Position numbers and translations under genes: made by a program
Part shown: positions 1 to 64,000 of the stretch, piece by piece
How positions within the stretch are numbered: the first letter of the stretch is position 1
Layout of the letters: every line of letters starts with the position of its first letter
Source of the DNA: Pseudomonadota bacterium
Lineage (GTDB): Bacteria; Desulfobacterota; Binatia; Binatales; Binataceae
DNA length: 64,000 nucleotides
Reading direction: 5' to 3'
NCBI GenBank assembly: GCA_021324885.1
Contig: JAJPIF010000002.1
Span: 186,001 to 250,000, forward strand
The notes under the pieces: model-generated
Databases searched by the model: none
What the model was told of the DNA's origin: nothing
The model's input: the letters and a program-made list of their open reading frames with translations, nothing else

Positions 1-463
1 TAACATTCCGCCGAATTGGGGGACGTTTTGTGCCCTGATTGTTTCGTTCCTGGTTTTCTGGTTTATATTCAAACGGTTTTTGTTTGACCCCTTTCTGAAG
101 CTGCTGGCCGAACGCGAGCGCAAGCTCAAGAGCTTAAAGGAGCGCACTGAACAGCTCCTTCGCGAAGGGCGCGAGGCGCACGAACGGCATGAGCGTGAGA
201 TAATCGCCGTCCGCCGTGCCGCCCTGGCCGAACGTGAAAACGAACGCCGGCGCGCGGAAGAGGAGATTGCACGCCAAATCGAGGAAGCACGGATGGCAGC
301 CAGGGATTCAATTGAGAAGGTGCGGGCTGAAATCGAACGGGAACTGAGGGCGGCAGAGCAGCAGCTCGGCAGCCTGGGTGAAAATCTCGCGACGGAATTG
401 GCGGAACGGGTATTGGGCCGTACGTTGAAAACCGGCGGACCTCGCGTACATTCCCCAAACTGA
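1..463 (+). CDS. atpF: ATP synthase F0 subunit b (5' end outside window)
   Basis: Peripheral-stalk b subunit, which ties the membrane a/c ring to the F1 head through delta. The frame is open from base 2. It begins with a short segment containing PPNW, runs through a membrane helix (CALIVSFLVFWFIF, about bases 29-70), and continues as a long charged coiled coil rich in Glu, Arg and Ala. The C-terminal LAERVLGR motif is typical of b subunits. The start codon lies upstream of the window; an in-frame TTG at base 80 cuts into the membrane helix and is not a credible start. The gene heads the visible atp operon, 19 bases before the second b-type gene. Confidence 0.93.
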   Translation, partial: NIPPNWGTFCALIVSFLVFWFIFKRFLFDPFLKLLAERERKLKSLKERTEQLLREGREAHERHEREIIAVRRAALAERENERRRAEEEIARQIEEARMAARDSIEKVRAEIERELRAAEQQLGSLGENLATELAERVLGRTLKTGGPRVHSPN

Positions 464-482
464 AGCGTCGCCATCCTGATTG

Positions 483-1058
483 ATGAAACTGAAGACCCTA
501 CTGGCAGTGACTTTAAGCGTCGGGCTCAGCCCGGCGCTGGCCTTTTGCGCCGAACAGCCGGCCGCGAACAGGGGCTCGTGGATCGCGCTGATTTTTTACG
601 TTATCAACTTTGCGATTTTTCTCTTCCTGATGGTCCATTATGCGGGACCCTTCATCCTCAAGTTCTTTGCTGAGCGCGCCAGCGAGATTCGGGAACAGTT
701 CAAGGTTTCCGAATCCAGCCTGCGCAGCGCCAGCCGGACGGCGGACGAGGCCGGTGCCGCTATGGCCAACCTGGAAACTGAAAAGACACGAATCCTAAGT
801 GAAATGCGTGCGGAAACGAATCGCGAAATTGCCCGTCTGCGCGACGCCGGAAAGGCGGCCGTCGAACGAATCAGACGCGACGCCGAACTGACGGCGGGCT
901 CCCTGGTCGAAAACGGCCGCGGGATAATACAGGCCCATCTCGCATCCGCCGCGGCCCGGATTGCCCGCGATTTGATCGTGAATAACTTCGAGCCGGCGGA
1001 TCAGACCAGACTGGTGCGCGAATTTCTGCACGCCGTTACTGAGGAGAGACGGCCGTGA
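483..1058 (+). CDS. atpF: ATP synthase F0 second b-type subunit (b')
   Basis: Second stalk subunit of 191 residues, probably forming a b/b' heterodimer with the preceding gene product. The chosen ATG (MKLKT) follows an in-frame TTG by one codon. Residues 1-22 look like a cleavable signal peptide (basic start, hydrophobic core, SPALAFCAE). A second membrane helix (IALIFYVINFAIFLFLMV, about 34-52) and a long alpha-helical coiled coil follow. So the protein has a presequence before the usual single b-subunit helix. Its stop overlaps the start of the delta gene (GTGA), implying translational coupling. Family assignment is sure; which copy is b and which b' is convention. Confidence 0.92.
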   Translation: MKLKTLLAVTLSVGLSPALAFCAEQPAANRGSWIALIFYVINFAIFLFLMVHYAGPFILKFFAERASEIREQFKVSESSLRSASRTADEAGAAMANLETEKTRILSEMRAETNREIARLRDAGKAAVERIRRDAELTAGSLVENGRGIIQAHLASAAARIARDLIVNNFEPADQTRLVREFLHAVTEERRP

Positions 1059-1624
1059 CCAGCACCAAGGTAGCCCGGCGTTATGCCCAGGCCTTGCTGG
1101 AGCTGGCCGCCGATCAGGGTCAACTTGAAAAATGGGGCGCGGAATTGGAACGTCTAGCCCAGGTAATCTCCAGCCCCGAACTCCTGCCCCGGCTGACTTC
1201 TCCCGAACTTCCCGATCAGCAACGCCTCGAGGCGGTGACGCTGATCGCCTCACGCATGGAGCTGAGTTTCCCTCTGCGCTCCTTCGCCGTGGTCGTAGCG
1301 CGCCATGGTCGGCTGGCTGAAATGGCGGCGATTGCACAGGCCTATCGCGACCTGCTCGATCGCCATCTGGGCCGCACGCGGGCTCGGATCACGTTTGCTG
1401 CGAAGCCTTCCCGCGAGGAACTGGCGACCGTGGTTGAAGCTTTGGAACGGGTTTCGGGCAAGAAAGTAATCCCGCAGGTCGAAGTCGATGCCAGTCTAAT
1501 CGGGGGCGTCGTCGCCGAACTTGAGGGTCGGACGTACGACGCGAGCGTGGCTAACCGGCTTTTGATTCTGCAGCGCGAATTGGGCCGTGATGGCTATGGA
1601 GGACGCCTGGCGGTTCAAGGGTAA
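1055..1624 (+). CDS. atpH: ATP synthase F1 subunit delta
   Basis: Delta (OSCP-like) subunit of 189 residues, which links the b/b' stalk to the top of the alpha/beta hexamer. The N-terminus has the typical start [13 protein letters not shown]. The C-terminal region has the conserved [22 protein letters not shown] segment in the family's usual position, and the length is normal. It starts with GTG overlapping the upstream stop, with a purine-rich GAGGAGAG ribosome site at 1041-1048. It lies 8 bases before atpA in the conserved order b-b'-delta-alpha. Confidence 0.95.
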
Positions 1625-1632
1625 CTATTGTT

Positions 1633-3174
1633 ATGGCGGAAATCAGACCAGCGGAAATAAGTGAGATTCTCAAGCAGGAAATCAAAGGCTTCGAGGCGCG
1701 CGTTGACGTGCGCGAGACCGGCCGCGTGCTCTCCTGCGGCGACGGTATTGCGCGCATTTACGGGCTGCAGAACGCCGCCTCGGGTGAATTGCTCGAATTT
1801 CCCAACAACATTTTCGGTCTCGTCCTCAATCTCGAAGAGGACAATGTGGGTGCGGCGCTGTTTGCCGATCCCGAGTCGGTGCGCGAGGGTGACGAAGTCA
1901 AGCGTACCGGCAGGATCGCGGAGGTACCGGTTGGCGACGCCTTGCTCGGCCGCGTCGTCAATGCGCTGGGACAGCCGATCGACGACAAGGGGCCTATCCG
2001 GGCCTCGCAGAATCGCCGGATCGAGTTGAAAGCCCCCGGAATCATCGTGCGCCAGCCAGTCAAGGAACCGGTCCAGACCGGAATCAAGAGTATCGACTCG
2101 ATGATCCAGATTGGCCGCGGCCAGCGCGAGTTGATCATCGGCGATCGCCAGGTCGGCAAAACCGCCATCGCGCTGGATACGATTATCAACCAGCGCGGCC
2201 AGAACATGCACTGCATCTATGTGGCGGTCGGCCAGAAGCGTTCGACGGTGGCACAGGTGGTTGAGCGTCTCAACCGCTACGGCGCGATGGAATACACCAC
2301 GGTGGTGGCGGCGACCGCTTCGGAGTCGGCGCCGTTGCAATTCATCGCCCCGTACAGCGGGTGTGCAATGGGCGAGTATTATCGCGATAACGGCAAGCAT
2401 GCGCTGGTTATCTATGACGATCTTTCCAAGCATGCCCAGGCTTATCGGCAACTGGCGTTGCTGCTGCGCCGTCCGCCGGGACGCGAGGCTTATCCGGGCG
2501 ACGTCTTTTATCTGCATTCGCGCCTGCTCGAACGGGCGGCCAAGATGAGCAATGAGTATGGAGGCGGATCGCTGACCGCCTTGCCCATCATCGAGACGCA
2601 GGCGGGCGACGTCTCCGCCTATATCCCGACCAACGTTATCTCGATCACGGACGGCCAGATTGTTCTGGATACGGACTTGTTCAACTCCGGCGTTCGTCCG
2701 GCAGTAAACGTCGGTCTGTCGGTTTCGCGCGTCGGTTTTTCAGCGGCGCCCAAGGCCATGAAACAGGTCGGCGGCACGCTCAAACTGGACCTCGCGCAGT
2801 ACCGCGAGATGGCGGCGTTCGCGCAGTTCGGCTCCGATCTGGATCCGGCCAGCCAACGCCTGCTCCATCGGGGCGAGCGGCTGACCGAGATGCTCAAGCA
2901 GCCGCAATACTCGCCGCTTGCGATGGAACGCGAGGTGTTGCTGATTTTCGCCGGCAACCAGGGGTACCTCGACAAGTTGCGGGTCGATCAGGTCAAGGAC
3001 TTCGAGCGCGAGCTGTTGTCTTACTTCGACACCAAATTCTCCGAAATTCTGGAGGAGCTCCGGAGCAAGCGCGAAATCTCCGATGACTTGCGGGTGCGTA
3101 TGAGCAAGGCGCTGGATCAATTCAGCGAGGTGTTCGCCGCCGAACACGGGGGCGAGAAGGCCGCTGCGGCCTGA
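1633..3174 (+). CDS. atpA: ATP synthase F1 subunit alpha
   Basis: Alpha subunit of 513 residues, the regulatory nucleotide-binding subunit of the F1 hexamer. The Walker A motif GDRQVGKT is at residues 170-177. [15 protein letters not shown] and the [22 protein letters not shown] block match family signatures. The C-terminal helical domain ends in an Ala-rich tail. Length and start (ATG in [13 protein letters not shown]) agree with the family. It lies between delta and gamma in a compact operon, with no sign of truncation. Confidence 0.98.
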
Positions 3175-3191
3175 TTGGATTGCGCTAAAAG

Positions 3192-4055
3192 ATGGCAACC
3201 CTTAAGGCGATTCGTCGCCGCATCGCTTCGGTCCAATCAACCCAGCAGGTCACGCGCGCAATGAAGCTGGTGTCCGCAGCCAAGCTGCGGCGCGCTCAGG
3301 AGGCCCTGCTCAACGATCGCCCCTATGCCGAGGGGCTTTCCCGTCTGGCCGGTTCCCTGCTTGCGGGACAAACGATGGAGCCGCCGCCGGGAGCAAAAAA
3401 AACCGCGCTGATTGCCGTAATCTCATCGGATCGAGGCCTGTGCGGCGGGTACAATGCCAATCTGCTGCGGCAGGCCGAAGAGCAGGCCGCACAATTGCGC
3501 AGCCAGGGGCTGCAAGTGTCGTTTTTCGCGGTCGGACGCAAGGCCGCGGATCATTTCAAGCGCACCGGCGCTCTGGTTGCCGGCCAGCAGATCAACAACG
3601 CACCCCGGCTGGCAACGGTGGAACTTGCTAACTCGATCGCCGACATGATGTTGAACGAGTTCCGCGCCGGCAATTACGAGCAGACCGCCGTGATTTACAG
3701 CCACTTCCATTCGGCGCTGTCGCAGCGCCCGACCTACGAGCGCATCCTGCCGGTGGAGAGCGGCAAACAGACTGCCGCGGGCGTGGGCGGGCCATCCGAC
3801 TACCTGATCGAACCCAGCCGGGCGGAATTGATCCCGCTTATTATTCAGAGCTATGCGCAGTCCGCGGTGTATCACGCCCTGCTGGAAGCGGAGGCGAGCG
3901 AGCACGCCGCCCGCATGACGGCGATGGATGCCGCCAGCAACAACGCGGCGGACATGATCTCGCGCCTTACGCTGGAGATGAATCGTGCACGCCAAGCCGG
4001 CATTACGCGCGAGCTTATGGATATCGTCGGCGGCGCGGAAGCACTTAGCGCGTGA
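3192..4055 (+). CDS. atpG: ATP synthase F1 subunit gamma
   Basis: Gamma subunit of 287 residues, the central rotor shaft. The N-terminal helix begins MATLKAIRRRIASVQSTQQ and carries the conserved TRAMKLVSAAKLRRAQ motif. SSDRGLCGGYNANL marks the Rossmann-like globular part. The C-terminal helix holds the RLTLEMNRARQAGITRELM family signature. It starts 17 bases after atpA and ends 50 bases before atpD. Confidence 0.97.
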   Translation: MATLKAIRRRIASVQSTQQVTRAMKLVSAAKLRRAQEALLNDRPYAEGLSRLAGSLLAGQTMEPPPGAKKTALIAVISSDRGLCGGYNANLLRQAEEQAAQLRSQGLQVSFFAVGRKAADHFKRTGALVAGQQINNAPRLATVELANSIADMMLNEFRAGNYEQTAVIYSHFHSALSQRPTYERILPVESGKQTAAGVGGPSDYLIEPSRAELIPLIIQSYAQSAVYHALLEAEASEHAARMTAMDAASNNAADMISRLTLEMNRARQAGITRELMDIVGGAEALSA

Positions 4056-4072
4056 CGGAAAATTTACAATAA

Positions 4073-5530
<1,458 letters not shown>

Positions 5531-5549
5531 GTAGCGGGGGCGGAATCGG

Positions 5550-5978
5550 ATGGCTCAGGAAGCACTGCCCTTCAAATTGATAACGCCCACAGGCGTGCTG
5601 TTCGACGACGCGGTCCGCGAGGTGATCGCGGTCAATCCATTAGGCGAATTCGGGGTTTTGCCCGAGCATGTTAATTACGTCACCGCGGTCGTGCCGTGCG
5701 TGGTTACGGTCAAGTTGAACGACGGGACCTTCCGCCTGTTCGTAGTCTCGGGCGGACTGGCCGAGGTCAAGGATGGCGTCCTGACGATACTGGCGTCCAG
5801 CGCTGAAACCGCGGAAGCGGTGGTGGAAGGCGAAGCCTTGTCGCAGGAAATCGTCGCCGCCGAGCAGCGCTTGCAGGGAATCAGCTTCTACGAGCCTGCC
5901 TACCACAACGCGCTCAAGGCCGTGCAGTTGGCCCGCGCCCGCGAACTTGCAGTCCGCCTGCGCGCGCAAGTGCGCTGA
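5550..5978 (+). CDS. atpC: ATP synthase F1 subunit epsilon
   Basis: Epsilon subunit of 142 residues, coupling rotor to c-ring and able to inhibit ATP hydrolysis. The N-terminal beta-sandwich contains LITPTGVLFDDAVREVI and the GEFGVLPEHVNYV motif. The C-terminal part forms two short helices rich in Ala, Glu and Arg. It is the last gene of the atp operon and converges with the potassium channel gene 51 bases further on. No clear hairpin terminator was seen in that gap. Confidence 0.95.
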   Translation: MAQEALPFKLITPTGVLFDDAVREVIAVNPLGEFGVLPEHVNYVTAVVPCVVTVKLNDGTFRLFVVSGGLAEVKDGVLTILASSAETAEAVVEGEALSQEIVAAEQRLQGISFYEPAYHNALKAVQLARARELAVRLRAQVR

Positions 5979-6029
5979 GGGGACCGAGGTCTCGCCGCGA
6001 CCGTGGGCTGAGGCGGCTGGCTGACGCTA

Positions 6030-6926
6030 TTAACGTTCGGCTCGCTGGCGGACTTCGTCGAACTGCGAATAGTCAATCAGCCAGCCACCGTCGCCGGACT
6101 GGATAACATCGGCGAAATGAGCATCCCAGCGAATGTCTCCGGCGCTGTAGCTATGATGCGCGTAAACCGTTTGCGACAGGCCTTCATCGATTCCGGTCAA
6201 CGACACGATTATTGCAATCTGCCCGCGGCTGAGCGAATCCGGCGTGCAATCCTGCAGCGGGCTGTCCTCGTCAATTGCGTGGATCGCCAGCCAGGTCAAA
6301 GCCAAAAACGCATGACGGTCGCGCACCAGAGGCAGGTCATGAACGCGGATAAAATAACCGCCCTGCGCTTCAGGCTCGGCCCTCAGCAGCACAGCGTATA
6401 GCTGGGGCTGAACGATGCGATCGTCGCGCTCGTTGGCCATCCGAAACATCAGGCTCCGCCGTCCCCGATGCTCACCGACCACGGCAACGCTGCTGAACCT
6501 GATGCGCGCGGTCGGACGCGAAAACTTCGCGAACACCAACCCAGTCATGAGCGCCAGCCCCAGACCGCCGGTCAGCGCTTCGAGGGCGACCAGCGCATTG
6601 GCCGCATCGGATTGCGGCCACATCGTGCCATATCCAATGGTCGAAAGCGTCTGAATGGAAAAGAAAAAGGCGTTGCTGAAAGAACCCGGGCGCGCATTGA
6701 CGATGCCGCCGGTCGCCAGATAAGCAAGAGCAAACAATGCATTGGCGGCGACGAATGCGCCCGCGACCAATAGCAGGACAACCGACCATGGCGCATTAAC
6801 GAGGTAATGGTAGACGTCGGTCAACGGACTGTTCCGCACCCCGTACAACCTGACCGGAGTGTCGCCGGTACCCAGCAGTTTACCCATCAGGATCTGACTG
6901 CGGCCGATTTTGCGTGTGATTTTCAT
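6030..6926 (-). CDS. Inward-rectifier (KirBac-type) potassium channel
   Basis: Predicted inner-membrane potassium channel of 298 residues. The ATG at 6926 was chosen because GGGAGGTG lies just upstream and it keeps the usual short cytosolic N-terminus; the longer open frame upstream has unlikely composition. Membrane helix 1 is about residues 47-73. The pore helix FFFSIQTLSTIGYG carries the selectivity filter TIGYG at 96-100. Helix 2 is about 110-135. The remaining 160 residues match the cytosolic immunoglobulin-like domain of Kir channels, including LMFRMANER. It is a single gene, convergent with the atp operon. Confidence 0.93.
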   Translation of the reverse strand: MKITRKIGRSQILMGKLLGTGDTPVRLYGVRNSPLTDVYHYLVNAPWSVVLLLVAGAFVAANALFALAYLATGGIVNARPGSFSNAFFFSIQTLSTIGYGTMWPQSDAANALVALEALTGGLGLALMTGLVFAKFSRPTARIRFSSVAVVGEHRGRRSLMFRMANERDDRIVQPQLYAVLLRAEPEAQGGYFIRVHDLPLVRDRHAFLALTWLAIHAIDEDSPLQDCTPDSLSRGQIAIIVSLTGIDEGLSQTVYAHHSYSAGDIRWDAHFADVIQSGDGGWLIDYSQFDEVRQRAER

Positions 6927-7254
6927 AGCACCTCCCGTGCTCGACGCTCCGGCCAGCATAGAGAAAGATCTTTGGCAACCCAAACAACAATCGTTCGGGC
7001 CGGATGTATTATAAGAGCGCAGCGCTTCGTCCAAAGGAGTGCAAAACCGGTTGCTGGTTAACTGTTCAAACAATAACGCCAACAGCCCGGCCGCATTGTG
7101 GAACGAGTCCGTCGCACAACACTTTGCAGGTTCCCGCACCAGCGCTTGTGGATTGGTTAATTGATTGTTGCCAGCCGGTGACACCGGTTTTGCCGGCTCA
7201 AATGGTTTTTGCCGGCTTGGCCTTCCTGAAACGCCGAGCGGACCACCAAACAAA
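6927..7254. other. Intergenic region upstream of the Kir channel gene
   Basis: About 330 bases hold no convincing gene. The part next to 6926 carries the channel's ribosome-binding site and presumably its promoter. No clear -35/-10 pair was found. The far end adjoins the hairpin at 7255-7290. Confidence 0.5.
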
Positions 7255-7290
7255 TGGGCCCTTGCGGCCGACTATCGCCGCAAGGGCCCA
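7255..7290 (-). terminator. Rho-independent terminator of the DUF1329 gene
   Basis: Perfect 14-bp inverted repeat: left arm TGGGCCCTTGCGGC at 7255-7268, an 8-base loop, and the exact complement at 7277-7290. On the minus strand it follows the DUF1329 stop by 26 bases and is trailed by TTTGTTTGG. The short T-tract makes it look strong structurally but imperfect as an intrinsic terminator. Confidence 0.75.
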
Positions 7291-7316
7291 TAGGACGCCA
7301 ACTGCGCGGTCAGCGA

Positions 7317-8654
7317 TTATTGCATTATTTCGTCCATTCCGCCTGGCGTTCCCCATCGAACATAATTATCGAACCTGCCCGCATTCTGGTTGATCTCTCC
7401 GCCGCTCTGGATGTCGAGCGTCAAATGATCATTCTGAACGTCCCAGAAAGTGTAGATACCGTCTCCGGGACCGCCGGCGCCGGTGCAAACGTCGCCGTTG
7501 GTGCCAGGAATCGGCATCGGACGGTAAATCGAAGGACCAATCTTCCACAGATGCATCCCGGAGTCGTACAGGTCCATCCAGATCGGCTGCCAGGTCTGCT
7601 CGTCGATAAACGCCATCCGGCTGCCATAGCAATAGCCGGCTCTCAGCGCGGGTACGCGCCTGATGTCCAGCACCGCCACCGGCCGCACTTGCCAGATCAC
7701 GGCCTCAGGGCCCGGGAAATACAACGGCTTATAGTAGTTCGCCTTGTTGGTGTAGCCTTTCACTGGATAACCAACGAGGATTTTCTTGAAGCCGAGGAAG
7801 CGCGCCTGAAAGATCGGCGGCTGCAGATTCATCGAGCGCTCATCGTCCTGGGTGTAGTCGCTGCCGACCAGCGGCGAACAACGGGCCGCGGTGGTCAAAC
7901 GAATCGACCGCCGCAGCGAGGGAAGGAATACATAGGATTCTGGCAAATCGGCCGGATTGTTATGAAAGATCTGAAGTGAATTAATGTACTTCGACTGTTC
8001 AGGCTCCATGATGACGTTGTTCTGGGTAAGGAAGACGTTGCCGGTCCCGGGTATGTTGACTGGTTTACCGGGGTCGCTGAGATGCTTCACCTTGAAATTA
8101 ACCTCGCGCACCTCATTGACGTATTTGTTTCCGAACCTGTCCATCGTAAAGCCAAGCTTCGAATATGTCGTAATCAGGTACGGTATATACGCGTAATACT
8201 CGTTGTACATGATTTCATCGCCGGCCGCTGGTCCACTCGGATGAGGGAATGGCGCTCCGGCCACATAGCCGCTGATGTTGTAGCCGCCATTGGAGTTTTT
8301 TACCAACTTGACCTGGCTTGAGTATTTCTCGGTATCCTCCTGATAGATTCGGGGTAATGGCGTAGATGTGGTCTTTCCCACCGCCATTTCGGCATTGGCA
8401 GGCAGGCGCCAGAAGAACTTGCCGGCCCACAGTTCCTGCATGCCAACCGGCATAAAATCCTTGTATTTACGCCAATTGCGCGCCGTAATGACCGTTCCGG
8501 CGGGAATCGTCCGCGAAGAACTCGCGGGCACCAAAGCATCGTAGCTCTGCTCGCTCCAGGAAACCATCTGAGCTTGGGCGTCGATGCCCGTGCAAAGCAG
8601 CCACGCGCACGCCGCCATGGCCAATAAAAGCAATTTCGTCCATTTCATTTTCAT
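7317..8654 (-). CDS. DUF1329 domain protein, exported
   Basis: Protein of 445 residues beginning with a signal peptide (MKMKWTKLLLLAMAACAW, cleavage near AQAQM). The mature part follows the DUF1329 pattern: an early ELWAGKFFWRLP segment, a mid-protein block around residues 230-270 (YVFLPSLRRSIRL), and Trp/Tyr/Pro-rich beta segments such as YDSGMHLWK toward the end. DUF1329 proteins are periplasmic or outer-membrane-associated. They often occur near RND/MmpL-type exporters, but none is present here. Function is unknown; a lipid- or envelope-related role is inference. It is a single gene with its own terminator. Confidence 0.85.
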   Translation of the reverse strand: MKMKWTKLLLLAMAACAWLLCTGIDAQAQMVSWSEQSYDALVPASSSRTIPAGTVITARNWRKYKDFMPVGMQELWAGKFFWRLPANAEMAVGKTTSTPLPRIYQEDTEKYSSQVKLVKNSNGGYNISGYVAGAPFPHPSGPAAGDEIMYNEYYAYIPYLITTYSKLGFTMDRFGNKYVNEVREVNFKVKHLSDPGKPVNIPGTGNVFLTQNNVIMEPEQSKYINSLQIFHNNPADLPESYVFLPSLRRSIRLTTAARCSPLVGSDYTQDDERSMNLQPPIFQARFLGFKKILVGYPVKGYTNKANYYKPLYFPGPEAVIWQVRPVAVLDIRRVPALRAGYCYGSRMAFIDEQTWQPIWMDLYDSGMHLWKIGPSIYRPMPIPGTNGDVCTGAGGPGDGIYTFWDVQNDHLTLDIQSGGEINQNAGRFDNYVRWGTPGGMDEIMQ

Positions 8655-8760
8655 GTCAGCTCTCTCTTCGATACTGTTCTAATGGGGACCAGAGTGTTCG
8701 GCCTCGACGCTTTTTCAGCCTGAAAGAGCGCCCGGATTATCGAATCAGAGAACTGCGGCG

Positions 8761-9120
8761 CTAATGCCCGTCGGGTTCAGCGGAAGTTATCCGCCGAAGG
8801 ATTCGCCCGGTCCAAAAAGGGCCCAGCGCAAAAAATGCGCGCGCGCGTTTGGGCGCTCGCGGTGAGTCTGGAGGACGGCGTTGCGGATGAAAATCGCCCT
8901 CGAACAGCGCGATTTTGCATTCCGATGCAGACTGTATCTCGTACGCGCCGCTGCTGACATCGAGTGGCATATGCCGGAGCACGGCGGTGGGCGAATTGGA
9001 CAGTAACGGCCCCGTGAAGAACCCGGCCAAGGATACCGGGCGCCACCGCGCTACAAGCAGTACGGCGAACAATGCCGATACCACCGCTGTCGTGAGCAAT
9101 TGCAGGCGTCTTCTCATCAT
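8761..9120 (-). CDS. Possible small membrane-anchored protein
   Basis: Candidate ORF of 119 residues from a double ATG at 9120/9117. The first 25 residues are basic then hydrophobic (LLTTAVVSALFAVLLVA), fitting a signal anchor. The remainder shows no recognised family and ends Arg/Pro-rich. No good ribosome-binding site precedes the start. A second frame in the same interval is also open, so this call is weak. Confidence 0.3.
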   Translation of the reverse strand: MMRRRLQLLTTAVVSALFAVLLVARWRPVSLAGFFTGPLLSNSPTAVLRHMPLDVSSGAYEIQSASECKIALFEGDFHPQRRPPDSPRAPKRARAFFALGPFWTGRILRRITSAEPDGH

Positions 9121-9401
9121 TGACGCCCCGGCCGCGGCTCGCACGATCATGATAAACCATAAGTCCGCAGCCACTAGCTATTACAAGTTTGTCACGCAGA
9201 GAAGATCTGAGCAAACTATTTTTTTCCACCGTCAACATGCCGATCGCGTTCGCGCACTTCTGACTTCAGCGAACTTCGCAAAGCTCGAGGCAAGCGCCGC
9301 AGCCGCACACCTGTATCAGGGTGCGGAAAAAAGGAGCGGTTGCACCTTTATCAAGATGCTGCGTACCGCGCCATGGATAAAAGATGGCTGCTTTCCTTTA
9401 T

Positions 9402-9434
9402 CTCTCTCCCTCTGGGAGAGACTGGAGTGAGGGG
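9402..9434. repeat. Hairpin intergenic repeat, CTCTCCC/GGGAGAG type
   Basis: Inverted repeat CTCTCCC-tct-GGGAGAG at 9404-9420 followed by TGGAGTGAGGGG. It resembles the dispersed CCCTCTCCC...GGGAGAGGG...GTGAGGG elements common between genes in many proteobacterial genomes. A related element lies at 11885-11906. Confidence 0.5.
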
Positions 9435-9676
9435 AGCAGGTCGCGGAAAATCCTTTTTTGCGCAACCTGCTGTTGCGCGTCACGTTGGGATTGAACGCAG
9501 ATATCCCGTGCAATCCCCTCTGCGACCGGCCATCATTCAGACGGCGCTCTTCAGGAAGGTCAGCGCCTCACTCGTCGCATAGGCCCGAGGCTGGGCGCCC
9601 CCCCAGAGGACAGAGCACGAGCAAGGCGCCCGCATAGTCGCCGAGCCGGAAGACTCCGAACCACGGGAGCAGAATT

Positions 9677-10291
9677 CTATAGCGACGGACTGGCCGGGTG
9701 TTTGGGGCCGCTGAATCCGCCAGCTGCCGCAATACCCCCGATCGTGCCGCCGAGGATAACAGCGCTCGCGCCGGCGCCAACGACCAGGCCGGATTGCACA
9801 GCGGATAATCCGGGGATCAGACTAGGCGTCACGGTCCCAGGACCCGCGATCTGGGCCAGAGTGGAGGTAACCCCACGTGATGCGAAAGCAAGGGCGGGAG
9901 CCTTTTTCGAGACGATCCAATTGACTGTCAATCCATCCTTACCAACCGCGGCCACGGCTTCCCCCGCCTTAAACCCGCTGGCGGCGGGTTCAAGTTTCAT
10001 CACGTAATTGCCTGGCTTAAGCCCGCTTAAGGCGTAAGAACCGTCGCTCTTTGAGATTGCCCGCAAGCCGGAGGACGCGGACGCAGCCCCAAAGGCGACC
10101 AGACGGAAATTCGGGTCGATCGCGGTCTTCTTTTGCGGCTCAATCAGAATGCTAACGCCGCTGACTGCCGCCCCGTCGGCAGCCCGAATTTGCCCTCGCA
10201 CCTCGGCGCAGGAACCGACAGACTCGAGAACAAAGAGGAGCAACACGACCGCGTTAACTAAGCCCCAGAAGAACAGCTTTTGGTTTTTCAC
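9677..10291 (-). CDS. Secreted protein with carboxypeptidase regulatory-like domain
   Basis: Protein of 204 residues. The start is GTG at 10291, eight bases after AAAGGAGAG. It has an N-terminal hydrophobic signal segment (LVNAVVLLLFVL) and a carboxypeptidase regulatory-like beta-sandwich (VRGQIRAADGAAVSGV, DGSYALSGLKPGNYVMKLE). A GLTVNWIV motif follows, then a Gly/Ala-rich hydrophobic stretch (about residues 160-190) and a short Pro/Lys tail. These domains usually occur in surface or secreted proteins. It closely resembles the protein at 38393-38902 on the other side of the polysaccharide locus. A role in the exported polymer or envelope is inferred from position only. Confidence 0.75.
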   Translation of the reverse strand: MKNQKLFFWGLVNAVVLLLFVLESVGSCAEVRGQIRAADGAAVSGVSILIEPQKKTAIDPNFRLVAFGAASASSGLRAISKSDGSYALSGLKPGNYVMKLEPAASGFKAGEAVAAVGKDGLTVNWIVSKKAPALAFASRGVTSTLAQIAGPGTVTPSLIPGLSAVQSGLVVGAGASAVILGGTIGGIAAAGGFSGPKHPASPSL

Positions 10292-10575
10292 GCCAACTCT
10301 CCTTTTAGCAAAAATGTGTCCTTCCACTTTTCCCCTCGCTGCCGAGAAAAGAGGAATATAAGCGACCTATGCGACCTTCGCGCCAATCAATCCAAACCAT
10401 ATGCTGTCAAACCGCGGAGACGGTGTCGGTATACTATTCACGCGATCGGAAATTTTCCCGGTTTGGAAATAACTTAGCAAGTATTCGCCTTTGATCGTTA
10501 TGAACGGTCGCGCTTGCGGCTTTTGATGCGTTTGCGGCGCCGGACAGACTTTTCAAAACAAGCTTTACAACGCTG

Positions 10576-11880
10576 TCATTCCTGAGTGCGCGGACACCGC
10601 CGCCGGGGTGGGGCGGTACCGCGCGGCCTGACCCATTGCGCGGGGGCCTGCAACGGACGGCGCCGGCGATGCTTCCAGCGGCGTGAGGGCCTGACAGCTC
10701 TTGCTCCATACTTCGCGATCAAACGAAGCGGCCGGTAAAGATAATAAAGAAGATAGAGCGGCGCAGGAAGCTGCAGCGCGCCGTCGGCGTCGCTCGGCAG
10801 CAGCGCAAACGCGGCGGCGCAGCGGATTTTCGGCCACATTCCCGGGGCCAGGCGCAATTGCAGGCCGAACTCCGACGACCTTTCCTGTTCCTCCGGCGTT
10901 ATCGCCAACATCCGCTCAAGCAGGCCGTGTGCGAAGCGCTTTTCACCGATCGATCCGTCGGCGTAAGCCCGCGCCGGTTGTGGTAGTTGCACTTCCAGCA
11001 AACGATTCACGATCCACAGGCCTAACGCCAGCACCCGACTGCCGTCCGCTTTGCGGGCGGCAGCGATGACACGTTCCCAATCCAATGCGCGCAATGGCGC
11101 ACCGGGACGCCCGCTCCGTCCATCATGGAGATGGATCAGCCGCCCGAGGTCGGCGGCCAACCGCAGACTTTGCCACGAATGCCTGGCGGCGTGCCCGCAC
11201 AGAAACATGAGCTGGTCCTCGGGCGATAATGTGATCACCTTGCGGCCTTGAAACATCGCCGGTTCGACCCGTTCCCACACCGATTCGAGATAACGCGCAG
11301 CAGGAAACAGGCTGGGCAGCAACTGCCAATGCAGATCGACGGCCGGATTGATGCCGTCGTGCACCAGCACCAGTTGCGAGCGCCAGTGAAACGCCGCCTT
11401 TTCCTCGCCGGGGGGAAGCTGCGTGTCCAGCCGGTAGCCAGCTGCGATCAGCACGTCCTTGGCCCGCGTGATATCGCCGCGGCGCACCAGCAGGTCGAGG
11501 TCGCAGCTATCGCGCCATGGAATATCGTCGCACAGCATCGCGGCCAGCACCGGACCCTTGAGCGCGACCGCCTGAATTCCCTCCCCCTCCAGGATACCCA
11601 ACACCTTGATCAGGTTTGCGCTGAGCATCAGGTGCCTGGCCGTGTAAAAGCGCAGCACCTGGTCGAGATGCGCTGAAAAATCGCCATCGACCACGTCCGG
11701 ACAGAGGCTCTTGAGCTGCCATCCCATCAGCGGTTCCATGCAATGCGTCCGCGCCAGATCCATCACAGCGGGCCAATCCTGGATGCGACGCGCGCGCTCG
11801 ATTACATCAGCATCACCGCAGGTGCCGGCGAAATGCCGCGTGCATGTCAGCAGGAGGTCAGTTTCAGGGGTTAGGCTCAT
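10576..11880 (-). CDS. Nucleotidyltransferase-fold protein (NTP_transf_5-like)
   Basis: Protein of 434 residues matching the uncharacterised nucleotidyltransferase family common in polysaccharide loci. Key features are VALKGP (residues 106-110), then WRDSCDLDLLV with Asp127 and Asp129 as likely metal ligands, and a DLHWQL motif further on. The C-terminal 40 residues are unusually Arg/Pro-rich. ATG at 11880 was preferred to one at 11910 because the longer version translates a hairpin repeat (11885-11906), whose GGGAGAGG arm sits at ribosome-site distance. It is the last gene of the minus-strand polysaccharide locus. Substrate is unknown. Confidence 0.75.
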   Translation of the reverse strand: MSLTPETDLLLTCTRHFAGTCGDADVIERARRIQDWPAVMDLARTHCMEPLMGWQLKSLCPDVVDGDFSAHLDQVLRFYTARHLMLSANLIKVLGILEGEGIQAVALKGPVLAAMLCDDIPWRDSCDLDLLVRRGDITRAKDVLIAAGYRLDTQLPPGEEKAAFHWRSQLVLVHDGINPAVDLHWQLLPSLFPAARYLESVWERVEPAMFQGRKVITLSPEDQLMFLCGHAARHSWQSLRLAADLGRLIHLHDGRSGRPGAPLRALDWERVIAAARKADGSRVLALGLWIVNRLLEVQLPQPARAYADGSIGEKRFAHGLLERMLAITPEEQERSSEFGLQLRLAPGMWPKIRCAAAFALLPSDADGALQLPAPLYLLYYLYRPLRLIAKYGARAVRPSRRWKHRRRRPLQAPAQWVRPRGTAPPRRRCPRTQE

Positions 11881-11884
11881 GATG

Positions 11885-11906
11885 GCCTCTCCCGTCAGGG
11901 AGAGGC
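11885..11906. repeat. Hairpin repeat overlapping a translation start
   Basis: Perfect inverted repeat GCCTCTCCC-gtca-GGGAGAGGC, followed at 11947-11957 by CCCTCACTCC. It is related to the element at 9402-9434. On the minus strand the GGGAGAGG arm lies five bases before the ATG at 11880, so it could act as, or hide, the ribosome-binding site. There is no T-tract. Confidence 0.55.
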
Positions 11907-11956
11907 TCACAGAGGGCGCGCCGACGGCAGGTCTCTCACTTCTTCACCCTCACTCC

Positions 11957-13747
11957 TCAGGCGGCCAGGCCCTGCGCGATATACCAGGTGCGGAAGCGCC
12001 CATCCAGCCGGGCGGCCAGCGTGCTCCAGTCGCCCGATTCCATGATCCGTCCGTCCTCGATCACGTAGATCAGATCGGCCCAGCGGATAGTGGACAGGCG
12101 ATGCGCGATCAGCACGGTCGTGACTGCGCCGCGCATCTGCGCGATTGCGCCCAGCACGCGCGCCTCGTTTTCCGAATCCAGGCTGTTGGTGGCCTCGTCC
12201 AGCACCAGCAGGCGCGGGCGGCGCAGGATCGCGCGGGCCAGCGCGATGCGCTGGCGCTCGCCCTGCGACAACGTGGCGCCCCGATCGCCCAGCATCGTGT
12301 CGAGACCTTGCGGCAGGCGCGCGACGAACTCCTCCGCCGCCGCCATCCGCAAAGCGCCGCGCAACTCGGCTTCGCTGGCGGCGGGCCGCGCCCACGCCAG
12401 ATTGGCGCGCACCGTGTCATGGAACAGGAAGGTGTCCTGCGCGGCGTAGCCGATCTGCTCGCGCCACGCCAGCGCCCGTTCCGCATCCAGCGCAACCCCG
12501 TCTATGGTGATCCGGCCCGACGCCGGCGCCATCAGGCCCATCAACAGATCGGCGATCGTACTCTTGCCCGCGCCCGACGGCCCCACGATCGCCACGATGC
12601 GGCCGGCCGCAATCGTCAGGTCGATCCCGCGCACGGCCGGCTCCCGTCCCGAGGGATAGGCAAAGGAGACGTTTTCGAAACGGATCGCCGAGCGCAACTC
12701 GATCGGCTTGATGATCGCCCCGCTTGGTTCGGCCGCGGCGCGGCATTGCTGCTCGATTCGGGTGACCGTGCCGAATGACGGCAGGTAGCCGGCGAACCCG
12801 CGCCACGTGCTTTGCAGCATGCGCACGCGCGGCACCACGCGGACGAACAGGATCAGCAGAATCAGTACTTCGGCGGGCGAGGCGCCGAGCCATCTGATCG
12901 CCGCCAGTAGCGTCGCGCCCATCATCAGCGCCGAGCCGGCCTCGAACCAGGCGTCGGCGGAGGATTGCTCGCGGTTGATCCGCACGCTGGCCGCCGCCAT
13001 CTCGCGCGTCAGCGCCGCGAACATCTCGCAGGTGCGGGCCCGCGCGCCGTACATCCTGGCGGTCTTGATACTCTGGAAATGCTCGATCGCGGCGGCGTAC
13101 ACCACACTGGAGATAGCGGAGAAGTCCTCGCCCGCGCGCTGGACCGCGCGGGTGCGGGCGCGCAGCAAAAACCCGAGCACCGCGCACATCGCCAGCATCA
13201 GGGCGGTCGCGGCGGGGAACAGGACCAGGCTGGCGCCTATATAAAGGAGGGCGACGGCGGCGCCCGCCAGCGCGTAAAGTCCCTGGTGGGCCGCGACCGC
13301 CGCGCGGTCCACCTCGTTGGTCAGCGCGTGGACGAAGCCGGAGGAGCGGCTTTTACAAATGAATACCCAGTCGGCGCCGCTGACCGCCTCGAACAGCCGC
13401 CGGCGCAGCCGTTGCGCGAAATTCTCATACAGCGCCGTGATCGCGACGGTCTGCGCGCGCGCCAGCAGCGCGCGCAGACACACGATCGCGACGAACAGCG
13501 CCAGCATCAGCGCCAGCGTCGGCCGCAGCCCAATCCCATCCAAGCCGCCCCGTACGATCGCCGCGAAGCGTCCGGCCGCGCTGTGCGCCCCGATCCTGAC
13601 GCCGGCAATCTGCAGCGTCGGGATCATCAGCGCCAGTCCCAATCCCTCGGTCAGCGACGCCGCCACCATCAGCGCAAGCGTCCAGCCCAGCCGCCAGCGG
13701 CCAACCCCGCCCAGCGCCTTGACGTAGGTGCGTATCAGTTCGAACAT
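11957..13747 (-). CDS. ABC exporter, fused membrane and ATPase domains (MsbA-like)
   Basis: Half-transporter of 596 residues, expected to act as a homodimer in the inner membrane. Residues 1-310 contain about six hydrophobic helices. The ATPase domain carries Walker A GPSGAGKST, the signature LSQGERQRIALARA, Walker B LLVLDEATNSLD and an H-loop in LIAHRLS. Family members export lipids, lipid-linked oligosaccharides or peptides. Within this locus, flipping of a lipid-linked saccharide is plausible but inferred. It is unlike the separate Wzm/Wzt pair at 23200-25495. Confidence 0.9.
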   Translation of the reverse strand: MFELIRTYVKALGGVGRWRLGWTLALMVAASLTEGLGLALMIPTLQIAGVRIGAHSAAGRFAAIVRGGLDGIGLRPTLALMLALFVAIVCLRALLARAQTVAITALYENFAQRLRRRLFEAVSGADWVFICKSRSSGFVHALTNEVDRAAVAAHQGLYALAGAAVALLYIGASLVLFPAATALMLAMCAVLGFLLRARTRAVQRAGEDFSAISSVVYAAAIEHFQSIKTARMYGARARTCEMFAALTREMAAASVRINREQSSADAWFEAGSALMMGATLLAAIRWLGASPAEVLILLILFVRVVPRVRMLQSTWRGFAGYLPSFGTVTRIEQQCRAAAEPSGAIIKPIELRSAIRFENVSFAYPSGREPAVRGIDLTIAAGRIVAIVGPSGAGKSTIADLLMGLMAPASGRITIDGVALDAERALAWREQIGYAAQDTFLFHDTVRANLAWARPAASEAELRGALRMAAAEEFVARLPQGLDTMLGDRGATLSQGERQRIALARAILRRPRLLVLDEATNSLDSENEARVLGAIAQMRGAVTTVLIAHRLSTIRWADLIYVIEDGRIMESGDWSTLAARLDGRFRTWYIAQGLAA

Positions 13748-13768
13748 GATCGAAGGGATGGGTGGAAC

Positions 13769-14944
13769 TCAGGTTGCCGCCGTAGCCAGGTCCACGTCTG
13801 GCGTAAGCTTCACGTTGCCGGGATGGAGAATCGGCCGATCGGTGACCCGCCGGTAAACATCGATGGTGCGATTGACCATGCGCTGCACCGTGAACTCGGT
13901 GCGTACGCGATTAAGCGCCGCGGCGCCATAGCGCTGGCGCAGTTCAGGATTGTCCAGCAGACGGTTGAGCGCATCCGCCAGTTGCGCCGAATCGCGCGGC
14001 GCCACGGTCAGCCCGGTGACGCCGTCAGGCGACACGAACGGCACCCCCGATTCCAGGCGCGTATTGACCACCGGCTTGCCGCACGCCATCGCCTCCAGTT
14101 GCACGATACCGAACCCCTCGCTGCGCGCGATCGACGGCAGCGCGAAAACGTCGCAGGCATGGTAATAGGGAGTAACGTCTTCAACGTGTCCCATGAAGTG
14201 GATTCGCCGGCCGATAAGCGAAGCGGCCCGGGCCTCCAATCCGCGCCGCAGCGGCCCGTCTCCCACGATCAGCAGGTTGGCGTCGACCCAGTCCATCGCG
14301 CGAATCAGGTAATCGATCCCTTTATAGTAGACCAGGCGGCCGGCGCTCAGAACGATCCGCGGACCGAACCGATTGCGGATTTGCCGGACCGCGTTGGCGT
14401 CGCGACAGCGGAGATCCTCGACCGCGATACCGAACGGGACCGCCTGGCAGCGCGCGCGGTTGCGCGAGAGCACGGTTGAGCTTTCGATGTAGTTGCCGGA
14501 GCTGGCGATGATCGTGTCGCAGCGGCGCAGAAATCTGCGCTGGAACAATTCGAAAGCCGGGCTCAGCGCTTTCTGGCGCACCACGTCGCTGTGCCACGTC
14601 GCCACCAGCGTTCCGCGATGGCCGCTGAACAGATAGGACATAATCGCCCACGGGTTGGGCAGATGCACATGCACCAGGTCCGCGCGGCACTCGCGGATAC
14701 CGCGCGCCATCCCTGGACAAATCGGCGTCGAGTACAGGTTGATCGGGGTGCCCAGACGGGTCAGGTTGACGCCTTCAAGCGACGCTTTTTGCGTTTGCGG
14801 ACCGTCATTGGCCACCATCACTTCCAGATCGACGGAATCCTTAAGCTGGGCGCACAAGCTTCGCAGATGGGTTTCCATCCCGCCCACATGAGGCCAATAA
14901 AACTTACCGACCTGCAGGACACGGAGCTTCTTGTCGCTTGCCAT
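13769..14944 (-). CDS. Glycosyltransferase family 4
   Basis: Retaining GT-B glycosyltransferase of 391 residues. It starts VLQVGKFYWPHVGGMETHL, the donor-binding Gly loop of the N-terminal Rossmann domain. The C-terminal domain has LSAGRLVYYKGIDYLI, HFMGHVEDV and the E-x7-E motif in SEGFGIVQLEAMACGKPVV. It is a cytosolic enzyme adding one sugar to a growing repeat unit; donor and acceptor cannot be read from sequence. GGAAG lies before the ATG. It begins 127 bases after the next gene upstream ends, a gap with two AAGTAAAT copies and room for an internal promoter. Confidence 0.9.
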   Translation of the reverse strand: MASDKKLRVLQVGKFYWPHVGGMETHLRSLCAQLKDSVDLEVMVANDGPQTQKASLEGVNLTRLGTPINLYSTPICPGMARGIRECRADLVHVHLPNPWAIMSYLFSGHRGTLVATWHSDVVRQKALSPAFELFQRRFLRRCDTIIASSGNYIESSTVLSRNRARCQAVPFGIAVEDLRCRDANAVRQIRNRFGPRIVLSAGRLVYYKGIDYLIRAMDWVDANLLIVGDGPLRRGLEARAASLIGRRIHFMGHVEDVTPYYHACDVFALPSIARSEGFGIVQLEAMACGKPVVNTRLESGVPFVSPDGVTGLTVAPRDSAQLADALNRLLDNPELRQRYGAAALNRVRTEFTVQRMVNRTIDVYRRVTDRPILHPGNVKLTPDVDLATAAT

Positions 14945-15071
14945 AAAGAGATCTTCCAGTTCTCAGAGACGCTCTAGGTTACTCGCAGTAAGTAAATCCA
15001 TCGATAAGTAAATAACATTGCCAATCGTTGATGCGCATAAGCTGTGATGCGCCCGCAGCGACTGAATCAGT

Positions 15072-16220
15072 TCAGCAAATTGACTGGTAGAGCTGGACCA
15101 CACGTTGCGCATGGTCTTTCCAGGTGAACCGCGCCGCCCATCTGATCCCGGCCTCCACTCGCTCCCGCCGTTGCCGCGCATTTTCCCGCCGCTCTTGTGC
15201 CAAAGTCAGGATCGCTTCGGTCCACTGCTGTACGTCCGCAACGGAACAAAAAGTGGCCGCCGGCCCTCCGATTTCACGCAAAGCTGCGATGTCGCTCAGC
15301 ACCACCGGAGTGCCGCAGGCCTGGGCTTCGAGCGCGGGAAACCCGAAGCCTTCGTATTGCGAAGGAAGCACGGCAATGGCGGCGTGGCGGTAAATCGCGG
15401 CGAGCACCTCGCGCGGCACGAAGGGCGTTTCAACGATGGAATCGGCGGGCAGATCGAGTTCGCGCATCAGTTGCCGTTGTGACGGCGTCAGCGCGCCGCC
15501 TACTCTGATCAATCGCGCCCCCGCCATCTCGCGCCGCAGCGCTGCAAACAGCCGCAGCAGCACGTCGATGCGCTTGCGCGGAATCGTGGAGCCGACGTTC
15601 ACAATCTCAAACCGATCGCGCTTTGGCGCTCCAAGCAGCCGCCGCGCCGCCGCGTCGGCACAAGGATCAGTCCGGTGCGTGAATACTTCTGCCACGCCAT
15701 TCGGATTCACGCTGAGCCGCTCATCCGGCGCCAACCGATACCGCACAAGATCGTCGCGCGTCGCCGCGCTGTCACATGATACCGCCGCCGCACCACGCAG
15801 CCCGTCAATTATCCTGCGCGCCATTTTCGCCATCAGCCATGAACCGCGATCGCAATTGGCCTCAAGCGCCGCGCGAAACGCGTCGATGTCGTGACAGGTA
15901 ACGACACACCGCTTACCGCCAGCAACCGAAACGAGATGCGCATAGGTGTGATCGACGACATGAAACAGATCGAATTCACCGATGCGTTGGCGCAGATAGC
16001 GGGGGTAATCCAAAAACCGGTTGAGCAACCGATCGGCATTGAACAGATGCTTGGCGCTGGTTGGGCCGAAACGCGTAAAGCGGCGGACAAATCGGGGCCG
16101 AATCCGGCTGGGGATGAGGCCGTCGCGCTGTGCGGCCAGCTCCTTGAAAAGCATGTCCGAGGCAAGGTCCATGCTCGGCCAACTCTCTTCAAGGTAATCG
16201 GACACTAACCCGACCCGCAT
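15072..16220 (-). CDS. Glycosyltransferase family 4
   Basis: GT-B transferase of 382 residues. The N-terminus (MRVGLVSDYLEESWPSMDL) lacks the usual GGxE loop, but FDLFHVVDHTYAHLV and VVTCHDIDAFR fit the family. The C-terminal domain is typical: IVNVGSTIPRKRIDVLL, and E-x7-E in YEGFGFPALEAQACGTPVV. It resembles mannosyltransferase-like members, but donor specificity is not assignable. It ends 55 bases after the start region of the next upstream gene ends. Confidence 0.88.
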   Translation of the reverse strand: MRVGLVSDYLEESWPSMDLASDMLFKELAAQRDGLIPSRIRPRFVRRFTRFGPTSAKHLFNADRLLNRFLDYPRYLRQRIGEFDLFHVVDHTYAHLVSVAGGKRCVVTCHDIDAFRAALEANCDRGSWLMAKMARRIIDGLRGAAAVSCDSAATRDDLVRYRLAPDERLSVNPNGVAEVFTHRTDPCADAAARRLLGAPKRDRFEIVNVGSTIPRKRIDVLLRLFAALRREMAGARLIRVGGALTPSQRQLMRELDLPADSIVETPFVPREVLAAIYRHAAIAVLPSQYEGFGFPALEAQACGTPVVLSDIAALREIGGPAATFCSVADVQQWTEAILTLAQERRENARQRRERVEAGIRWAARFTWKDHAQRVVQLYQSIC

Positions 16221-16275
16221 CAGTTGGTTACGCCGAACACCGCCGAGAGCCTCTCCTGAAGCCCGTCGAAAAAAG

Positions 16276-17520
16276 TCAACGTGTTGCGATTTCCTGCGCC
16301 TGCATGGTTTGTTTGGAAGAAACTCCGGACACGTCCTCCAAAACCCGCCGAAGATCTGCGAATGCTTTTTCGCGGCTCCACTCGCGAATAACGTACTCGC
16401 GCCCCTTTAACGCTTGAGCTGCGGCATCCTCGCGATTGGAGGCAACCCATAGAATCTCCTCGGCCATGGCTTTAGCGTCCTGCCGCGGCACCAAACGAGC
16501 GTAGCCCTTCAGAATTATCGCCATTCCTCCGACCGCCGTAGCGACAACGGGAACTCCGCAAGCCAGCGCCTCCAGGGGAGATAGTCCTGCGCCTTCGGCC
16601 AGGGAAGCCTGCGCAAGCATGTCGCAAGCGTTGTAGTACCGATGAACTTCGCTCATCGGATGGAGCGCAGGCCGGCCCAGCACCCATTGCTTGCTTTGCG
16701 CAAGCCCCATGTGCCTCGCCAGCTCCAGAAAGTCTCGATAACCGCCGCCGATGTTCAGCACTATCGCGTCCAAGCCTTTTGACCGCGCGATCGAAACCGC
16801 GCGCAACACCGTTTCGGGATCTTTTTCGTGACTTATCCGGCTCGATAGGAGCACGATAAAATTCTCCCGCGGCAGCTCGAGCCGCTCGCGTAGCGCAGTT
16901 CGCAAGTGCGTGTCGATCGGACGAAATAAACTGGTATCTACACCATAATAGAGCCCCACCTTAACCCGGGTTGAATATGTTGACGCCACCTTCTGGAGAT
17001 AAGGACCCATTGCCACAGAGCAACTGGCAAGCCGTCCGTTCACCGCCATCATGCATCGGATGGCAAATTCGCCAACCGCTCCCGTTAGCACACCGATGCG
17101 GCTTCTCTCGCGCCGGCACCCGAAATATTCCGCCGGTGATATACACATGTAGGTAATCACCGGTACTCCACGCAGTTTGCCAACAAGATTCGCGTTCAAC
17201 GCTCCGCGCAGGACCTCCTGCGCAAGAATTACGTCAAATTGCCTGGCGTGCTTCCAAAGGTAAGCAAGCGAGCGGCCCTGAAACTCAAACCGCCCACCAC
17301 GGATCTCAGCCACTGAAATCCGGGCGCCGCTCAGCGCGACGCGCTCTTTCAGTCCGCTCTCGGCGTATTGTCTGGCTGGCACAGCTAAAGTCAGCGAACA
17401 CACCTCACTTAATCCAGTAACAAATCGGATGTCGGTAAACCCCTCAACGAAGAAGAGGACGCGCAGTCTGCCATCCTCGGGCACAGAAAAAGCGCCAGCA
17501 ACTTGTCTTGCGCTGCGCAT
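16276..17520 (-). CDS. Glycosyltransferase family 4
   Basis: GT-B transferase of 414 residues. It opens with about 17 non-conserved residues, then LRVLFFVEGFTDIRF. The C-terminal domain has VLLSSRISHEKDPETVLRA and the E-x7-E motif in AEGAGLSPLEALACGVPVV. The middle contains VPVITYMCISPAEYFGC, an acceptor-side region with two Cys. The ATG at 17520 has no obvious ribosome site; a later start near the LRVLFF strand is possible. A 219-base gap separates it from the next gene upstream, with no gene in it. Confidence 0.88.
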   Translation of the reverse strand: MRSARQVAGAFSVPEDGRLRVLFFVEGFTDIRFVTGLSEVCSLTLAVPARQYAESGLKERVALSGARISVAEIRGGRFEFQGRSLAYLWKHARQFDVILAQEVLRGALNANLVGKLRGVPVITYMCISPAEYFGCRRERSRIGVLTGAVGEFAIRCMMAVNGRLASCSVAMGPYLQKVASTYSTRVKVGLYYGVDTSLFRPIDTHLRTALRERLELPRENFIVLLSSRISHEKDPETVLRAVSIARSKGLDAIVLNIGGGYRDFLELARHMGLAQSKQWVLGRPALHPMSEVHRYYNACDMLAQASLAEGAGLSPLEALACGVPVVATAVGGMAIILKGYARLVPRQDAKAMAEEILWVASNREDAAAQALKGREYVIREWSREKAFADLRRVLEDVSGVSSKQTMQAQEIATR

Positions 17521-17739
17521 TAGTGATTGCGTCGCAGAGCTAGAAAAACCGCTGATCGGGCAAAGATCCCAATTTAGAGGGCTCGAAAATGTCTTGATTC
17601 TGTCGCGCTACGAGCAGGGCATGCCTGATATGTTTTGACACGCGCTCCAATTCGTTTGACTCTTAGCCCTGTCCGGACACGCGAGGGCAGAACCCAGTCT
17701 GGCTAAAGCTTTCGACCTGCTCATGGCCGACATCCCATG

Positions 17740-19035
17740 TCACTCTGGAACACTGTGGTTCCAAGCCGGCAACACACTGTCAGGAACTCCTGATTCAGGG
17801 CTACATGCGCCGACTCTTGAAGCAGGCAACGCACCAGATACCTTGTCGAACAATTCGACAACCTGGCTTATATGGTTCGCGATATTGAATCGCTGTGCCA
17901 GCTCCAGCCCTCCTTGTCGAAGCCGGTCATGCACTTCGAACCGCAAACACTCGATCAGCACCTGCGCCAGCCCATGAGCAGTCGGAGGATCGCCAGGAGC
18001 CAGGCGGCCATTGACGCCATCAAATAGCCAATCCGAAATTCCGCCCACATTGAAAGCCACAGCAGGGATGCCGCGGACCGCGGCTTCCGGGCCCACCAGT
18101 CCGAATGGCTCAGGCCATAGGCTTGGCATTACCAGCAGATCCGAACTGCACACGATTTGGTTTAGCTTTGCGCCTTCCTGCCATCCGGTAAATTCGATTT
18201 TCAAGGCTGGCTCGTTGGCCGTGATCCGCGCCGCTTTCGCTGCCCACCTGCTTCGCTCTCTCCCATCCCCCACAAAGGTCATCTGGATTGGCCGTTTGAT
18301 TGTGCCGCACACCATCGGCAAAGCGTCGAGTAACACCAGCCCACCCTTCAAAGCTTCCATCCGTCCCACGAATAGAAGTTTGAATGGCAAACCCTGCTCG
18401 CGATTCGGCTCATGAACATGGCATTCCATTGAAGGTTCTATGGGCAGAGGAATGACCGTGACGGTCTCGGAAGCGAATCCGTGCCTGAGGTACTCTTCCC
18501 GCATATACTCCGAGGCTGTCGCAATCGCGCAGTATGAACGTAGCATTGAAAGCCGCCGCGACTGGAGGCGGAAGTCGTTGAGCATCGTTATCGGATTAAG
18601 ACCGCCGCAACGGCGGGGATAAAAATGCATAAGACATTGCCATCCGAACTGCCGACTGCACGGCCGCACAGCCGGAAATTTGAAAGTCTTCGCACCGCTG
18701 ATGCAGGTGCCGCGGTAGCTATGGGCGAAGAACACACCGGGCGCAATGCCAAGCGTTGCAGCCTCCAATGCCGGATCCATGAGGCCGTGCGCATAGATAA
18801 TATCCGGCCGCCAGTTGCGCAAAGCACTAATCGCAGCCTGATTGCCGATCTCCGAGGCGCACCACAGCGGGGTCTCAGCCGGCACCCTGATAGCTTGTCG
18901 CGATACCGGACTATCCAGTTCACAGAAAAAAGCCGTTTCATGCCCGGCGCTATGAAGACCGCCGATGACCCGGTCCAGGTAGGCCTCCACACCGCCGGCC
19001 CTACGGCTGGACCAGTTTACTATCGCAATACGCAT
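17740..19035 (-). CDS. Glycosyltransferase family 4
   Basis: GT-B transferase of 431 residues. The start MRIAIVNWSSRRAGGVEAYLD contains the classical AGGVE donor loop. The C-terminal domain has LLFVGRMEALKGGLVLLDAL, IEFTGWQEGAKL and E-x7-E in PEPFGLVGPEAAVRGIPAVA. A Cys-rich middle segment (RPCSRQFGWQCLMHFYPRRCGG) is unusual for the family. It overlaps the end of the upstream glycosyltransferase by 35 bases, implying co-translation. Confidence 0.88.
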   Translation of the reverse strand: MRIAIVNWSSRRAGGVEAYLDRVIGGLHSAGHETAFFCELDSPVSRQAIRVPAETPLWCASEIGNQAAISALRNWRPDIIYAHGLMDPALEAATLGIAPGVFFAHSYRGTCISGAKTFKFPAVRPCSRQFGWQCLMHFYPRRCGGLNPITMLNDFRLQSRRLSMLRSYCAIATASEYMREEYLRHGFASETVTVIPLPIEPSMECHVHEPNREQGLPFKLLFVGRMEALKGGLVLLDALPMVCGTIKRPIQMTFVGDGRERSRWAAKAARITANEPALKIEFTGWQEGAKLNQIVCSSDLLVMPSLWPEPFGLVGPEAAVRGIPAVAFNVGGISDWLFDGVNGRLAPGDPPTAHGLAQVLIECLRFEVHDRLRQGGLELAQRFNIANHISQVVELFDKVSGALPASRVGACSPESGVPDSVLPAWNHSVPE

Positions 19036-20161
19036 CCGTAGTCCTTAATGCATTGATAGTGTGGCGGACGTCGAATCGATCGCGGTACAGGGCCGCGGCG
19101 CTCCGTCCCAGCCGTTCGCGTTCTGATGAGTTGCTCAGCAGCCTACAGGCAAGCGGCACCAGCGCCGCGGCATTCTCCGCCGGGACGGTTGCCACAGCCC
19201 CGCTTTCGATCCACAGAGATTCCGTCAGATGCCCGCGGGTGGTCAACATCGCGCGCCCATGCGCCAGCGCCGCCATCGCGCTGGTGCGCCGCGCACTGAT
19301 CCCGTCGGGGTACGGCTGAATCATCAGGTCGCAGGCTCCGAGATGGCGTGACAGGTCCTCGGCCGACAATTCTTCGGTTGCATGAAGCTTAGTTGCCAGT
19401 CCTGGATACCGGTGCACCAGTTCCCCGCGAAAAGAAACACTGCCCCTGCCCAATAGAATCAGACTGTGTCCTTCCGCCGTTAACAGTTGCGGGAGGAAGG
19501 CTTCCAGATAAGCGCAAATCTTCGGACCATAGGTGCCGAAATGCCCGACCAGCCGGGCACCCGCCCCGTACTTCGCTTTGATCGCTGCAATGGCCGAAAA
19601 GTCGTTTACCACCGGCACGTTGCTGGGCACAGGCAGCCAGTCAATCCTCTTTCTTCCTCCACCCAACGCGCGCAGCATCGCCTCCCAGGCGAGAGAAGAG
19701 ACGAAAACTCGCTGAGCGGAACGGACCACCAGCATCGCCATAAGTGAGGTAATTTCGCCCAGCAGATTATGTCTGATTGGCTGGACAGTTCGTCTCTGAA
19801 ATGCCACTTCGTGGAACATCACGGTGATGTTCAAGCGCCGGCGCGCGTACAGCCAGTAGCAAAATGGCAGGTTCATAGCGTTGAGCCCAAACCCATGAGG
19901 AACGTACTGCACCAGCACACGCTGGTGATCGGCGCCCTCGATGGCTCGATCCAATATCGTCAGCGCCCGCGGCCCGAAATGACCCGGCAGACGATGAATG
20001 CGGATGTTCGGCTCCGGCTCCTCGCATTGGTCCCATTCCGGCGCCCAGACTTCAACCTCGTCGCCGGCGTTGACCAGCGCCCGCGCAACCAGACGGGTAT
20101 AGTCGCTCACTCCTCCGGGCTGCGGAGGATACTCGCCGGTGATGATTTGCCAGTGGTGCAT
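19001..20161 (-). CDS. Glycosyltransferase, GT4-like with altered active-site motif
   Basis: GT-B fold protein of 386 residues. The start at 20161 begins MHHWQIITGEYPPQPGGVSDYT, the usual first strand and Gly loop; the frame extends further upstream but only into the neighbouring methyltransferase gene. The C-terminal domain has RLVGHFGTYG and a final LLSNSSERERLGRSA helix. The E-x7-E position reads YPDGISARRTSAMAALAHG, so both conserved glutamates are missing (Asp then Ser). It could be a divergent transferase or an inactive partner. It overlaps the upstream gene by 55 bases and the downstream gene by 35. Confidence 0.8.
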   Translation of the reverse strand: MHHWQIITGEYPPQPGGVSDYTRLVARALVNAGDEVEVWAPEWDQCEEPEPNIRIHRLPGHFGPRALTILDRAIEGADHQRVLVQYVPHGFGLNAMNLPFCYWLYARRRLNITVMFHEVAFQRRTVQPIRHNLLGEITSLMAMLVVRSAQRVFVSSLAWEAMLRALGGGRKRIDWLPVPSNVPVVNDFSAIAAIKAKYGAGARLVGHFGTYGPKICAYLEAFLPQLLTAEGHSLILLGRGSVSFRGELVHRYPGLATKLHATEELSAEDLSRHLGACDLMIQPYPDGISARRTSAMAALAHGRAMLTTRGHLTESLWIESGAVATVPAENAAALVPLACRLLSNSSERERLGRSAAALYRDRFDVRHTINALRTTDAYCDSKLVQP

Positions 20162-20964
20162 GCGCTGACAGATTCGTGCTCGGCGCCCAACCTCCGGAAC
20201 AGCCGCTGCACTTTCCGAGAGCCGCGAACCGCAAAGGATGTAATCTGACGCAGGCTCTGGTGCGCATCCAGGAGCCATTTCGGATATGCCTGGTTACGGC
20301 GGACAAAGTCCTCAAGCATCACGGCAATGTGATCGGGCCCATGTATAGTCGTCTCAGAAAAGCTGAATGCGCCGTCCCAAAACAGCCACTGATTGCGGGC
20401 CGTTTCCGGCAGCTTCCGCAAGTACCGAGCTGGCATGGAAAAGCGCCAATGACTATGGATCTTGTGGTACTTCATAGTGAAGTAAACATGATTGTCCGCG
20501 ATGTCGATGAGCCATCGATGGTGCGACCAGCCGACCTGATTGGGCTCGATGCCTCTCGAAGATTCGGCCAGCCGCGAGGGCACCTCGATGTAGCCGCGCT
20601 TGCCAACCCGGACCATTTCCGAACACACCCAAAGCGGATCGCGCAGGTCCTCAAGTGTTTGGGAGCAAATCACAAAATCTATCTCTTTGTCAGCGAAGGG
20701 AAACGGTTCCCGCGCGCAAATATCTCGCTGTATCCACGTCTCCTTCGTAAACCACTCACGCTCGCCCCCCTGAGCAGGAGCGTACCAACCCCGCACGCTC
20801 GCGAGCCTTGGGTCGCTGAAATAACTCCGCGTTTCGTAGGGCTCCGCATCGATCACATAATTCGCCCGGTTAAACGGCCTGGCCCAACCGCCGATATCGA
20901 GTACCTTGTCATCGGGCCCTAATCGCTTGAGGATCTTTTCCACGTTCGGTTCGTACATTTGCAA
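20107..20964 (-). CDS. SAM-dependent methyltransferase (class I)
   Basis: Protein of 285 residues with a class I methyltransferase fold. Motif I is VLDIGGWARPF (residues 20-30). An acidic strand lies near YVIDAEPYE, and FVICSQTLEDLRDPLWVCSEM matches the motif IV/post-IV region of the Methyltransf_11 type. The C-terminal half is longer than the core domain and rich in Trp, His and Tyr. In this locus it probably methylates a sugar or a capping residue; the target is unknown. It overlaps the next glycosyltransferase gene. Confidence 0.78.
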   Translation of the reverse strand: MQMYEPNVEKILKRLGPDDKVLDIGGWARPFNRANYVIDAEPYETRSYFSDPRLASVRGWYAPAQGGEREWFTKETWIQRDICAREPFPFADKEIDFVICSQTLEDLRDPLWVCSEMVRVGKRGYIEVPSRLAESSRGIEPNQVGWSHHRWLIDIADNHVYFTMKYHKIHSHWRFSMPARYLRKLPETARNQWLFWDGAFSFSETTIHGPDHIAVMLEDFVRRNQAYPKWLLDAHQSLRQITSFAVRGSRKVQRLFRRLGAEHESVSACTTGKSSPASILRSPEE

Positions 20965-20976
20965 ACAACTCGAATA

Positions 20977-22161
20977 TTAATGCTCGTTCCATAACCGTCC
21001 AACAGTTGGAGTCTTAAGCTCGCTCCTGGAATTGCCTCTGTAGATCTCAAGGCAGCGCTGCACCACCTGCGGCCAGGTGAATTTCTCCAAAACCCGACGA
21101 CGCCCGGCGCGGCCCATCCCGGCCGCTTCGATTGGATGATTGAATAACCATTCAATCTTCTGGCCGAGGGCCCCTGGATCATTGGGTCGCACGACAAACC
21201 CGTTCACGCCATGCTCAACAATCTCGGGCATGCTGGCGACATCGGTGCAAATGACGGGCGTGCCGCAAGCCATTCCTTCCAGCAACGTCTGGCCGAGCAG
21301 TTCCGGGACCCGGGTTTCGCCGCCATACATGTCGTGGTAAACACTTGGCAGCACGACGCATAGCGCGCGGCGATAGGCATCGACAATTGCCGCATCGTCG
21401 CAGTCATGGCGAAATACCACATGCTTGCGGTGGGCGAGCCGTTGCAGATCGGCAAGGAAGCGCTGATCGACGACCTGCCCGATAATCTCCAGCGTCAGTC
21501 CCCGGGGCAATGCTTCAATCAAATAGTTGATACCTTTATGAGCCAAAATGCGGCCCACGAAAAGGACCATCGAGTCCCGCGTTACCGAATTGTCGGGCGA
21601 GAATTTGTCCACGTCCACGCCGCCGAGGATGACATGCGCCCTGGCGTTTGCCTCATGCCCATAAACACGCCGGCTGTATTCGCTGATGTGCAAATGGCCA
21701 TGATACCAGCTATCGGTGGAGATATAGGCCGAGAGGTCCCAGCCGCCGCCGCCAAGGTCGGAGACAAATACTCGTTTTCCGCAAAGCCGTGAAAACAACG
21801 CGGCAAGAGTGCTACTGACTATATGTTGCTGATGGCAGTGAATCACGTCGGCTTTGCGCAATTCGGAAAACAGCGCGATTGATACGGGGTTGTTGCGCTG
21901 AGCACGCACAAAGAGCGGCCGCCCGATTACTCGGACGGTTAGTTCGTTCACTCTCTCGGTTGCATCTTTTTCGCCAAAAGTCAGCAACTCGGTGGGTACG
22001 ATCTGAGCCATGTGCCTGGCTAGTTCGAAAGCGTAGCGCTCGCCGCCGCCAACGGTCCCTGGCTCACTAAAAAGCTCCGGCACCAGGTGCACAACCCGGA
22101 ACGACGGGGAAACGGCGGGGGTTGCGCCAATTTTTCCCGTATTCAGATGAGAGTACTTCAA
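20977..22161 (-). CDS. Glycosyltransferase family 4
   Basis: GT-B transferase of 394 residues. After about 20 variable residues the donor loop reads VHLVPELFSEPGTVGGGERY. The C-terminal domain shows VLFVGRILAHKGINYLIEAL and an E-x7-E equivalent within VPELLGQTLLEGMACGTPVI. An insertion (YHDMYGGETR) precedes it. It is followed 12 bases later by the methyltransferase gene. Donor and linkage are not assignable. Confidence 0.88.
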   Translation of the reverse strand: MKYSHLNTGKIGATPAVSPSFRVVHLVPELFSEPGTVGGGERYAFELARHMAQIVPTELLTFGEKDATERVNELTVRVIGRPLFVRAQRNNPVSIALFSELRKADVIHCHQQHIVSSTLAALFSRLCGKRVFVSDLGGGGWDLSAYISTDSWYHGHLHISEYSRRVYGHEANARAHVILGGVDVDKFSPDNSVTRDSMVLFVGRILAHKGINYLIEALPRGLTLEIIGQVVDQRFLADLQRLAHRKHVVFRHDCDDAAIVDAYRRALCVVLPSVYHDMYGGETRVPELLGQTLLEGMACGTPVICTDVASMPEIVEHGVNGFVVRPNDPGALGQKIEWLFNHPIEAAGMGRAGRRRVLEKFTWPQVVQRCLEIYRGNSRSELKTPTVGRLWNEH

Positions 22162-22170
22162 TCCGTGTTT

Positions 22171-23115
22171 CTACTCGACGCCGCGGCGGACGGCCGGAAC
22201 CCTGAACAGGTACCGCAAGTTACGCATGGCAACGAGTCGCGCGACCAGGTCAGGTGCAAAAACGATCGAGGTTGGGAAACGGGCCGCTTCCAGCAGCCAT
22301 TTGACCGCGTGCCCGACACTGCCCTTCCTTGCCTGATTAGCCGTCTGAAAAAGCGCAAGCCTGGCCAGATGGTTGCGGGTATCCGCCAGCAGGCCGTGAG
22401 CTTCTCTGCCATACCGCTTGCGCACCAGTTCGATAAAAATTCTGCCGTTCCTGAAGTAATCCCTCCCGATGTTCCGGTCGCGCATGCGATAGGTAACTAG
22501 ACACTCGGGAATGTAAATGAACTCGCCATGCTCGCGGGCCAGGATCCACAGGTATGGATCCTCAAAACAATTGGGAAAAAACCGTTCGCAAAATCCGCCA
22601 CAGCGCTCAAACACATCGCGCCGCATCACTACGGTGCTGGGCAAAATGTCCGAGCGCCGCGCCAGCATATCCCGCATCGAGGGCGCTCCCGCGAAAAGAT
22701 AAGGCTCGGATTTACATCCGCTTGGATCTAGCCGCTGAAAAGCTGAAAAGGCCAGCACGGCTTCGGGATTTTCGTCTAATGCGCCGCAGCACTTGCGCAA
22801 CTTATCGGACGTCCACGTATCATCAGCATCGAGGAACGCCAGGTACTTGCCGCTTGCGGCTGATACTCCGAGGTTGCGCGCAGCCGCGGCGCCACGATTA
22901 GCTTGCCATATTCGGCGAATCCGCGTTTCGTACTTTTCCAGAATCTTCGAGGTGTCATCGGTAGATCCATCATCCACCACCACGACCTCGGTGTCTGCAA
23001 AATCTTGAGCAAGGGCGCTGTCAATAGCGGCGGAGACCATATCCGCGCCGTTGAACACGGGAACAATTACGGAAACCCGGAAATCACCGGTACGTCCATT
23101 GTTTTCACGATTCAC
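22171..23115 (-). CDS. Glycosyltransferase family 2
   Basis: Inverting GT-A transferase of 314 residues, the only GT2 in the locus. It has VSVIVPVFNGADMVSAAIDS, the nucleotide-binding VVVVDDGSTDDTS and the metal-binding DXD-type FLDADDTWTSDKL. The start is GTG (23115) without a clear ribosome site. The C-terminal part is helical and basic, with no membrane helix, so it is probably cytosolic or peripherally bound. It precedes the next GT4 by 9 bases. Confidence 0.9.
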   Translation of the reverse strand: MNRENNGRTGDFRVSVIVPVFNGADMVSAAIDSALAQDFADTEVVVVDDGSTDDTSKILEKYETRIRRIWQANRGAAAARNLGVSAASGKYLAFLDADDTWTSDKLRKCCGALDENPEAVLAFSAFQRLDPSGCKSEPYLFAGAPSMRDMLARRSDILPSTVVMRRDVFERCGGFCERFFPNCFEDPYLWILAREHGEFIYIPECLVTYRMRDRNIGRDYFRNGRIFIELVRKRYGREAHGLLADTRNHLARLALFQTANQARKGSVGHAVKWLLEAARFPTSIVFAPDLVARLVAMRNLRYLFRVPAVRRGVE

Positions 23116-23199
23116 GATGTAATGGCGTCGCAGTGCTGTTCGGGATTCGATTTCGGACGTGATTAGAAGTCAGATTGGCACGCTACCGCGATCGAGAGA

Positions 23200-24465
23200 T
23201 CAGGAAAGCAGCCAGTTTGCGCGGCAAAATACGGGGCCCAGAGAAGATGGCGGCAGGTGTCCGGTGCCGAGAAGGTCGGCCGGAGTCACTTCAAAGGAAA
23301 TCGCGTCGAATATTATATCGAAGTCATGCGTAGGATCTCCCAACCACAGGTCGAGAACATAAGTTCCCGGCATCAATGCGAGTGTTTCTATTTCGCAAAC
23401 GATGGTTCCCCTCGTTACCGGACGGCAGCAGTGAAGTTGACGAGCGAATCTGTCGCTGACATTAAAAACAGGCGTCCCGTGAGCAGTTTTAAAACTGATC
23501 CCGGGTACTGGACGAAAAGCTTGGGAGGCGCAAAAGGTAATCGCAATCGAGAGCTTCGATCCCATCCGGATGACGCCGGTCGTCTCACCACCGCAAGACA
23601 ATTCCACAGCAGTCATGGTTGCGATCGATCCGGCACGCCGACCTGGATGGCTAACCAAGCCTTTCACGCCGGAATCAGTGGGCGATTGCGAACGCAGATA
23701 GGCTGATATAATCCGGATCGGCTCATCTATTGCTTGCACTACGCCGCCATTAAGCAGCAAGCAGTGATCGCAAAGTGATTCTATAGAAGCCATGCTGTGG
23801 CTTACGAAGATAACAGTCCGACCGCCGCGTGCGACCTCGTCTATCTTTCCCAGGCATTTTTTTTGAAAAGCTACATCGCCAACCGCTAAGACTTCATCGA
23901 CCAGCAGGATTTCCGGCTCGAGGTGGGCGGCCACGGCGAACGCGAGTCGCACGTACATTCCGCTGGAATAATGTTTGACCGGCGTGTCGATGAATTTCTC
24001 TATATCGGCAAAGGCCACAATCTCATCGAATTTGCGCTGGATCTCGCTTCGCCTCATCCCGAGGATCGCGGCGTTCAGATAGACGTTCTCGCGCCCGGTC
24101 AGCTCCGGGTGAAACCCGGTGCCTACTTCGAGCAGGCTGCCCACTCGGCCGTACAGATCGACGCGGCCGGTGGTAGGCTCAGTGATTCGGGAAAGAATCT
24201 TGAGCAAAGTGGACTTGCCAGCTCCGTTGCGTCCGATTACTCCGAGCACCTCGCCCGGCATCACGTCCAAATCCACGTTTTTCAGCGCCCAGATGTGCGA
24301 ATCTTCATCGGCACTGCGGCCGTTCCCATTGCGCCCGAGCGTTCGCAGCGCTTTCATGGTGCCAGTCAGTGAGTTGGTAATGCTCTCTCGGAGGTTACCG
24401 TAACGAACCCGCTCGCCGATTTTGTAGCGCTTGCCCAAACCCTGGATTCTGATGATCGGTTTCAT
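23200..24465 (-). CDS. wzt: Polysaccharide ABC transporter ATPase with C-terminal Wzt domain
   Basis: Protein of 421 residues. Residues 1-240 are an ABC ATPase of the polysaccharide/teichoic acid export type: Walker A GRNGAGKST (78-86), signature HYSSGMYVRLAF, Walker B ILLVDEVLAVGD. Residues about 245-421 form a beta-rich extension like the Wzt carbohydrate-binding domain, which in O-antigen systems recognises the terminal cap of the polymer. It sits 106 bases downstream of its permease gene. Together they would export a lipid-linked polymer made in the cytosol. Confidence 0.92.
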   Translation of the reverse strand: MKPIIRIQGLGKRYKIGERVRYGNLRESITNSLTGTMKALRTLGRNGNGRSADEDSHIWALKNVDLDVMPGEVLGVIGRNGAGKSTLLKILSRITEPTTGRVDLYGRVGSLLEVGTGFHPELTGRENVYLNAAILGMRRSEIQRKFDEIVAFADIEKFIDTPVKHYSSGMYVRLAFAVAAHLEPEILLVDEVLAVGDVAFQKKCLGKIDEVARGGRTVIFVSHSMASIESLCDHCLLLNGGVVQAIDEPIRIISAYLRSQSPTDSGVKGLVSHPGRRAGSIATMTAVELSCGGETTGVIRMGSKLSIAITFCASQAFRPVPGISFKTAHGTPVFNVSDRFARQLHCCRPVTRGTIVCEIETLALMPGTYVLDLWLGDPTHDFDIIFDAISFEVTPADLLGTGHLPPSSLGPVFCRANWLLS

Positions 24466-24571
24466 GAATTACGGTCGCAGCCTTGATTCTCTTTCAAGGA
24501 CCCTAACCCGGCGGGTACGCCGATCTCTCCCAGGTTTAAAGAGAGGCGATTTCGCAAGAGGCGATTGGTAG

Positions 24572-25495
24572 TCATACGAGGTCGGCGAATTCGCGCTCCA
24601 TGCGCCGGAAAGCGTAGGAGGCGTAAACCAATCCAACCAGCGTGATCAGCGCGGCCGTCAACATCTCGCCCAATGGAAAGGACCTTCCGAACAGTGCGCT
24701 GCGAAATCCTTCAATAACTCCAGTCAGCGGATTGAACGCCACAGTCCAGCGCCAACGCTCAGGCACTATGCTGGCCGGATATATGATCGGCGTGGCGAAC
24801 ATCCAAACCTGGATCAGGAAGGGCAGCGCATAGCGCACGTCGCGGTACTTCACGTTGAGCGCTGACATCCACATCCCCACAGCGGCGGCGAGCAGCGCCG
24901 CGGTCACGGAGAGCGGCGCCAGCATCAGCATCTGCCAGTGCGGCGCCACGCCGTACCAGAGCATCATCGCGAACAGCACTACCGAGGCGATCGCGAAATC
25001 GGCCAGCGCGGCGCACACCGCGGCGACCGGTATGACCAGGCGGGGAAAATACACTTTGGTAACCAGCGCAGCGCTGCCCACCAGGCTGTCGCCGGCGCCG
25101 GATACCGCGGTCGAAACAAAGGTCCACGGCAGCAGGCCGGCATAGGCGAAGATCGGGTAGGGGATGCCGTCGGAGGGCATATGCGCCAGCTTGCCGAAAA
25201 ACAGCGTGAACAGCACCATCGAGACCACCGGCTGGAGAATCGCCCAGGCCACTCCGAGCGCGGTCTGCTTGTAGCGAACCTTGATGTCGCGCCAGGTCAG
25301 GAAATAGAGCAGCTCGCGGTAGGCCCACAGCTCGCGCAGGTTGAGACTGACCCATCCGCGCGGCGGCGTGATGCTGAGCAGCGGCCGGTCGGGCAGAACA
25401 TGGCCAGTATGCGATGCTGGAGAAGGCTCCGGTCCTTGAAGTGCAGCTGGTGACTCCCATCCACGTTGCGCGTCGTTTGCGAACTCAGTTCTCAT
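24572..25495 (-). CDS. wzm: Polysaccharide ABC transporter permease (ABC-2 type)
   Basis: Inner-membrane permease of 307 residues. About 55 variable N-terminal residues precede ELWAYRELLYFLTWRDIKVRYKQT, the amphipathic gate helix typical of Wzm-type permeases. Roughly six hydrophobic helices follow, with the conserved NPLTGVIEGFR and ALFG segments near the end. It pairs with the Wzt-like ATPase. The presence of this pair next to Wzc/Wza-like genes makes the locus a mixture of pathways. Confidence 0.92.
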   Translation of the reverse strand: MRTEFANDAQRGWESPAALQGPEPSPASHTGHVLPDRPLLSITPPRGWVSLNLRELWAYRELLYFLTWRDIKVRYKQTALGVAWAILQPVVSMVLFTLFFGKLAHMPSDGIPYPIFAYAGLLPWTFVSTAVSGAGDSLVGSAALVTKVYFPRLVIPVAAVCAALADFAIASVVLFAMMLWYGVAPHWQMLMLAPLSVTAALLAAAVGMWMSALNVKYRDVRYALPFLIQVWMFATPIIYPASIVPERWRWTVAFNPLTGVIEGFRSALFGRSFPLGEMLTAALITLVGLVYASYAFRRMEREFADLV

Positions 25496-25516
25496 GCCCG
25501 GCGTTACTTGTGAGCG

Positions 25517-26836
25517 CTATTCGAAACCCGGCCAAATCGCTTCGCGTCGATCGCTTCGCCTCGCGCCCAAAGATGACGCCCCAGGTCGGGATGACGGCAA
25601 AAGTCGCCGGTCCGCCAGCAATGGATTCAGCGGGCTTGCGCGAAGGTGTTTTTCAATGCGCGAGTTCTCCGTGCACAGCGCCACTATATGTTTCGCCATG
25701 TCCTCCAAAGTATAGGCGCGCAGGGCCTCGGAGAATGGCGCCACTTTCTCGCGCCAATACTGCATCGCCATGCGCCAGCGCAGAAGTTTGACAGCCAGGG
25801 CCTCGGAGTCTTCAGGGTCGTCGATCAGAAGGGGTTGCAGTTCGGCCGGGTAGCGCTCGGCCACTCCGGCCGTGCGGGTGACCATGGCCGGCACGCCGCA
25901 GCAAATGGCCTCGTGAACATTCATACCGTAAGCTTCGTAGCGTACCGGGCTCACCAGCAGGTCGGCCGCCGCCAGCAGGTCGGGAATGCGATCGGTGAAG
26001 CCCGTAAATTCGATCCGCCCTTCCATGCCGGCTTCGGCTGTCCTCCGCTTCCATCGCTCAACCGCCCGCCCTCCGCCGGCGGCGATTAGAGCGCAGTCCC
26101 AATCGGGCCTGGCGCAAAGCGCTTGCCAGGCTTTGAAGAGGACATCAAAGCCCTTGTTGGAGTCGTGGCCCAAAGCCCCCGCGAACACAACCAGCGGCCG
26201 GTCGTCTTTTTTCAGCCAGGCACGCGCGGCGGCGCGCTGAGCGCCGCACGCCGGACCGAAAGCGGGATCCGAACCGGGATAAACCACGTGAACGCGACCC
26301 GGAGCGACCCCAAAATGATTCAGCAGGTCGTCGCGAGTCCGCTCCGAATTGGCGATCAACAGACGCGCTCGGGTCAGTGCCGATCGCTCCTGCGCGCAGG
26401 CAAGCCGGCGGGCGCAAAGGTTTTTCAGCTTGAACCACGGCGGGGAATAGCTATCGCTGCGCGGCCAGGCGTGATGAACACAATGGATCCAGTTGATGTC
26501 GGGCCAGGTGCAATTGCCGCCGTTGACCAGCACCCGGGTCGCCGGAAATTCGGCCGTCATACGCTGCGCAACTTCCCGCCCCCGCCGCGCCAGCATAAAT
26601 CCCCCGAGCATGAATGAGTTCGCCGGCCTGGGCACCACATCCACCGGCACGCCGTGCTTGTACAGATCCTGATCGGCCCGATGGCAGACCAGGTGGACCC
26701 TGCCACCCCGTTGCAGGAGATACCGGGCCAGCGCCAGGTTTAACCGGTCCATGCCGCCGTGGCGGTGAAATCCTCCCGCTATCAGCACCCAGCAATCGCC
26801 TGAGCGCTGGCCGGGAATCGGGTTGGCGGTTGCCAT
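25517..26836 (-). CDS. Glycosyltransferase family 4
   Basis: GT-B transferase of 439 residues. Donor loop: VLIAGGFHRHGGMDRLNLAL. The C-terminal domain has LVVFAGALGHDSNKGFDVL, IEFTGFTDRIPDLLAAADLLVSP and E-x7-E in YEAYGMNVHEAICCGVPAMV. The final 50 residues are poorly conserved and Arg/Ser-rich. It starts with TAATG coupling: its ATG shares one base with the stop of the upstream polymerase gene. Confidence 0.9.
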   Translation of the reverse strand: MATANPIPGQRSGDCWVLIAGGFHRHGGMDRLNLALARYLLQRGGRVHLVCHRADQDLYKHGVPVDVVPRPANSFMLGGFMLARRGREVAQRMTAEFPATRVLVNGGNCTWPDINWIHCVHHAWPRSDSYSPPWFKLKNLCARRLACAQERSALTRARLLIANSERTRDDLLNHFGVAPGRVHVVYPGSDPAFGPACGAQRAAARAWLKKDDRPLVVFAGALGHDSNKGFDVLFKAWQALCARPDWDCALIAAGGGRAVERWKRRTAEAGMEGRIEFTGFTDRIPDLLAAADLLVSPVRYEAYGMNVHEAICCGVPAMVTRTAGVAERYPAELQPLLIDDPEDSEALAVKLLRWRMAMQYWREKVAPFSEALRAYTLEDMAKHIVALCTENSRIEKHLRASPLNPLLADRRLLPSSRPGASSLGARRSDRREAIWPGFE

Positions 26837-28167
26837 TATCCGGTGGCTGAATAGACCGAGGCGAAGGCATCATCGGCGGCGATGCGCACCTTGCGCAAAC
26901 GCGGCGCCCACAGCCATCCGGTCATAAACAGGATCATAAACGCGCCGGGAATCGCGGTCAGCAGGCCGGTGCCGATGAATGCGGTCCCGAAATTAAGAGC
27001 CACGGTGACCCGCGCCAGGCGCCATCCCACGCGCCAGGGACCGGTGGGATCGCTGGCAGCGCTGGCCAGCGTAACCAGGATGAAGGCAACCCACAGCACC
27101 ATGCCGGGGATCCCGGTCTCGAGCAGGATGCGTCCGTATTCGTTTTCGATTGCGACTGGATGTCTCAAACGATCCTGAAGGAAATAGGGTATGCTGGTGC
27201 CACCGCCGCCGAGGCCATTGCCCAGTGGATACTCGAACAGTGCATCCAGGAAATTCTCATTCACGCTTCCATGCACGCGCTCCTCGACGATGTCGGCATC
27301 CAGTTGAGTAAATCTCTGCAGACGCGGTTCCTTATAAACCCAGTAGCCGACTACTACCCCTATCATCGCAAACGCCGCCAGATGGCTGAGACGGATCCTG
27401 GCGAAGCTGGCGACCGTCAGCAGTTGCGCGAACAAGAACAGGGCCTGCGTGCGCGAGGCGCCCAGGAATACGCCCAGCATCGCCGCAATCATCCCCGCCG
27501 TCAGAACGGCTTTCTGTTTCTTGGTGCATCCGGTTTGCATCCAGGCGCCCAGCAGCAGCGGCATGCTCAGTACCATGGTGGCGGAGTAAGAAGCCTGGTT
27601 CACGAAAATGGCGGGGATGCGAAAGGCGGAAGAGTTTCCTTTTACCACGTCGTTCTGCTGGTAAATGAGCTCGGTCACCGCGTTGTGCGGGTAGAATCTG
27701 GATAATCCCAGGCTGAACTCGGCCAGCGCGAAGGCCAGGGCGAGGAGATTCAGGATTGCCAGCCAGGTCGCGATCCGTGACCGTTCCTTATCATCGATTA
27801 AGGCACCAAACAGCAGGAAGGGTACAAACCAGACTGACCCACGCATACCTACGAGCTGGATCATGATGTCCTGTACTGGAATGAAGAATAGCAGCATCGG
27901 CCATAGTATCAGAAAAATAACCCAGCCTCTTACTTTCATTACTCGAAGCTTTTGTATCGGGGTCAGCCCCCCGCTAAGGGTGCCCAGATACAAGCCGCCG
28001 ATACCGGCATCGAAAATGAAATGAGAGAACACCTGCGGAATGTTCGCGCGCACGATCCCGTAAGCATACCCCACTGTCAGAACCGCGTTCAGACCGGCTA
28101 CCAGCGAGCGTTTGGTGCACCAGTACACGACAACAGACGCGACCCCGCAAAGAATGATTGAGGCCAT
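26836..28167 (-). CDS. O-antigen polymerase/ligase-like membrane protein
   Basis: Polytopic inner-membrane protein of 443 residues with about ten hydrophobic helices. A large outside loop after the middle helices contains HGSVNENFLDALFEYPLGNGLGG and PVAIENEYGRILLETGIPGM, which matches the Wzy_C (O-antigen ligase/polymerase) signature. In this context polymerisation of repeat units is the likely role; ligation is the alternative. Start and stop are coupled to both neighbours (TGATG upstream, TAATG downstream). Confidence 0.82.
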   Translation of the reverse strand: MASIILCGVASVVVYWCTKRSLVAGLNAVLTVGYAYGIVRANIPQVFSHFIFDAGIGGLYLGTLSGGLTPIQKLRVMKVRGWVIFLILWPMLLFFIPVQDIMIQLVGMRGSVWFVPFLLFGALIDDKERSRIATWLAILNLLALAFALAEFSLGLSRFYPHNAVTELIYQQNDVVKGNSSAFRIPAIFVNQASYSATMVLSMPLLLGAWMQTGCTKKQKAVLTAGMIAAMLGVFLGASRTQALFLFAQLLTVASFARIRLSHLAAFAMIGVVVGYWVYKEPRLQRFTQLDADIVEERVHGSVNENFLDALFEYPLGNGLGGGGTSIPYFLQDRLRHPVAIENEYGRILLETGIPGMVLWVAFILVTLASAASDPTGPWRVGWRLARVTVALNFGTAFIGTGLLTAIPGAFMILFMTGWLWAPRLRKVRIAADDAFASVYSATG

Positions 28168-28922
28168 CAGCGGGTCTCATTCACTGTGGTTGTATTGCTA
28201 TTACCGTTCGTCGAGGATCGGCCTCGATTTGCCCTTGCATGTCGGATCAGGACACACAACGTATCGCCCGGATATGGATCGGGAAGAACCATTGCCAAAA
28301 ACAGTGCCGCCAATCGCGCCAAAGGACGTGACCCCCTTCCCCTATCAGGCGGGAAAGTCCACGTATCAACCACTTTCAAGCGATATTGTGAGAGAAGACG
28401 ATCCAAGCAGATAAGAAAAACCGGATATAGGTGTGTTGGTTCAGCCGGCACATTTGTGGGGTCGAAGCCCGCCAGCTTTCCGGTCAGTGCGAATCTGATC
28501 CGCGCCCTTACCGAGTGAACATTTGGGGTGGTCAGAAGGAAATATCCATTGTCAGCCAGATGACGAGAAACGTGCCGGAGAAGCCGGCCAGGGTTACGCA
28601 CGTGCTCGATCACTTCGATCGCGGTTATCAGGCCAAATTTGGCGTCTCCCAGTCCCAAGTCCGGATTCTGATCCAGGTCCGCGGCGGAGCATGAGAAAGG
28701 CAGAGGTCCCTGGGGCAGAGTGACAAATGATTCGTTGTCTACTCCGTGCGACTTCTTGAAGCCGTGCTCCGCGAGTCGGTTAAGCCATGCTCCCGAACCA
28801 CACCCCAGGTCGAGAATGGGGGTCTCGGGGCCTACTCCCGGTAACCGAATGACCCTTTCCAAAAGCGCCTGGTGCGTTCCCGGTAGGGTGAGCTCTGAAA
28901 GACACAGGCTAGCGCATTTCAT
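28167..28922 (-). CDS. SAM-dependent methyltransferase (class I)
   Basis: Protein of 251 residues. Motif I is ILDLGCGSGAWL (36-47), followed by VDNESF (acidic end of beta 2) and LITAIEVIEHVRNPGRLLRHVSR, typical of UbiE/Methyltransf_11-23 types. LLTTPNVHSVRARIRF resembles enzymes of sugar-modification clusters. It probably O-methylates a sugar of the polymer; the target is unproved. Its stop overlaps the polymerase ATG (TGATG). Confidence 0.85.
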   Translation of the reverse strand: MKCASLCLSELTLPGTHQALLERVIRLPGVGPETPILDLGCGSGAWLNRLAEHGFKKSHGVDNESFVTLPQGPLPFSCSAADLDQNPDLGLGDAKFGLITAIEVIEHVRNPGRLLRHVSRHLADNGYFLLTTPNVHSVRARIRFALTGKLAGFDPTNVPAEPTHLYPVFLICLDRLLSQYRLKVVDTWTFPPDRGRGSRPLARLAALFLAMVLPDPYPGDTLCVLIRHARANRGRSSTNGNSNTTTVNETR

Positions 28923-28976
28923 TTTGATTAGTCGTCGAATGAGTCAATAAAGCCAAACTGAGGCTGGGTGGGTCTT

Positions 28977-30137
28977 TCATAGACTCGCCGACTGCCGATA
29001 GCTTACTTCGTTAGGATTTCGGCTACGCTCAACCGCCCTTGTCAACACGTCGCGCAGGCGCGGAATCTGAGTTTCGGGGGCAAACAGCAGACTGGCACGA
29101 GGAGGTCCCGCAGCTCCCAATCTGCCGCGCAGGTCGGGATCCAGTATTAACTTTTCGAGCGCTCCTGCCGTGGCTGGTATATCTGCCCGCGGCAACAGGA
29201 TGCCGCACGTGTCATCCACCACTTCGGGCGCCGCGCCGATCCTCGTGGTTATCACCGGCAAGCCGACACGGAGCGCCTCGACAAAAGTGTTGCCCAGGCC
29301 TTCGAGAAAAGTGTCGTTGGGTTGGCAATAGATGTCGGCGGCGGCGAGCAGCCGGGCGATATCCGCGCGCATGCCCCAAAACCGCACTCGTCCGGCGATA
29401 GACAGCGATGCCGCCCTCTCTCGGAGGTCGCGCAGGTACTCTACCTCCGCAGGCGTTTGCGGGCCCCCAATTTGCCAGCATTCCCAGTTTTCGAGATTAC
29501 GGAGTTTTGCAAGAGCTTCGAGGCAGACTCCATGTCCCTTTCCAGGCTGCATGCGCGAGACCTGCGCAATGACAACCGCATCTTTGGCGGTACCCGCTTG
29601 CGCTCTTACGGCCTGCCGTTCTGCTTCGCTCAACCGCCTCACAGGCGGGGAAGGGTTATAAATCACCTCCGCAGGAACGTAAGGATACGGTTTTGAAATA
29701 TCACGAGCCAGAAAATGGCTGACGCAAATCGCGATATCCGGCCGGACCCGCACAGCCCAGCGCTCTATCCAATGGTTGCCTTCCCATGGTCCATGAGCGC
29801 CAAACGCGAGGGGAATACCCTCGGACTGAACGACGGGACCAAACATCGCGAGCGCCCAAGGCATGTGACAGATGACGATGTCGAAAGGGTTGCGCCGGAG
29901 CAATGCCCGCAGACGGCGCCTTCCGCGCCATACCGTGTGAGGATACCTGGCCCGGACCAGTCCCAGTTTGTGCACCGACACGCCCAAGGCGCCCAGTTCA
30001 TCGCTTAAGCGGCCCGGCAGGCACACCGCGACCTCGGTGTGCATCTCAGGGCAGCAGTGGCGAAAACGCACGACGGTAATAAGTGTATTCTCCACACCGC
30101 CGAACAGCCGTCCCGGAACTATGTGCAGGACACGCAT
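28977..30137 (-). CDS. Glycosyltransferase family 4
   Basis: GT-B transferase of 386 residues. The start at ATG 30137 gives MRVLHIVPGRLFGGVENTL, the expected first strand and Gly loop; the frame runs upstream through the next gene but that part is not protein-like. The C-terminal domain has VIAQVSRMQPGKGHGVCLEAL, VRFWGMRADIARLLAAADIY and E-x7-E in LEGLGNTFVEALRVGLPVI. Its ATG overlaps the preceding stop (TGATG). Confidence 0.9.
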   Translation of the reverse strand: MRVLHIVPGRLFGGVENTLITVVRFRHCCPEMHTEVAVCLPGRLSDELGALGVSVHKLGLVRARYPHTVWRGRRRLRALLRRNPFDIVICHMPWALAMFGPVVQSEGIPLAFGAHGPWEGNHWIERWAVRVRPDIAICVSHFLARDISKPYPYVPAEVIYNPSPPVRRLSEAERQAVRAQAGTAKDAVVIAQVSRMQPGKGHGVCLEALAKLRNLENWECWQIGGPQTPAEVEYLRDLRERAASLSIAGRVRFWGMRADIARLLAAADIYCQPNDTFLEGLGNTFVEALRVGLPVITTRIGAAPEVVDDTCGILLPRADIPATAGALEKLILDPDLRGRLGAAGPPRASLLFAPETQIPRLRDVLTRAVERSRNPNEVSYRQSASL

Positions 30138-31432
30138 CAAGACCAATCGACCACAGCAGGAATACCCGTGCCGCTGTTCACAAGCCTGAATGCCGGGGCG
30201 GCATAAACGGTCAGCGCTGCGCGCCCCAGCCGCTCTTTGTCGAAGCGTGCCTCGGCGTCGCGGCGGGCCTGGGTTGCCAACTGGCGGCGCAGGTCCGGGG
30301 CGGATGCCAGCCGCTTGATGCATCCTGCCAAAGCCTCGGCGTCGCCGGGCGTATGGCTCAGGGCGGTTTCGTTGTCGCGGATTATTTCGCTCACGCCGCC
30401 GGCGTCGCTGGTGATCACCGGCTTCCCGCAGGCCATCGCCTCGGCGACGGCGAGGCCGAAGGGTTCGGGCTGGGTGCTGGCGTGGACGACGATATCGAGC
30501 GCGCGCATCGCGGCCGCCACGTCCTTTACGTAGCCGGTGAAACCTATATTTTTCTCAATCCGCAATTGCCGCGCCCGCTCCGCCAGCTCCGCTATCGTGT
30601 GCTGGCTGCCAAGCGTGGCGTATATCGGCCCGCCGATTATATAGCCGCGAATGGCGGGCAGGGACGCCCGCCCCACAGGCCAAATGACTTTTTTATTCAG
30701 CAATGACATCGCCTGCAGGAATACGTCGTGGCCCTTCCAGCGGGCCATCGTGGCCACGAGGCCCACGCGCATCGTCCCGGCCGGCGCCGCAGGCAGGCCG
30801 CACAGAGCGTCGAGGTCCAAAGCGGGGCCTTCGGGGTTGAAGCGCTTCAGGTCCACGGCATTGTGGATGGTGCGGATCTTCAACCGGCCCTGGCAGACCG
30901 CGTCGAGGTCGCGCGCGACGCTGTGCGAATTGGCGATCGCCATCTCGCAGCGGCCCGCGTGCGCGCGCATCAGGCGCGACATCAGGGGACGCGCGCCGAC
31001 ATAGTCGTGCACGTGCCAGATTACCCGCGACTTTCGCGGCGCCGTCCAGGCCGCCAGCATATGGGTCTTGAAGCCGTTGCTGTGAATCACGTCGGGTTGC
31101 CGCTCGGCGATCACCCCCCGCAATTTCCATACGTAGGCCGCGACTTGCGGCGCCGACAGCGACAACCTGGTCAGCGCGGCTGAACCGGAGACGCCATTGC
31201 CAGCCGGTCCTCCAGCGCCGGCGTCGCCGACCCGGCTGAACGATGGCGGAAACGGCATTACATCAACATTCACGCCCAGCGTCCGGACTGCGTCGGGAAA
31301 GTCGCCCGCCCCACCGGCAATGAGGTCGAGCGCCCATCCTGGACGCAGTTTGCGGACCGCATCGATCAGGTCGAGCAGCGCCCGCTCAGCCCCGCCAAGA
31401 CTCCCGCTCGGATTGAGATAAAGGATTCGCAA
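30137..31432 (-). CDS. Glycosyltransferase family 4 (TTG start)
   Basis: GT-B transferase of 431 residues. The conserved N-terminus (RILYLNPSGSLGGAERALL) is preceded in frame by TTG at 31432 and CTG at 31435 but by no nearby ATG or GTG. Residues further upstream overlap the next gene and have the low-complexity Ser/Thr/Pro look of an out-of-frame translation. TTG 31432 is therefore chosen, 11 bases after the upstream stop. The C-terminal domain has VGLVATMARWKGHDVFLQA, IGFTGYVKDVAAAM and E-x7-E in PEPFGLAVAEAMACGKPVI. Confidence 0.85.
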   Translation of the reverse strand: MRILYLNPSGSLGGAERALLDLIDAVRKLRPGWALDLIAGGAGDFPDAVRTLGVNVDVMPFPPSFSRVGDAGAGGPAGNGVSGSAALTRLSLSAPQVAAYVWKLRGVIAERQPDVIHSNGFKTHMLAAWTAPRKSRVIWHVHDYVGARPLMSRLMRAHAGRCEMAIANSHSVARDLDAVCQGRLKIRTIHNAVDLKRFNPEGPALDLDALCGLPAAPAGTMRVGLVATMARWKGHDVFLQAMSLLNKKVIWPVGRASLPAIRGYIIGGPIYATLGSQHTIAELAERARQLRIEKNIGFTGYVKDVAAAMRALDIVVHASTQPEPFGLAVAEAMACGKPVITSDAGGVSEIIRDNETALSHTPGDAEALAGCIKRLASAPDLRRQLATQARRDAEARFDKERLGRAALTVYAAPAFRLVNSGTGIPAVVDWS

Positions 31433-31442
31433 CAGGGTTCCG

Positions 31443-34238
31443 TCAGTTCGATGGATTGTTGCCGTCCACCGGTTTGCCGCTGTCTTCGGCGATTTTTTGC
31501 AGCAGGTCGTGGCGGCGGGTTTTGAATTCGGTGTTGTTGGGCGACAGCGCCACTGCGCGCTGATAGTCGGCTTTGGCGGCCGGGTACTGGTAGGCGCCTT
31601 CCTCGGCCTGGGCGAGCAGGAACCAGGCGTCGCCGGATTGCGGATTGATTTCCAGCGCGCGGCGGATCGCGACATTGGCGCTGGCGTAGTTTCCCTGCTG
31701 GAGGTAAAAACCGCCCAGTCCCATCCAGTTGGCAAACGACGGGTCAGCCAGCACCGCCGCGCGCAGGGCGGCTTCGGCCAGCTTGCGGTCGCCGCTGGCG
31801 ACGGCGGCGTCGCGCAGAGCCAGGTACAGCGGCTCGGGATCGGCGCCGTTGTCTGTCGCCATGCGGATTACGCCGCTGGCCGCGGCGGTGTTGCGCTCGG
31901 GTCCGTAAACCATCGTGATCAGGTCGCCATACGGCCGCCAATCATCCGGGATGGTGCGGGCCGCGGCCAGCAGCAACTTTTCGGCTTTGACCCGGTCCTG
32001 CGCCTGCGCGTACGCGGCGCCCGCGTCCAGCCTGTATTCGAACTGGCGCGCAGGATCGCTTTGGTGCCGCGCGGCGGCCTCGTACACCGCCGCCGCCTTA
32101 AGCGGACGCCCTTCGGCCAGGTACAGTTGCGCCAGACCGCTGATCGAACCTTCAAAACCATGCGCCTGCGCCTCGCGCAGGCCCCGTTCGACGGCGGCGC
32201 GCTGGCCGCGCGACAGCCACGCAACGATGCGCGGGTTCAGGTATCCGTGATCGCCCAGCGCCGGCGCGAAATAGACGGATCGGGCCATCTCGTCCAGCGC
32301 CTGCGCCTTTTGCCCCTCGCTCAGCAGTGCCTGGACGTAGCGGTCGCGTCCTGCGGGATTGGTCGGGTCAAGCCAGATCGCGGCCCGCAGCTCGCGGTCC
32401 AACCATATGCCGGTCGAATTGTGGATGCGATCGGCCAGCCATAGATGGGGAATCGCGCTGGCCGGATACGCCACGATCGACGCTTCATTGTCGTGGATCG
32501 AGGCCGGATACATCAGGTCGTTGGGGTAAACGGTTTCGCGCTGCCATGGGATCGCGGCCAGGCCGGCGGCGGCGGCCACGCCAATCGCCGCGGGCACCGC
32601 GATGCGCGCGGCGCGTCCCGCCGGCCGGCCGAGCGGACTGCCGCCGTGGGTGCGCGCCAGCCGCAAGGCCATCGCGATCAGGATCACGAACAGGATCGCG
32701 TTGGCTGGGATCTGCATGCAGAAGTCGAGCGCTTCGTGAAAGGCCATGATGACCAGCGCGGGAATCAGCGCGGCGAACAGGGGCCAATGGCGGCTGGGGA
32801 TCCACAGCGCGCCCTCCTTAAGAAAGCGCCCAACCTCCCAGCACAACCATCCCAGCAGCACCAGCCCCACCAGCCCGCATTCGGCGGCCACTTCGACGTA
32901 GTCGTTTTGCGCCTCGCCGGCGAACATCACGCTCCAGGGCGGGCGCTGATATTTGGGAAACACGGTGGGCCACGAATCGGAGCCCGACCCGAACAGCGGA
33001 TAGTCGCGGACGATTGCGGCGGAATCGATCCACATATCGAGGCGATCCCGCAACCCGACGCCGCTGGACACGCTTTCGTCCACCCGTGCGCCGGCTTGTT
33101 GTCTACCGCCCGGTCCAATCAGGATCAGCGGCACGATCGCCACCGCCGCCATCCCGATTCCCAGCGCTGGCAACCATCGCGCCGGCCGCCTGAGCGTCCT
33201 GTGGCCATCGGCCTGCTCGCGACGGGGCAAGCGGCTGCGCAGCAACCAGGCGAAGACGAAGAGGCCCAGCCCGATCTCGATCCATCCGGCGCGCGACAAG
33301 CTGATCATAATCGCGGCGGCGATCAGCAGGGCGATGGCCGCGCACAGCAACTGGAAGCCGCTCAAGCGTTCGGGGAGCGGATCGAGCGGGACGCGAAACA
33401 GGGCGCCGGCGGCGGCCAGCGGCAACACGATCGCCAGGTAATTGGCGAAATGATCGGGGTTGGCGAAGGGGCCGCTGGCGCGTTCCGCGTCCACCGCCAC
33501 GTCGGTCCACAGGCTGCGCGTGTAGGTAAACGCCTGCTGGGTCAGCCCGGCGATCGCCACCGCCGCGCCCGACGCCAATATAATGAGCAGCACCATGCGG
33601 CGGAAATGGCGCTCCGTGCGCGCGTCGCCGGCTGGGTAGAAGATTATCACCAGGAACAGCGACGCATAGGCGGCGGCTTTCAGGATCGCGGCGCGGGTCA
33701 GAACCGGCGCCACCGACAGCGAGCGCCAGGCGCTGACTGCAATCGGAGCCGAATCGGCGGTGGAGCGATTTTGGGCGCCGCGTCCGGGAGCAAAGGGCAC
33801 CGCGATACCGGCTTTGACTTCCTGCACCGTGGGGAGCATGACCAGCATCGCGCGAGTGTTGCGCGGCGGCTTTGGATGGACATAGGAGGCGTTGGCATAG
33901 ACCGGCGCATCGGGCCATCCGGGGATGCTGTTGCGGTAGAGGTCGTAGCTGTGCGGCGATAGGATTTTGATCAGCGGTGGCGGCATCGGGATCAACTGGC
34001 ACATTAGGAAGATGAGAAAGGCGCCGGTCGCCATCACCAGGGAGCGGAACTCGCGCCGCGCCAGGCTGGGAAATGCGGCCCCGCTCAGGAAACTCTTGCC
34101 CAGCCAGAGTATCGCCAGCACGAAGCAAATCGCTTCGGCCGCGCCGGTCGCCCATACGGTCACCCCACCCGAAGCGAAGGGGATAAAAAGGACCAGCAGG
34201 CCGATGGCCGCGGCAACGAGATAGTCCCAGAAATCCAA
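31443..34238 (-). CDS. O-antigen ligase-family membrane protein with C-terminal TPR region
   Basis: Protein of 931 residues. The first ~540 residues hold about a dozen hydrophobic helices and a Wzy_C-type loop containing DYPLFGSGSDSWPTVFPKYQ and AQNDYVEVAAECGLVG. The remaining ~390 residues, after the last helix, are alpha-helical and rich in Ala. They end in tetratricopeptide-like repeats (FYLQQGNYASANVAIRRALEINPQ, AWFLLAQAEEGAYQYPAAKADYQRA). The start codon is TTG (34238). It probably polymerises or ligates the saccharide, with the TPR part binding partner proteins outside the membrane. It is the second such protein in the locus. Confidence 0.85.
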   Translation of the reverse strand: MDFWDYLVAAAIGLLVLFIPFASGGVTVWATGAAEAICFVLAILWLGKSFLSGAAFPSLARREFRSLVMATGAFLIFLMCQLIPMPPPLIKILSPHSYDLYRNSIPGWPDAPVYANASYVHPKPPRNTRAMLVMLPTVQEVKAGIAVPFAPGRGAQNRSTADSAPIAVSAWRSLSVAPVLTRAAILKAAAYASLFLVIIFYPAGDARTERHFRRMVLLIILASGAAVAIAGLTQQAFTYTRSLWTDVAVDAERASGPFANPDHFANYLAIVLPLAAAGALFRVPLDPLPERLSGFQLLCAAIALLIAAAIMISLSRAGWIEIGLGLFVFAWLLRSRLPRREQADGHRTLRRPARWLPALGIGMAAVAIVPLILIGPGGRQQAGARVDESVSSGVGLRDRLDMWIDSAAIVRDYPLFGSGSDSWPTVFPKYQRPPWSVMFAGEAQNDYVEVAAECGLVGLVLLGWLCWEVGRFLKEGALWIPSRHWPLFAALIPALVIMAFHEALDFCMQIPANAILFVILIAMALRLARTHGGSPLGRPAGRAARIAVPAAIGVAAAAGLAAIPWQRETVYPNDLMYPASIHDNEASIVAYPASAIPHLWLADRIHNSTGIWLDRELRAAIWLDPTNPAGRDRYVQALLSEGQKAQALDEMARSVYFAPALGDHGYLNPRIVAWLSRGQRAAVERGLREAQAHGFEGSISGLAQLYLAEGRPLKAAAVYEAAARHQSDPARQFEYRLDAGAAYAQAQDRVKAEKLLLAAARTIPDDWRPYGDLITMVYGPERNTAAASGVIRMATDNGADPEPLYLALRDAAVASGDRKLAEAALRAAVLADPSFANWMGLGGFYLQQGNYASANVAIRRALEINPQSGDAWFLLAQAEEGAYQYPAAKADYQRAVALSPNNTEFKTRRHDLLQKIAEDSGKPVDGNNPSN

Positions 34239-34274
34239 CTGACTGACGGAAGGTTTGAGCTGAAAAGGCCGGAC

Positions 34275-36635
34275 CTAATTGACGATGGCGTCGTTGGAAT
34301 CCGGCTTTTCTTCGATTTCTTCCTCCGACGGCGCGCCGTAGTACCTGTAGTACGGATAGAAGTAATCGAGCTTGTGCAGCTTGATGCGGTTGAGCACGAT
34401 GCCGAACACCTTGGCATGCGCATGGCGCAGCCGCCCCAATGCCGCCTTGATCTGATGCTTGGGCGTCTTGCTGGCGCCGGCCACCAGCACCACGCCGTCC
34501 ACCAGTTGCGCCAGCACGATCGGGTCGCTGACCGGTAACGCCGGCGGCGAATCTATAATGATGTGATCGAAAGTCTCCGTAAGATGGTGGAGCAGTTGAC
34601 GCATCTGCGCCGCGCTGAGCAGCTCGCTGGGATTAGGCGGTGTCTGTCCCGAAGTCATCAGGAACAGGTTGTCCACGGCGGTGGGCTGGATACATTCCTC
34701 GGGCGTGGCCAGGCCGGTGAGGACGTCGGTCAGCCCCCGCGTATTGCTGACCATCAACCGGCGATGGCATTGCGGGATGCGCAAATCGGCGTCGATCAGC
34801 AGCACCTTGCCGCCGGTGTGCGCCAGTACGATTGCCGTGTTGATCGATACGGTGGTCTTGCCTTCCTCGGGAACCGCGCTGGTAATCAGGGTGATTCTGG
34901 GATGGGAGCCGGCGCGCGACAGCATCAGGCCGGTGCGCAGATTGCGGTAGGCCTCGCCCAGGATCGAATAGCGGCCGTTGTAGCTGACCACGTACTGATT
35001 GTTTCTATACTGGCCGCTTCTATAGGACCCGTTCAGCTCCCGGGTCTCCGGCTGGGCTGCGGGATAGAGCGATTCGCGTTTGGGCGCTTCGGGGATCAGG
35101 GCGAGGCTGGGCAGGCGCAGGTAGCGTTCAACTTCGCGCGCATCCTTCAGGGTGTTGTCGAGCAGATCCATCAGGAAGGCCAATCCGATTCCGGCGGCCA
35201 AACCCAGCACCAGCGCGGTCATCGTGTCGCGGTTGCGGTTGGGGCTGGACGGACCTCCGGGAGGTTCGGCCTGATCGACCAGCGACACGTTGGAGGCGTG
35301 GACATCGGCCACGACGGTCAGATCCTTGACGCGCTTTAATATGGCGTTGTAAAGCTCTCGGTTACTGTCGGCCTCGCGTTCCAAAATCAGGTAGCGAACG
35401 GCGGAGTCGTTGAGTCCGAAGGCATAGGACTTTTCCACCGCCAGATCGTGTTGCAACGCGTTCTCGCGCTGCTGCGCGGCGAAGAACTGGGTCTGGACGG
35501 CGGCTTCGGCGTTTCGGATTTCCGCCTTGAGAATGCTGCGCGTACTGTTGATTTTGCGCTGGAGCTGGCGCATCGGCGGATAATCGGGCTTAAAGCGCCC
35601 GGCCATCGTGGCGTACTGTGCCTCATCGTCGTCCAACTGCTCCTTGAGCTTTTGCACCAAGGCGTTTCCGACCACGGCCGGCAACGCGTCCTGGCGGCCT
35701 TCCTTGATCAGCGCAACCTGGGTGCCGAGCGCGATGGTCTGGAGATGGGCTTCCTGAAGATCGGTGCTGAGCTTGTTCAGCCGCGACAACATCACGTCTT
35801 CCTTGCCGTTGACCGAGATCAGACCCGGGACGATTCCCTTGTCGCGCCGGTAACGGTTGACCGCCGCTTCCGAAGCTTCCAACTGTTCGCGAACCTGGGT
35901 CAGCTTGCCCTCCAGGAAATGTTCGGCGTCTTCGCTCTGATGGGAATTGATTTCGATTCCCCAACTGATGAACTCGCGCGCATGAGCGTTGGCCAGGCGC
36001 GCCGACAAGGCGGGATCGGGCGTGGTGAAGCTGATATCAACCATCTGGGTGTCGTGCACCGGGGTCACCGTCAACTCGCCCTGGTACTTGCCGACCAGCC
36101 CCCGCATCGCGGCTTCGTTATCCGCATCCTCGGTCCTGGCCGGTGCGTGATTATTCAGTCCTCGGACCTGCAGCCATCTTTTCAGCGCATGCGCGATGCC
36201 GTGAGAGGGCCTGGGCGCGCCGCGGAAGACAGGGTCGTTGGCCAATCCTTCGGCGGCAATCACTCGGGCCGCGAGGGTCCTGGATTTCAACAACTGGATC
36301 TGGGTCTGATCCTCGTTGTCATAGTCAGAATCAGAATTCTGGGAAACGATCGTCACGGTGGCGTTTTCGAGCAGCGCGGGCGAGGAGTTGCGGATCAGCA
36401 GGGTGGAGGTCGCGGTATATAGCGGAGTAGTCATCGCATCGCGCACAATCGCCAGCATTACCAGCACCGCGGGCACCGCGAGCACCAGGCCCAGATGCTT
36501 GCGGATAATCTGCCAATACTGATGAAGGTCGTCCTGGATGTTGCTTTCGACGTCTTCGGCGAGGACGGTAAGTTGCGCGCGGCGCGCGGGCCGCGCGCGC
36601 CGAATCGTATATGGCGAAACTTCTTTGCTGGCCAC
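34275..36635 (-). CDS. Polysaccharide co-polymerase with tyrosine autokinase domain (Wzc-like)
   Basis: Protein of 786 residues controlling polymer chain length and export. It has an N-terminal Wzz domain with a first membrane helix (about 48-66), a long periplasmic coiled coil, and a second helix (TALVLGLAAGIGLAFLMDLL). The cytosolic BY-kinase follows: Walker A VPEEGKTTVS, Walker A' VLLIDADLRIP, Walker B HIIIDSPPALPV. The C-terminal tyrosine cluster YFYPYYRYYG is the likely autophosphorylation tail. Start is GTG 36635, directly after the wza-like stop. Kinase and co-polymerase are on one chain, as in proteobacterial Wzc. Confidence 0.93.
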   Translation of the reverse strand: MASKEVSPYTIRRARPARRAQLTVLAEDVESNIQDDLHQYWQIIRKHLGLVLAVPAVLVMLAIVRDAMTTPLYTATSTLLIRNSSPALLENATVTIVSQNSDSDYDNEDQTQIQLLKSRTLAARVIAAEGLANDPVFRGAPRPSHGIAHALKRWLQVRGLNNHAPARTEDADNEAAMRGLVGKYQGELTVTPVHDTQMVDISFTTPDPALSARLANAHAREFISWGIEINSHQSEDAEHFLEGKLTQVREQLEASEAAVNRYRRDKGIVPGLISVNGKEDVMLSRLNKLSTDLQEAHLQTIALGTQVALIKEGRQDALPAVVGNALVQKLKEQLDDDEAQYATMAGRFKPDYPPMRQLQRKINSTRSILKAEIRNAEAAVQTQFFAAQQRENALQHDLAVEKSYAFGLNDSAVRYLILEREADSNRELYNAILKRVKDLTVVADVHASNVSLVDQAEPPGGPSSPNRNRDTMTALVLGLAAGIGLAFLMDLLDNTLKDAREVERYLRLPSLALIPEAPKRESLYPAAQPETRELNGSYRSGQYRNNQYVVSYNGRYSILGEAYRNLRTGLMLSRAGSHPRITLITSAVPEEGKTTVSINTAIVLAHTGGKVLLIDADLRIPQCHRRLMVSNTRGLTDVLTGLATPEECIQPTAVDNLFLMTSGQTPPNPSELLSAAQMRQLLHHLTETFDHIIIDSPPALPVSDPIVLAQLVDGVVLVAGASKTPKHQIKAALGRLRHAHAKVFGIVLNRIKLHKLDYFYPYYRYYGAPSEEEIEEKPDSNDAIVN

Positions 36636-37832
36636 TTAGAGACCGTTCACCATCAGGGCTGCGGGCGCGAAACTCAGCACCCCTTGCGCCGCATAATAGA
36701 GCGCATAACCGGGAATCTTTGCCGCCGAATACGGCACATCGATCACGTCGTTGGCCTGCACCAGCATATCGGGTACTTTGGCTGACCTTATGTCGTCGAG
36801 ATTGACCACCACGATTTTGGTTTCATGGCCGTGGCCCTCGCGCATGATTTTGATTCTGGTGTTGTCGGCGGCAAACAGCGTGCCCCCCGCCTGCGAGATC
36901 GCATTGAGCACAGTCAGGCCGGGTGTGATCGTGATGGTCTTGGGCGTGTAAACCCATCCGATTATGGTCACGCTGCCGGCCTGGGGGATGAAGATCGTAT
37001 CGCCGGGCCTGACCGGAATATTGAGATAGCGCTGGTTGGCCTGGCCCTTGGACAGATCGATAACGTAGGTTGAATTGAGGGTCGTTCCCGATAATCCCGG
37101 CGCCGCCAGCGGATTCATATCGCTGGCGTAAGTTGAATCAGTCGGCGAGAGCGGCGCGCTGCCGACGGCCATCAAATCGGTCAATTTGGCTGGCGCGGGC
37201 GTTAGTATGATCCGGCTGCCGGCGTTATCGGTGGTCCCGCCCGCCTGCACGATCAGGTCGCGAATCGACTCATTAGTCCGCCCGATCGGATACATTCCGG
37301 GATTGCGCACCTCGCCCGAGACCGACACCATCCGGCTGTTGTAGCTGCGCACCGTCAGCTGCACCTCCGGGTCATACATGTATTTTTCCAGCCGCTGCCG
37401 GATCGCGTCGCGGAGTTGATCCTCGGTCAGGCCGGCCGCATGGATCCGGCCAACCAGCGGGAGTTCGACATTGCCCTGCGAACTGACTTTGACGGTGGGG
37501 CCGTCCACAGTTTGATCAATCATCTGATCGGAAACGGCTGGCCCGCCTTCAGCAGATAGCGTCGGGACAGCTGAGGTGTGACCCAGATCGAGTCCAGGCA
37601 CATAGACCGAGATCACATCACCGGGGCCGATCGGGAAGTCTCCGGTGCCTGAGCGGCGGCTTTGCCATAGCTGCTCCAGCCGCGAGACCTTCAACCCGGC
37701 GGGGTCCATCTCCGGCTCCGCCTGAGTTTCAACCGCAGCCGGTTGAGGCGTCATTGGGGTATTAAAATTGGAAGTAGCGCAGCCGCCTACAATCAGCGAC
37801 ACAACAATTAGGTACTTGCTCAAGCGCTGCAC
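36636..37832 (-). CDS. Polysaccharide export lipoprotein (Wza-like)
   Basis: Outer-membrane export protein of about 398 residues. GTG 37832 is chosen because it yields a short lipoprotein signal (KYLIVVSLIVGGC, Cys as lipidation site); a TTG three codons later has a better-spaced AGGTG and is a close alternative. Starts upstream to 38015 would add an Arg-rich, unlikely leader. The polysaccharide export domain begins DFPIGPGDVISVYVPG. Two SLBB-type regions follow (MVSVSGEVRNPGMYPIGR; SVTIIGWVYTPKTITITPGLT). It is the first gene of the minus-strand locus. Confidence 0.88.
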   Translation of the reverse strand: MQRLSKYLIVVSLIVGGCATSNFNTPMTPQPAAVETQAEPEMDPAGLKVSRLEQLWQSRRSGTGDFPIGPGDVISVYVPGLDLGHTSAVPTLSAEGGPAVSDQMIDQTVDGPTVKVSSQGNVELPLVGRIHAAGLTEDQLRDAIRQRLEKYMYDPEVQLTVRSYNSRMVSVSGEVRNPGMYPIGRTNESIRDLIVQAGGTTDNAGSRIILTPAPAKLTDLMAVGSAPLSPTDSTYASDMNPLAAPGLSGTTLNSTYVIDLSKGQANQRYLNIPVRPGDTIFIPQAGSVTIIGWVYTPKTITITPGLTVLNAISQAGGTLFAADNTRIKIMREGHGHETKIVVVNLDDIRSAKVPDMLVQANDVIDVPYSAAKIPGYALYYAAQGVLSFAPAALMVNGL

Positions 37833-38392
37833 CTGGAATCGGTTCGATGGCCCGAACAAGGCAGGAATCCTACTCGGAGACAAGGACAACGAACAGATAC
37901 GAGTCAACACCAGGCGCGGCGCAACTCGACGGCGGCTTCGAATTCCTCGGCCATGCGTCCGCCATCTCGCGTTCATGAACGCGCCGCTGTGTCGAAAATT
38001 TCCGATTCGCAACATTGCTCCTCTTCAACTCCCTGGCTTGTAACTTACCAAATGACGAAAACTCCAAGCGGCAAGTTGGGCGAATAGCCAAAGATTTTGG
38101 GAGCGGTGTCAGCTTAGCAGCTTTGTTAAGCCGATGGCCAGAGCAGCTCATACTAAACTAAGAAAAATAACTAAAAGATTTAGTATCGTCTTCCAACCGA
38201 AGGTTCCGGACGCGTGGCGAAAAGATTTGCTAAAGTCGATTGGTTAATTGAAACTCAGATTTGTTGTAAAGTGCTCAGATTTGTATTCGATGATCTGAAT
38301 AATTGTATTTGTATTTGTCGGCTCTTTTGACTTAGTCTATTGTCGCCAGAATCGTACTGAGAAAAAATTGTACTTTGGTGGAGATGTTGAAA
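37833..38392. promoter_or_regulatory. Divergent control region of the polysaccharide locus
   Basis: AT-rich 560-base interval between the divergently read Wza-like gene and the secreted protein gene at 38393. It holds an 8-bp dyad ATACTAAA (38150-38157)/TTTAGTAT (38179-38186) and two direct copies of CTCAGATTTGT at 38254-38264 and 38274-38284. The copies are exactly 20 bases apart, so on the same helix face. Promoters for both directions are expected here, but no strong -35/-10 pair was identified. Confidence 0.5.
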
Positions 38393-38902
38393 ATGACCAG
38401 ATCGATTGCGGCATCGAGTGCCGTGCTCGCATTGACGCTGATGCTCACAGGGACAGCGCTTTGCACCGATCTCGTCGGTACCGTCGCCGACGGCCAGGGA
38501 CAGGCAGTTCAGGGCGCCAGGGTGATCGCGCTCACCAGCGACGGCGCCACCACCTTCACAACCAACACCAATGCTGACGGCCAATACCAGATTGGCGGTC
38601 TCAGTCCGGGCCAATACTTCATCACCTTGGAAGCGGCGAGCATCGGCAGCCATACTCAGACTGTGGTGAGTTATCTCGGGCACTCCGGGTTAACCGTTAA
38701 CTGGTCAGTGGCCCCTGGAACCACTCCGATTGCCGTGGCACAGCCCGGCATTGAACTGACTTCCGCGAGTTCTGTGAATAGTTCAGGTGCGGCGGTCTTG
38801 GCGGCGAGCGACCGGCCTCCCGGATGCAAGGTGAAGGGTGGGACGTCGCGTTCTCCCGGCCCTCCTTGTGGACCAAAATCCAAAAAGCGTCACGGTGACT
38901 GA
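38393..38902 (+). CDS. Secreted protein with carboxypeptidase regulatory-like domain
   Basis: Protein of 169 residues. ATG 38393 is chosen because GGTGGAG (38377-38383) is at the right distance; an ATG at 38384 sits directly on that site. The signal peptide (SAVLALTLMLTGTALC) is followed by a carboxypeptidase regulatory-like fold (LVGTVADGQGQAVQGARV, DGQYQIGGLSPGQYFITLE) and GLTVNWSV. The tail is Pro/Lys-rich with two Cys. It parallels the protein at 9677-10291 but lacks that protein's Gly-rich hydrophobic stretch. It is divergent from, and may be co-regulated with, the polysaccharide operon. Confidence 0.75.
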   Translation: MTRSIAASSAVLALTLMLTGTALCTDLVGTVADGQGQAVQGARVIALTSDGATTFTTNTNADGQYQIGGLSPGQYFITLEAASIGSHTQTVVSYLGHSGLTVNWSVAPGTTPIAVAQPGIELTSASSVNSSGAAVLAASDRPPGCKVKGGTSRSPGPPCGPKSKKRHGD

Positions 38903-39080
38903 CTGGGACCTCCAGGATTTTCGCATCCCCGTTCTCAATCGGCGCGCGCTTAATTACCCTGGACCGCCCGGGGAATCACTCTACCACCCGGTGGCAAATC
39001 GGACGGAACCCGGCGCGATAGTGATTTAGTAAAGCGCCAGGAGGCGGATTGCTCGGAATCTGTTTTGTGGTTCTTGCGAA

Positions 39081-41135
39081 CTAAGGATTTGCCGCCAACC
39101 ATCCCCGAGCCGCGCAAGCCTGCGCTGCTCCATCATAGCCGCCGTAGTAGTGAATCATCTGGACGAACTGCGAGCGCGCCTGTTCCTGTGTAATACCAAG
39201 CTCACGCGCCAGCTCTCGATATGATTCGCGGCTGAGTTCGTTCAGTCCCTGCGAAGTCATGTGCGAAATCTGTTCAAGCATCGCGCTTGCGCAGAAATAC
39301 TTGAGGGCTTCGGCAGGTTTGTCCTCTTTGGCGGACTGGCGCGGCGCGGACCTTTGAAAGTCCTGCCCCCGCGGTGTTGGAACTGCGGCAGTCTCCGTCA
39401 ACGAGGCTGGACTTAGCAGCTTTTGCTGGGCATTGGTTGCCGGCCAACGCTCGGCGCGGCAGGTCCCCCGCCACATGTCAGCCTGTTCTTCGGGCGTCCA
39501 GTCGGGATTTTGCCGTATATCATTAATAACGATCCGGAAGGCATCCCGAAGCAGATTCTGTTCTTTGTCGGAGGTGCCGTCCAGAAGGGCCAGCAATTTA
39601 TGGCTCAGGTTTTTGATGTTTCTTGGGTCGCCATCCTGGCCCATCGCGAGGGTGAGCAACCGGGCTCCTTTGCCTACCCGGTCGCAGAGGGTTTTCTCGC
39701 GCAGGGATAAGGGCTTTTCGTTCCGGCTGACCGTCTCGTCGGCCGCCATTTTGGGAATACCTGGTGGCCGGGCATCCGCCCGGTACGCTGTTTCCTCTGA
39801 CACGACCGAAGCTTTTCCCGCTACACGCGCCTGCCCGTTGCGGTATTGGATGACTACGATAACGCCGAAAGCGATGCTCAGCAGCGAGGTGAACATCAAC
39901 CCCACGAGAAGCAAGCGCCGGGCACGCTCAGTCCCGGTTGGGCGTTGATAAGCCATCAGGCAATACGGACAAGCCTCGGCGTCTTGCGGAATTTCCCTGG
40001 AACAGAACCGGCACGTTGTCTGGTGAGTCAATACGACGGTTGCTTCATCGCCACTCATCGAAAGCGTCGCCGGTCCTGAACCGCTTACCACAGTGGCGGG
40101 GGAGCAATTCTGTCTTATCGTCGCGCCAACCCTGAAAGTTGATTGGTTAGCGTCCGCCACCCTGATCGCCTGGAGCCTTCGGGTGAACTCCTGGGCGCTC
40201 GGCACACGCTGATCAGGGTCAATCATCAGCGCCTGACTGATGATTTCCTCCAGTGCGCGATTGCATCCCGGCCGCAATTGTCCCAAAAGCGGAAAGCTGA
40301 AAGGGGCGTGAGCGGCAGGATCCCATCCGCTCAGCAGATTGAGCATCGTCGCACCCAGCGCGTACAGATCCGTGCGCGGCTCGGTCTTGCCTTCGTACTG
40401 CTCGGGTGGCGCGTAACCGTGCGTCCCGACCATGGTCGCGGTTTTCTGGGATTCGAATAGACGCGCGATGCCGAAATCGATCAACTTGACCGAGCCGTCG
40501 TTCGAGACGATCAGGTTGGACGGCTTCAGATCGCGGAAAATCACTGCTGGCGTGAGGCCGTGAAGATATTCGAGCGCCTCCAACACCTGCAGTGCGACGT
40601 GGATGACAAAGTTCTGGTCCAGGAATCCTTTGGGTGAGGCTTTGAGGCGGTTCTCAAGAGTCTCGCCTTCGACGTACTCCATCACCAGGAAATGGTGGTT
40701 ATGTTCGCTGAAATGATCATAGACGTGGGGAATACGCGGGTGTTTGAGCAAGGCCAGGATGCTGGCCTCACGGGCAAAAGCCTGGGCAAAGGCATCCTGT
40801 TCATGAGGATTCCAGGAATCCTCGCTCATTTCAGCCAAAGCGCAGGGTCGGTTGGAAAGGCGTAGATCCTGGGCCAGGTAAACCCGCTTCATCCCGCCGC
40901 CGCCCAGCGGCTTAATGATCCGATACCTTTGACCGATTATGCGAACGGGCCCGCCGAGTTGAGAATCGCGGCGGTTTTTAGGGACGGCGGGCGCTATTTG
41001 CGGCTGCGGTCTGAGCGAAGCTTGCTCGTTTTTCTGAGCGGCGGCGAACAGGCCGGGCCGCAGCGGCGTACCACAGTGTTCGCAGCGAAACTGGTTGGAC
41101 CGAGAAACGCGGCCACATACCGCACAGTTCCTCAT
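39081..41135 (-). CDS. Membrane Ser/Thr protein kinase with WNK-like lysine placement
   Basis: Protein of 684 residues. Residues 3-21 form a zinc ribbon (CAVC...CEHC). The kinase domain spans about 70-325: Gly-rich loop LGGGGMKRVYLAQD, catalytic FRDLKPSN (Asp202, Asn207), IDFGIAR (Asp220) and APPEQY. The usual beta-3 lysine is replaced by Ala101 (CALAEM), while Lys83 lies in the Gly loop. Eukaryotic WNK kinases use the same arrangement. A second zinc ribbon (CRFC...CPYC, 375-392), a membrane helix (about 408-430) and a periplasmic C-terminal region of unknown fold follow. HRD has Phe for His. Substrates are unknown. Confidence 0.85.
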   Translation of the reverse strand: MRNCAVCGRVSRSNQFRCEHCGTPLRPGLFAAAQKNEQASLRPQPQIAPAVPKNRRDSQLGGPVRIIGQRYRIIKPLGGGGMKRVYLAQDLRLSNRPCALAEMSEDSWNPHEQDAFAQAFAREASILALLKHPRIPHVYDHFSEHNHHFLVMEYVEGETLENRLKASPKGFLDQNFVIHVALQVLEALEYLHGLTPAVIFRDLKPSNLIVSNDGSVKLIDFGIARLFESQKTATMVGTHGYAPPEQYEGKTEPRTDLYALGATMLNLLSGWDPAAHAPFSFPLLGQLRPGCNRALEEIISQALMIDPDQRVPSAQEFTRRLQAIRVADANQSTFRVGATIRQNCSPATVVSGSGPATLSMSGDEATVVLTHQTTCRFCSREIPQDAEACPYCLMAYQRPTGTERARRLLLVGLMFTSLLSIAFGVIVVIQYRNGQARVAGKASVVSEETAYRADARPPGIPKMAADETVSRNEKPLSLREKTLCDRVGKGARLLTLAMGQDGDPRNIKNLSHKLLALLDGTSDKEQNLLRDAFRIVINDIRQNPDWTPEEQADMWRGTCRAERWPATNAQQKLLSPASLTETAAVPTPRGQDFQRSAPRQSAKEDKPAEALKYFCASAMLEQISHMTSQGLNELSRESYRELARELGITQEQARSQFVQMIHYYGGYDGAAQACAARGWLAANP

Positions 41136-41219
41136 GTTGCCAGACTCCGGAAATAAGCCCTTCCACCGCGCAAAAGCATCATCTCAAGGTGGCGCCGATC
41201 AAGGTGGCGCCGAGCGCAT

Positions 41220-41630
41220 TTATCGCACCCCGCCTGCTACCGCGATTTTCTTCCCCGCTGCCGCTTTGGACTTGGGCAACAGCAGCTCGAGCACGCCATC
41301 GTTGAGGCGGGCCTGGATTTTTTCCGAGTCGACGCCGCGGCCTATCGCGATTTCCCGGAGATAGTCCGCGGCGGCAAATTCAACGTGCAGGGGACGGCAT
41401 CCGGGGACCAGGCTCGGCACCGCCCGTGCCTCGATTCGGATGGTGTGGCCTTCCAGCGTGACCGCCACCTCTTCTTGCGTAACGCCGGACATATCCAGAA
41501 ACAGACGATATTCGGCCTCGCCTTCATACATATCCATGCTGGGCATGCGGAACAGCCGGCAGCCCGCAGGTGCGCCGATCGGCGCTCGACCATCTGCGAC
41601 CTTAGCCAACTGCGAACGTCGCGCTTTCAT
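41220..41630 (-). CDS. Small heat-shock protein (Hsp20/alpha-crystallin)
   Basis: Protein of 136 residues with one alpha-crystallin domain from about residue 33: EYRLFLDMSGVTQEEVAVTLEG, then REIAIGRGVDSEKIQARLNDGVLELLLPK, the family's C-terminal signature. It is an ATP-independent holdase chaperone. The C-terminal tail is short and lacks a clear I-x-I motif (KIAVAGG instead), which may affect oligomer assembly. Its ATG overlaps the stop of the next sHsp-like gene by four bases (ATGA), so the pair is co-translated. Confidence 0.88.
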   Translation of the reverse strand: MKARRSQLAKVADGRAPIGAPAGCRLFRMPSMDMYEGEAEYRLFLDMSGVTQEEVAVTLEGHTIRIEARAVPSLVPGCRPLHVEFAAADYLREIAIGRGVDSEKIQARLNDGVLELLLPKSKAAAGKKIAVAGGVR

Positions 41631-42640
41631 TGAACTGTAATTTTGAAGACCGGCTGGCCCTTCGGCGCGCGGATTTCGAGGATACCGTTGCGGTAGGTGG
41701 CGCTGGCGCGGGTGAATTCCACGGTTTCAGGCAATCGCAAGGTGCGCACGAACGGAGCGCTGCTCCGCTCGCGCCATCGGCAGACCGCGCCCTCCATCCG
41801 CGGCTCAGCTCGGCGATGGCCGGCGATCGTCAGTCCATGCCCGTCCGATGTTACCGCCAGCGTTTTCAGATCCAGGCCAGGCACATCCGCCAGGATGATA
41901 ATCTCGGTGCCGCTATCGAAAATGTTTACTTCAGGATACCGGGCGGACATGCTCGCAAGCTTCGTCCGGTCCTGCATATCCACGCGGGTAAGGACGACCT
42001 GTCCGGCACGCGCTCCGCTTGCGGCCTCCGACAACGCAGCGGTCAGCGGCGCGCGGCTGGTGTCGGCGGCAGGCGGCAGCGCCGCTTCAGAGTCGGGAGG
42101 AGTTGACTCCAATTCGACCCCTTTGGGGCGGCGGCCCACATGGGCGCGAGAGGTTGCGGTGGATTCCGCTGCGGGCGAGCGCTGGCTGCGGTCTGAAGTT
42201 GACCCCTTGAGCTGGCTGGCCGGCTGGAGCGATGCGATGCGGTTGCGCATCTGGGCGGCTGCTTCTCTTGAGCCGAGAACTTCCTCCAGGTCGAGCCGGG
42301 TCGTGCCGCCTTTGCGCCGCTCGCGCGGGGTGCGGCGCGCGGAAGTTTCGGAAGATGGCGCTGGACGCTGATGGTCCGGTTCCACCCCTGCGATGCGGCT
42401 GCGCATCCGGGCGGCTGCTTCGTTTGATCCAAGGACCTCGGCCAGATCCAGCCGGGTCGTGCCACCACGGCGCCGCTCGCGCGGCTCCGGCCGTGCAGGC
42501 GCTTTCTGGGAAATTTGGCTGTCGCGTTTTTGCTCGGCTGCGCCGCCGGCATCGAGCTTTATGAACGTCTGCTCGATGGCCTCGGCCACGCTGTCGGGCC
42601 GGCCTCGCTCCTCAACCCCTCCCGCCATCATTACCTCCAC
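41627..42640 (-). CDS. Hsp20-like protein with duplicated N-terminal module
   Basis: Protein of 337 residues. The C-terminal ~95 residues are an alpha-crystallin-like domain (VNIFDSGTEIIILADVPGLDLKTLAV ending in NGILEIRAPKG). The N-terminal ~240 residues are polar and probably disordered, with two copies of a 36-residue module: RERRRGGTTRLDLAEVLGS at 54 and RERRKGGTTRLDLEEVLGS at 106, each followed by an EAAAxMRxRIA helix. No family is recognised for that module. Gas-vesicle GvpH-like proteins share the idea of an sHsp with an extended N-terminus, but no gvp genes are nearby. Confidence 0.72.
   Translation of the reverse strand: MEVMMAGGVEERGRPDSVAEAIEQTFIKLDAGGAAEQKRDSQISQKAPARPEPRERRRGGTTRLDLAEVLGSNEAAARMRSRIAGVEPDHQRPAPSSETSARRTPRERRKGGTTRLDLEEVLGSREAAAQMRNRIASLQPASQLKGSTSDRSQRSPAAESTATSRAHVGRRPKGVELESTPPDSEAALPPAADTSRAPLTAALSEAASGARAGQVVLTRVDMQDRTKLASMSARYPEVNIFDSGTEIIILADVPGLDLKTLAVTSDGHGLTIAGHRRAEPRMEGAVCRWRERSSAPFVRTLRLPETVEFTRASATYRNGILEIRAPKGQPVFKITVQ
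42221..42484. repeat. Intragenic tandem duplication in the sHsp-like gene
   Basis: Two copies of a 36-codon segment (42377-42484 and 42221-42328) separated by 16 codons, encoding RERR(R/K)GGTTRLDLxEVLGSxEAAAxMRxRIA. Similarity is clear at DNA and protein level, so the duplication appears fairly recent or under purifying selection. Confidence 0.7.
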
Positions 42641-42806
42641 GCCTTGCCGCGTACAATCACCGATCCAGGCAGCGACTGCGCAACCAATGGCGCACAGATA
42701 TTACCACATACTCGCTCTGGATACAGCATAAATCGGGATGAATAGCCAGTTGGATGCAATGTCCAGAGAAATCATATTCACAACCGGCAAATGGAATTGT
42801 TTACAA

Positions 42807-42822
42807 GTGATCTGAATATCAC
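42807..42822. promoter_or_regulatory. Perfect dyad, candidate operator
   Basis: GTGAT-ctgaat-ATCAC is a 16-bp perfect dyad in the 289-base region between the divergent sHsp and PAS-sensor genes, about 108 bases before the sensor ATG. The half-site spacing differs from Crp and FNR consensus sites, so no regulator is named. Confidence 0.35.
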
Positions 42823-42929
42823 CCGGTCTTTCCTTGACGGTCCGGTTCGCTTTCCATAACAGCCTATGTTCAAAGGTCCAGCGTCACACAAGCAATGAAA
42901 AGAACGCCTTAGCCGTCAAGGAGGCAATA

Positions 42930-44372
42930 ATGAGTTCACGCGCCAGGCCGGCAGCCGCCGCTTTGCTTTGTTTAACACTGGCGATTAGCGCGATGGCGGC
43001 ATTGGGGCTGAGCTGCGCTCTGCACCTGCTGACAGCAAACCTCATCGACACGGCCGAAGGGATCGCAGCCGGGATTGACCGGCAGATTCAGATTTCCCTG
43101 CGCCAGGCCGGCAGCGGCGATGACCCGGTGAAAAGCCTGCATGATAGTGTCGAACTGCAAAGGTTGCTGACGACCTTGCTGGCTTTGCGCAGCGGCCTGG
43201 TTTATGTGCAAATGGAAACCGCCAACGGACAAGCGCTCTGGAGCGCGGAACGAGGAGCCAACTCGATTCCCCAGGAGGCGTCCTCGCTTGACGACTTGCG
43301 CCGCCGATCGCGCTCGCCCATGGCGCTGGCGCTGTTGCCGGCGCTGTGGAGCCCTCACACGTTCGAATTGCGCCGGCCTGTACTCGGCGGCGGTCGTAAT
43401 CTTGGAACCATCGATGTCGGGGTTTCGACAGCCTCCATGGTAGACGGTGTCCACGCTCAGACCTGGCTGATGATTTGGGGCGGCGGGCTGACGATTGGCC
43501 TGGCCTGGTTGGCGTTCTGCCTGCTCGCCGGCCCGTCCACAACTCGCGACGGCTTACGGCCCGGCGCGGCTGACAACCTGATTGAAGCAGGCTTACGCAA
43601 GGGTCGTCGGTTGCACGGGGCTGCTTACCCGGCGGGTCGATCACCCGAGCCTGCTGGAAGATCCGACAGCAGCGATGCAACGATCACGCAGAACATCCTG
43701 GTTGAGCTACTGGATTCAATTGGCGACGGCGCGTTGACGATTGACGGGCGCGGGATGGTAGGGTTTGCCAATTCCAAAGCGCACCTGCTTCTTGGCGCAG
43801 CCGCGGCGATGCCCGGTAAAACAATCCGGGATGCTTTGGGCAGCGAGCATCCGATGGTTCAAATACTGGAAGCGGCCGCCGCTGGTCCCGCCAGACCGCA
43901 GCACCTGCAAATCAATGCTTACGGCTCGCACAACCGTTTGGCGACCATCAACGTCTCGACCTTTCCGGCCAATCACGAGCGCGGCCTGGTGGTGCTGCTG
44001 GGCGAGCCAACCCCGATCGATGAGATGCCGGAAGGTTTCCCGAATGCAGTGCAACCAAGGGGCCCTTTTTACCATGGCGCGCTGGTCGAAATCACGGTCA
44101 GTGAAAAGGGAATACGGGGCATTGATCGCGGCAATCTGCGTGAACTGCTCGATTCTTATTTCGCCAGCCACGACGGCGAGGCTTCGGGATTGGCGTTGGT
44201 TGCGCAAGCGCAGGAACTGCATCGCGCCATCAGCGCGGAGCGGGCGGGTGCGGAGCAGATGCATAAGGATCGGGTGCTCGCGCGTATCCGGCTGCCGGTA
44301 GGTTCCGCTCAAGACATCCACACAACTGTGGAACCCTCAGACCCCGCTGCGCTCGTGGACCCAGGCACCTGA
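42930..44372 (+). CDS. Membrane sensor-like protein with PAS-like domain
   Basis: Protein of 480 residues. The ATG at 42930 follows AAGGAGG with six-base spacing. Membrane helix 1 is about residues 9-33 and helix 2 about 178-201, with a ~145-residue periplasmic domain between. The cytosolic part has a PAS-like segment (VELLDSIGDGALTIDGRGMVGFANSKAHLLLG). No histidine-kinase, GGDEF, EAL or methyl-accepting output motif was found. The C-terminal 130 residues are unrecognised. It may signal through a partner or be a degenerate receptor. It reads away from the sHsp pair. Confidence 0.6.
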   Translation: MSSRARPAAAALLCLTLAISAMAALGLSCALHLLTANLIDTAEGIAAGIDRQIQISLRQAGSGDDPVKSLHDSVELQRLLTTLLALRSGLVYVQMETANGQALWSAERGANSIPQEASSLDDLRRRSRSPMALALLPALWSPHTFELRRPVLGGGRNLGTIDVGVSTASMVDGVHAQTWLMIWGGGLTIGLAWLAFCLLAGPSTTRDGLRPGAADNLIEAGLRKGRRLHGAAYPAGRSPEPAGRSDSSDATITQNILVELLDSIGDGALTIDGRGMVGFANSKAHLLLGAAAAMPGKTIRDALGSEHPMVQILEAAAAGPARPQHLQINAYGSHNRLATINVSTFPANHERGLVVLLGEPTPIDEMPEGFPNAVQPRGPFYHGALVEITVSEKGIRGIDRGNLRELLDSYFASHDGEASGLALVAQAQELHRAISAERAGAEQMHKDRVLARIRLPVGSAQDIHTTVEPSDPAALVDPGT

Positions 44373-44581
44373 ACCCATCAACCACCCGCTTCCGCCCGAC
44401 GCCGGCGAATCCCAGATCAAGCCCGACGGCAAACCCGAAGCCTGGCGGTCGCGCCAATCAGATCGCGGTAAAGGGCGTGCCCCGGAACCCGCGGGCGCGA
44501 TTTTATCCCTGGTGGGGGAAACCGTCATCTGGCTTTAAGACGAAAAACAAGCCATTATGTATGGCGAAGAAGGAAGGCGCC

Positions 44582-44884
44582 ATGAAGCGACAAATCGCAT
44601 TCGCCTTATCAGCGGCAGCTATTTCTTTGTTCTGCATCGCGCCCGCGTTCGCCCAGGACACCACCGAGTATCTGGGAACCACGGGCCAGTCCGCGGGCCA
44701 GATGCCCCAGGTTCAGTCGCTGGGCTCGTCGATTTCCAATCAGCTCGATAGCGAGGGTCAGGCGGTCGATCAGGGAAATCCCGCTCCCTCCTATGACTCC
44801 GACGGTCAAGACCCGGGGCAGACGCTCGATAGCGAGGGTAGTTCGGATTCGTCGCAGGGATCCCTCGGGGACGACAGCAATTGA
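44582..44884 (+). CDS. Small secreted acidic Ser/Gly/Asp-rich protein
   Basis: Protein of 100 residues. The ATG at 44582 follows AAGGAAGG; an ATG at 44561 is possible. A clear signal peptide (MKRQIAFALSAAAISLFCIAPAFAQ) precedes a mature chain of about 75 residues made of Ser, Gly, Asp and Gln with repeated LDSEGQ/LDSEGS, SDGQDPGQ and SSQG-like units. There is no Cys in the mature part and no recognised family; it is probably intrinsically disordered outside the cytoplasm. Asp/Gly runs could bind calcium, which is speculation. Confidence 0.65.
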   Translation: MKRQIAFALSAAAISLFCIAPAFAQDTTEYLGTTGQSAGQMPQVQSLGSSISNQLDSEGQAVDQGNPAPSYDSDGQDPGQTLDSEGSSDSSQGSLGDDSN

Positions 44885-45065
44885 TCGGACCGAGACACCG
44901 CCTGCGCGCCCTTTGAGAGCGTCGCAAAACTGCGTCCGTCATCCGGGCTTAAACCCCTTGGAAAGTCCTCAAGGGCCGCCCGAGGATTTCACCGATCTTC
45001 ACGCCCGGGCCCAGGCGTATTTGCCCGACGCGAGCTGGATCGGTTTCGAAGTCAGCGTCGAAGCG

Positions 45066-45088
45066 GTGCCATCATCAGGGGATGGCAC
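45066..45088 (-). terminator. Possible hairpin terminator without T-tract
   Basis: Inverted repeat GTGCCATC (45066-45073)/GATGGCAC (45081-45088) with a 7-base loop, 34 bases beyond the stop of the minus-strand SMP-30 gene. No T-run follows on either strand, so termination would need Rho. Confidence 0.3.
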
Positions 45089-45121
45089 GGCGCGCGAAGC
45101 GGCTACAGGCCGCGATCAGCT

Positions 45122-45964
45122 CTACGGCAGGCCGGCGCCGGGAACTTCCACCTCGGTGATTTCCACGCGCGCGCTGCGTTTTTGGCGGCATTCATCGGGT
45201 ATTACCGTGTCTGCGCTCAGCACGAACAGGGTGCGCCGGCCTGGTCCGCCCAGCGCACAGGCAATGGGCATCTGGTCGCGCTTGATTCGCTCCGTAATTT
45301 CGCCGCCGCGTCTGACCCGCAGCAATTCGTGAGTGAACGGGGCGGCCACCCAAATCGCGCCCTCGGCGTCCAGGGCGATGCCGTCGGGGAGCGCCTCGCC
45401 CAATTCCGCAAACACGCGCCGATTGATAAGCGAGCCGTCGGCGGCGATGTCGAACTCCGTCAGGCGATGGCCGCCTGACTCGCCGATGACGATAGTCTTG
45501 CCGTCAGGCGGGATCACGCTGCCGTTGGGAAACTGCATCTGGGGCACTACGATGCGCGCCGAACCGTCGGGATTGACCAGGATCACCTCGGCGGGCTTTT
45601 CCTTCTCTCCCTGGAAGAAGTTGTAGCCGAAGTTGCCGACGTAGGCGCGCCCGGCGGCGTCGACCACCATGTCGTTGCATAGCGCCGACGCGAGCGAGCT
45701 CAGGTCCGCGTGGAGCTTTAAGCCGCCGTTTTCCAGCCGCAGCAACCGGCGATCGGTCATCGAAACGATCAGCATCCGGCCGTCCGGCAGCCATCCCAGC
45801 CCCGACGGCCACCCTGCAACCTCCGTGATCACCTCCAGCTTACCGTTCAAATCCACGGCGTTGACCGTATGGCCGTGCATGTCGGAGAAGTACAGCCGAT
45901 CCCCATGCCAGCGTGGACCTTCAAGGAAGCAGAGCCCGTCGACGAGGACTTTGAATTGCCGCAT
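45122..45964 (-). CDS. SMP-30/gluconolactonase-family protein
   Basis: Six-bladed beta-propeller of 280 residues. The ATG at 45964 follows GGAGGTT. Conserved features include FLEGPRWHGDRLYFSD (metal-binding Glu), WPSGLGWLPDGRMLIV, LCNDMVVDAAGRAYVG (Asn-Asp metal ligands) and a late PDGIALDAEGAIWVA strand. Members are metal-dependent lactonases or esterases; the substrate here is unknown. No signal peptide, so cytosolic. It is divergent from the two amidohydrolase genes; together they could degrade a cyclic or aromatic compound, but that is only positional. Confidence 0.88.
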   Translation of the reverse strand: MRQFKVLVDGLCFLEGPRWHGDRLYFSDMHGHTVNAVDLNGKLEVITEVAGWPSGLGWLPDGRMLIVSMTDRRLLRLENGGLKLHADLSSLASALCNDMVVDAAGRAYVGNFGYNFFQGEKEKPAEVILVNPDGSARIVVPQMQFPNGSVIPPDGKTIVIGESGGHRLTEFDIAADGSLINRRVFAELGEALPDGIALDAEGAIWVAAPFTHELLRVRRGGEITERIKRDQMPIACALGGPGRRTLFVLSADTVIPDECRQKRSARVEITEVEVPGAGLP

Positions 45965-46102
45965 GGTAAGCAACCTCCGGCGACCAATTGCATTTGATGC
46001 TGCGCGCGGGATTATCACATAGACCCACGATGGCGGCGCGTCAATCCAAAAAATCGCGGCCGACGCCGGGCCTGTCGCGGTGCGGGCTTTTTGGGCGCGA
46101 TC

Positions 46103-46124
46103 ATGCTATAGGAGGATGCTATAG
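46103..46124. promoter_or_regulatory. Short direct repeat upstream of amidohydrolase genes
   Basis: ATGCTATAG occurs at 46103-46111 and 46116-46124, 13 bases apart, within the 223-base divergent region between SMP-30 and amidohydrolase genes. GTAGTACTA at 46140-46148 is a nearby related palindrome. It could be promoter -10 elements or an operator; it is undetermined. Confidence 0.35.
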
Positions 46125-46187
46125 TACGAGGCCGTGGCGCGTAGTACTATTTCGCCGAACCTGTTCACACGGCCATGGAGGTGCGCA

Positions 46188-47576
46188 ATGCGCGTTCAGA
46201 AATTTGCACCAATGACCAAAAATTTTGCCACCTTTGACTGCGACGCCCACGTCACCGAACCGCCGTGGCTCTGGGACCGCGCCAAGGACAATCTCAGCCG
46301 GCGCGAGTTGCGCGCACTGGAAGACACGATGTGGTTCGACGCCGAAAGCCGCCAGCTTATCGTCAACGGCAAGGCCGGGATGGGCATCGGCTCGCAGCGC
46401 ATCGGCGGCACGCCGGGGATGGTCAACGTTCTGTCACTGGCCGGCCCCGGACTGAAGCACGACATCCAGCGCACCCTCAACGTCCGCAATGTCCATCCCA
46501 GGACCGCGCTGACCAAGGAGCAGGCCGCATATATCGACCATCGCGGCTCCTATGAGCCCAAGCCGCGCCTGCGCGACATGGATATCCAGGGTATCGACCA
46601 GGTGATGATCATCCCCACCGACACCGACACCTATCCGTGGCTGCTCAACGACGTGGGGTCCAAAGCGATTTGCAAGGCCTACAACGATTGGGCGTGGGAA
46701 TACTGCCAGGAGGATCCGCAGCGGTTGTACTTCGCCGCGCTCCTGCCGATGGGTAATCCGAAATTTGCCGCCGAGGAACTCCAACGCGTGGCGGCCAAGG
46801 GATGCCGCGTCGGGCTGATTCGTCCGATCGATGCGATGGGCAACTACCCAATCCAGCCCAAGTACGACGTGCTATGGAAGACCATGGAAGAAACCGGAGT
46901 GGTGTACGGGATGCATCCGTTTCCCGCCTTCGGTTCGCTCAAGCCGCCTGGCTACACCGAGCAGCATTCAGGTGCCGAACTGATCAATCTGAGCATGCAA
47001 AGCGCCGGCCTGCCGCACGTATTCCTGACCAACGTGCAGAACTTCCAGGCCGAAGCCGCGTTGTGGGTCACGATGGTTCTGATGTCGGGCTTTTTTGAGC
47101 GCTTCCCCAAAATCCGCGCGGCTGTGTTCGAGGCGTCATCGACCTGGCTCAGCTTTCTGCTTGACGAATGCGACAAAGCCTACCGCCTGTATCGTAACGA
47201 TCGCCAGCGTTATCCGCTCAAGCGGCTTCCCAGCGAAACGTTCATGGAGCATTGCGTGACGGGATTTGAGGGCGATGAAGCGCCGCCCTCGCGTCTGCCG
47301 GATTTTTACGGCAACATCCTCGCCTGGTCTTCCGACGTGTATCATCACGACGGCGACGACGCCTGGCGCGCGATCGAAACGATGCGCCGATGCGAATTGC
47401 CGGAGTCCTACCAGGCCAAGTTCATGGGCGATAACGCGCGCCAGCTTTATCGAATCGATCCACCCAGCAGATTCATCCGCGATCGGGTGACCGAAATCGA
47501 GCGGCCCGACTGGTGGCCCACCGAGGAAGAGGTCAAAGAGGCGCTGAAACCGGAATCCGCGATGCGTCAACAGTAG
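46188..47576 (+). CDS. Amidohydrolase family 2 protein
   Basis: Metal-dependent hydrolase of 462 residues. The ATG at 46188 has GGAGGTG just upstream; an ATG at 46212 is the alternative. The first strand reads FDCDAHVTEPP, giving D-x-D-x-H instead of the classic H-x-H. Other fold markers are LRDMDIQGIDQVMIIPT, GMHPFPAF and a late ILAWSSDVYHHDG with the catalytic Asp. The family includes decarboxylases and hydratases such as ACMSD; substrate is unknown. It is followed 101 bases later by a paralogue. Confidence 0.85.
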   Translation: MRVQKFAPMTKNFATFDCDAHVTEPPWLWDRAKDNLSRRELRALEDTMWFDAESRQLIVNGKAGMGIGSQRIGGTPGMVNVLSLAGPGLKHDIQRTLNVRNVHPRTALTKEQAAYIDHRGSYEPKPRLRDMDIQGIDQVMIIPTDTDTYPWLLNDVGSKAICKAYNDWAWEYCQEDPQRLYFAALLPMGNPKFAAEELQRVAAKGCRVGLIRPIDAMGNYPIQPKYDVLWKTMEETGVVYGMHPFPAFGSLKPPGYTEQHSGAELINLSMQSAGLPHVFLTNVQNFQAEAALWVTMVLMSGFFERFPKIRAAVFEASSTWLSFLLDECDKAYRLYRNDRQRYPLKRLPSETFMEHCVTGFEGDEAPPSRLPDFYGNILAWSSDVYHHDGDDAWRAIETMRRCELPESYQAKFMGDNARQLYRIDPPSRFIRDRVTEIERPDWWPTEEEVKEALKPESAMRQQ

Positions 47577-47677
47577 ATGGTCAAGTCCGCCGAGGCCTCG
47601 AGCGAGATCGTTCGAGGCACCGGCAAATCGTTAGCCGGCTTTGCGCCGCCTGGTTTCGAAATTTTTGGGGTTAATCG

Positions 47678-48967
47678 ATGGCGAGCAGAAAAAATTTTGC
47701 GGTATTCGACAGCGATTCGCATGTCGTCGAACCGCCCGAGCTTTGGCATAAGTATCTCGAGCCCGAGTACCGTACTCTGGGAAAGTTTGCATTGTGGCGC
47801 GAGGAAGGAAAGCTCGGATCCTACCTGAAGATCAACGGCAAGATGTTCCGGGACACCATGAATTCCAATATCCCCCGCCATGCGATCTGGCGGCCCGGGA
47901 TGACGTGGGACAAGGTCGGCGAACTCGATCCCAAAGTGCGCCATCCGATGAACGAAGCGGCCTGGGATCCCCAGGCGCGCCTGCGCGACATGGACGCGAT
48001 GGGTATCGACCAGGCTTTGCTTTATCCGACCTGGTTTGCCGAGGGATTCCACCTGGTCGAGGATCCTGACGTCGCCTATGCACTGGCGCGCGCCTACAAC
48101 AACTGGATCGGCGAGTTCTGCAAGGCCGCTCCCGACCGGCTGTATGCGGCCGCAATGGTGCCGCTACAGAACATGGATTACACGCTGGAAGAGCTGCGGC
48201 GCATTGCCTCAGTGCCCTGTTTCCGCGCGGCCTTTATCCGCCCGATGTTTCTCGAAGGACGATATTTCACGCATCCTTATTACGACCCATTGTGGGCAGA
48301 ACTGGAGCAGTTGGGCCTCGCTGCCGCAGTCCATCCGACGGCGGGATTATGGAACCCCGAATGGACCTCGCACGGGCCATTCGCCGAAAAAATCAAGGGC
48401 CGCCTCCAGCAGCACACCTTCATCGGCGTCAGCGGCGGAGGACCTTTCGCCGGCGGCGGACCCGGGCTGGGCAGCTTCCCCGCATCGCCGCCGTTGGGCC
48501 ATCCGATCGCGCCAATCCTGGCGCCCTGGTTGGACAATCACATGTTCGTCGCCTCAACCCTGATCGGCTTTACGGTGATGCAGCGCTACCCGAACATGCG
48601 GGTGGTCATGTCGCATGGCAAGGCCTCGTGGATGGAGGAAGTGATCGAGAAGATGGAATCCTCGACCCGCACCATCCCGCTGGTGCATTACTACCCGGTG
48701 CGTACCGACGTGGACGAGATGTGGGAGGAAGGCCACGTGATGCTGGGGTTTGACGCTGAAGAGCGGATGATCCAGCGCCTGCCCCAGAATTTCGAAAAAA
48801 AGATCGTCTGGGGCTCGCGCTACCCGCAACACGACGCGACCAGCGCCTGGGACGCGATCGAGACCCTGACCCGGGCCAACGTGAACGAAGCGACGATCGC
48901 GCGGATGCTCGGAATCAATGCCGCTGCGCAATTCGGTGTGGAACTGGCACAAAAAGTCGGCGTATGA
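47678..48967 (+). CDS. Amidohydrolase family 2 protein
   Basis: Second TIM-barrel hydrolase, 429 residues, related to the preceding gene. It starts FAVFDSDSHVVEPPELW (again D-x-D-x-H) and continues with LRDMDAMGIDQALLYPT, AAVHPTAGLW and VVMSHGKASWMEEVIEKM (metal His). KIVWGSRYPQHDATSAW is the last-strand motif. A Gly/Pro-rich insertion (about residues 250-280) is not in the first copy. The start has only a weak ribosome site. The trp promoter begins about 80 bases beyond its stop. Confidence 0.85.
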   Translation: MASRKNFAVFDSDSHVVEPPELWHKYLEPEYRTLGKFALWREEGKLGSYLKINGKMFRDTMNSNIPRHAIWRPGMTWDKVGELDPKVRHPMNEAAWDPQARLRDMDAMGIDQALLYPTWFAEGFHLVEDPDVAYALARAYNNWIGEFCKAAPDRLYAAAMVPLQNMDYTLEELRRIASVPCFRAAFIRPMFLEGRYFTHPYYDPLWAELEQLGLAAAVHPTAGLWNPEWTSHGPFAEKIKGRLQQHTFIGVSGGGPFAGGGPGLGSFPASPPLGHPIAPILAPWLDNHMFVASTLIGFTVMQRYPNMRVVMSHGKASWMEEVIEKMESSTRTIPLVHYYPVRTDVDEMWEEGHVMLGFDAEERMIQRLPQNFEKKIVWGSRYPQHDATSAWDAIETLTRANVNEATIARMLGINAAAQFGVELAQKVGV

Positions 48968-49047
48968 CCTCCTCCAAACGAAGCCGCATCGCATGCGCCC
49001 GGGAACTGGCCGCGCCGCGCCAGAGCTTTGGAATGAACTTACCAATG

Positions 49048-49076
49048 TTGACAGCCGCACTGCGGCCCGCTATGAA
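49048..49076 (+). promoter_or_regulatory. Predicted trp operon promoter
   Basis: A perfect -35 TTGACA (49048-49053), a 17-base spacer and -10 TATGAA (49071-49076, four of six matches). The spacer contains the small dyad GCCGC-act-GCGGC, a possible repressor target. Transcription would begin about 49083, only a few bases before the leader-peptide ATG at 49087. Confidence 0.6.
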
Positions 49077-49086
49077 AGGTTTGATT

Positions 49087-49164
49087 ATGCGTTGCGAAAT
49101 CAGCACGGCTCGGGCGGCTTGGCGTTGGGACGTCGGCGCACCCGCTTGGGCTGCGGTTTCGTAG
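49087..49164 (+). CDS. trpL: trp leader peptide
   Basis: Leader peptide of 25 residues beginning MRCEIS and ending at TAG 49162. It has three Trp codons: Trp12 and Trp14 in AAWRWD and Trp21 in PAWAAV. Three Trp in 25 residues directly before trpE is strong evidence for attenuation. AAAGG at 49075-49079 could serve as ribosome site, but the predicted promoter would place transcription start downstream of it, giving a near-leaderless message. A ribosome stalled at Trp12/Trp14 leaves 49151-49159 free to form the antiterminator; one reaching the stop covers it. Confidence 0.82.
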   Translation: MRCEISTARAAWRWDVGAPAWAAVS

Positions 49165-49186
49165 CGATACGAGACCGAAATTAATC

Positions 49187-49222
49187 AAAAGCCGCAGGCG
49201 GAAGCACCTGCGGCTTTTTTTT
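49187..49222 (+). terminator. trp attenuator terminator
   Basis: Hairpin with stem AAAAGCCGCAGG/CCTGCGGCTTTT (49187-49198 and 49207-49218), an 8-base loop and a run of eight T. The upstream segment CTGCGGTTT (49151-49159), inside the leader reading frame, can pair with AAGCCGCAG (49189-49197; one G-U pair) as a competing antiterminator. The position 55 bases before the trpE start fits a classical translation-coupled attenuator. Confidence 0.88.
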
Positions 49223-49276
49223 GTTCCAATGGTGGAACGCGCTGATTCAAACCCGATGCGGCCAAAAGGAGAGGAG

Positions 49277-50788
49277 ATGCTGACGCCGAGCGAAGCGGAT
49301 TTCGAACTGCTGGCCGGCAAAGGCTTTGACATTGTTCCGGTCTGCCGCGAAATTCCCGGCGATTTGGAAACTCCGGTCGGAGCCTTTCTTAAAATCGGCC
49401 GCGGTGATTACGCCTTTCTGCTCGAAAGCGTGCGCGGGGGCGAAAAATGGGCGCGCTACACGTTCCTGGGCGCGGAGCCGGCGCTGGTTGTGCGTGCGCG
49501 CGGCAGCCATCTGGAGTTGATCCGCCCCGGTATCGGCGTCGAGGTCCGTTGGGTCGAGGATCCGTTCGAGGCGCTACGCCAGGAAGTAAAGCGCCGCCGC
49601 GCCCCCCAGCTCGACGGTCTGCCGCGATTTTTCGGCGGCGCGGTCGGCGTGCTGGCCTACGATATTGTCCGTTACTTCGAACGTCTGCCCAACTCGCCGC
49701 CCGACGACCTTGGCGTCCCCGACCTCTACATGATGTTCACCGACACCGTGCTGGTGTTCGACAACGTGCGCCAGACTATCAAGATCATCGTCAATGTGCC
49801 GGTGAAGGACTTCGCCAACGCGCGCTCCGCCTACCGCGTTGCGGTCGAAAAAATCGAAGCGACCATCGCGCAGTTGGGCACGCGCGCCGTTCTGCCCTGT
49901 CTTAATCGGCCCGCCGCCGCAGCCGAGCCGGCAATCGTATCGAACCAGACCCGCGAGGGTTACATGCAGACCGTGATGGCGGCGAAGGAATACATCGCGG
50001 CCGGCGATATTATCCAGGTCGTTCCTTCACAGCGCTTCGAGGCCGACCTGACCGTGCATCCGTTCAATCTCTATCGCAGCCTGCGCACGATCAATCCTTC
50101 GCCCTATATGTTTTACCTGCGGCTGGGCAATCAGACCCTGGTCGGCGCCTCGCCCGAGGTAATGGTCCGGCTGGAGGGCCGGGAAGTCACGCTGCGGCCG
50201 ATCGCGGGCACGCGTCCGCGCGGCGCAGACGAGGCGGCGGACCTGCGGCTTGAGCGCGAGTTGCTGGCCGATCCCAAGGAGCGCGCGGAGCACGTGATGC
50301 TGGTGGATCTCGGCCGTAATGACGTCGGCCGGGTGTCGGAAATCGGTTCGGTCGAGGTTACGGAGCTGATGGTGGTCGAGCGCTACTCGCACGTGATGCA
50401 TATCGTTTCCAACGTGCGCGGAAAGCTGCGCGCGGATTGCGACGCTTTCGACGCTTTCCGCGCCACCTTCCCGCAGGGCACCGTCTCGGGCGCGCCGAAA
50501 ATCCGCGCGATGGAGATAATCGACGAGCTGGAGCCGGTGCGGCGCGGTGTTTACGCCGGGGCCGTCGGCTACTTCAGCTATACCGGCAACATGGACACCG
50601 CGATCGCTTTGCGCACGATGCTGATTCAGAACGGCCGCGTGTATATCCAGGCCGGAGGCGGCGTCGTGGCCGATTCCGATCCGGCCGCCGAATACCAGGA
50701 GTCTGTCAATAAAGCCCAGGCGATGCTGCGCGCGCTGAGCGCCGCTACGCAGTTCGAAAACGCCGCCCGCGGGAATCGCCATGAATAA
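49277..50788 (+). CDS. trpE: Anthranilate synthase component I
   Basis: Chorismate-to-anthranilate enzyme, large subunit, 503 residues. The ATG at 49277 follows AAAGGAGAGGAG; an in-frame ATG at 49229 overlaps the sequence just after the terminator and is less likely. The N-terminal [16 protein letters not shown] segment contains the LLES tryptophan feedback site. The C-terminal chorismate-binding domain has [44 protein letters not shown] and [12 protein letters not shown]. First structural gene of the trp operon; overlaps trpG by eight bases. Confidence 0.97.
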
Positions 50789-51365
50789 TCGCGTGTTGAT
50801 GATCGACAACTACGATTCCTTTACTTACAACCTGGTCCAGTATCTGGGCGAACTGGGAGCCGAGGTCACCGTCAGGCGCAACGACGCCATCGCGCTGGCC
50901 GCGATCGATGAAATCGCACCCGACGCGATTGTGATCTCTCCAGGGCCATGCACGCCCAGCCAGGCAGGAATCTCGGTGGATTTGATTCTTCAAATGGCGG
51001 GCAAGGTCCCGATCCTCGGCGTCTGCCTGGGCCATCAATGTATCGGCGAGGCCTTCGGCGGACGCGTCGTACGCGCCAGCCGCCTGATGCATGGCAAGAC
51101 TTCGCCAATCATGCACGATTTCCGCACCATCTTCTCCGGCCTGCCGTCGCCGTTTGAAGCAATCCGCTACCATTCCCTGCTAATCGAGCCCCAGTCGCTC
51201 CCCGAATGCCTCGAAGTGTCGGCCTGGACGGCGGAGGGCGAGATAATGGGGCTGCGGCACAAGCGGCTTGCGGTCGAGGGCGTCCAGTTCCATCCGGAAT
51301 CGATCCTGACCGAACATGGCAAGCGGCTTTTGAAAAACTTCCTCGCCGGAGCCATGCGTCAATGA
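50781..51365 (+). CDS. trpG: Anthranilate synthase component II (glutamine amidotransferase)
   Basis: Glutamine amidotransferase of 194 residues supplying ammonia to TrpE. It starts [25 protein letters not shown]. The nucleophile Cys is in GVCLGHQ, the family TrpG/PabA loop in [13 protein letters not shown], and the His-Glu pair in [13 protein letters not shown]. It is a free subunit, not fused to TrpD. Its start lies inside trpE and its stop overlaps trpD (ATGA). It might also serve PabB, as in many bacteria with a single copy. Confidence 0.97.
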
Positions 51366-52384
51366 CCGTTTTGCGTCACGCGCTGGATTCGGTGCTGGCC
51401 CGACGATCGCTCGACGAGAGTGAGATGCGCGCCGTGCTCGACGAAATCCTTGAGGGTGGCGCGCCGCCCGCTCTGGTGGCGGGTTTGCTGGTCGCGCTGA
51501 GAATGAAGGGCGAGGAGCCGCGGGAACTGGCCGCCGGCGTGCGCGCGCTGCTGGCCCGCGCGCGCCGGCTGGAGCTCGGAGCTGATGACCTGCTCGATAC
51601 CGCCGGGACCGGCGGCGACGGCAAGGGCACCTTCAACATCTCGACCGCCGCGGCATTGATTGCCGCTGCCGCGGGCATCAAGGTCGCCAAAGCCGGAAAT
51701 CGCGCGGCCAGCGGTGCCGTCGGCGCTGCCGACGTGCTCGAACAATTCGGCGTGCGGATCGAACTGGAACCTGCCGCCCTCAGACGATGCCTTGAGCGAG
51801 CCGGGATCTGTTTCGTATTCGCGCCGTATTATCATCCTGCGGTCGCGCGGGTGGCGCCGATTCGCAAGCAGTTGGGTGTTCCCACGCTGTTCAACCTGCT
51901 CGGTCCCATCGCCAATGCGGCGCAGCCCGCGCGGCGGCTGGTCGGTGTAGCAGAGGCGCGCACCGCGCCCGTGATGGCGCAGGCGCTGGTTGAACTGGGC
52001 GCACGGCATGCTCTCGTCGTGCATAGCGAGGATGGAATGGACGAGATCTCCCCGTGCGCGCCGACCATGATTTTCGAGGTACGGGGCGGCAAGGTCACCG
52101 AGAATCGAATCCGTCCGGCCGATTTCGGGATTAATGGCCGTGGGATTGCGGAGATCAGGGCCACGAATGCCGAACAGGCCGTTGCAAGGCTTTGCGCGGC
52201 GCTCGGCGGCGAAAGCGGCGCAGCCTCGGATGTTCTAGCGCTCAACGGAGGCGCCGCGATCTATGTCGGCGCAGGCGCGGCCTCGCTTGCTGAAGGTGTT
52301 GAAGCTGCGCGCGCAGTCCTGCGCCAGGGGCTCGCGCTGAACACGCTGGAGCGGCTGCGTGCCGCCAGCCACGAGGAGCAATAA
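51362..52384 (+). CDS. trpD: Anthranilate phosphoribosyltransferase
   Basis: Enzyme of 340 residues joining anthranilate to phosphoribosyl pyrophosphate. The ATG at 51362 overlaps the trpG stop by four bases and gives the family's normal N-terminus; the open frame upstream is out-of-frame trpG sequence. Motifs are [17 protein letters not shown] (PRPP site), [19 protein letters not shown] (KHGNR equivalent with Ala-Gly) and [10 protein letters not shown]-type [13 protein letters not shown]. It is followed directly by trpCF (TAAATG). Confidence 0.96.
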
Positions 52385-53830
52385 ATGGCGTCGGTGCTGG
52401 ACCGCATTTTTGCTGCCAAGCGGGCGGAACTCGAGCAGACGCGCCGCCGCATCGGACTGGATGAAATCCGGGCGCGCGCCGCGTCTTCGGCGCCGCCGCG
52501 TGATTTTATCGGCGCGCTTAAAAGTCATCGCCCTGCCATCATCGCCGAGATCAAGCGCGCGTCCCCGAGCAAGGGCGACATCCTGCCGGGCCTCGATCCG
52601 GCTGGTGTTGCGCGCGGATATGCGGCGGCGGGTGCGGCTTGCATTTCAGTGCTCACTGACCCTCGCTTCAAGGGCTCACTTGACGATCTCAACACCGTCC
52701 GAAACGCGGTCGATCTGCCGCTGCTGCGCAAGGATTTCGTGTTCGATCCGTACCAGGTTTACGAAGCCAGGGCGGCGGGCGCGGATTGCATTCTGCTGAT
52801 TGCGGCGATGTTGTCCGAGGGCGATTTACGCGCCCTGGCGGCCCTGGCACACGAGCTCGGCATGGCCGCACTGGTGGAAGTGCACGACGAGGAACAGTTC
52901 AGAATCGCCGAGCGCATCGGCGCAAGCCTCATCGGCGTCAACAACCGCGATCTTCACACGTTTGTTACCGACATCTCAGTTACCCAGCGCCTGATGCGGG
53001 ATTATCGCGGAGATGCCCTGCTCATTTCCGAAAGCGGCATCGAAACCGCCGCGGATGTCGCGCGGCTGGATCGAGCGGGGGCGCGGGCATTTCTTATCGG
53101 CGAGAGTCTGCTGCGCTGCCCAACTCCCAGAATCCTGCTCGGCGACTTTCTATATGCGCTAGATTATCAATCCGGGTTCCCGCTTGCGCCTTCGGATCGC
53201 AGTGCCGCTCGCAAAGCCGGCCAGCGACTTCGGGTCAAAATCTGCGGCATCACCCGTGTAGAGGACGCTCTTGCGGCAGTCGATGCGGGAGCCGACATGC
53301 TCGGCCTTAATTTTTACCCCGCAAGTCCACGGTATGTTGAATTCGAGCGCGCCCGCGAAATTCGACGACTGGTTGGACAACGGGCACAATTGGTCGGCGT
53401 TTTCGTTAACGCGACGCGGGCTCAGATCGAGCGCTACGGCCAGGGCGTCGGCCTTGACCTGATTCAACTTCACGGCACCGAGCCGGTCGAGGAATTCTTC
53501 GGTTGGCAAGTCCCGGTGATAGGTGCCGTCAGGCTTGATCCAGACGGAGCGGCAAACCGTGCTCCGTGCTGGGGCCATTACGTGCTCTATGACGCGATGG
53601 ACGCACGCTTGCACGGCGGCACGGGGCGCCGCGTGCCCCTTCAATGGTTTCGTGGTCGGGACCTGTCCCACGCCTTCATCTCCGGCGGATTGACTCCGGA
53701 AAACGTTGCTGAGGTCGCCGCGCTGCGGCCTTACGGCGTCGATGTGGCCAGCGGGGTGGAGTCGGCCCCGGGTATCAAGGACCATCTTAAGCTGAGGAGT
53801 TTCATCGAGAATGCAAAATCTGCCGGATAG
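52385..53830 (+). CDS. trpCF: Indole-3-glycerol phosphate synthase/phosphoribosylanthranilate isomerase fusion
   Basis: Bifunctional enzyme of 481 residues for two consecutive steps. Residues 1-255 are Trp[45 protein letters not shown]. Residues about 281-478 are TrpF: RVKICGIT (Cys287), [22 protein letters not shown] and [11 protein letters not shown]. The linker of about 25 residues is Ala/Ser/Arg-rich. The same domain order occurs in Escherichia coli. It overlaps trpB by 20 bases. Confidence 0.96.
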
Positions 53831-55004
53831 GCATGGCCGCTTCGGCGAATACGGCGGCCGCTGGGTGGCCGAAACGCTGATGCCCGCCCTGCTTGAACTG
53901 GAGCAGGCCTACAAACAGGCCCGCCGCGATCCGAAGTTTCGCGCCGACCTCGAGCGCTTGTCGCGCGAGTACGTCGGACGGCCGACGCCGCTTTATCTCG
54001 CCTCCAATCTCACTGCGCGCCTGGGTGGAGCGAAAATCTACTTGAAGCGCGAGGACCTGTGCCATACCGGCGCCCACAAGGTGAACAACACGCTGGGGCA
54101 GGCGCTGCTGGCCGTGCGTATGAACAAAAGCCGCATCACGGCGGAGACCGGCGCCGGCCAGCATGGCGTGGCGACGGCCACGATGGCGGCGCGCTTTGAG
54201 CGCGAATGCGAAGTCTTCATGGGCTCGCTCGACGTCGAACGCCAATCCCTCAACGTGTTCCGGATGAAACTGCTCGGCGCCAGGGTCCGTCCGGTCGACG
54301 CCGGCAGCCGCAGCCTCAAGGACGCGCTCAACGAGGCGCTGCGCGACTGGATCACCAACGTCAGAAATACCTACTACCTGATCGGCACTGCCGCCGGACC
54401 CCATCCCTATCCGATGATCGTGCGCGATTTCCAGGCGGTGATCGGACGCGAATCGCGCCGCCAGATTTTACAGCGTGAGGGCCGTCTGCCCGATGTCCTG
54501 GTCGCGTGCGTCAATGGCGGCTCCAACGCGATCGGGCTGTTTTACCCGTTCATCAAGGACAGCAGCGTACGGATGGTCGGAGTCGAGGCGGCGGGTCTGG
54601 GACTTAACGGACCCTCGCATGCGGCGACTTTGACCGCGGGCAGCGTGGGCGTGCTCCATGGCAATCGCACCTACCTGTTGCAGGACGAGATGGGCCAGAT
54701 TCGCGAGACTCATTCGATCGCGGCGGGGCTGGATTATCCCGGCGTCGGACCGGAGCACGCATGGCTGAAGGACAGCGGCCGCGCCAGCTACGTTACGGTG
54801 ACCGACGCCGAGGCGCTCGAAGCGCTCAAGATGCTGTCGGAGACCGAAGGCATCATCCCGGCGCTGGAAAGCGCGCACGCGGTTGCGCATGCGATCAGGA
54901 TGGCGCCGTCGATGGCGCGCGATTCGATCATGATCGTCAATCTTTCCGGCCGCGGCGACAAGGACATGCAAACCGTCGCCAAGGCATTTGGCGTAAGTCT
55001 TTAG
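53811..55004 (+). CDS. trpB: Tryptophan synthase beta subunit
   Basis: Pyridoxal-phosphate enzyme of 397 residues condensing indole with serine. The N-terminus [21 protein letters not shown] and [15 protein letters not shown] (Lys90 as PLP lysine) identify the TrpB1 type. [15 protein letters not shown] binds the PLP phosphate, and [12 protein letters not shown] carries the catalytic Glu loop. ATG 53811 lies inside the trpCF end. It forms the alpha2beta2 complex with TrpA, encoded 13 bases on. Confidence 0.97.
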
Positions 55005-55017
55005 GAAGAGCGGGACG

Positions 55018-55857
55018 ATGGCGAACAACGCAAGGATTACGCGCAAATTCCAGGAGTTGCGAGGCCGGAGCGAGGCCGCGCTGATCCCGTTTATAGTGGC
55101 CGGCGACCCCGATCTCAAAGCCACCGGCGCCCTGGTTCTGGAGATGGAAGCGCGCGGCGCCGACCTGATCGAACTGGGCGTGCCCTTTTCCGATCCGATG
55201 GCGGACGGGCCGGCCAATCAACGGGCGCTGGCGCGCGGGCTCAACTCGGGCGCGTCGCTCTCGGCGATTCTCGGACTGGTTGCCGAATTACGCAAACAGA
55301 CCCAAATCCCGATCATCCTGTTCGGATACTTCAATCCATTTTTCCGCTATGGATGCGAACGGTTGTGCGCTGACGGCGCGCGGGCCGGCGTTGACGGCCT
55401 GCTGGTTGTGGACATGCCGCCCGAGGAAAGCGCCGAACTGGCCAAACCGGCACGCGCCGCCGGTATCGATCTGATCTACCTGCTGGCTCCCACCACGCCC
55501 ATCGAACGCAGCCGCATGGTCGCGAAATCGGCGAGCGGGTTTCTTTATTATGTTTCCGTCACCGGCGTGACCGGGGCGCGCGAACGGGTGGGCGGCGACG
55601 TTGAGCAGCATGTGCGCGAACTGTCCTCAATCACCGATCTGCCGATCGGCGTTGGGTTTGGAATTTCAACGCCTGCCCAGGCTGGTGAAGTGGCCGCCTA
55701 TGCCGACGCCGTCGTGGTTGGAAGCGCGCTGTCTTTGTTGATCGAAGCGCATGGCAAAACCGATCAATTGCTGCCCAGGGTCGGCGCACTGGTGGGCGCG
55801 ATGAAAGAGGCGATGCGCGCCGCCCGCTCCAACCAGCCCCGCGCCGCCTCTGCATAA
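55018..55857 (+). CDS. trpA: Tryptophan synthase alpha subunit
   Basis: TIM-barrel lyase of 279 residues splitting indole-3-glycerol phosphate. Catalytic residues are in ADLIELGVPFSDPMADGP (Glu and Asp equivalents of E49/D60). YYVSVTGVTGAR is the mobile loop 6, and GVGFGISTP plus VVVGSALSLLIE complete the phosphate site. GGAAGAG-like purines precede the ATG. It is the last trp gene; accD follows after 66 bases in the same direction. Confidence 0.96.
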   Translation: MANNARITRKFQELRGRSEAALIPFIVAGDPDLKATGALVLEMEARGADLIELGVPFSDPMADGPANQRALARGLNSGASLSAILGLVAELRKQTQIPIILFGYFNPFFRYGCERLCADGARAGVDGLLVVDMPPEESAELAKPARAAGIDLIYLLAPTTPIERSRMVAKSASGFLYYVSVTGVTGARERVGGDVEQHVRELSSITDLPIGVGFGISTPAQAGEVAAYADAVVVGSALSLLIEAHGKTDQLLPRVGALVGAMKEAMRAARSNQPRAASA

Positions 55858-55923
55858 AGCGCAAAAATTAACCCCCCCAGCGGCTACCTTCGAAGGCAAA
55901 AAAGGTTTAATTTTTCGCGTCAG

Positions 55924-56760
55924 ATGCCGATGCAACGCACAGAAGCGGCCCAGCCTGCCGCGCGCGAGGACCTGTGGGTCAAATGTCCGAAATGCCGCGA
56001 TATCGCCTATCGCAAGGAAGTCGAGCGCAATCTCAACGTCTGCCTCAAATGCGGCCATCACTTCCGCCTCACCGTCGAACAACGGCTGGCGATTACCGTC
56101 GACCGCGGCTCATGGCACGAACTAAGCGCGGACCTGATTGGCGGCGACCCGCTTAGGTTCCGCGATTCAAAGCCCTACCCGGAGCGGCTCGCCCAGGCCC
56201 GCGCCGCCAGCGGGCGCGGCGACGCGATCGTGATCGGAACCTGCCGCATTGGTGGGCGCAATGTCGCTTTGGGCGTGATGGACTTCAATTTCATGGGCGG
56301 CAGCATGGGCCTGGTTGTGGGCGAGAAACTATCCCGGCTGTTGGTCCATGCGCGCTCACGGCGGCTTCCCGCGGTGGTGTTCAGTGCGTCGGGCGGCGCC
56401 CGGATGCAGGAAGGGGCGCTGTCGCTGATGCAGATGGGGAAAGTGTCGGCGGCGATCGCGCGGCTGCGCGATGCGCGAGTCCCGTATATCTCGGTCTGCT
56501 GCGATCCCACCACCGGCGGCGTCGCCGCTTCGTTCGCGATGCTCGGGGATTTGAACCTGGCCGAACCGGGCGCGGTGATTGGCTTCGCCGGCCGACGTGT
56601 GATCGAGCAGACGATTAATCAGCGTCTGCCCGAGGACTTCCAGACCGCCGAATTCCTGCTCACCCACGGCATGCTGGACGCTATCGTCCCGCGCCATCAG
56701 ATGCGCCATACCCTGGCCACTCTGCTCGGCATCCTGCGCCCCCGCCGCACGGCCCAATGA
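55924..56760 (+). CDS. accD: Acetyl-CoA carboxylase carboxyltransferase subunit beta
   Basis: Beta subunit of 278 residues, part of the complex making malonyl-CoA for fatty acids. The N-terminal zinc ribbon has Cys21, Cys24, Cys40 and Cys43 (VKCPKC...NVCLKCGHHFRL). The crotonase-type core includes DFNFMGGSMGLVVGEK, SASGGARMQEGALSLMQMGK, TTGGVAASFAMLGD and GFAGRRVIEQT. The ribosome site is weak. Its position after trpA is common in several phyla and suggests read-through expression; the alpha subunit gene is not in the window. Confidence 0.96.
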   Translation: MPMQRTEAAQPAAREDLWVKCPKCRDIAYRKEVERNLNVCLKCGHHFRLTVEQRLAITVDRGSWHELSADLIGGDPLRFRDSKPYPERLAQARAASGRGDAIVIGTCRIGGRNVALGVMDFNFMGGSMGLVVGEKLSRLLVHARSRRLPAVVFSASGGARMQEGALSLMQMGKVSAAIARLRDARVPYISVCCDPTTGGVAASFAMLGDLNLAEPGAVIGFAGRRVIEQTINQRLPEDFQTAEFLLTHGMLDAIVPRHQMRHTLATLLGILRPRRTAQ

Positions 56761-56856
56761 GCAGGCATCGTGCTGCCAGCGATGTTCGCCTGCAGGGCGG
56801 ACAGCGCGATGCTGCCGCCTCGTTGGCGGGAAATCAGGGAAACCCGCAATGCGGTA

Positions 56857-57981
56857 TCAGGCTCGGGGTTCCACCAGATTGCAGGAGTAAGTTTTGATTA
56901 CCAGCCAAATCTGTTGCCCGGGCACCAGGCCCAACTCCTCAAGGGCGCTGGGTGTAACGTGGACCTCGAAATCGACTCCCACATCGACGGCCAGAATAAC
57001 CGTCACTCCTTCGCGGCGAATCGCCCGGATACGGCCGGACAGAACGTTGCGGGCGCTCAGACCGCGGGGCGGCTCTGCCGCTATCATGACGTCGCCGGCG
57101 CGAATCGCGATACGCACTGCGGCCCCCGGACTGGTGCTGATGAGCGGGACCTCAAGTCGGCACTCGCTCAGCCCGAGTTGGCAAATCATGGTTCCGTGGT
57201 GCTCATGCATTTCGACCACGGTGGCATCGAACATGTTCTCGAAGCCGACGATTTGCGCGACGGTCTGGTGGCGCGGCGAAGTAAGAACCTCATGCGGCGC
57301 ACCCTGCGCAATCACTTCTCCGGCCTCGATCATCACTACCCGTTCACCCAGTGCGAAAGCCTCCTGGGGCGAATGAGTCACGAAAACGATCGGGATCGAG
57401 TGCGCCGCGTTCCATTCGCGCAGGTCTTCCAGGATTTTTGATTTGGTGGCGAGGTCCAGCGCGGTCAACGGCTCGTCAAGCAGCAGCGCGCGCGGATCGG
57501 TGACCAGCGATCGCGCCAGCGCCGTACGCTGACGCTCGCCGCCCGAGATAGCGGTTACCTTGTGCGCGGCCAAATGGGAAATGCGAAACGACTTGAGCAT
57601 CGATTTTATGCGCTGCTCGCGACGTGCCGCCGGTAGCTTCGCGATCCCGTAGCGCACGTTCTCCTCCACGGTCATGTGCGGGAACAGTGCCAGGGCTTGG
57701 AATACGTATCCAAGGCGCCGCTGTTCGACCGGCAGGTCGATGCGCGACGCCGAATCGAAAAGGACAGTCGAGCCAATCGCGACGCGGCCTGAATCGGGAC
57801 GCAGAAGGCCCGCGATACAGTTCAGCAGCGTGGTTTTTCCGCCGCCCGACGGTCCAAGCAGCATCGTGAATCCCGGGGACGCCTCCAGACGCGCCTGCAA
57901 GGTGAATCCATCAAGACGCTTGATGATGTCCACCGATAGTTTTGGATCGGTCGCGGCCGGTGTGACGTCAGGATTCCGCAT
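56857..57981 (-). CDS. modC: Molybdate ABC transporter ATPase
   Basis: ATPase of 374 residues. The ATG at 57981 (MRNPDV) overlaps the modB end by 14 bases; a longer frame to 58047 lies within modB and is unlikely. Walker A is LLGPSGGGKTT, the signature ISGGERQRTALARSL, and Walker B LLLDEPLTALD. Residues about 300-370 form a TOBE/Mop-type oxyanion-binding domain (LSGRIRAIRREGVTVILAVDVG). The low number of arginine-rich or sulfate-specific features and the modB/modA neighbours support molybdate (or tungstate) uptake. Confidence 0.9.
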   Translation of the reverse strand: MRNPDVTPAATDPKLSVDIIKRLDGFTLQARLEASPGFTMLLGPSGGGKTTLLNCIAGLLRPDSGRVAIGSTVLFDSASRIDLPVEQRRLGYVFQALALFPHMTVEENVRYGIAKLPAARREQRIKSMLKSFRISHLAAHKVTAISGGERQRTALARSLVTDPRALLLDEPLTALDLATKSKILEDLREWNAAHSIPIVFVTHSPQEAFALGERVVMIEAGEVIAQGAPHEVLTSPRHQTVAQIVGFENMFDATVVEMHEHHGTMICQLGLSECRLEVPLISTSPGAAVRIAIRAGDVMIAAEPPRGLSARNVLSGRIRAIRREGVTVILAVDVGVDFEVHVTPSALEELGLVPGQQIWLVIKTYSCNLVEPRA

Positions 57982-58684
57982 TGAGTAATCGGCGAGCATT
58001 CTGCCGCGGTAGCGGCCACACCGCCCACATTCGCCGATTGACCGCATAGGTAAGCGACAGAGTAATGAATGAAAACGCCATTAACAGCAACGCCATTTGG
58101 TTGGCTCCGCCGTAATCCAGCGCCTGCACATGATCGTAGATCGCGATCGAAACCGTTCGCGTGACGCCGGGGATATTGCCGCCGACCATCAGCACGACAC
58201 CGAATTCGCCCAGCGTATGCGCGAAGCTGAGCACCACGCCGGTGATGATGCCGCCGCGCGAAAGCGGAAGCACGATGCGGCCAAAGGTGCGCAGGCGCGA
58301 GGCGCCGAGGACCGCGGAGGCGCCCAGCAGGTCGCGATCCACCTGGGAAAAGGCCGATGCCATCGGCTGCACCGCAAAAGGCAGGCTGTAGATAACCGAA
58401 GCGATGACCAGGCTGGCGAAAGTAAACGGCAACCCATGACCGAAAAGGCGTTGATACAACCGCCCGGCCGGGCTGTCGGGTCCCATCGCGACCAGAACAT
58501 AGAAGCCCAGCACGGTAGGCGGCAGGACCAGCGGCAGCGCGACGGCCGCTTCGACCAGGAATTTCCAGCGCCAGCGGCTGAAAGCAATCCAGCAGGCCAA
58601 CGGCATTGCGACTACCAGCAGGACCGCGCAGACAACGAGGGCGAGCCTGAAGGTGAGAAAAATCGAGTTCCATTCCATAATCAT
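57968..58684 (-). CDS. modB: Molybdate ABC transporter permease
   Basis: Inner-membrane permease of 238 residues with about five to six helices. The family motifs are PLVLPPTVLGFYVL and the EAA loop GASRLRTFGRIVLPLSRGGIITG, followed by FAHTLGEFGVVLMVGGNIPGVT, characteristic of ModB. Its ATG overlaps the modA stop (ATGA) and its end overlaps modC, so the three genes are tightly coupled. Confidence 0.93.
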   Translation of the reverse strand: MIMEWNSIFLTFRLALVVCAVLLVVAMPLACWIAFSRWRWKFLVEAAVALPLVLPPTVLGFYVLVAMGPDSPAGRLYQRLFGHGLPFTFASLVIASVIYSLPFAVQPMASAFSQVDRDLLGASAVLGASRLRTFGRIVLPLSRGGIITGVVLSFAHTLGEFGVVLMVGGNIPGVTRTVSIAIYDHVQALDYGGANQMALLLMAFSFITLSLTYAVNRRMWAVWPLPRQNARRLLNAES

Positions 58685-59478
58685 TCATCCCCGACCCCGC
58701 CGCCCTTTGCCCCGGGGGCAACGAATCCGTAACGCTCCATCAACGCCCGGCCAGCCGGCTGGCGCAGGAAAGCGACAAATTGGCGAGCCACCCGCATGTT
58801 GCGCGAGGATTTAAGTATCACCGCGGCCTGGATTATCGGCGGATAGTCCTGCGCAGGAATTTCCACGAAACGCCCTTTGGCCTTCATCGGCGGCGCGAGC
58901 GCCAGCGACAGCGCGATGATCCCGGCATCGGCGCTGCCGGAAGCGACGAACTGCGCGGTTTGCGATACGTTCTCTCCCAGCACCAGCTTGCTTTTTATCT
59001 GATTGTAGATCCCCTGATGGCGCAATGCGGCCAGCGCAGCTCGTCCGTAGGGTGCATGCTGTGGATTGGCAATCGCGATCTTATGGACTTCGGGCTGCAG
59101 CAGGACCCGCAAACCGCGCCTTATGTCGAGTCTGGAGGCGGACGGCACCCAAAGCACGATTCGGCCCACCGCGTAGTCATACAAAGTGCCCGGTTCCGTC
59201 AGCCCTGCCGCCTCAAGCCGTTTCGGATACTCGGCGTCCGCCGAAAAAAACACATCATATGGCGCGCCGTTGATGATTTGGGAATAGAAGTTTCCCGAGG
59301 AACCGTAAGAGAGCTTTACCGCGTTTCCGGTTTGCTCCTGAAACCGCGCCGCGGCCTGGTCGAAGGCGAACGTCAGGTCGGCAGCGGCGGCCACCGTGAT
59401 CTGACCCGCGCATGCGCAAGGCGCAATCCATAGGCAAACCACACTCACGGCCATCAAAAGTCGCAGCTTCATTTTCAT
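58681..59478 (-). CDS. modA: Molybdate-binding periplasmic protein
   Basis: Solute-binding protein of 265 residues with a signal peptide (MKMKLRLLMAVSVVCLW, cleavage near CACAG). The mature start ITVAAAADLTFAFDQAAARFQ and GSSGNFYSQIINGAPYDVFFSADAEYP match ModA, with Ser residues likely binding oxyanion. Late RKMP-like region: AQFVASGSADAGIIALSLAL. First gene of modABC. AGGGAT precedes the ATG. Confidence 0.93.
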   Translation of the reverse strand: MKMKLRLLMAVSVVCLWIAPCACAGQITVAAAADLTFAFDQAAARFQEQTGNAVKLSYGSSGNFYSQIINGAPYDVFFSADAEYPKRLEAAGLTEPGTLYDYAVGRIVLWVPSASRLDIRRGLRVLLQPEVHKIAIANPQHAPYGRAALAALRHQGIYNQIKSKLVLGENVSQTAQFVASGSADAGIIALSLALAPPMKAKGRFVEIPAQDYPPIIQAAVILKSSRNMRVARQFVAFLRQPAGRALMERYGFVAPGAKGGGVGDE

Positions 59479-59494
59479 GGATAATCCCTATGCC

Positions 59495-59500
59495 ATTATA
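59495..59500 (-). promoter_or_regulatory. Candidate -10 element of modABC
   Basis: Perfect TATAAT on the minus strand, giving a predicted start about ten bases before the modA ATG. No convincing -35 lies 17 bases upstream, and no ModE-type palindrome was found. The arms ATAATCC (59481-59487) and GGATTAT (59516-59522) flank it and might be an operator. Confidence 0.35.
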
Positions 59501-59639
59501 GATGTTTTCTGACAAGGATTATGGCGAAAGACAGAGTTTGGAATAGATACCGTATCGCGGCACGGCGCAAGCCGCCGAGCACAACCTTTTGCGTTGTCTT
59601 ATGCGCGCGACCCATTTAATTATGAATGCGGAGGTGACC

Positions 59640-60158
59640 ATGCTCATGAAAACCAGACGCTTGATGACAACCTTGCTCGCGGTGCTTGTTCTGGTCGGAC
59701 TTTCAGCCGTGCCGTCGCGTGCTGAAAACGTGAAGGTGAAGACCGGATATCTCACCTGCCATGTGGCTTCGGGTTGGGGTTTCATAATCGGCTCTTCGCG
59801 CAAGCTGCGATGCACCTATACGACGACCGGACATCGGGTCGAGCATTACTCCGGCACCATCAACAAATTCGGCGCGGACATTGGCTATCTCCAGTCGGCG
59901 GTAATTCTGTGGACGGTACTGGCCCCGACGACATCTCTGGCTCCGGGAGCGCTGGCCGGACATTATGCGGGCGCAACGGCCAGCGTCGCCCTGGGTGTCG
60001 GCGCGGGAGCCAACGTTCTGGTCGGCGGGTTTAAGAATTCGATTGCCCTTCAGCCAATTTCAATTGAGGGGCAGAACGGATTGAACGTTGCCGCTGGAAT
60101 CGGCGAGATCAGTTTGCACTACGAGGGCCAGGGTAGCCCTGAACATATGCACAAGTGA
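59640..60158 (+). CDS. DUF992 family exported protein
   Basis: Protein of 172 residues. The ATG at 59640 follows GGAGGT; an ATG two codons later is also possible. A signal peptide (TTLLAVLVLVGLSAVPSRAE) precedes KTGYLTCHVASGWGFIIGSS, the DUF992 hallmark, and SGTINKFGADIGYLQSAVILW. The C-terminal half is Gly/Ala-rich (GHYAGATASVALGVGAGANVLVGG) and ends near IGEISLHYE. Function is unknown; predicted periplasmic. It converges with the ArsS-like gene with only three bases between stops. Confidence 0.88.
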   Translation: MLMKTRRLMTTLLAVLVLVGLSAVPSRAENVKVKTGYLTCHVASGWGFIIGSSRKLRCTYTTTGHRVEHYSGTINKFGADIGYLQSAVILWTVLAPTTSLAPGALAGHYAGATASVALGVGAGANVLVGGFKNSIALQPISIEGQNGLNVAAGIGEISLHYEGQGSPEHMHK

Positions 60159-60161
60159 CGT

Positions 60162-61157
60162 TCAAACCAGCGCACCGCCGCAGCTCGAACCCGCTCCGGC
60201 GGTGCATCCAAAACAGTGCGGCGCGGTTGAGATCGGGGCGTTCTCCAGCACGCCCAGATCGTCCACATCCCAGATGGTCAGGGGCTTGCCGCGCAGCATC
60301 AGCGGCATTGCAGCCATCTGGTTGAAGTCGCAGTCGTACAGCGCACCGTCATAGCCGGCGCTGACCAGTGAACGGCACATCAGCCCGCTGACCGCGGCCG
60401 GATTGAAATGGTTGACCAGCAGGCTCATGTACTCGGCCTCTTTGCCCCAGTTGCGCAGTTGGCGGGCAAAGCGCTGGATCGGCAGGTTGGTGATAGTGAA
60501 GAGATGGTCGAAAGTCACGCCCATCAAACCCAACTCATGGCGATAACGGGCTTCGAGTTGCGCCTGCTGCGGCGGCAGGAAGGCGCCGAGGGGATTGTAA
60601 ACCAAGTTGAGGGTCAGCGGCGGGCGGCCGTACCCGAGTGAATTGAGCCGGCGCAGCGCCGCGATGCTTTGGGCGAACACGCCCTTGCCGCGCTGCTGTT
60701 CGACGTTTTGCGCGGTATAACAAGGCAGCGAGCATACCAGCTCGACTTGCGCCTCACGATAAAACTCCGGCAGCCATTCCATCGTGGGAACCAACAGCAC
60801 CGTCAGGTTGCATCGCACAATCACGTGGCGGCCCAGCGCGCGCGCCTGCTTCACCAGGAGGGGAAAGTTGACGTTGAGTTCGGGAGCTCCGCCAGTCAGA
60901 TCGACCGTGCTGATGCAGGGACTCGTCTTCAACAGATCGATCAGCCGCGCCGCCACGGGCGGCGTCATTTGCTCGGTGCGCCTGGGGCCCGCATCGACAT
61001 GACAGTGATGGCACGCCTGGTTGCAGAGCTTGCCGACGTTGATCTGGAGAGTGCGCGGGCGTTGACGGCGCAGCGTGCCCATACCATGTTCGCGGAGCAC
61101 CCTCGCGAATCCAGGGACGGCAACCGTCTGCGTCGAATTCGCCTCGCTTCGCGGCAT
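60162..61157 (-). CDS. arsS: Radical SAM protein, arsenosugar biosynthesis ArsS-like
   Basis: Radical SAM enzyme of 331 residues. The iron-sulfur cluster motif CNQACHHC uses Cys45, Cys49 and Cys52. DLTGGAPELN is the SAM-binding GGE-like strand. The C-terminal DUF3641-type region holds two Cys clusters, MCRSLVSAGYDGALYDCDFNQM and HCFGCTAGAGSSCGG. The family is annotated as arsenosugar biosynthesis ArsS, some members being selenoproteins. ATG 61157 is chosen; TTG 61178 would add seven residues. No ArsM methyltransferase is adjacent, so arsenic chemistry is by family only. Confidence 0.82.
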   Translation of the reverse strand: MPRSEANSTQTVAVPGFARVLREHGMGTLRRQRPRTLQINVGKLCNQACHHCHVDAGPRRTEQMTPPVAARLIDLLKTSPCISTVDLTGGAPELNVNFPLLVKQARALGRHVIVRCNLTVLLVPTMEWLPEFYREAQVELVCSLPCYTAQNVEQQRGKGVFAQSIAALRRLNSLGYGRPPLTLNLVYNPLGAFLPPQQAQLEARYRHELGLMGVTFDHLFTITNLPIQRFARQLRNWGKEAEYMSLLVNHFNPAAVSGLMCRSLVSAGYDGALYDCDFNQMAAMPLMLRGKPLTIWDVDDLGVLENAPISTAPHCFGCTAGAGSSCGGALV

Positions 61158-61221
61158 GATTTTACTGGTTGGATTCAAAGTTCACCGCGGCGACTTCCGT
61201 CACGTTTTTCCTGCCGATGCG

Positions 61222-61950
61222 CTATTCGCGCCAGAGCATAACTCCGCCCAGCAGTCCCTCGATATTGCTCACCAACCGGACATTGGGAGGCAACGGAGGC
61301 CTGACATGTTTGCTGTTGCCGCCGCCGATATAGAGCCGATCGTAATTGAAAGTGCGGCTCAAAATCTCGATTGCTTCGAGCAGATGCTTGTTCCATTTCT
61401 TTGGACCTTTGCGCTTAAACGCGGCATTACCCAATTCCTCTTCGTAGGTTCTGCCTTTGCGGAACGGATGATGCCCCATCTCCAGATGGGCGAGATGGCC
61501 GTCCACGAACAGCGAGGAACCCACTCCGGTTCCCAGCGTGATGACAAGTTCGATGCCCTCACCGCTGACCGAACCCATCCCCTGCACGTCGGCGTCATTG
61601 GCGATCCGGACCGGACGCATAAGCTGTCTGCTCAAGGCTTTTTCAAAGTCGAACCTGGTCCATCCCGGACCGAGATTGAAAGCGGTAAGCAGTCTGCCGT
61701 CCTTAACCACGCCGGGAAACCCCACCGACACGCGGTCGAATTCTCCCTGCTGATGGGCCATCTGCTCGATGATGCTCATGACCTTTTTTGGCGTGGCGCG
61801 GGGCGGTGTGGGCATCCGCTCGCGCTCCGTCAACGGCTTGCCGTCCGGATCCAGTATGATGGTCTTGATGCCGGTACCGCCGATGTCGACGGCCAGGGTC
61901 CGCGGCCCGTTGGATTGCGCGTCGGATGATGGGGTTGCGTTCTTCTTCAT
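61222..61950 (-). CDS. ppgK: Polyphosphate glucokinase-like ROK kinase
   Basis: ROK-family sugar kinase of 242 residues. The ATG at 61950 is four bases after the CHAD gene stop; an upstream ATG at 62010 would overlap that gene. The phosphate-binding loop DIGGTGIK is at 22-29. SVGFPGVVKDGRLLTAFNLG, ANDADVQGMG and LGTGVGSSLFVDG fit PpgK, and LAHLEMGHHPFRKGRTYEEELG includes the sugar-contacting Glu-His. PpgK enzymes phosphorylate glucose with polyphosphate. The neighbouring CHAD gene supports polyphosphate use. Confidence 0.88.
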   Translation of the reverse strand: MKKNATPSSDAQSNGPRTLAVDIGGTGIKTIILDPDGKPLTERERMPTPPRATPKKVMSIIEQMAHQQGEFDRVSVGFPGVVKDGRLLTAFNLGPGWTRFDFEKALSRQLMRPVRIANDADVQGMGSVSGEGIELVITLGTGVGSSLFVDGHLAHLEMGHHPFRKGRTYEEELGNAAFKRKGPKKWNKHLLEAIEILSRTFNYDRLYIGGGNSKHVRPPLPPNVRLVSNIEGLLGGVMLWRE

Positions 61951-61954
61951 CGGC

Positions 61955-63145
61955 TCAGTTCTGCGCCTTTCCGTCGCCGTGGACCGGGTCTGCGCTCGCT
62001 TGTGCGCCACCGCGCGCCACCGCGTTATCTGATTCGTGCTGATTCGGCGCCATTTCCTTCCCGGACGGCGAGGTCATATGCGACGACGCACAGAAGGATT
62101 CCACCCACTGGCGGAAATGGTGGGACATATCCGATCCCTCGGCGACATGAAGCAATTGATCCATTTCGCGAGCGCCGCTCTTGAGGTCGCCCTCGACGTA
62201 CCGCAGCAATTCGATCGCGACCCGCGGCTCCTCCAGCATCACCTCGCTGTCCGCGATCGCCTGGGCGATAAACTGCCGCAATTCCTCGCGGTCATGCCAA
62301 CCTCCCAGGCGGTCCTGCAGCAGCTTGAACCATTGAATCAAACCCGCAGCTCCCGCAACGCCCAGCTCGCGCGCCAGCTCCAGGCGATAGCGCAGCCGCT
62401 TGCCCTGGATGCGCAGGGCGTGAATGTTTTCGACGCAGCGTTCGGAGTTCGCGCGCTCCAGCGCCTGGTGCCATTGCGCGGCGGCCTGGGCCACGGCCGC
62501 GCGGATGAGGTGGTCAGAACCGCCATCGCGGTGCGGTTGGGCCGGCGCCTCCAGCAACTGGCGGATTCGATGATTGAGCGTGATGCCGCCCGATTTGTAC
62601 AGCTTGCGCCGCGCGCTGTGAACGGCGCGTTCGCGTTGCGCCCGGATGCCTTTTTCGACCAGTTCCCATCCGCGCTTGCGCACGGAATTGGAGGTGCGCT
62701 GACGGTGGCGCGACACGCTCTGCAGGGCCACGTCGCAATTGCGCCAACGTCCTAAAGCGCGCCTGACACGCCGCAGCGTGCGCCTGACCGAGCGCATCCT
62801 GTTCGACTCATTCTGCGGCAGTACCGCGGCAAGGATCTGCTGTAGCCGGCGCGTACAAACCCGCAGGTCATGCACCGCGTCCGCGTCTTCTTCCGCCAGC
62901 ACCCGCGCGAACAGCTCGGTAAAGTTGCGCAACTGCTTGGTCAGCAGATGGCGCAACCGCACCCGGCTGTCGGGAACGAGATTCTCCCGATTTTCGAGCG
63001 CAGATGGAGCGTTTTGCTCAACCCTGGGGCAATCGGCGCTGTCGTTCACGGCCGTCAGAGCATAGCGCGTCGTCACCAGCCCGCCAACCCGCTTCAACCG
63101 CGTCGAGCAAGGCAATTGATTGACTGGCGGGCGCTGCCGTTTCAA
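61955..63145 (-). CDS. CHAD domain protein
   Basis: Protein of about 396 residues, almost entirely alpha-helical. Its conserved histidines lie in AVHDLRVCTRRLQQ and NIHALRIQGKRLRYRLEL, the two paired CHAD repeats that bind inorganic polyphosphate. It is rich in Arg (for example RTLRRVRRALGRWRNCD). The start is uncertain: TTG 63145 opens the frame just before the divergent sixA gene; a GTG further in is possible. The C-terminal 40 residues are polar and probably disordered. No CYTH triphosphatase domain is present. Confidence 0.88.
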   Translation of the reverse strand: MKRQRPPVNQLPCSTRLKRVGGLVTTRYALTAVNDSADCPRVEQNAPSALENRENLVPDSRVRLRHLLTKQLRNFTELFARVLAEEDADAVHDLRVCTRRLQQILAAVLPQNESNRMRSVRRTLRRVRRALGRWRNCDVALQSVSRHRQRTSNSVRKRGWELVEKGIRAQRERAVHSARRKLYKSGGITLNHRIRQLLEAPAQPHRDGGSDHLIRAAVAQAAAQWHQALERANSERCVENIHALRIQGKRLRYRLELARELGVAGAAGLIQWFKLLQDRLGGWHDREELRQFIAQAIADSEVMLEEPRVAIELLRYVEGDLKSGAREMDQLLHVAEGSDMSHHFRQWVESFCASSHMTSPSGKEMAPNQHESDNAVARGGAQASADPVHGDGKAQN

Positions 63146-63156
63146 TTTTGCAGATC

Positions 63157-63645
63157 ATGAGGCTTTACCTGGTACGTCACGGCATCGCGGAGGACCACCA
63201 TCCCATCTCCGATGCGCAGCGCGCGCTCACACCCAAGGGCAGAGCGAGGATGGCCGAACAGGCAAGGGGACTGGGCAAAATGAGGTTCCGCCCCGATATC
63301 ATCCTTACCAGCCCTCTGCGCCGGGCGCTGGAGACGGCGACAATCATTGGCGGCGAATTGGGAATCAAAGTGGAGCAGTTGCCGGAACTGGGACAGGGTC
63401 CATTCATGCCGGCGGACGTTCTGGCGGCGCTTCACCCCTACGAAGGATTGAAGGAAATCGCCTTGGTCGGCCATCAACCCGGCCTAGGCGAACTCGCGGC
63501 CTTCATGCTCACGGGTTCGGCCAGCGGATGCGACATCGAATTCAAAAAAGGGGCGGTGGCCTGCCTGGAACAGTTGTCCGGCGATATGCAGGATCGATAC
63601 GCGCTTATCTGGTCGATGCCGCCCAAGGCCCTGCGTTCGCTGTAG
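63157..63645 (+). CDS. sixA: Phosphohistidine phosphatase SixA-like
   Basis: Histidine-phosphatase-fold protein of 162 residues. Catalytic His8 lies in YLVRHGIAED. ILTSPLRRALETATI has the second-loop Arg, and EIALVGHQPGLGELA the second catalytic His. Short length and absence of the extra phosphoglycerate-mutase insert indicate SixA rather than a mutase. SixA removes phosphate from histidine phosphorelays or PTS proteins. It is read divergently from the CHAD gene, 11 bases between starts, so they share a control region. Confidence 0.88.
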   Translation: MRLYLVRHGIAEDHHPISDAQRALTPKGRARMAEQARGLGKMRFRPDIILTSPLRRALETATIIGGELGIKVEQLPELGQGPFMPADVLAALHPYEGLKEIALVGHQPGLGELAAFMLTGSASGCDIEFKKGAVACLEQLSGDMQDRYALIWSMPPKALRSL

Positions 63646-63761
63646 TCAAATGGCGCACAATCTCCGGCCTCGATTGCCCTGGCCGCCAGCGAGTCGCCGG
63701 CGATTTGACTCGTGCTCAGGATGAGGAAGAGAGGTAGAATTTTTCCGGGGATAAAAATACG

Positions 63762-64000
63762 ATGTCATTCAAGCTGACTGGCGGGTGCTTCTGCGGGCGG
63801 GTGCGCTACACGATTACCGCGCCCGCGGGTTACACGCATCATTGCCATTGCGCCAACTGCCGCCGGATCCACGGCGCCGCGTTCGTTACCTACTCGATGT
63901 TTGCGCGCAACGCGTTCACCTGGGACAGCGGCGGCGATGCGATGGGAGCGTTCAGCACGTCCGCGGGGGTATCGCGCAGATTTTGCCGCAACTGCGGAAC
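63762..64000 (+). CDS. GFA-family (glutathione-dependent formaldehyde-activating/CENP-V) protein, 3' end outside window
   Basis: First 79 residues of a zinc-binding protein, open to the window end. It starts MSFKLTGGCFCGRVRYTI; zinc ligands expected at Cys9, Cys11, Cys28, Cys30, Cys33, Cys75 and Cys78 are all present (HHCHCANCRR; FCRNCG). Family members bind zinc with this pattern. Formaldehyde chemistry has been proposed for only some, so the function is open. There is little ribosome site before the ATG. Confidence 0.88.
   Translation, partial: MSFKLTGGCFCGRVRYTITAPAGYTHHCHCANCRRIHGAAFVTYSMFARNAFTWDSGGDAMGAFSTSAGVSRRFCRNCG

Follow-up and report, generated by a model that had tools for sequence, protein, structure and literature searches.

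Within the window, the 64,000-nucleotide stretch of Binataceae DNA analysed here, the minus strand carries a kinase gene of 684 codons for as many amino acids (39081..41135; open reading frame list and Pfam PF00069), and all features of this gene described below lie on that strand. The Pkinase match (PF00069; 139.9 bits against a cut-off of 31.7) covers residues 71-275, and the kinase domain delimited by Pfam and PDB matches and by the AlphaFold2 model extends over residues 65-327 (40155..40943). By fold and sequence profile, the protein is a member of the Hanks-type (PknB-like) superfamily. An N-terminal zinc ribbon of the form CxxC...CxxC (41073..41126) precedes the kinase domain, and a second ribbon, CRFC...CPYC (39960..40013), follows it, both read from the sequence; next come one probable transmembrane helix (39843..39920), a hydrophobic stretch read by eye from the sequence, and a C-terminal part that is probably exposed outside the cytoplasm. 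The ribbon homologous to the second one gave a weak DZR match in a paralogue on contig C9, and no PASTA repeats were found in the window kinase.

The first-pass annotation placed polysaccharide-export and small heat-shock protein (sHsp) genes next to the kinase gene, as the Pfam matches confirm, and two sHsp genes are present. The nearer one (HSP20, PF00011; 41220..41630, minus strand) lies 84 bp upstream of the kinase gene and is overlapped by 4 bp by the second (PF00011; 41627..42640, minus strand), whose 337-aa HSP20 product has a long N-terminal part. Because the kinase gene follows the overlapping sHsp pair after 84 bp on the same strand, the arrangement suggests co-transcription of all three. 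The second HSP20 protein carries the sequence RR(R/K)GGTTRLDLxEVLG twice, in near-identical copies, together with a third, looser version (LTRVDM), and the RR(R/K)GGTTRLDL repeats could be phosphorylation sites.

The glycine loop of the kinase (GGGGMKRVY, residues 78-86; 40878..40904), which aligns with GRGSFKTVY of WNK1, carries Lys83 (40887..40889; PKA position 55), and the beta-3 motif CALAEM places Ala101 (40833..40835; PKA K72) where canonical kinases read xAxKE. In a MAFFT alignment with WNK1, whose letters were identical to those of PDB 5w7t, Lys83 falls on K233, Ala101 on C250 and the alpha-C glutamate Glu123 (40767..40769; PKA E91) on E268, column for column. Asp202 and Asn207 of the catalytic loop (FRDLKPSN; Asp202 to Asn207, 40515..40532) and, from conservation and alignment, the DFG Asp220 (40476..40478) are intact together with Glu123, and the residue after Asp220, Phe221, occupies the position of Leu369 in the WNK1 chloride pocket. 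Since the beta-3 lysine of the canonical VAIK motif is replaced by Ala101, the window kinase is a variant rather than a canonical PknB; it shares the loop position of the putative catalytic lysine with WNK kinases, and has alanine instead of their beta-3 cysteine. The first-pass annotation had read the locus in the same way, with Lys83 in a WNK-like GxGxxKxVY loop, Ala101 at beta-3 and Asp202, Asn207 and Asp220 at their catalytic positions, and the open reading frame and the alignment agree with it on each count. It had also allowed that a proper alignment might bring a different lysine to beta-3, and no such lysine was found: the segment PCALAEMSED has none, and the canonical paralogues align there gap-free, so that a beta-3 lysine masked by mis-alignment is ruled out.

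The kinase domain was modelled with AlphaFold2 from 29 own and related sequences (pLDDT 88.9, pTM 0.88). Among solved structures compared by VIA-align, Mycobacterium tuberculosis PknB ranked first (Z 29.4), and WNK3 with AMP-PNP and WNK1 reached 26.3 and 25.6; the closest solved relatives by sequence were bacterial PknB/StkP (E 6e-30). This modelling, one of the checks proposed in the first-pass annotation, predicts a normal PknB-like kinase fold, which is no proof of function.

Seven kinase-domain matches were found in the window's own genome. The paralogue on contig C9 (52% identical to the window kinase) has the same exchange of lysine positions, hereafter the swap (GGGGMKMVY/CALAEM), and two paralogues on contig C2 are canonical (GGGGMGVVY/CAIKEM and VGGMGRVY/VAVKEM). 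The search of bacterial genomes for this loop, also proposed at the outset, was run with the pattern GxGGMKxVYLA over about 85,000 species and returned 38 loci, 34 of which are kinases with a CALAEM-type beta-3 strand from MAGs labelled, for example, Candidatus Binataceae, Deltaproteobacteria or Proteobacteria. Two others are Chloroflexi kinases with DVAIALIK; L031 and L042, lacking a beta-3 motif of this kind and unlike these kinases, were not counted, nor were the Chloroflexota loop-pattern loci L182 and L184, which are likewise unlike them. A close homologue was present in 40 of the 41 genomes of Binataceae (candidate phylum Binatota) and in 16 of 17 genera, the missing genome being 53% complete; among the homologues whose sequence was read, all of the close set carry the swap. 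Across a sample of the phylum, eight genomes, all of them Binataceae, contained the loop pattern, and none of the 387 sampled genomes outside the family did. Among 15 other families of the class, each with one representative, only one had a close homologue, and this was canonical (L139); a DNA pattern for beta-3 applied class-wide was too degenerate to be informative. The swap is patchy in Chloroflexota: of 251 genomes sampled, 4 had the loop pattern, yet ten loci with a swap-type loop lie in a single genome of 2.8 Mb (G429). In one Chloroflexota protein (L048, 1230-5486), the swap kinase is joined to an AAA ATPase and a domain resembling adenylate cyclase. The expectation that such variants may exist elsewhere in bacteria thus holds, for a Binataceae-wide family and for a separate clade in a few Chloroflexota. 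Recurring throughout the family and in a paralogue, the swap is not a product of chance or sequencing error.

The two lysine positions are strictly coupled. The 85 usable domains comprised 51 with Lys55 and Ala72, one with Lys and Val, and 33 with Gly, Ala or Ser at 55 and Lys72 (PKA numbering), and no other combination was seen. The beta-3 lysine is kept in 0 of 52 domains with the loop lysine and present in 33 of 33 without it (Fisher p 2e-24); in the Chloroflexota set, with 16 domains having Lys55 and Ala or Ser72 and seven canonical ones, the corresponding counts are 0/16 and 7/7 (p 4e-6), both p values overstating the coupling because the sequences are related. Part of the Binataceae set was picked by the loop pattern, so that the loop lysine, not the beta-3 residue, is there by selection; the remaining sets (family, class and Chloroflexota homologues) were picked by protein similarity. 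Every kinase inspected thus has exactly one of the two, either the loop lysine or the beta-3 lysine. Across 48 distinct Binataceae swap domains, G52, K55, A72, E91, the HRD Arg and Asp, K168, N171, D184 and the DFG Phe are 100% conserved, which includes the positions of Lys83, Ala101, Glu123, R201, D202, K204 and N207 of the window kinase. As all 48 keep both the lysine and the alanine, the swap is not accidental. One member of the swap clade (L114, 1522-2283 in G399:C44) keeps the loop lysine and has lost HRD and DFG; it is probably a pseudokinase that descends from swap kinases. Judged by these motifs, decay does occur in the clade but looks different from the swap itself.

Quick IQ-TREE trees grouped the swap domains of Binataceae in a single clade (SH-aLRT 95-98), next to canonical Binataceae paralogues encoded by these same genomes; those of Chloroflexota make up a separate clade (99), nested in another group of canonical kinases. 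After deletion of both trait columns and addition of further Chloroflexota kinases, canonical as well as swapped, a tree forced to a single bacterial origin was 86 log units worse (p-AU 3.75e-11); an earlier AU test with few Chloroflexota sequences had not rejected it (p 0.113). These trees indicate that the swap arose at least twice within bacteria, each time at the cost of the original lysine, and that in Binataceae it had one origin within the family, from a canonical ancestor. Stated phylogenetically, the coupling amounts to two independent gains, each with loss of the other lysine.

The genomic context differs between the core family member (C9 type) and the window copy. A gene for an FHA-domain membrane protein lies directly upstream of the core swap kinase, on the same strand, at 24 of 27 loci. 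Phosphothreonine is the ligand of FHA domains, and a kinase paired with an FHA protein is a typical feature of active phospho-signalling; the upstream FHA gene therefore supports activity of the core kinase. An accessory swap kinase (GGGGQKTVY; L177 in genome G304) also lies near two separate FHA-domain genes (7191-8198 and 10169-10996). The window copy is a long-branch, lineage-specific paralogue whose closest relatives, Binataceae kinases, are 57-60% identical, and for this reason activity is less certain for it than for the core member.

Taken together, these kinases are, with good probability, active PknB-type enzymes whose catalytic lysine has migrated, convergent with WNK and not WNK by descent. 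The window protein would be a membrane-anchored Ser/Thr kinase in which this lysine has left beta-3 (PKA 72) and now sits in the glycine loop/beta-2 (PKA 55), the arrangement seen in WNK. Lys83 is expected to reach the ATP site, contact the alpha and beta phosphates and pair with the alpha-C Glu123, while Ala101 would leave the old lysine site empty and Asp202, Asn207 and Asp220 would serve catalysis and metal binding as usual. Phosphotransfer by the swap kinases is likely, as we infer from sequence features: the coupling of the two positions, the family-wide conservation, the two bacterial origins and the FHA linkage all favour the first-pass annotation's proposal of a WNK-like relocated lysine with plausible activity. 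The core member may act in FHA-based phosphothreonine signalling, and the lineage-specific copy in the window possibly has an sHsp-related role.

Pseudokinases are usually recognised by a missing beta-3 lysine, and the swap could accordingly be taken to mark lost phosphotransfer, the proteins serving as ATP-binding switches or scaffolds. Many families of bacterial pseudokinases are defined by this loss (PMC12599244), and the decayed swap-clade member described above did follow this course. However, all other catalytic residues are invariant in the 48 distinct domains across the family, a lysine was gained exactly at the WNK position twice independently, and the core kinase has an FHA partner gene, so we consider this reading doubtful. 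Nor does the window kinase have the HRD or DFG loss or the Lys-to-Arg change of bacterial pseudokinases; its HRD-type Asp and DFG are intact, and it combines the beta-3 alanine with a new loop lysine.

The first-pass annotation further pointed to chloride or osmotic sensing; in a WNK-like sensor of this kind, chloride bound in the vacated beta-3 site would gate the kinase. In WNK1, chloride is held by the backbone of Gly370/Leu371 in a site lined by Phe283, Leu299, Leu369 and Leu371, and L369F alone renders the kinase chloride-insensitive (PMC7606576). Although the beta-3 site is vacated here as well, Leu369, Leu371, Phe283 and Leu299 correspond to Phe, Ile, Val and Leu in the window kinase, which thus lacks the WNK1 pocket. 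At positions 283, 299, 369 and 371, the bacterial swap kinases have Val/Ile/Ala, Leu/Ile, Phe and Ile (Chloroflexota: Phe or Leu), respectively; Leu369 is Phe in every bacterial swap member, and the canonical paralogues share this DFG Phe. Because the pocket residues differ, with Leu369 replaced by Phe as in the chloride-insensitive L369F, the chloride reading is unsupported. The Kir channel that the annotation noted farther off is indeed matched in the window (PF01007, 6513-6683 on the minus strand), more than 30 kb from the kinase gene and in an unrelated neighbourhood, but the match is weak (30.6 bits, cut-off 22.7); this channel candidate (6030-7253) is the sole one of the Kir family in the genome. 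At 11 of the 27 Binataceae loci, the core swap kinase gene and a gene for a ClC chloride channel with CBS and TrkA_C domains are arranged tail-to-tail (examples among L014-L051: L017 3114-5189, L022 387-2426 and L046 380-2578), which might be held in favour of a chloride sensor. These genes are, however, convergent and outside the kinase operon, none adjoins a swap kinase in the window's own genome, and ClC genes are common in bacteria; the adjacency is probably plain synteny, though curious beside a WNK-like kinase. Chloride sensing by the swap kinases is unlikely on these residues, and gating by chloride in the vacated site has very little in its favour.

Horizontal acquisition of a eukaryotic WNK would account for the shared lysine position and the structural match to WNK3 and WNK1 (Z 25.6-26.3), but it is practically dismissed by the better bacterial PknB/StkP matches in sequence and structure (E 6e-30, Z 29.4), the 57-60% identity to Binataceae kinases only, the nearest canonical relatives in the same genomes and the beta-3 Ala in place of Cys. 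In the trees, built from bacterial kinases, and in the sequence searches, the closest relatives are bacterial and the genomes' own canonical paralogues are sisters, with no sign of descent from the WNK lineage. WNKs have a separate origin in the established kinase phylogeny, and with PknB/StkP as the best solved matches of the window kinase, this separate origin appears to hold here. More speculatively, migration may have evolved at least three times (WNK, Binataceae and Chloroflexota) and yielded active bacterial kinases, with the vacated pocket binding a non-chloride regulatory ligand and ligand gating, not catalysis, being what was selected.

If the migrated lysine is catalytic, these families would represent a second and a third independent relocation, in bacteria and alongside canonical paralogues that share their genomes, pointing to a repeatable evolutionary path. 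They would also provide bacterial proteins for testing the cause of relocation (ligand pocket, regulation or inhibitor selectivity), and surveys of bacteria that equate a missing beta-3 lysine with a pseudokinase may misclassify genuine kinases. No account of PknB-type kinases that have their catalytic lysine in the WNK position was found in the open literature searched; the 2025 atlas of 42 families (O'Boyle et al., PMC12233097) lay outside this search, so a prior description of bacterial WNK-like kinases is possible. Wnk was regarded as the only functional ePK family without K72 (Kannan et al. 2007, PMC1821047), and none of the seven families in a 2025 review of bacterial pseudokinases (ActPs1-3, GLW, CP1, DYD and DLHK) has a migrated lysine (PMC12599244).

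Compared with known systems, the swap kinases resemble WNK kinases in having a lysine in beta-2/the glycine loop (GxGxxKxVY), no beta-3 lysine, and the alpha-C Glu, HRD and DFG Asp retained. WNKs differ in their eukaryotic lineage, to which no descent link was found, in their beta-3 Cys and in a DLG motif with the chloride-pocket Leu369; their substrates OSR1/SPAK are eukaryotic proteins. The Chloroflexota kinases (L048, L094 and L135), for which no description of this feature was found, have the same swap (loop GEGGKKRVY or GAQKSVY, beta-3 AIALI/ALSML) but form a separate clade with other fusions, some to AAA ATPase and adenylate cyclase. CAK-chloro small-molecule kinases show a similar charge shift from 72 to 55 (R55/M72; Kannan et al. 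2007, PMC1821047), but with Arg instead of Lys and the alpha-C Glu lost, and they are not Hanks-type protein kinases. ActPs2, DYD and DLHK also have a replaced beta-3 lysine, with ATP binding proposed via other residues (PMC12599244); in them, however, the lysine is changed to Arg or another residue, and HRD and/or DFG is changed or the alpha-C Glu lost. PknB/StkP is closest to the window kinase in solved fold and sequence, and both are membrane-anchored; PknB has the canonical beta-3 lysine, whereas the window kinase has zinc ribbons flanking the kinase domain and no PASTA repeats, and the swap kinase is FHA-linked. The canonical Binataceae paralogues (L003/L010 and L004) are 46-49% identical, occur in the same genome and share the motifs of the window kinase, but have a GGMG loop and the ordinary lysine in AIKEM/AVKEM at beta-3.
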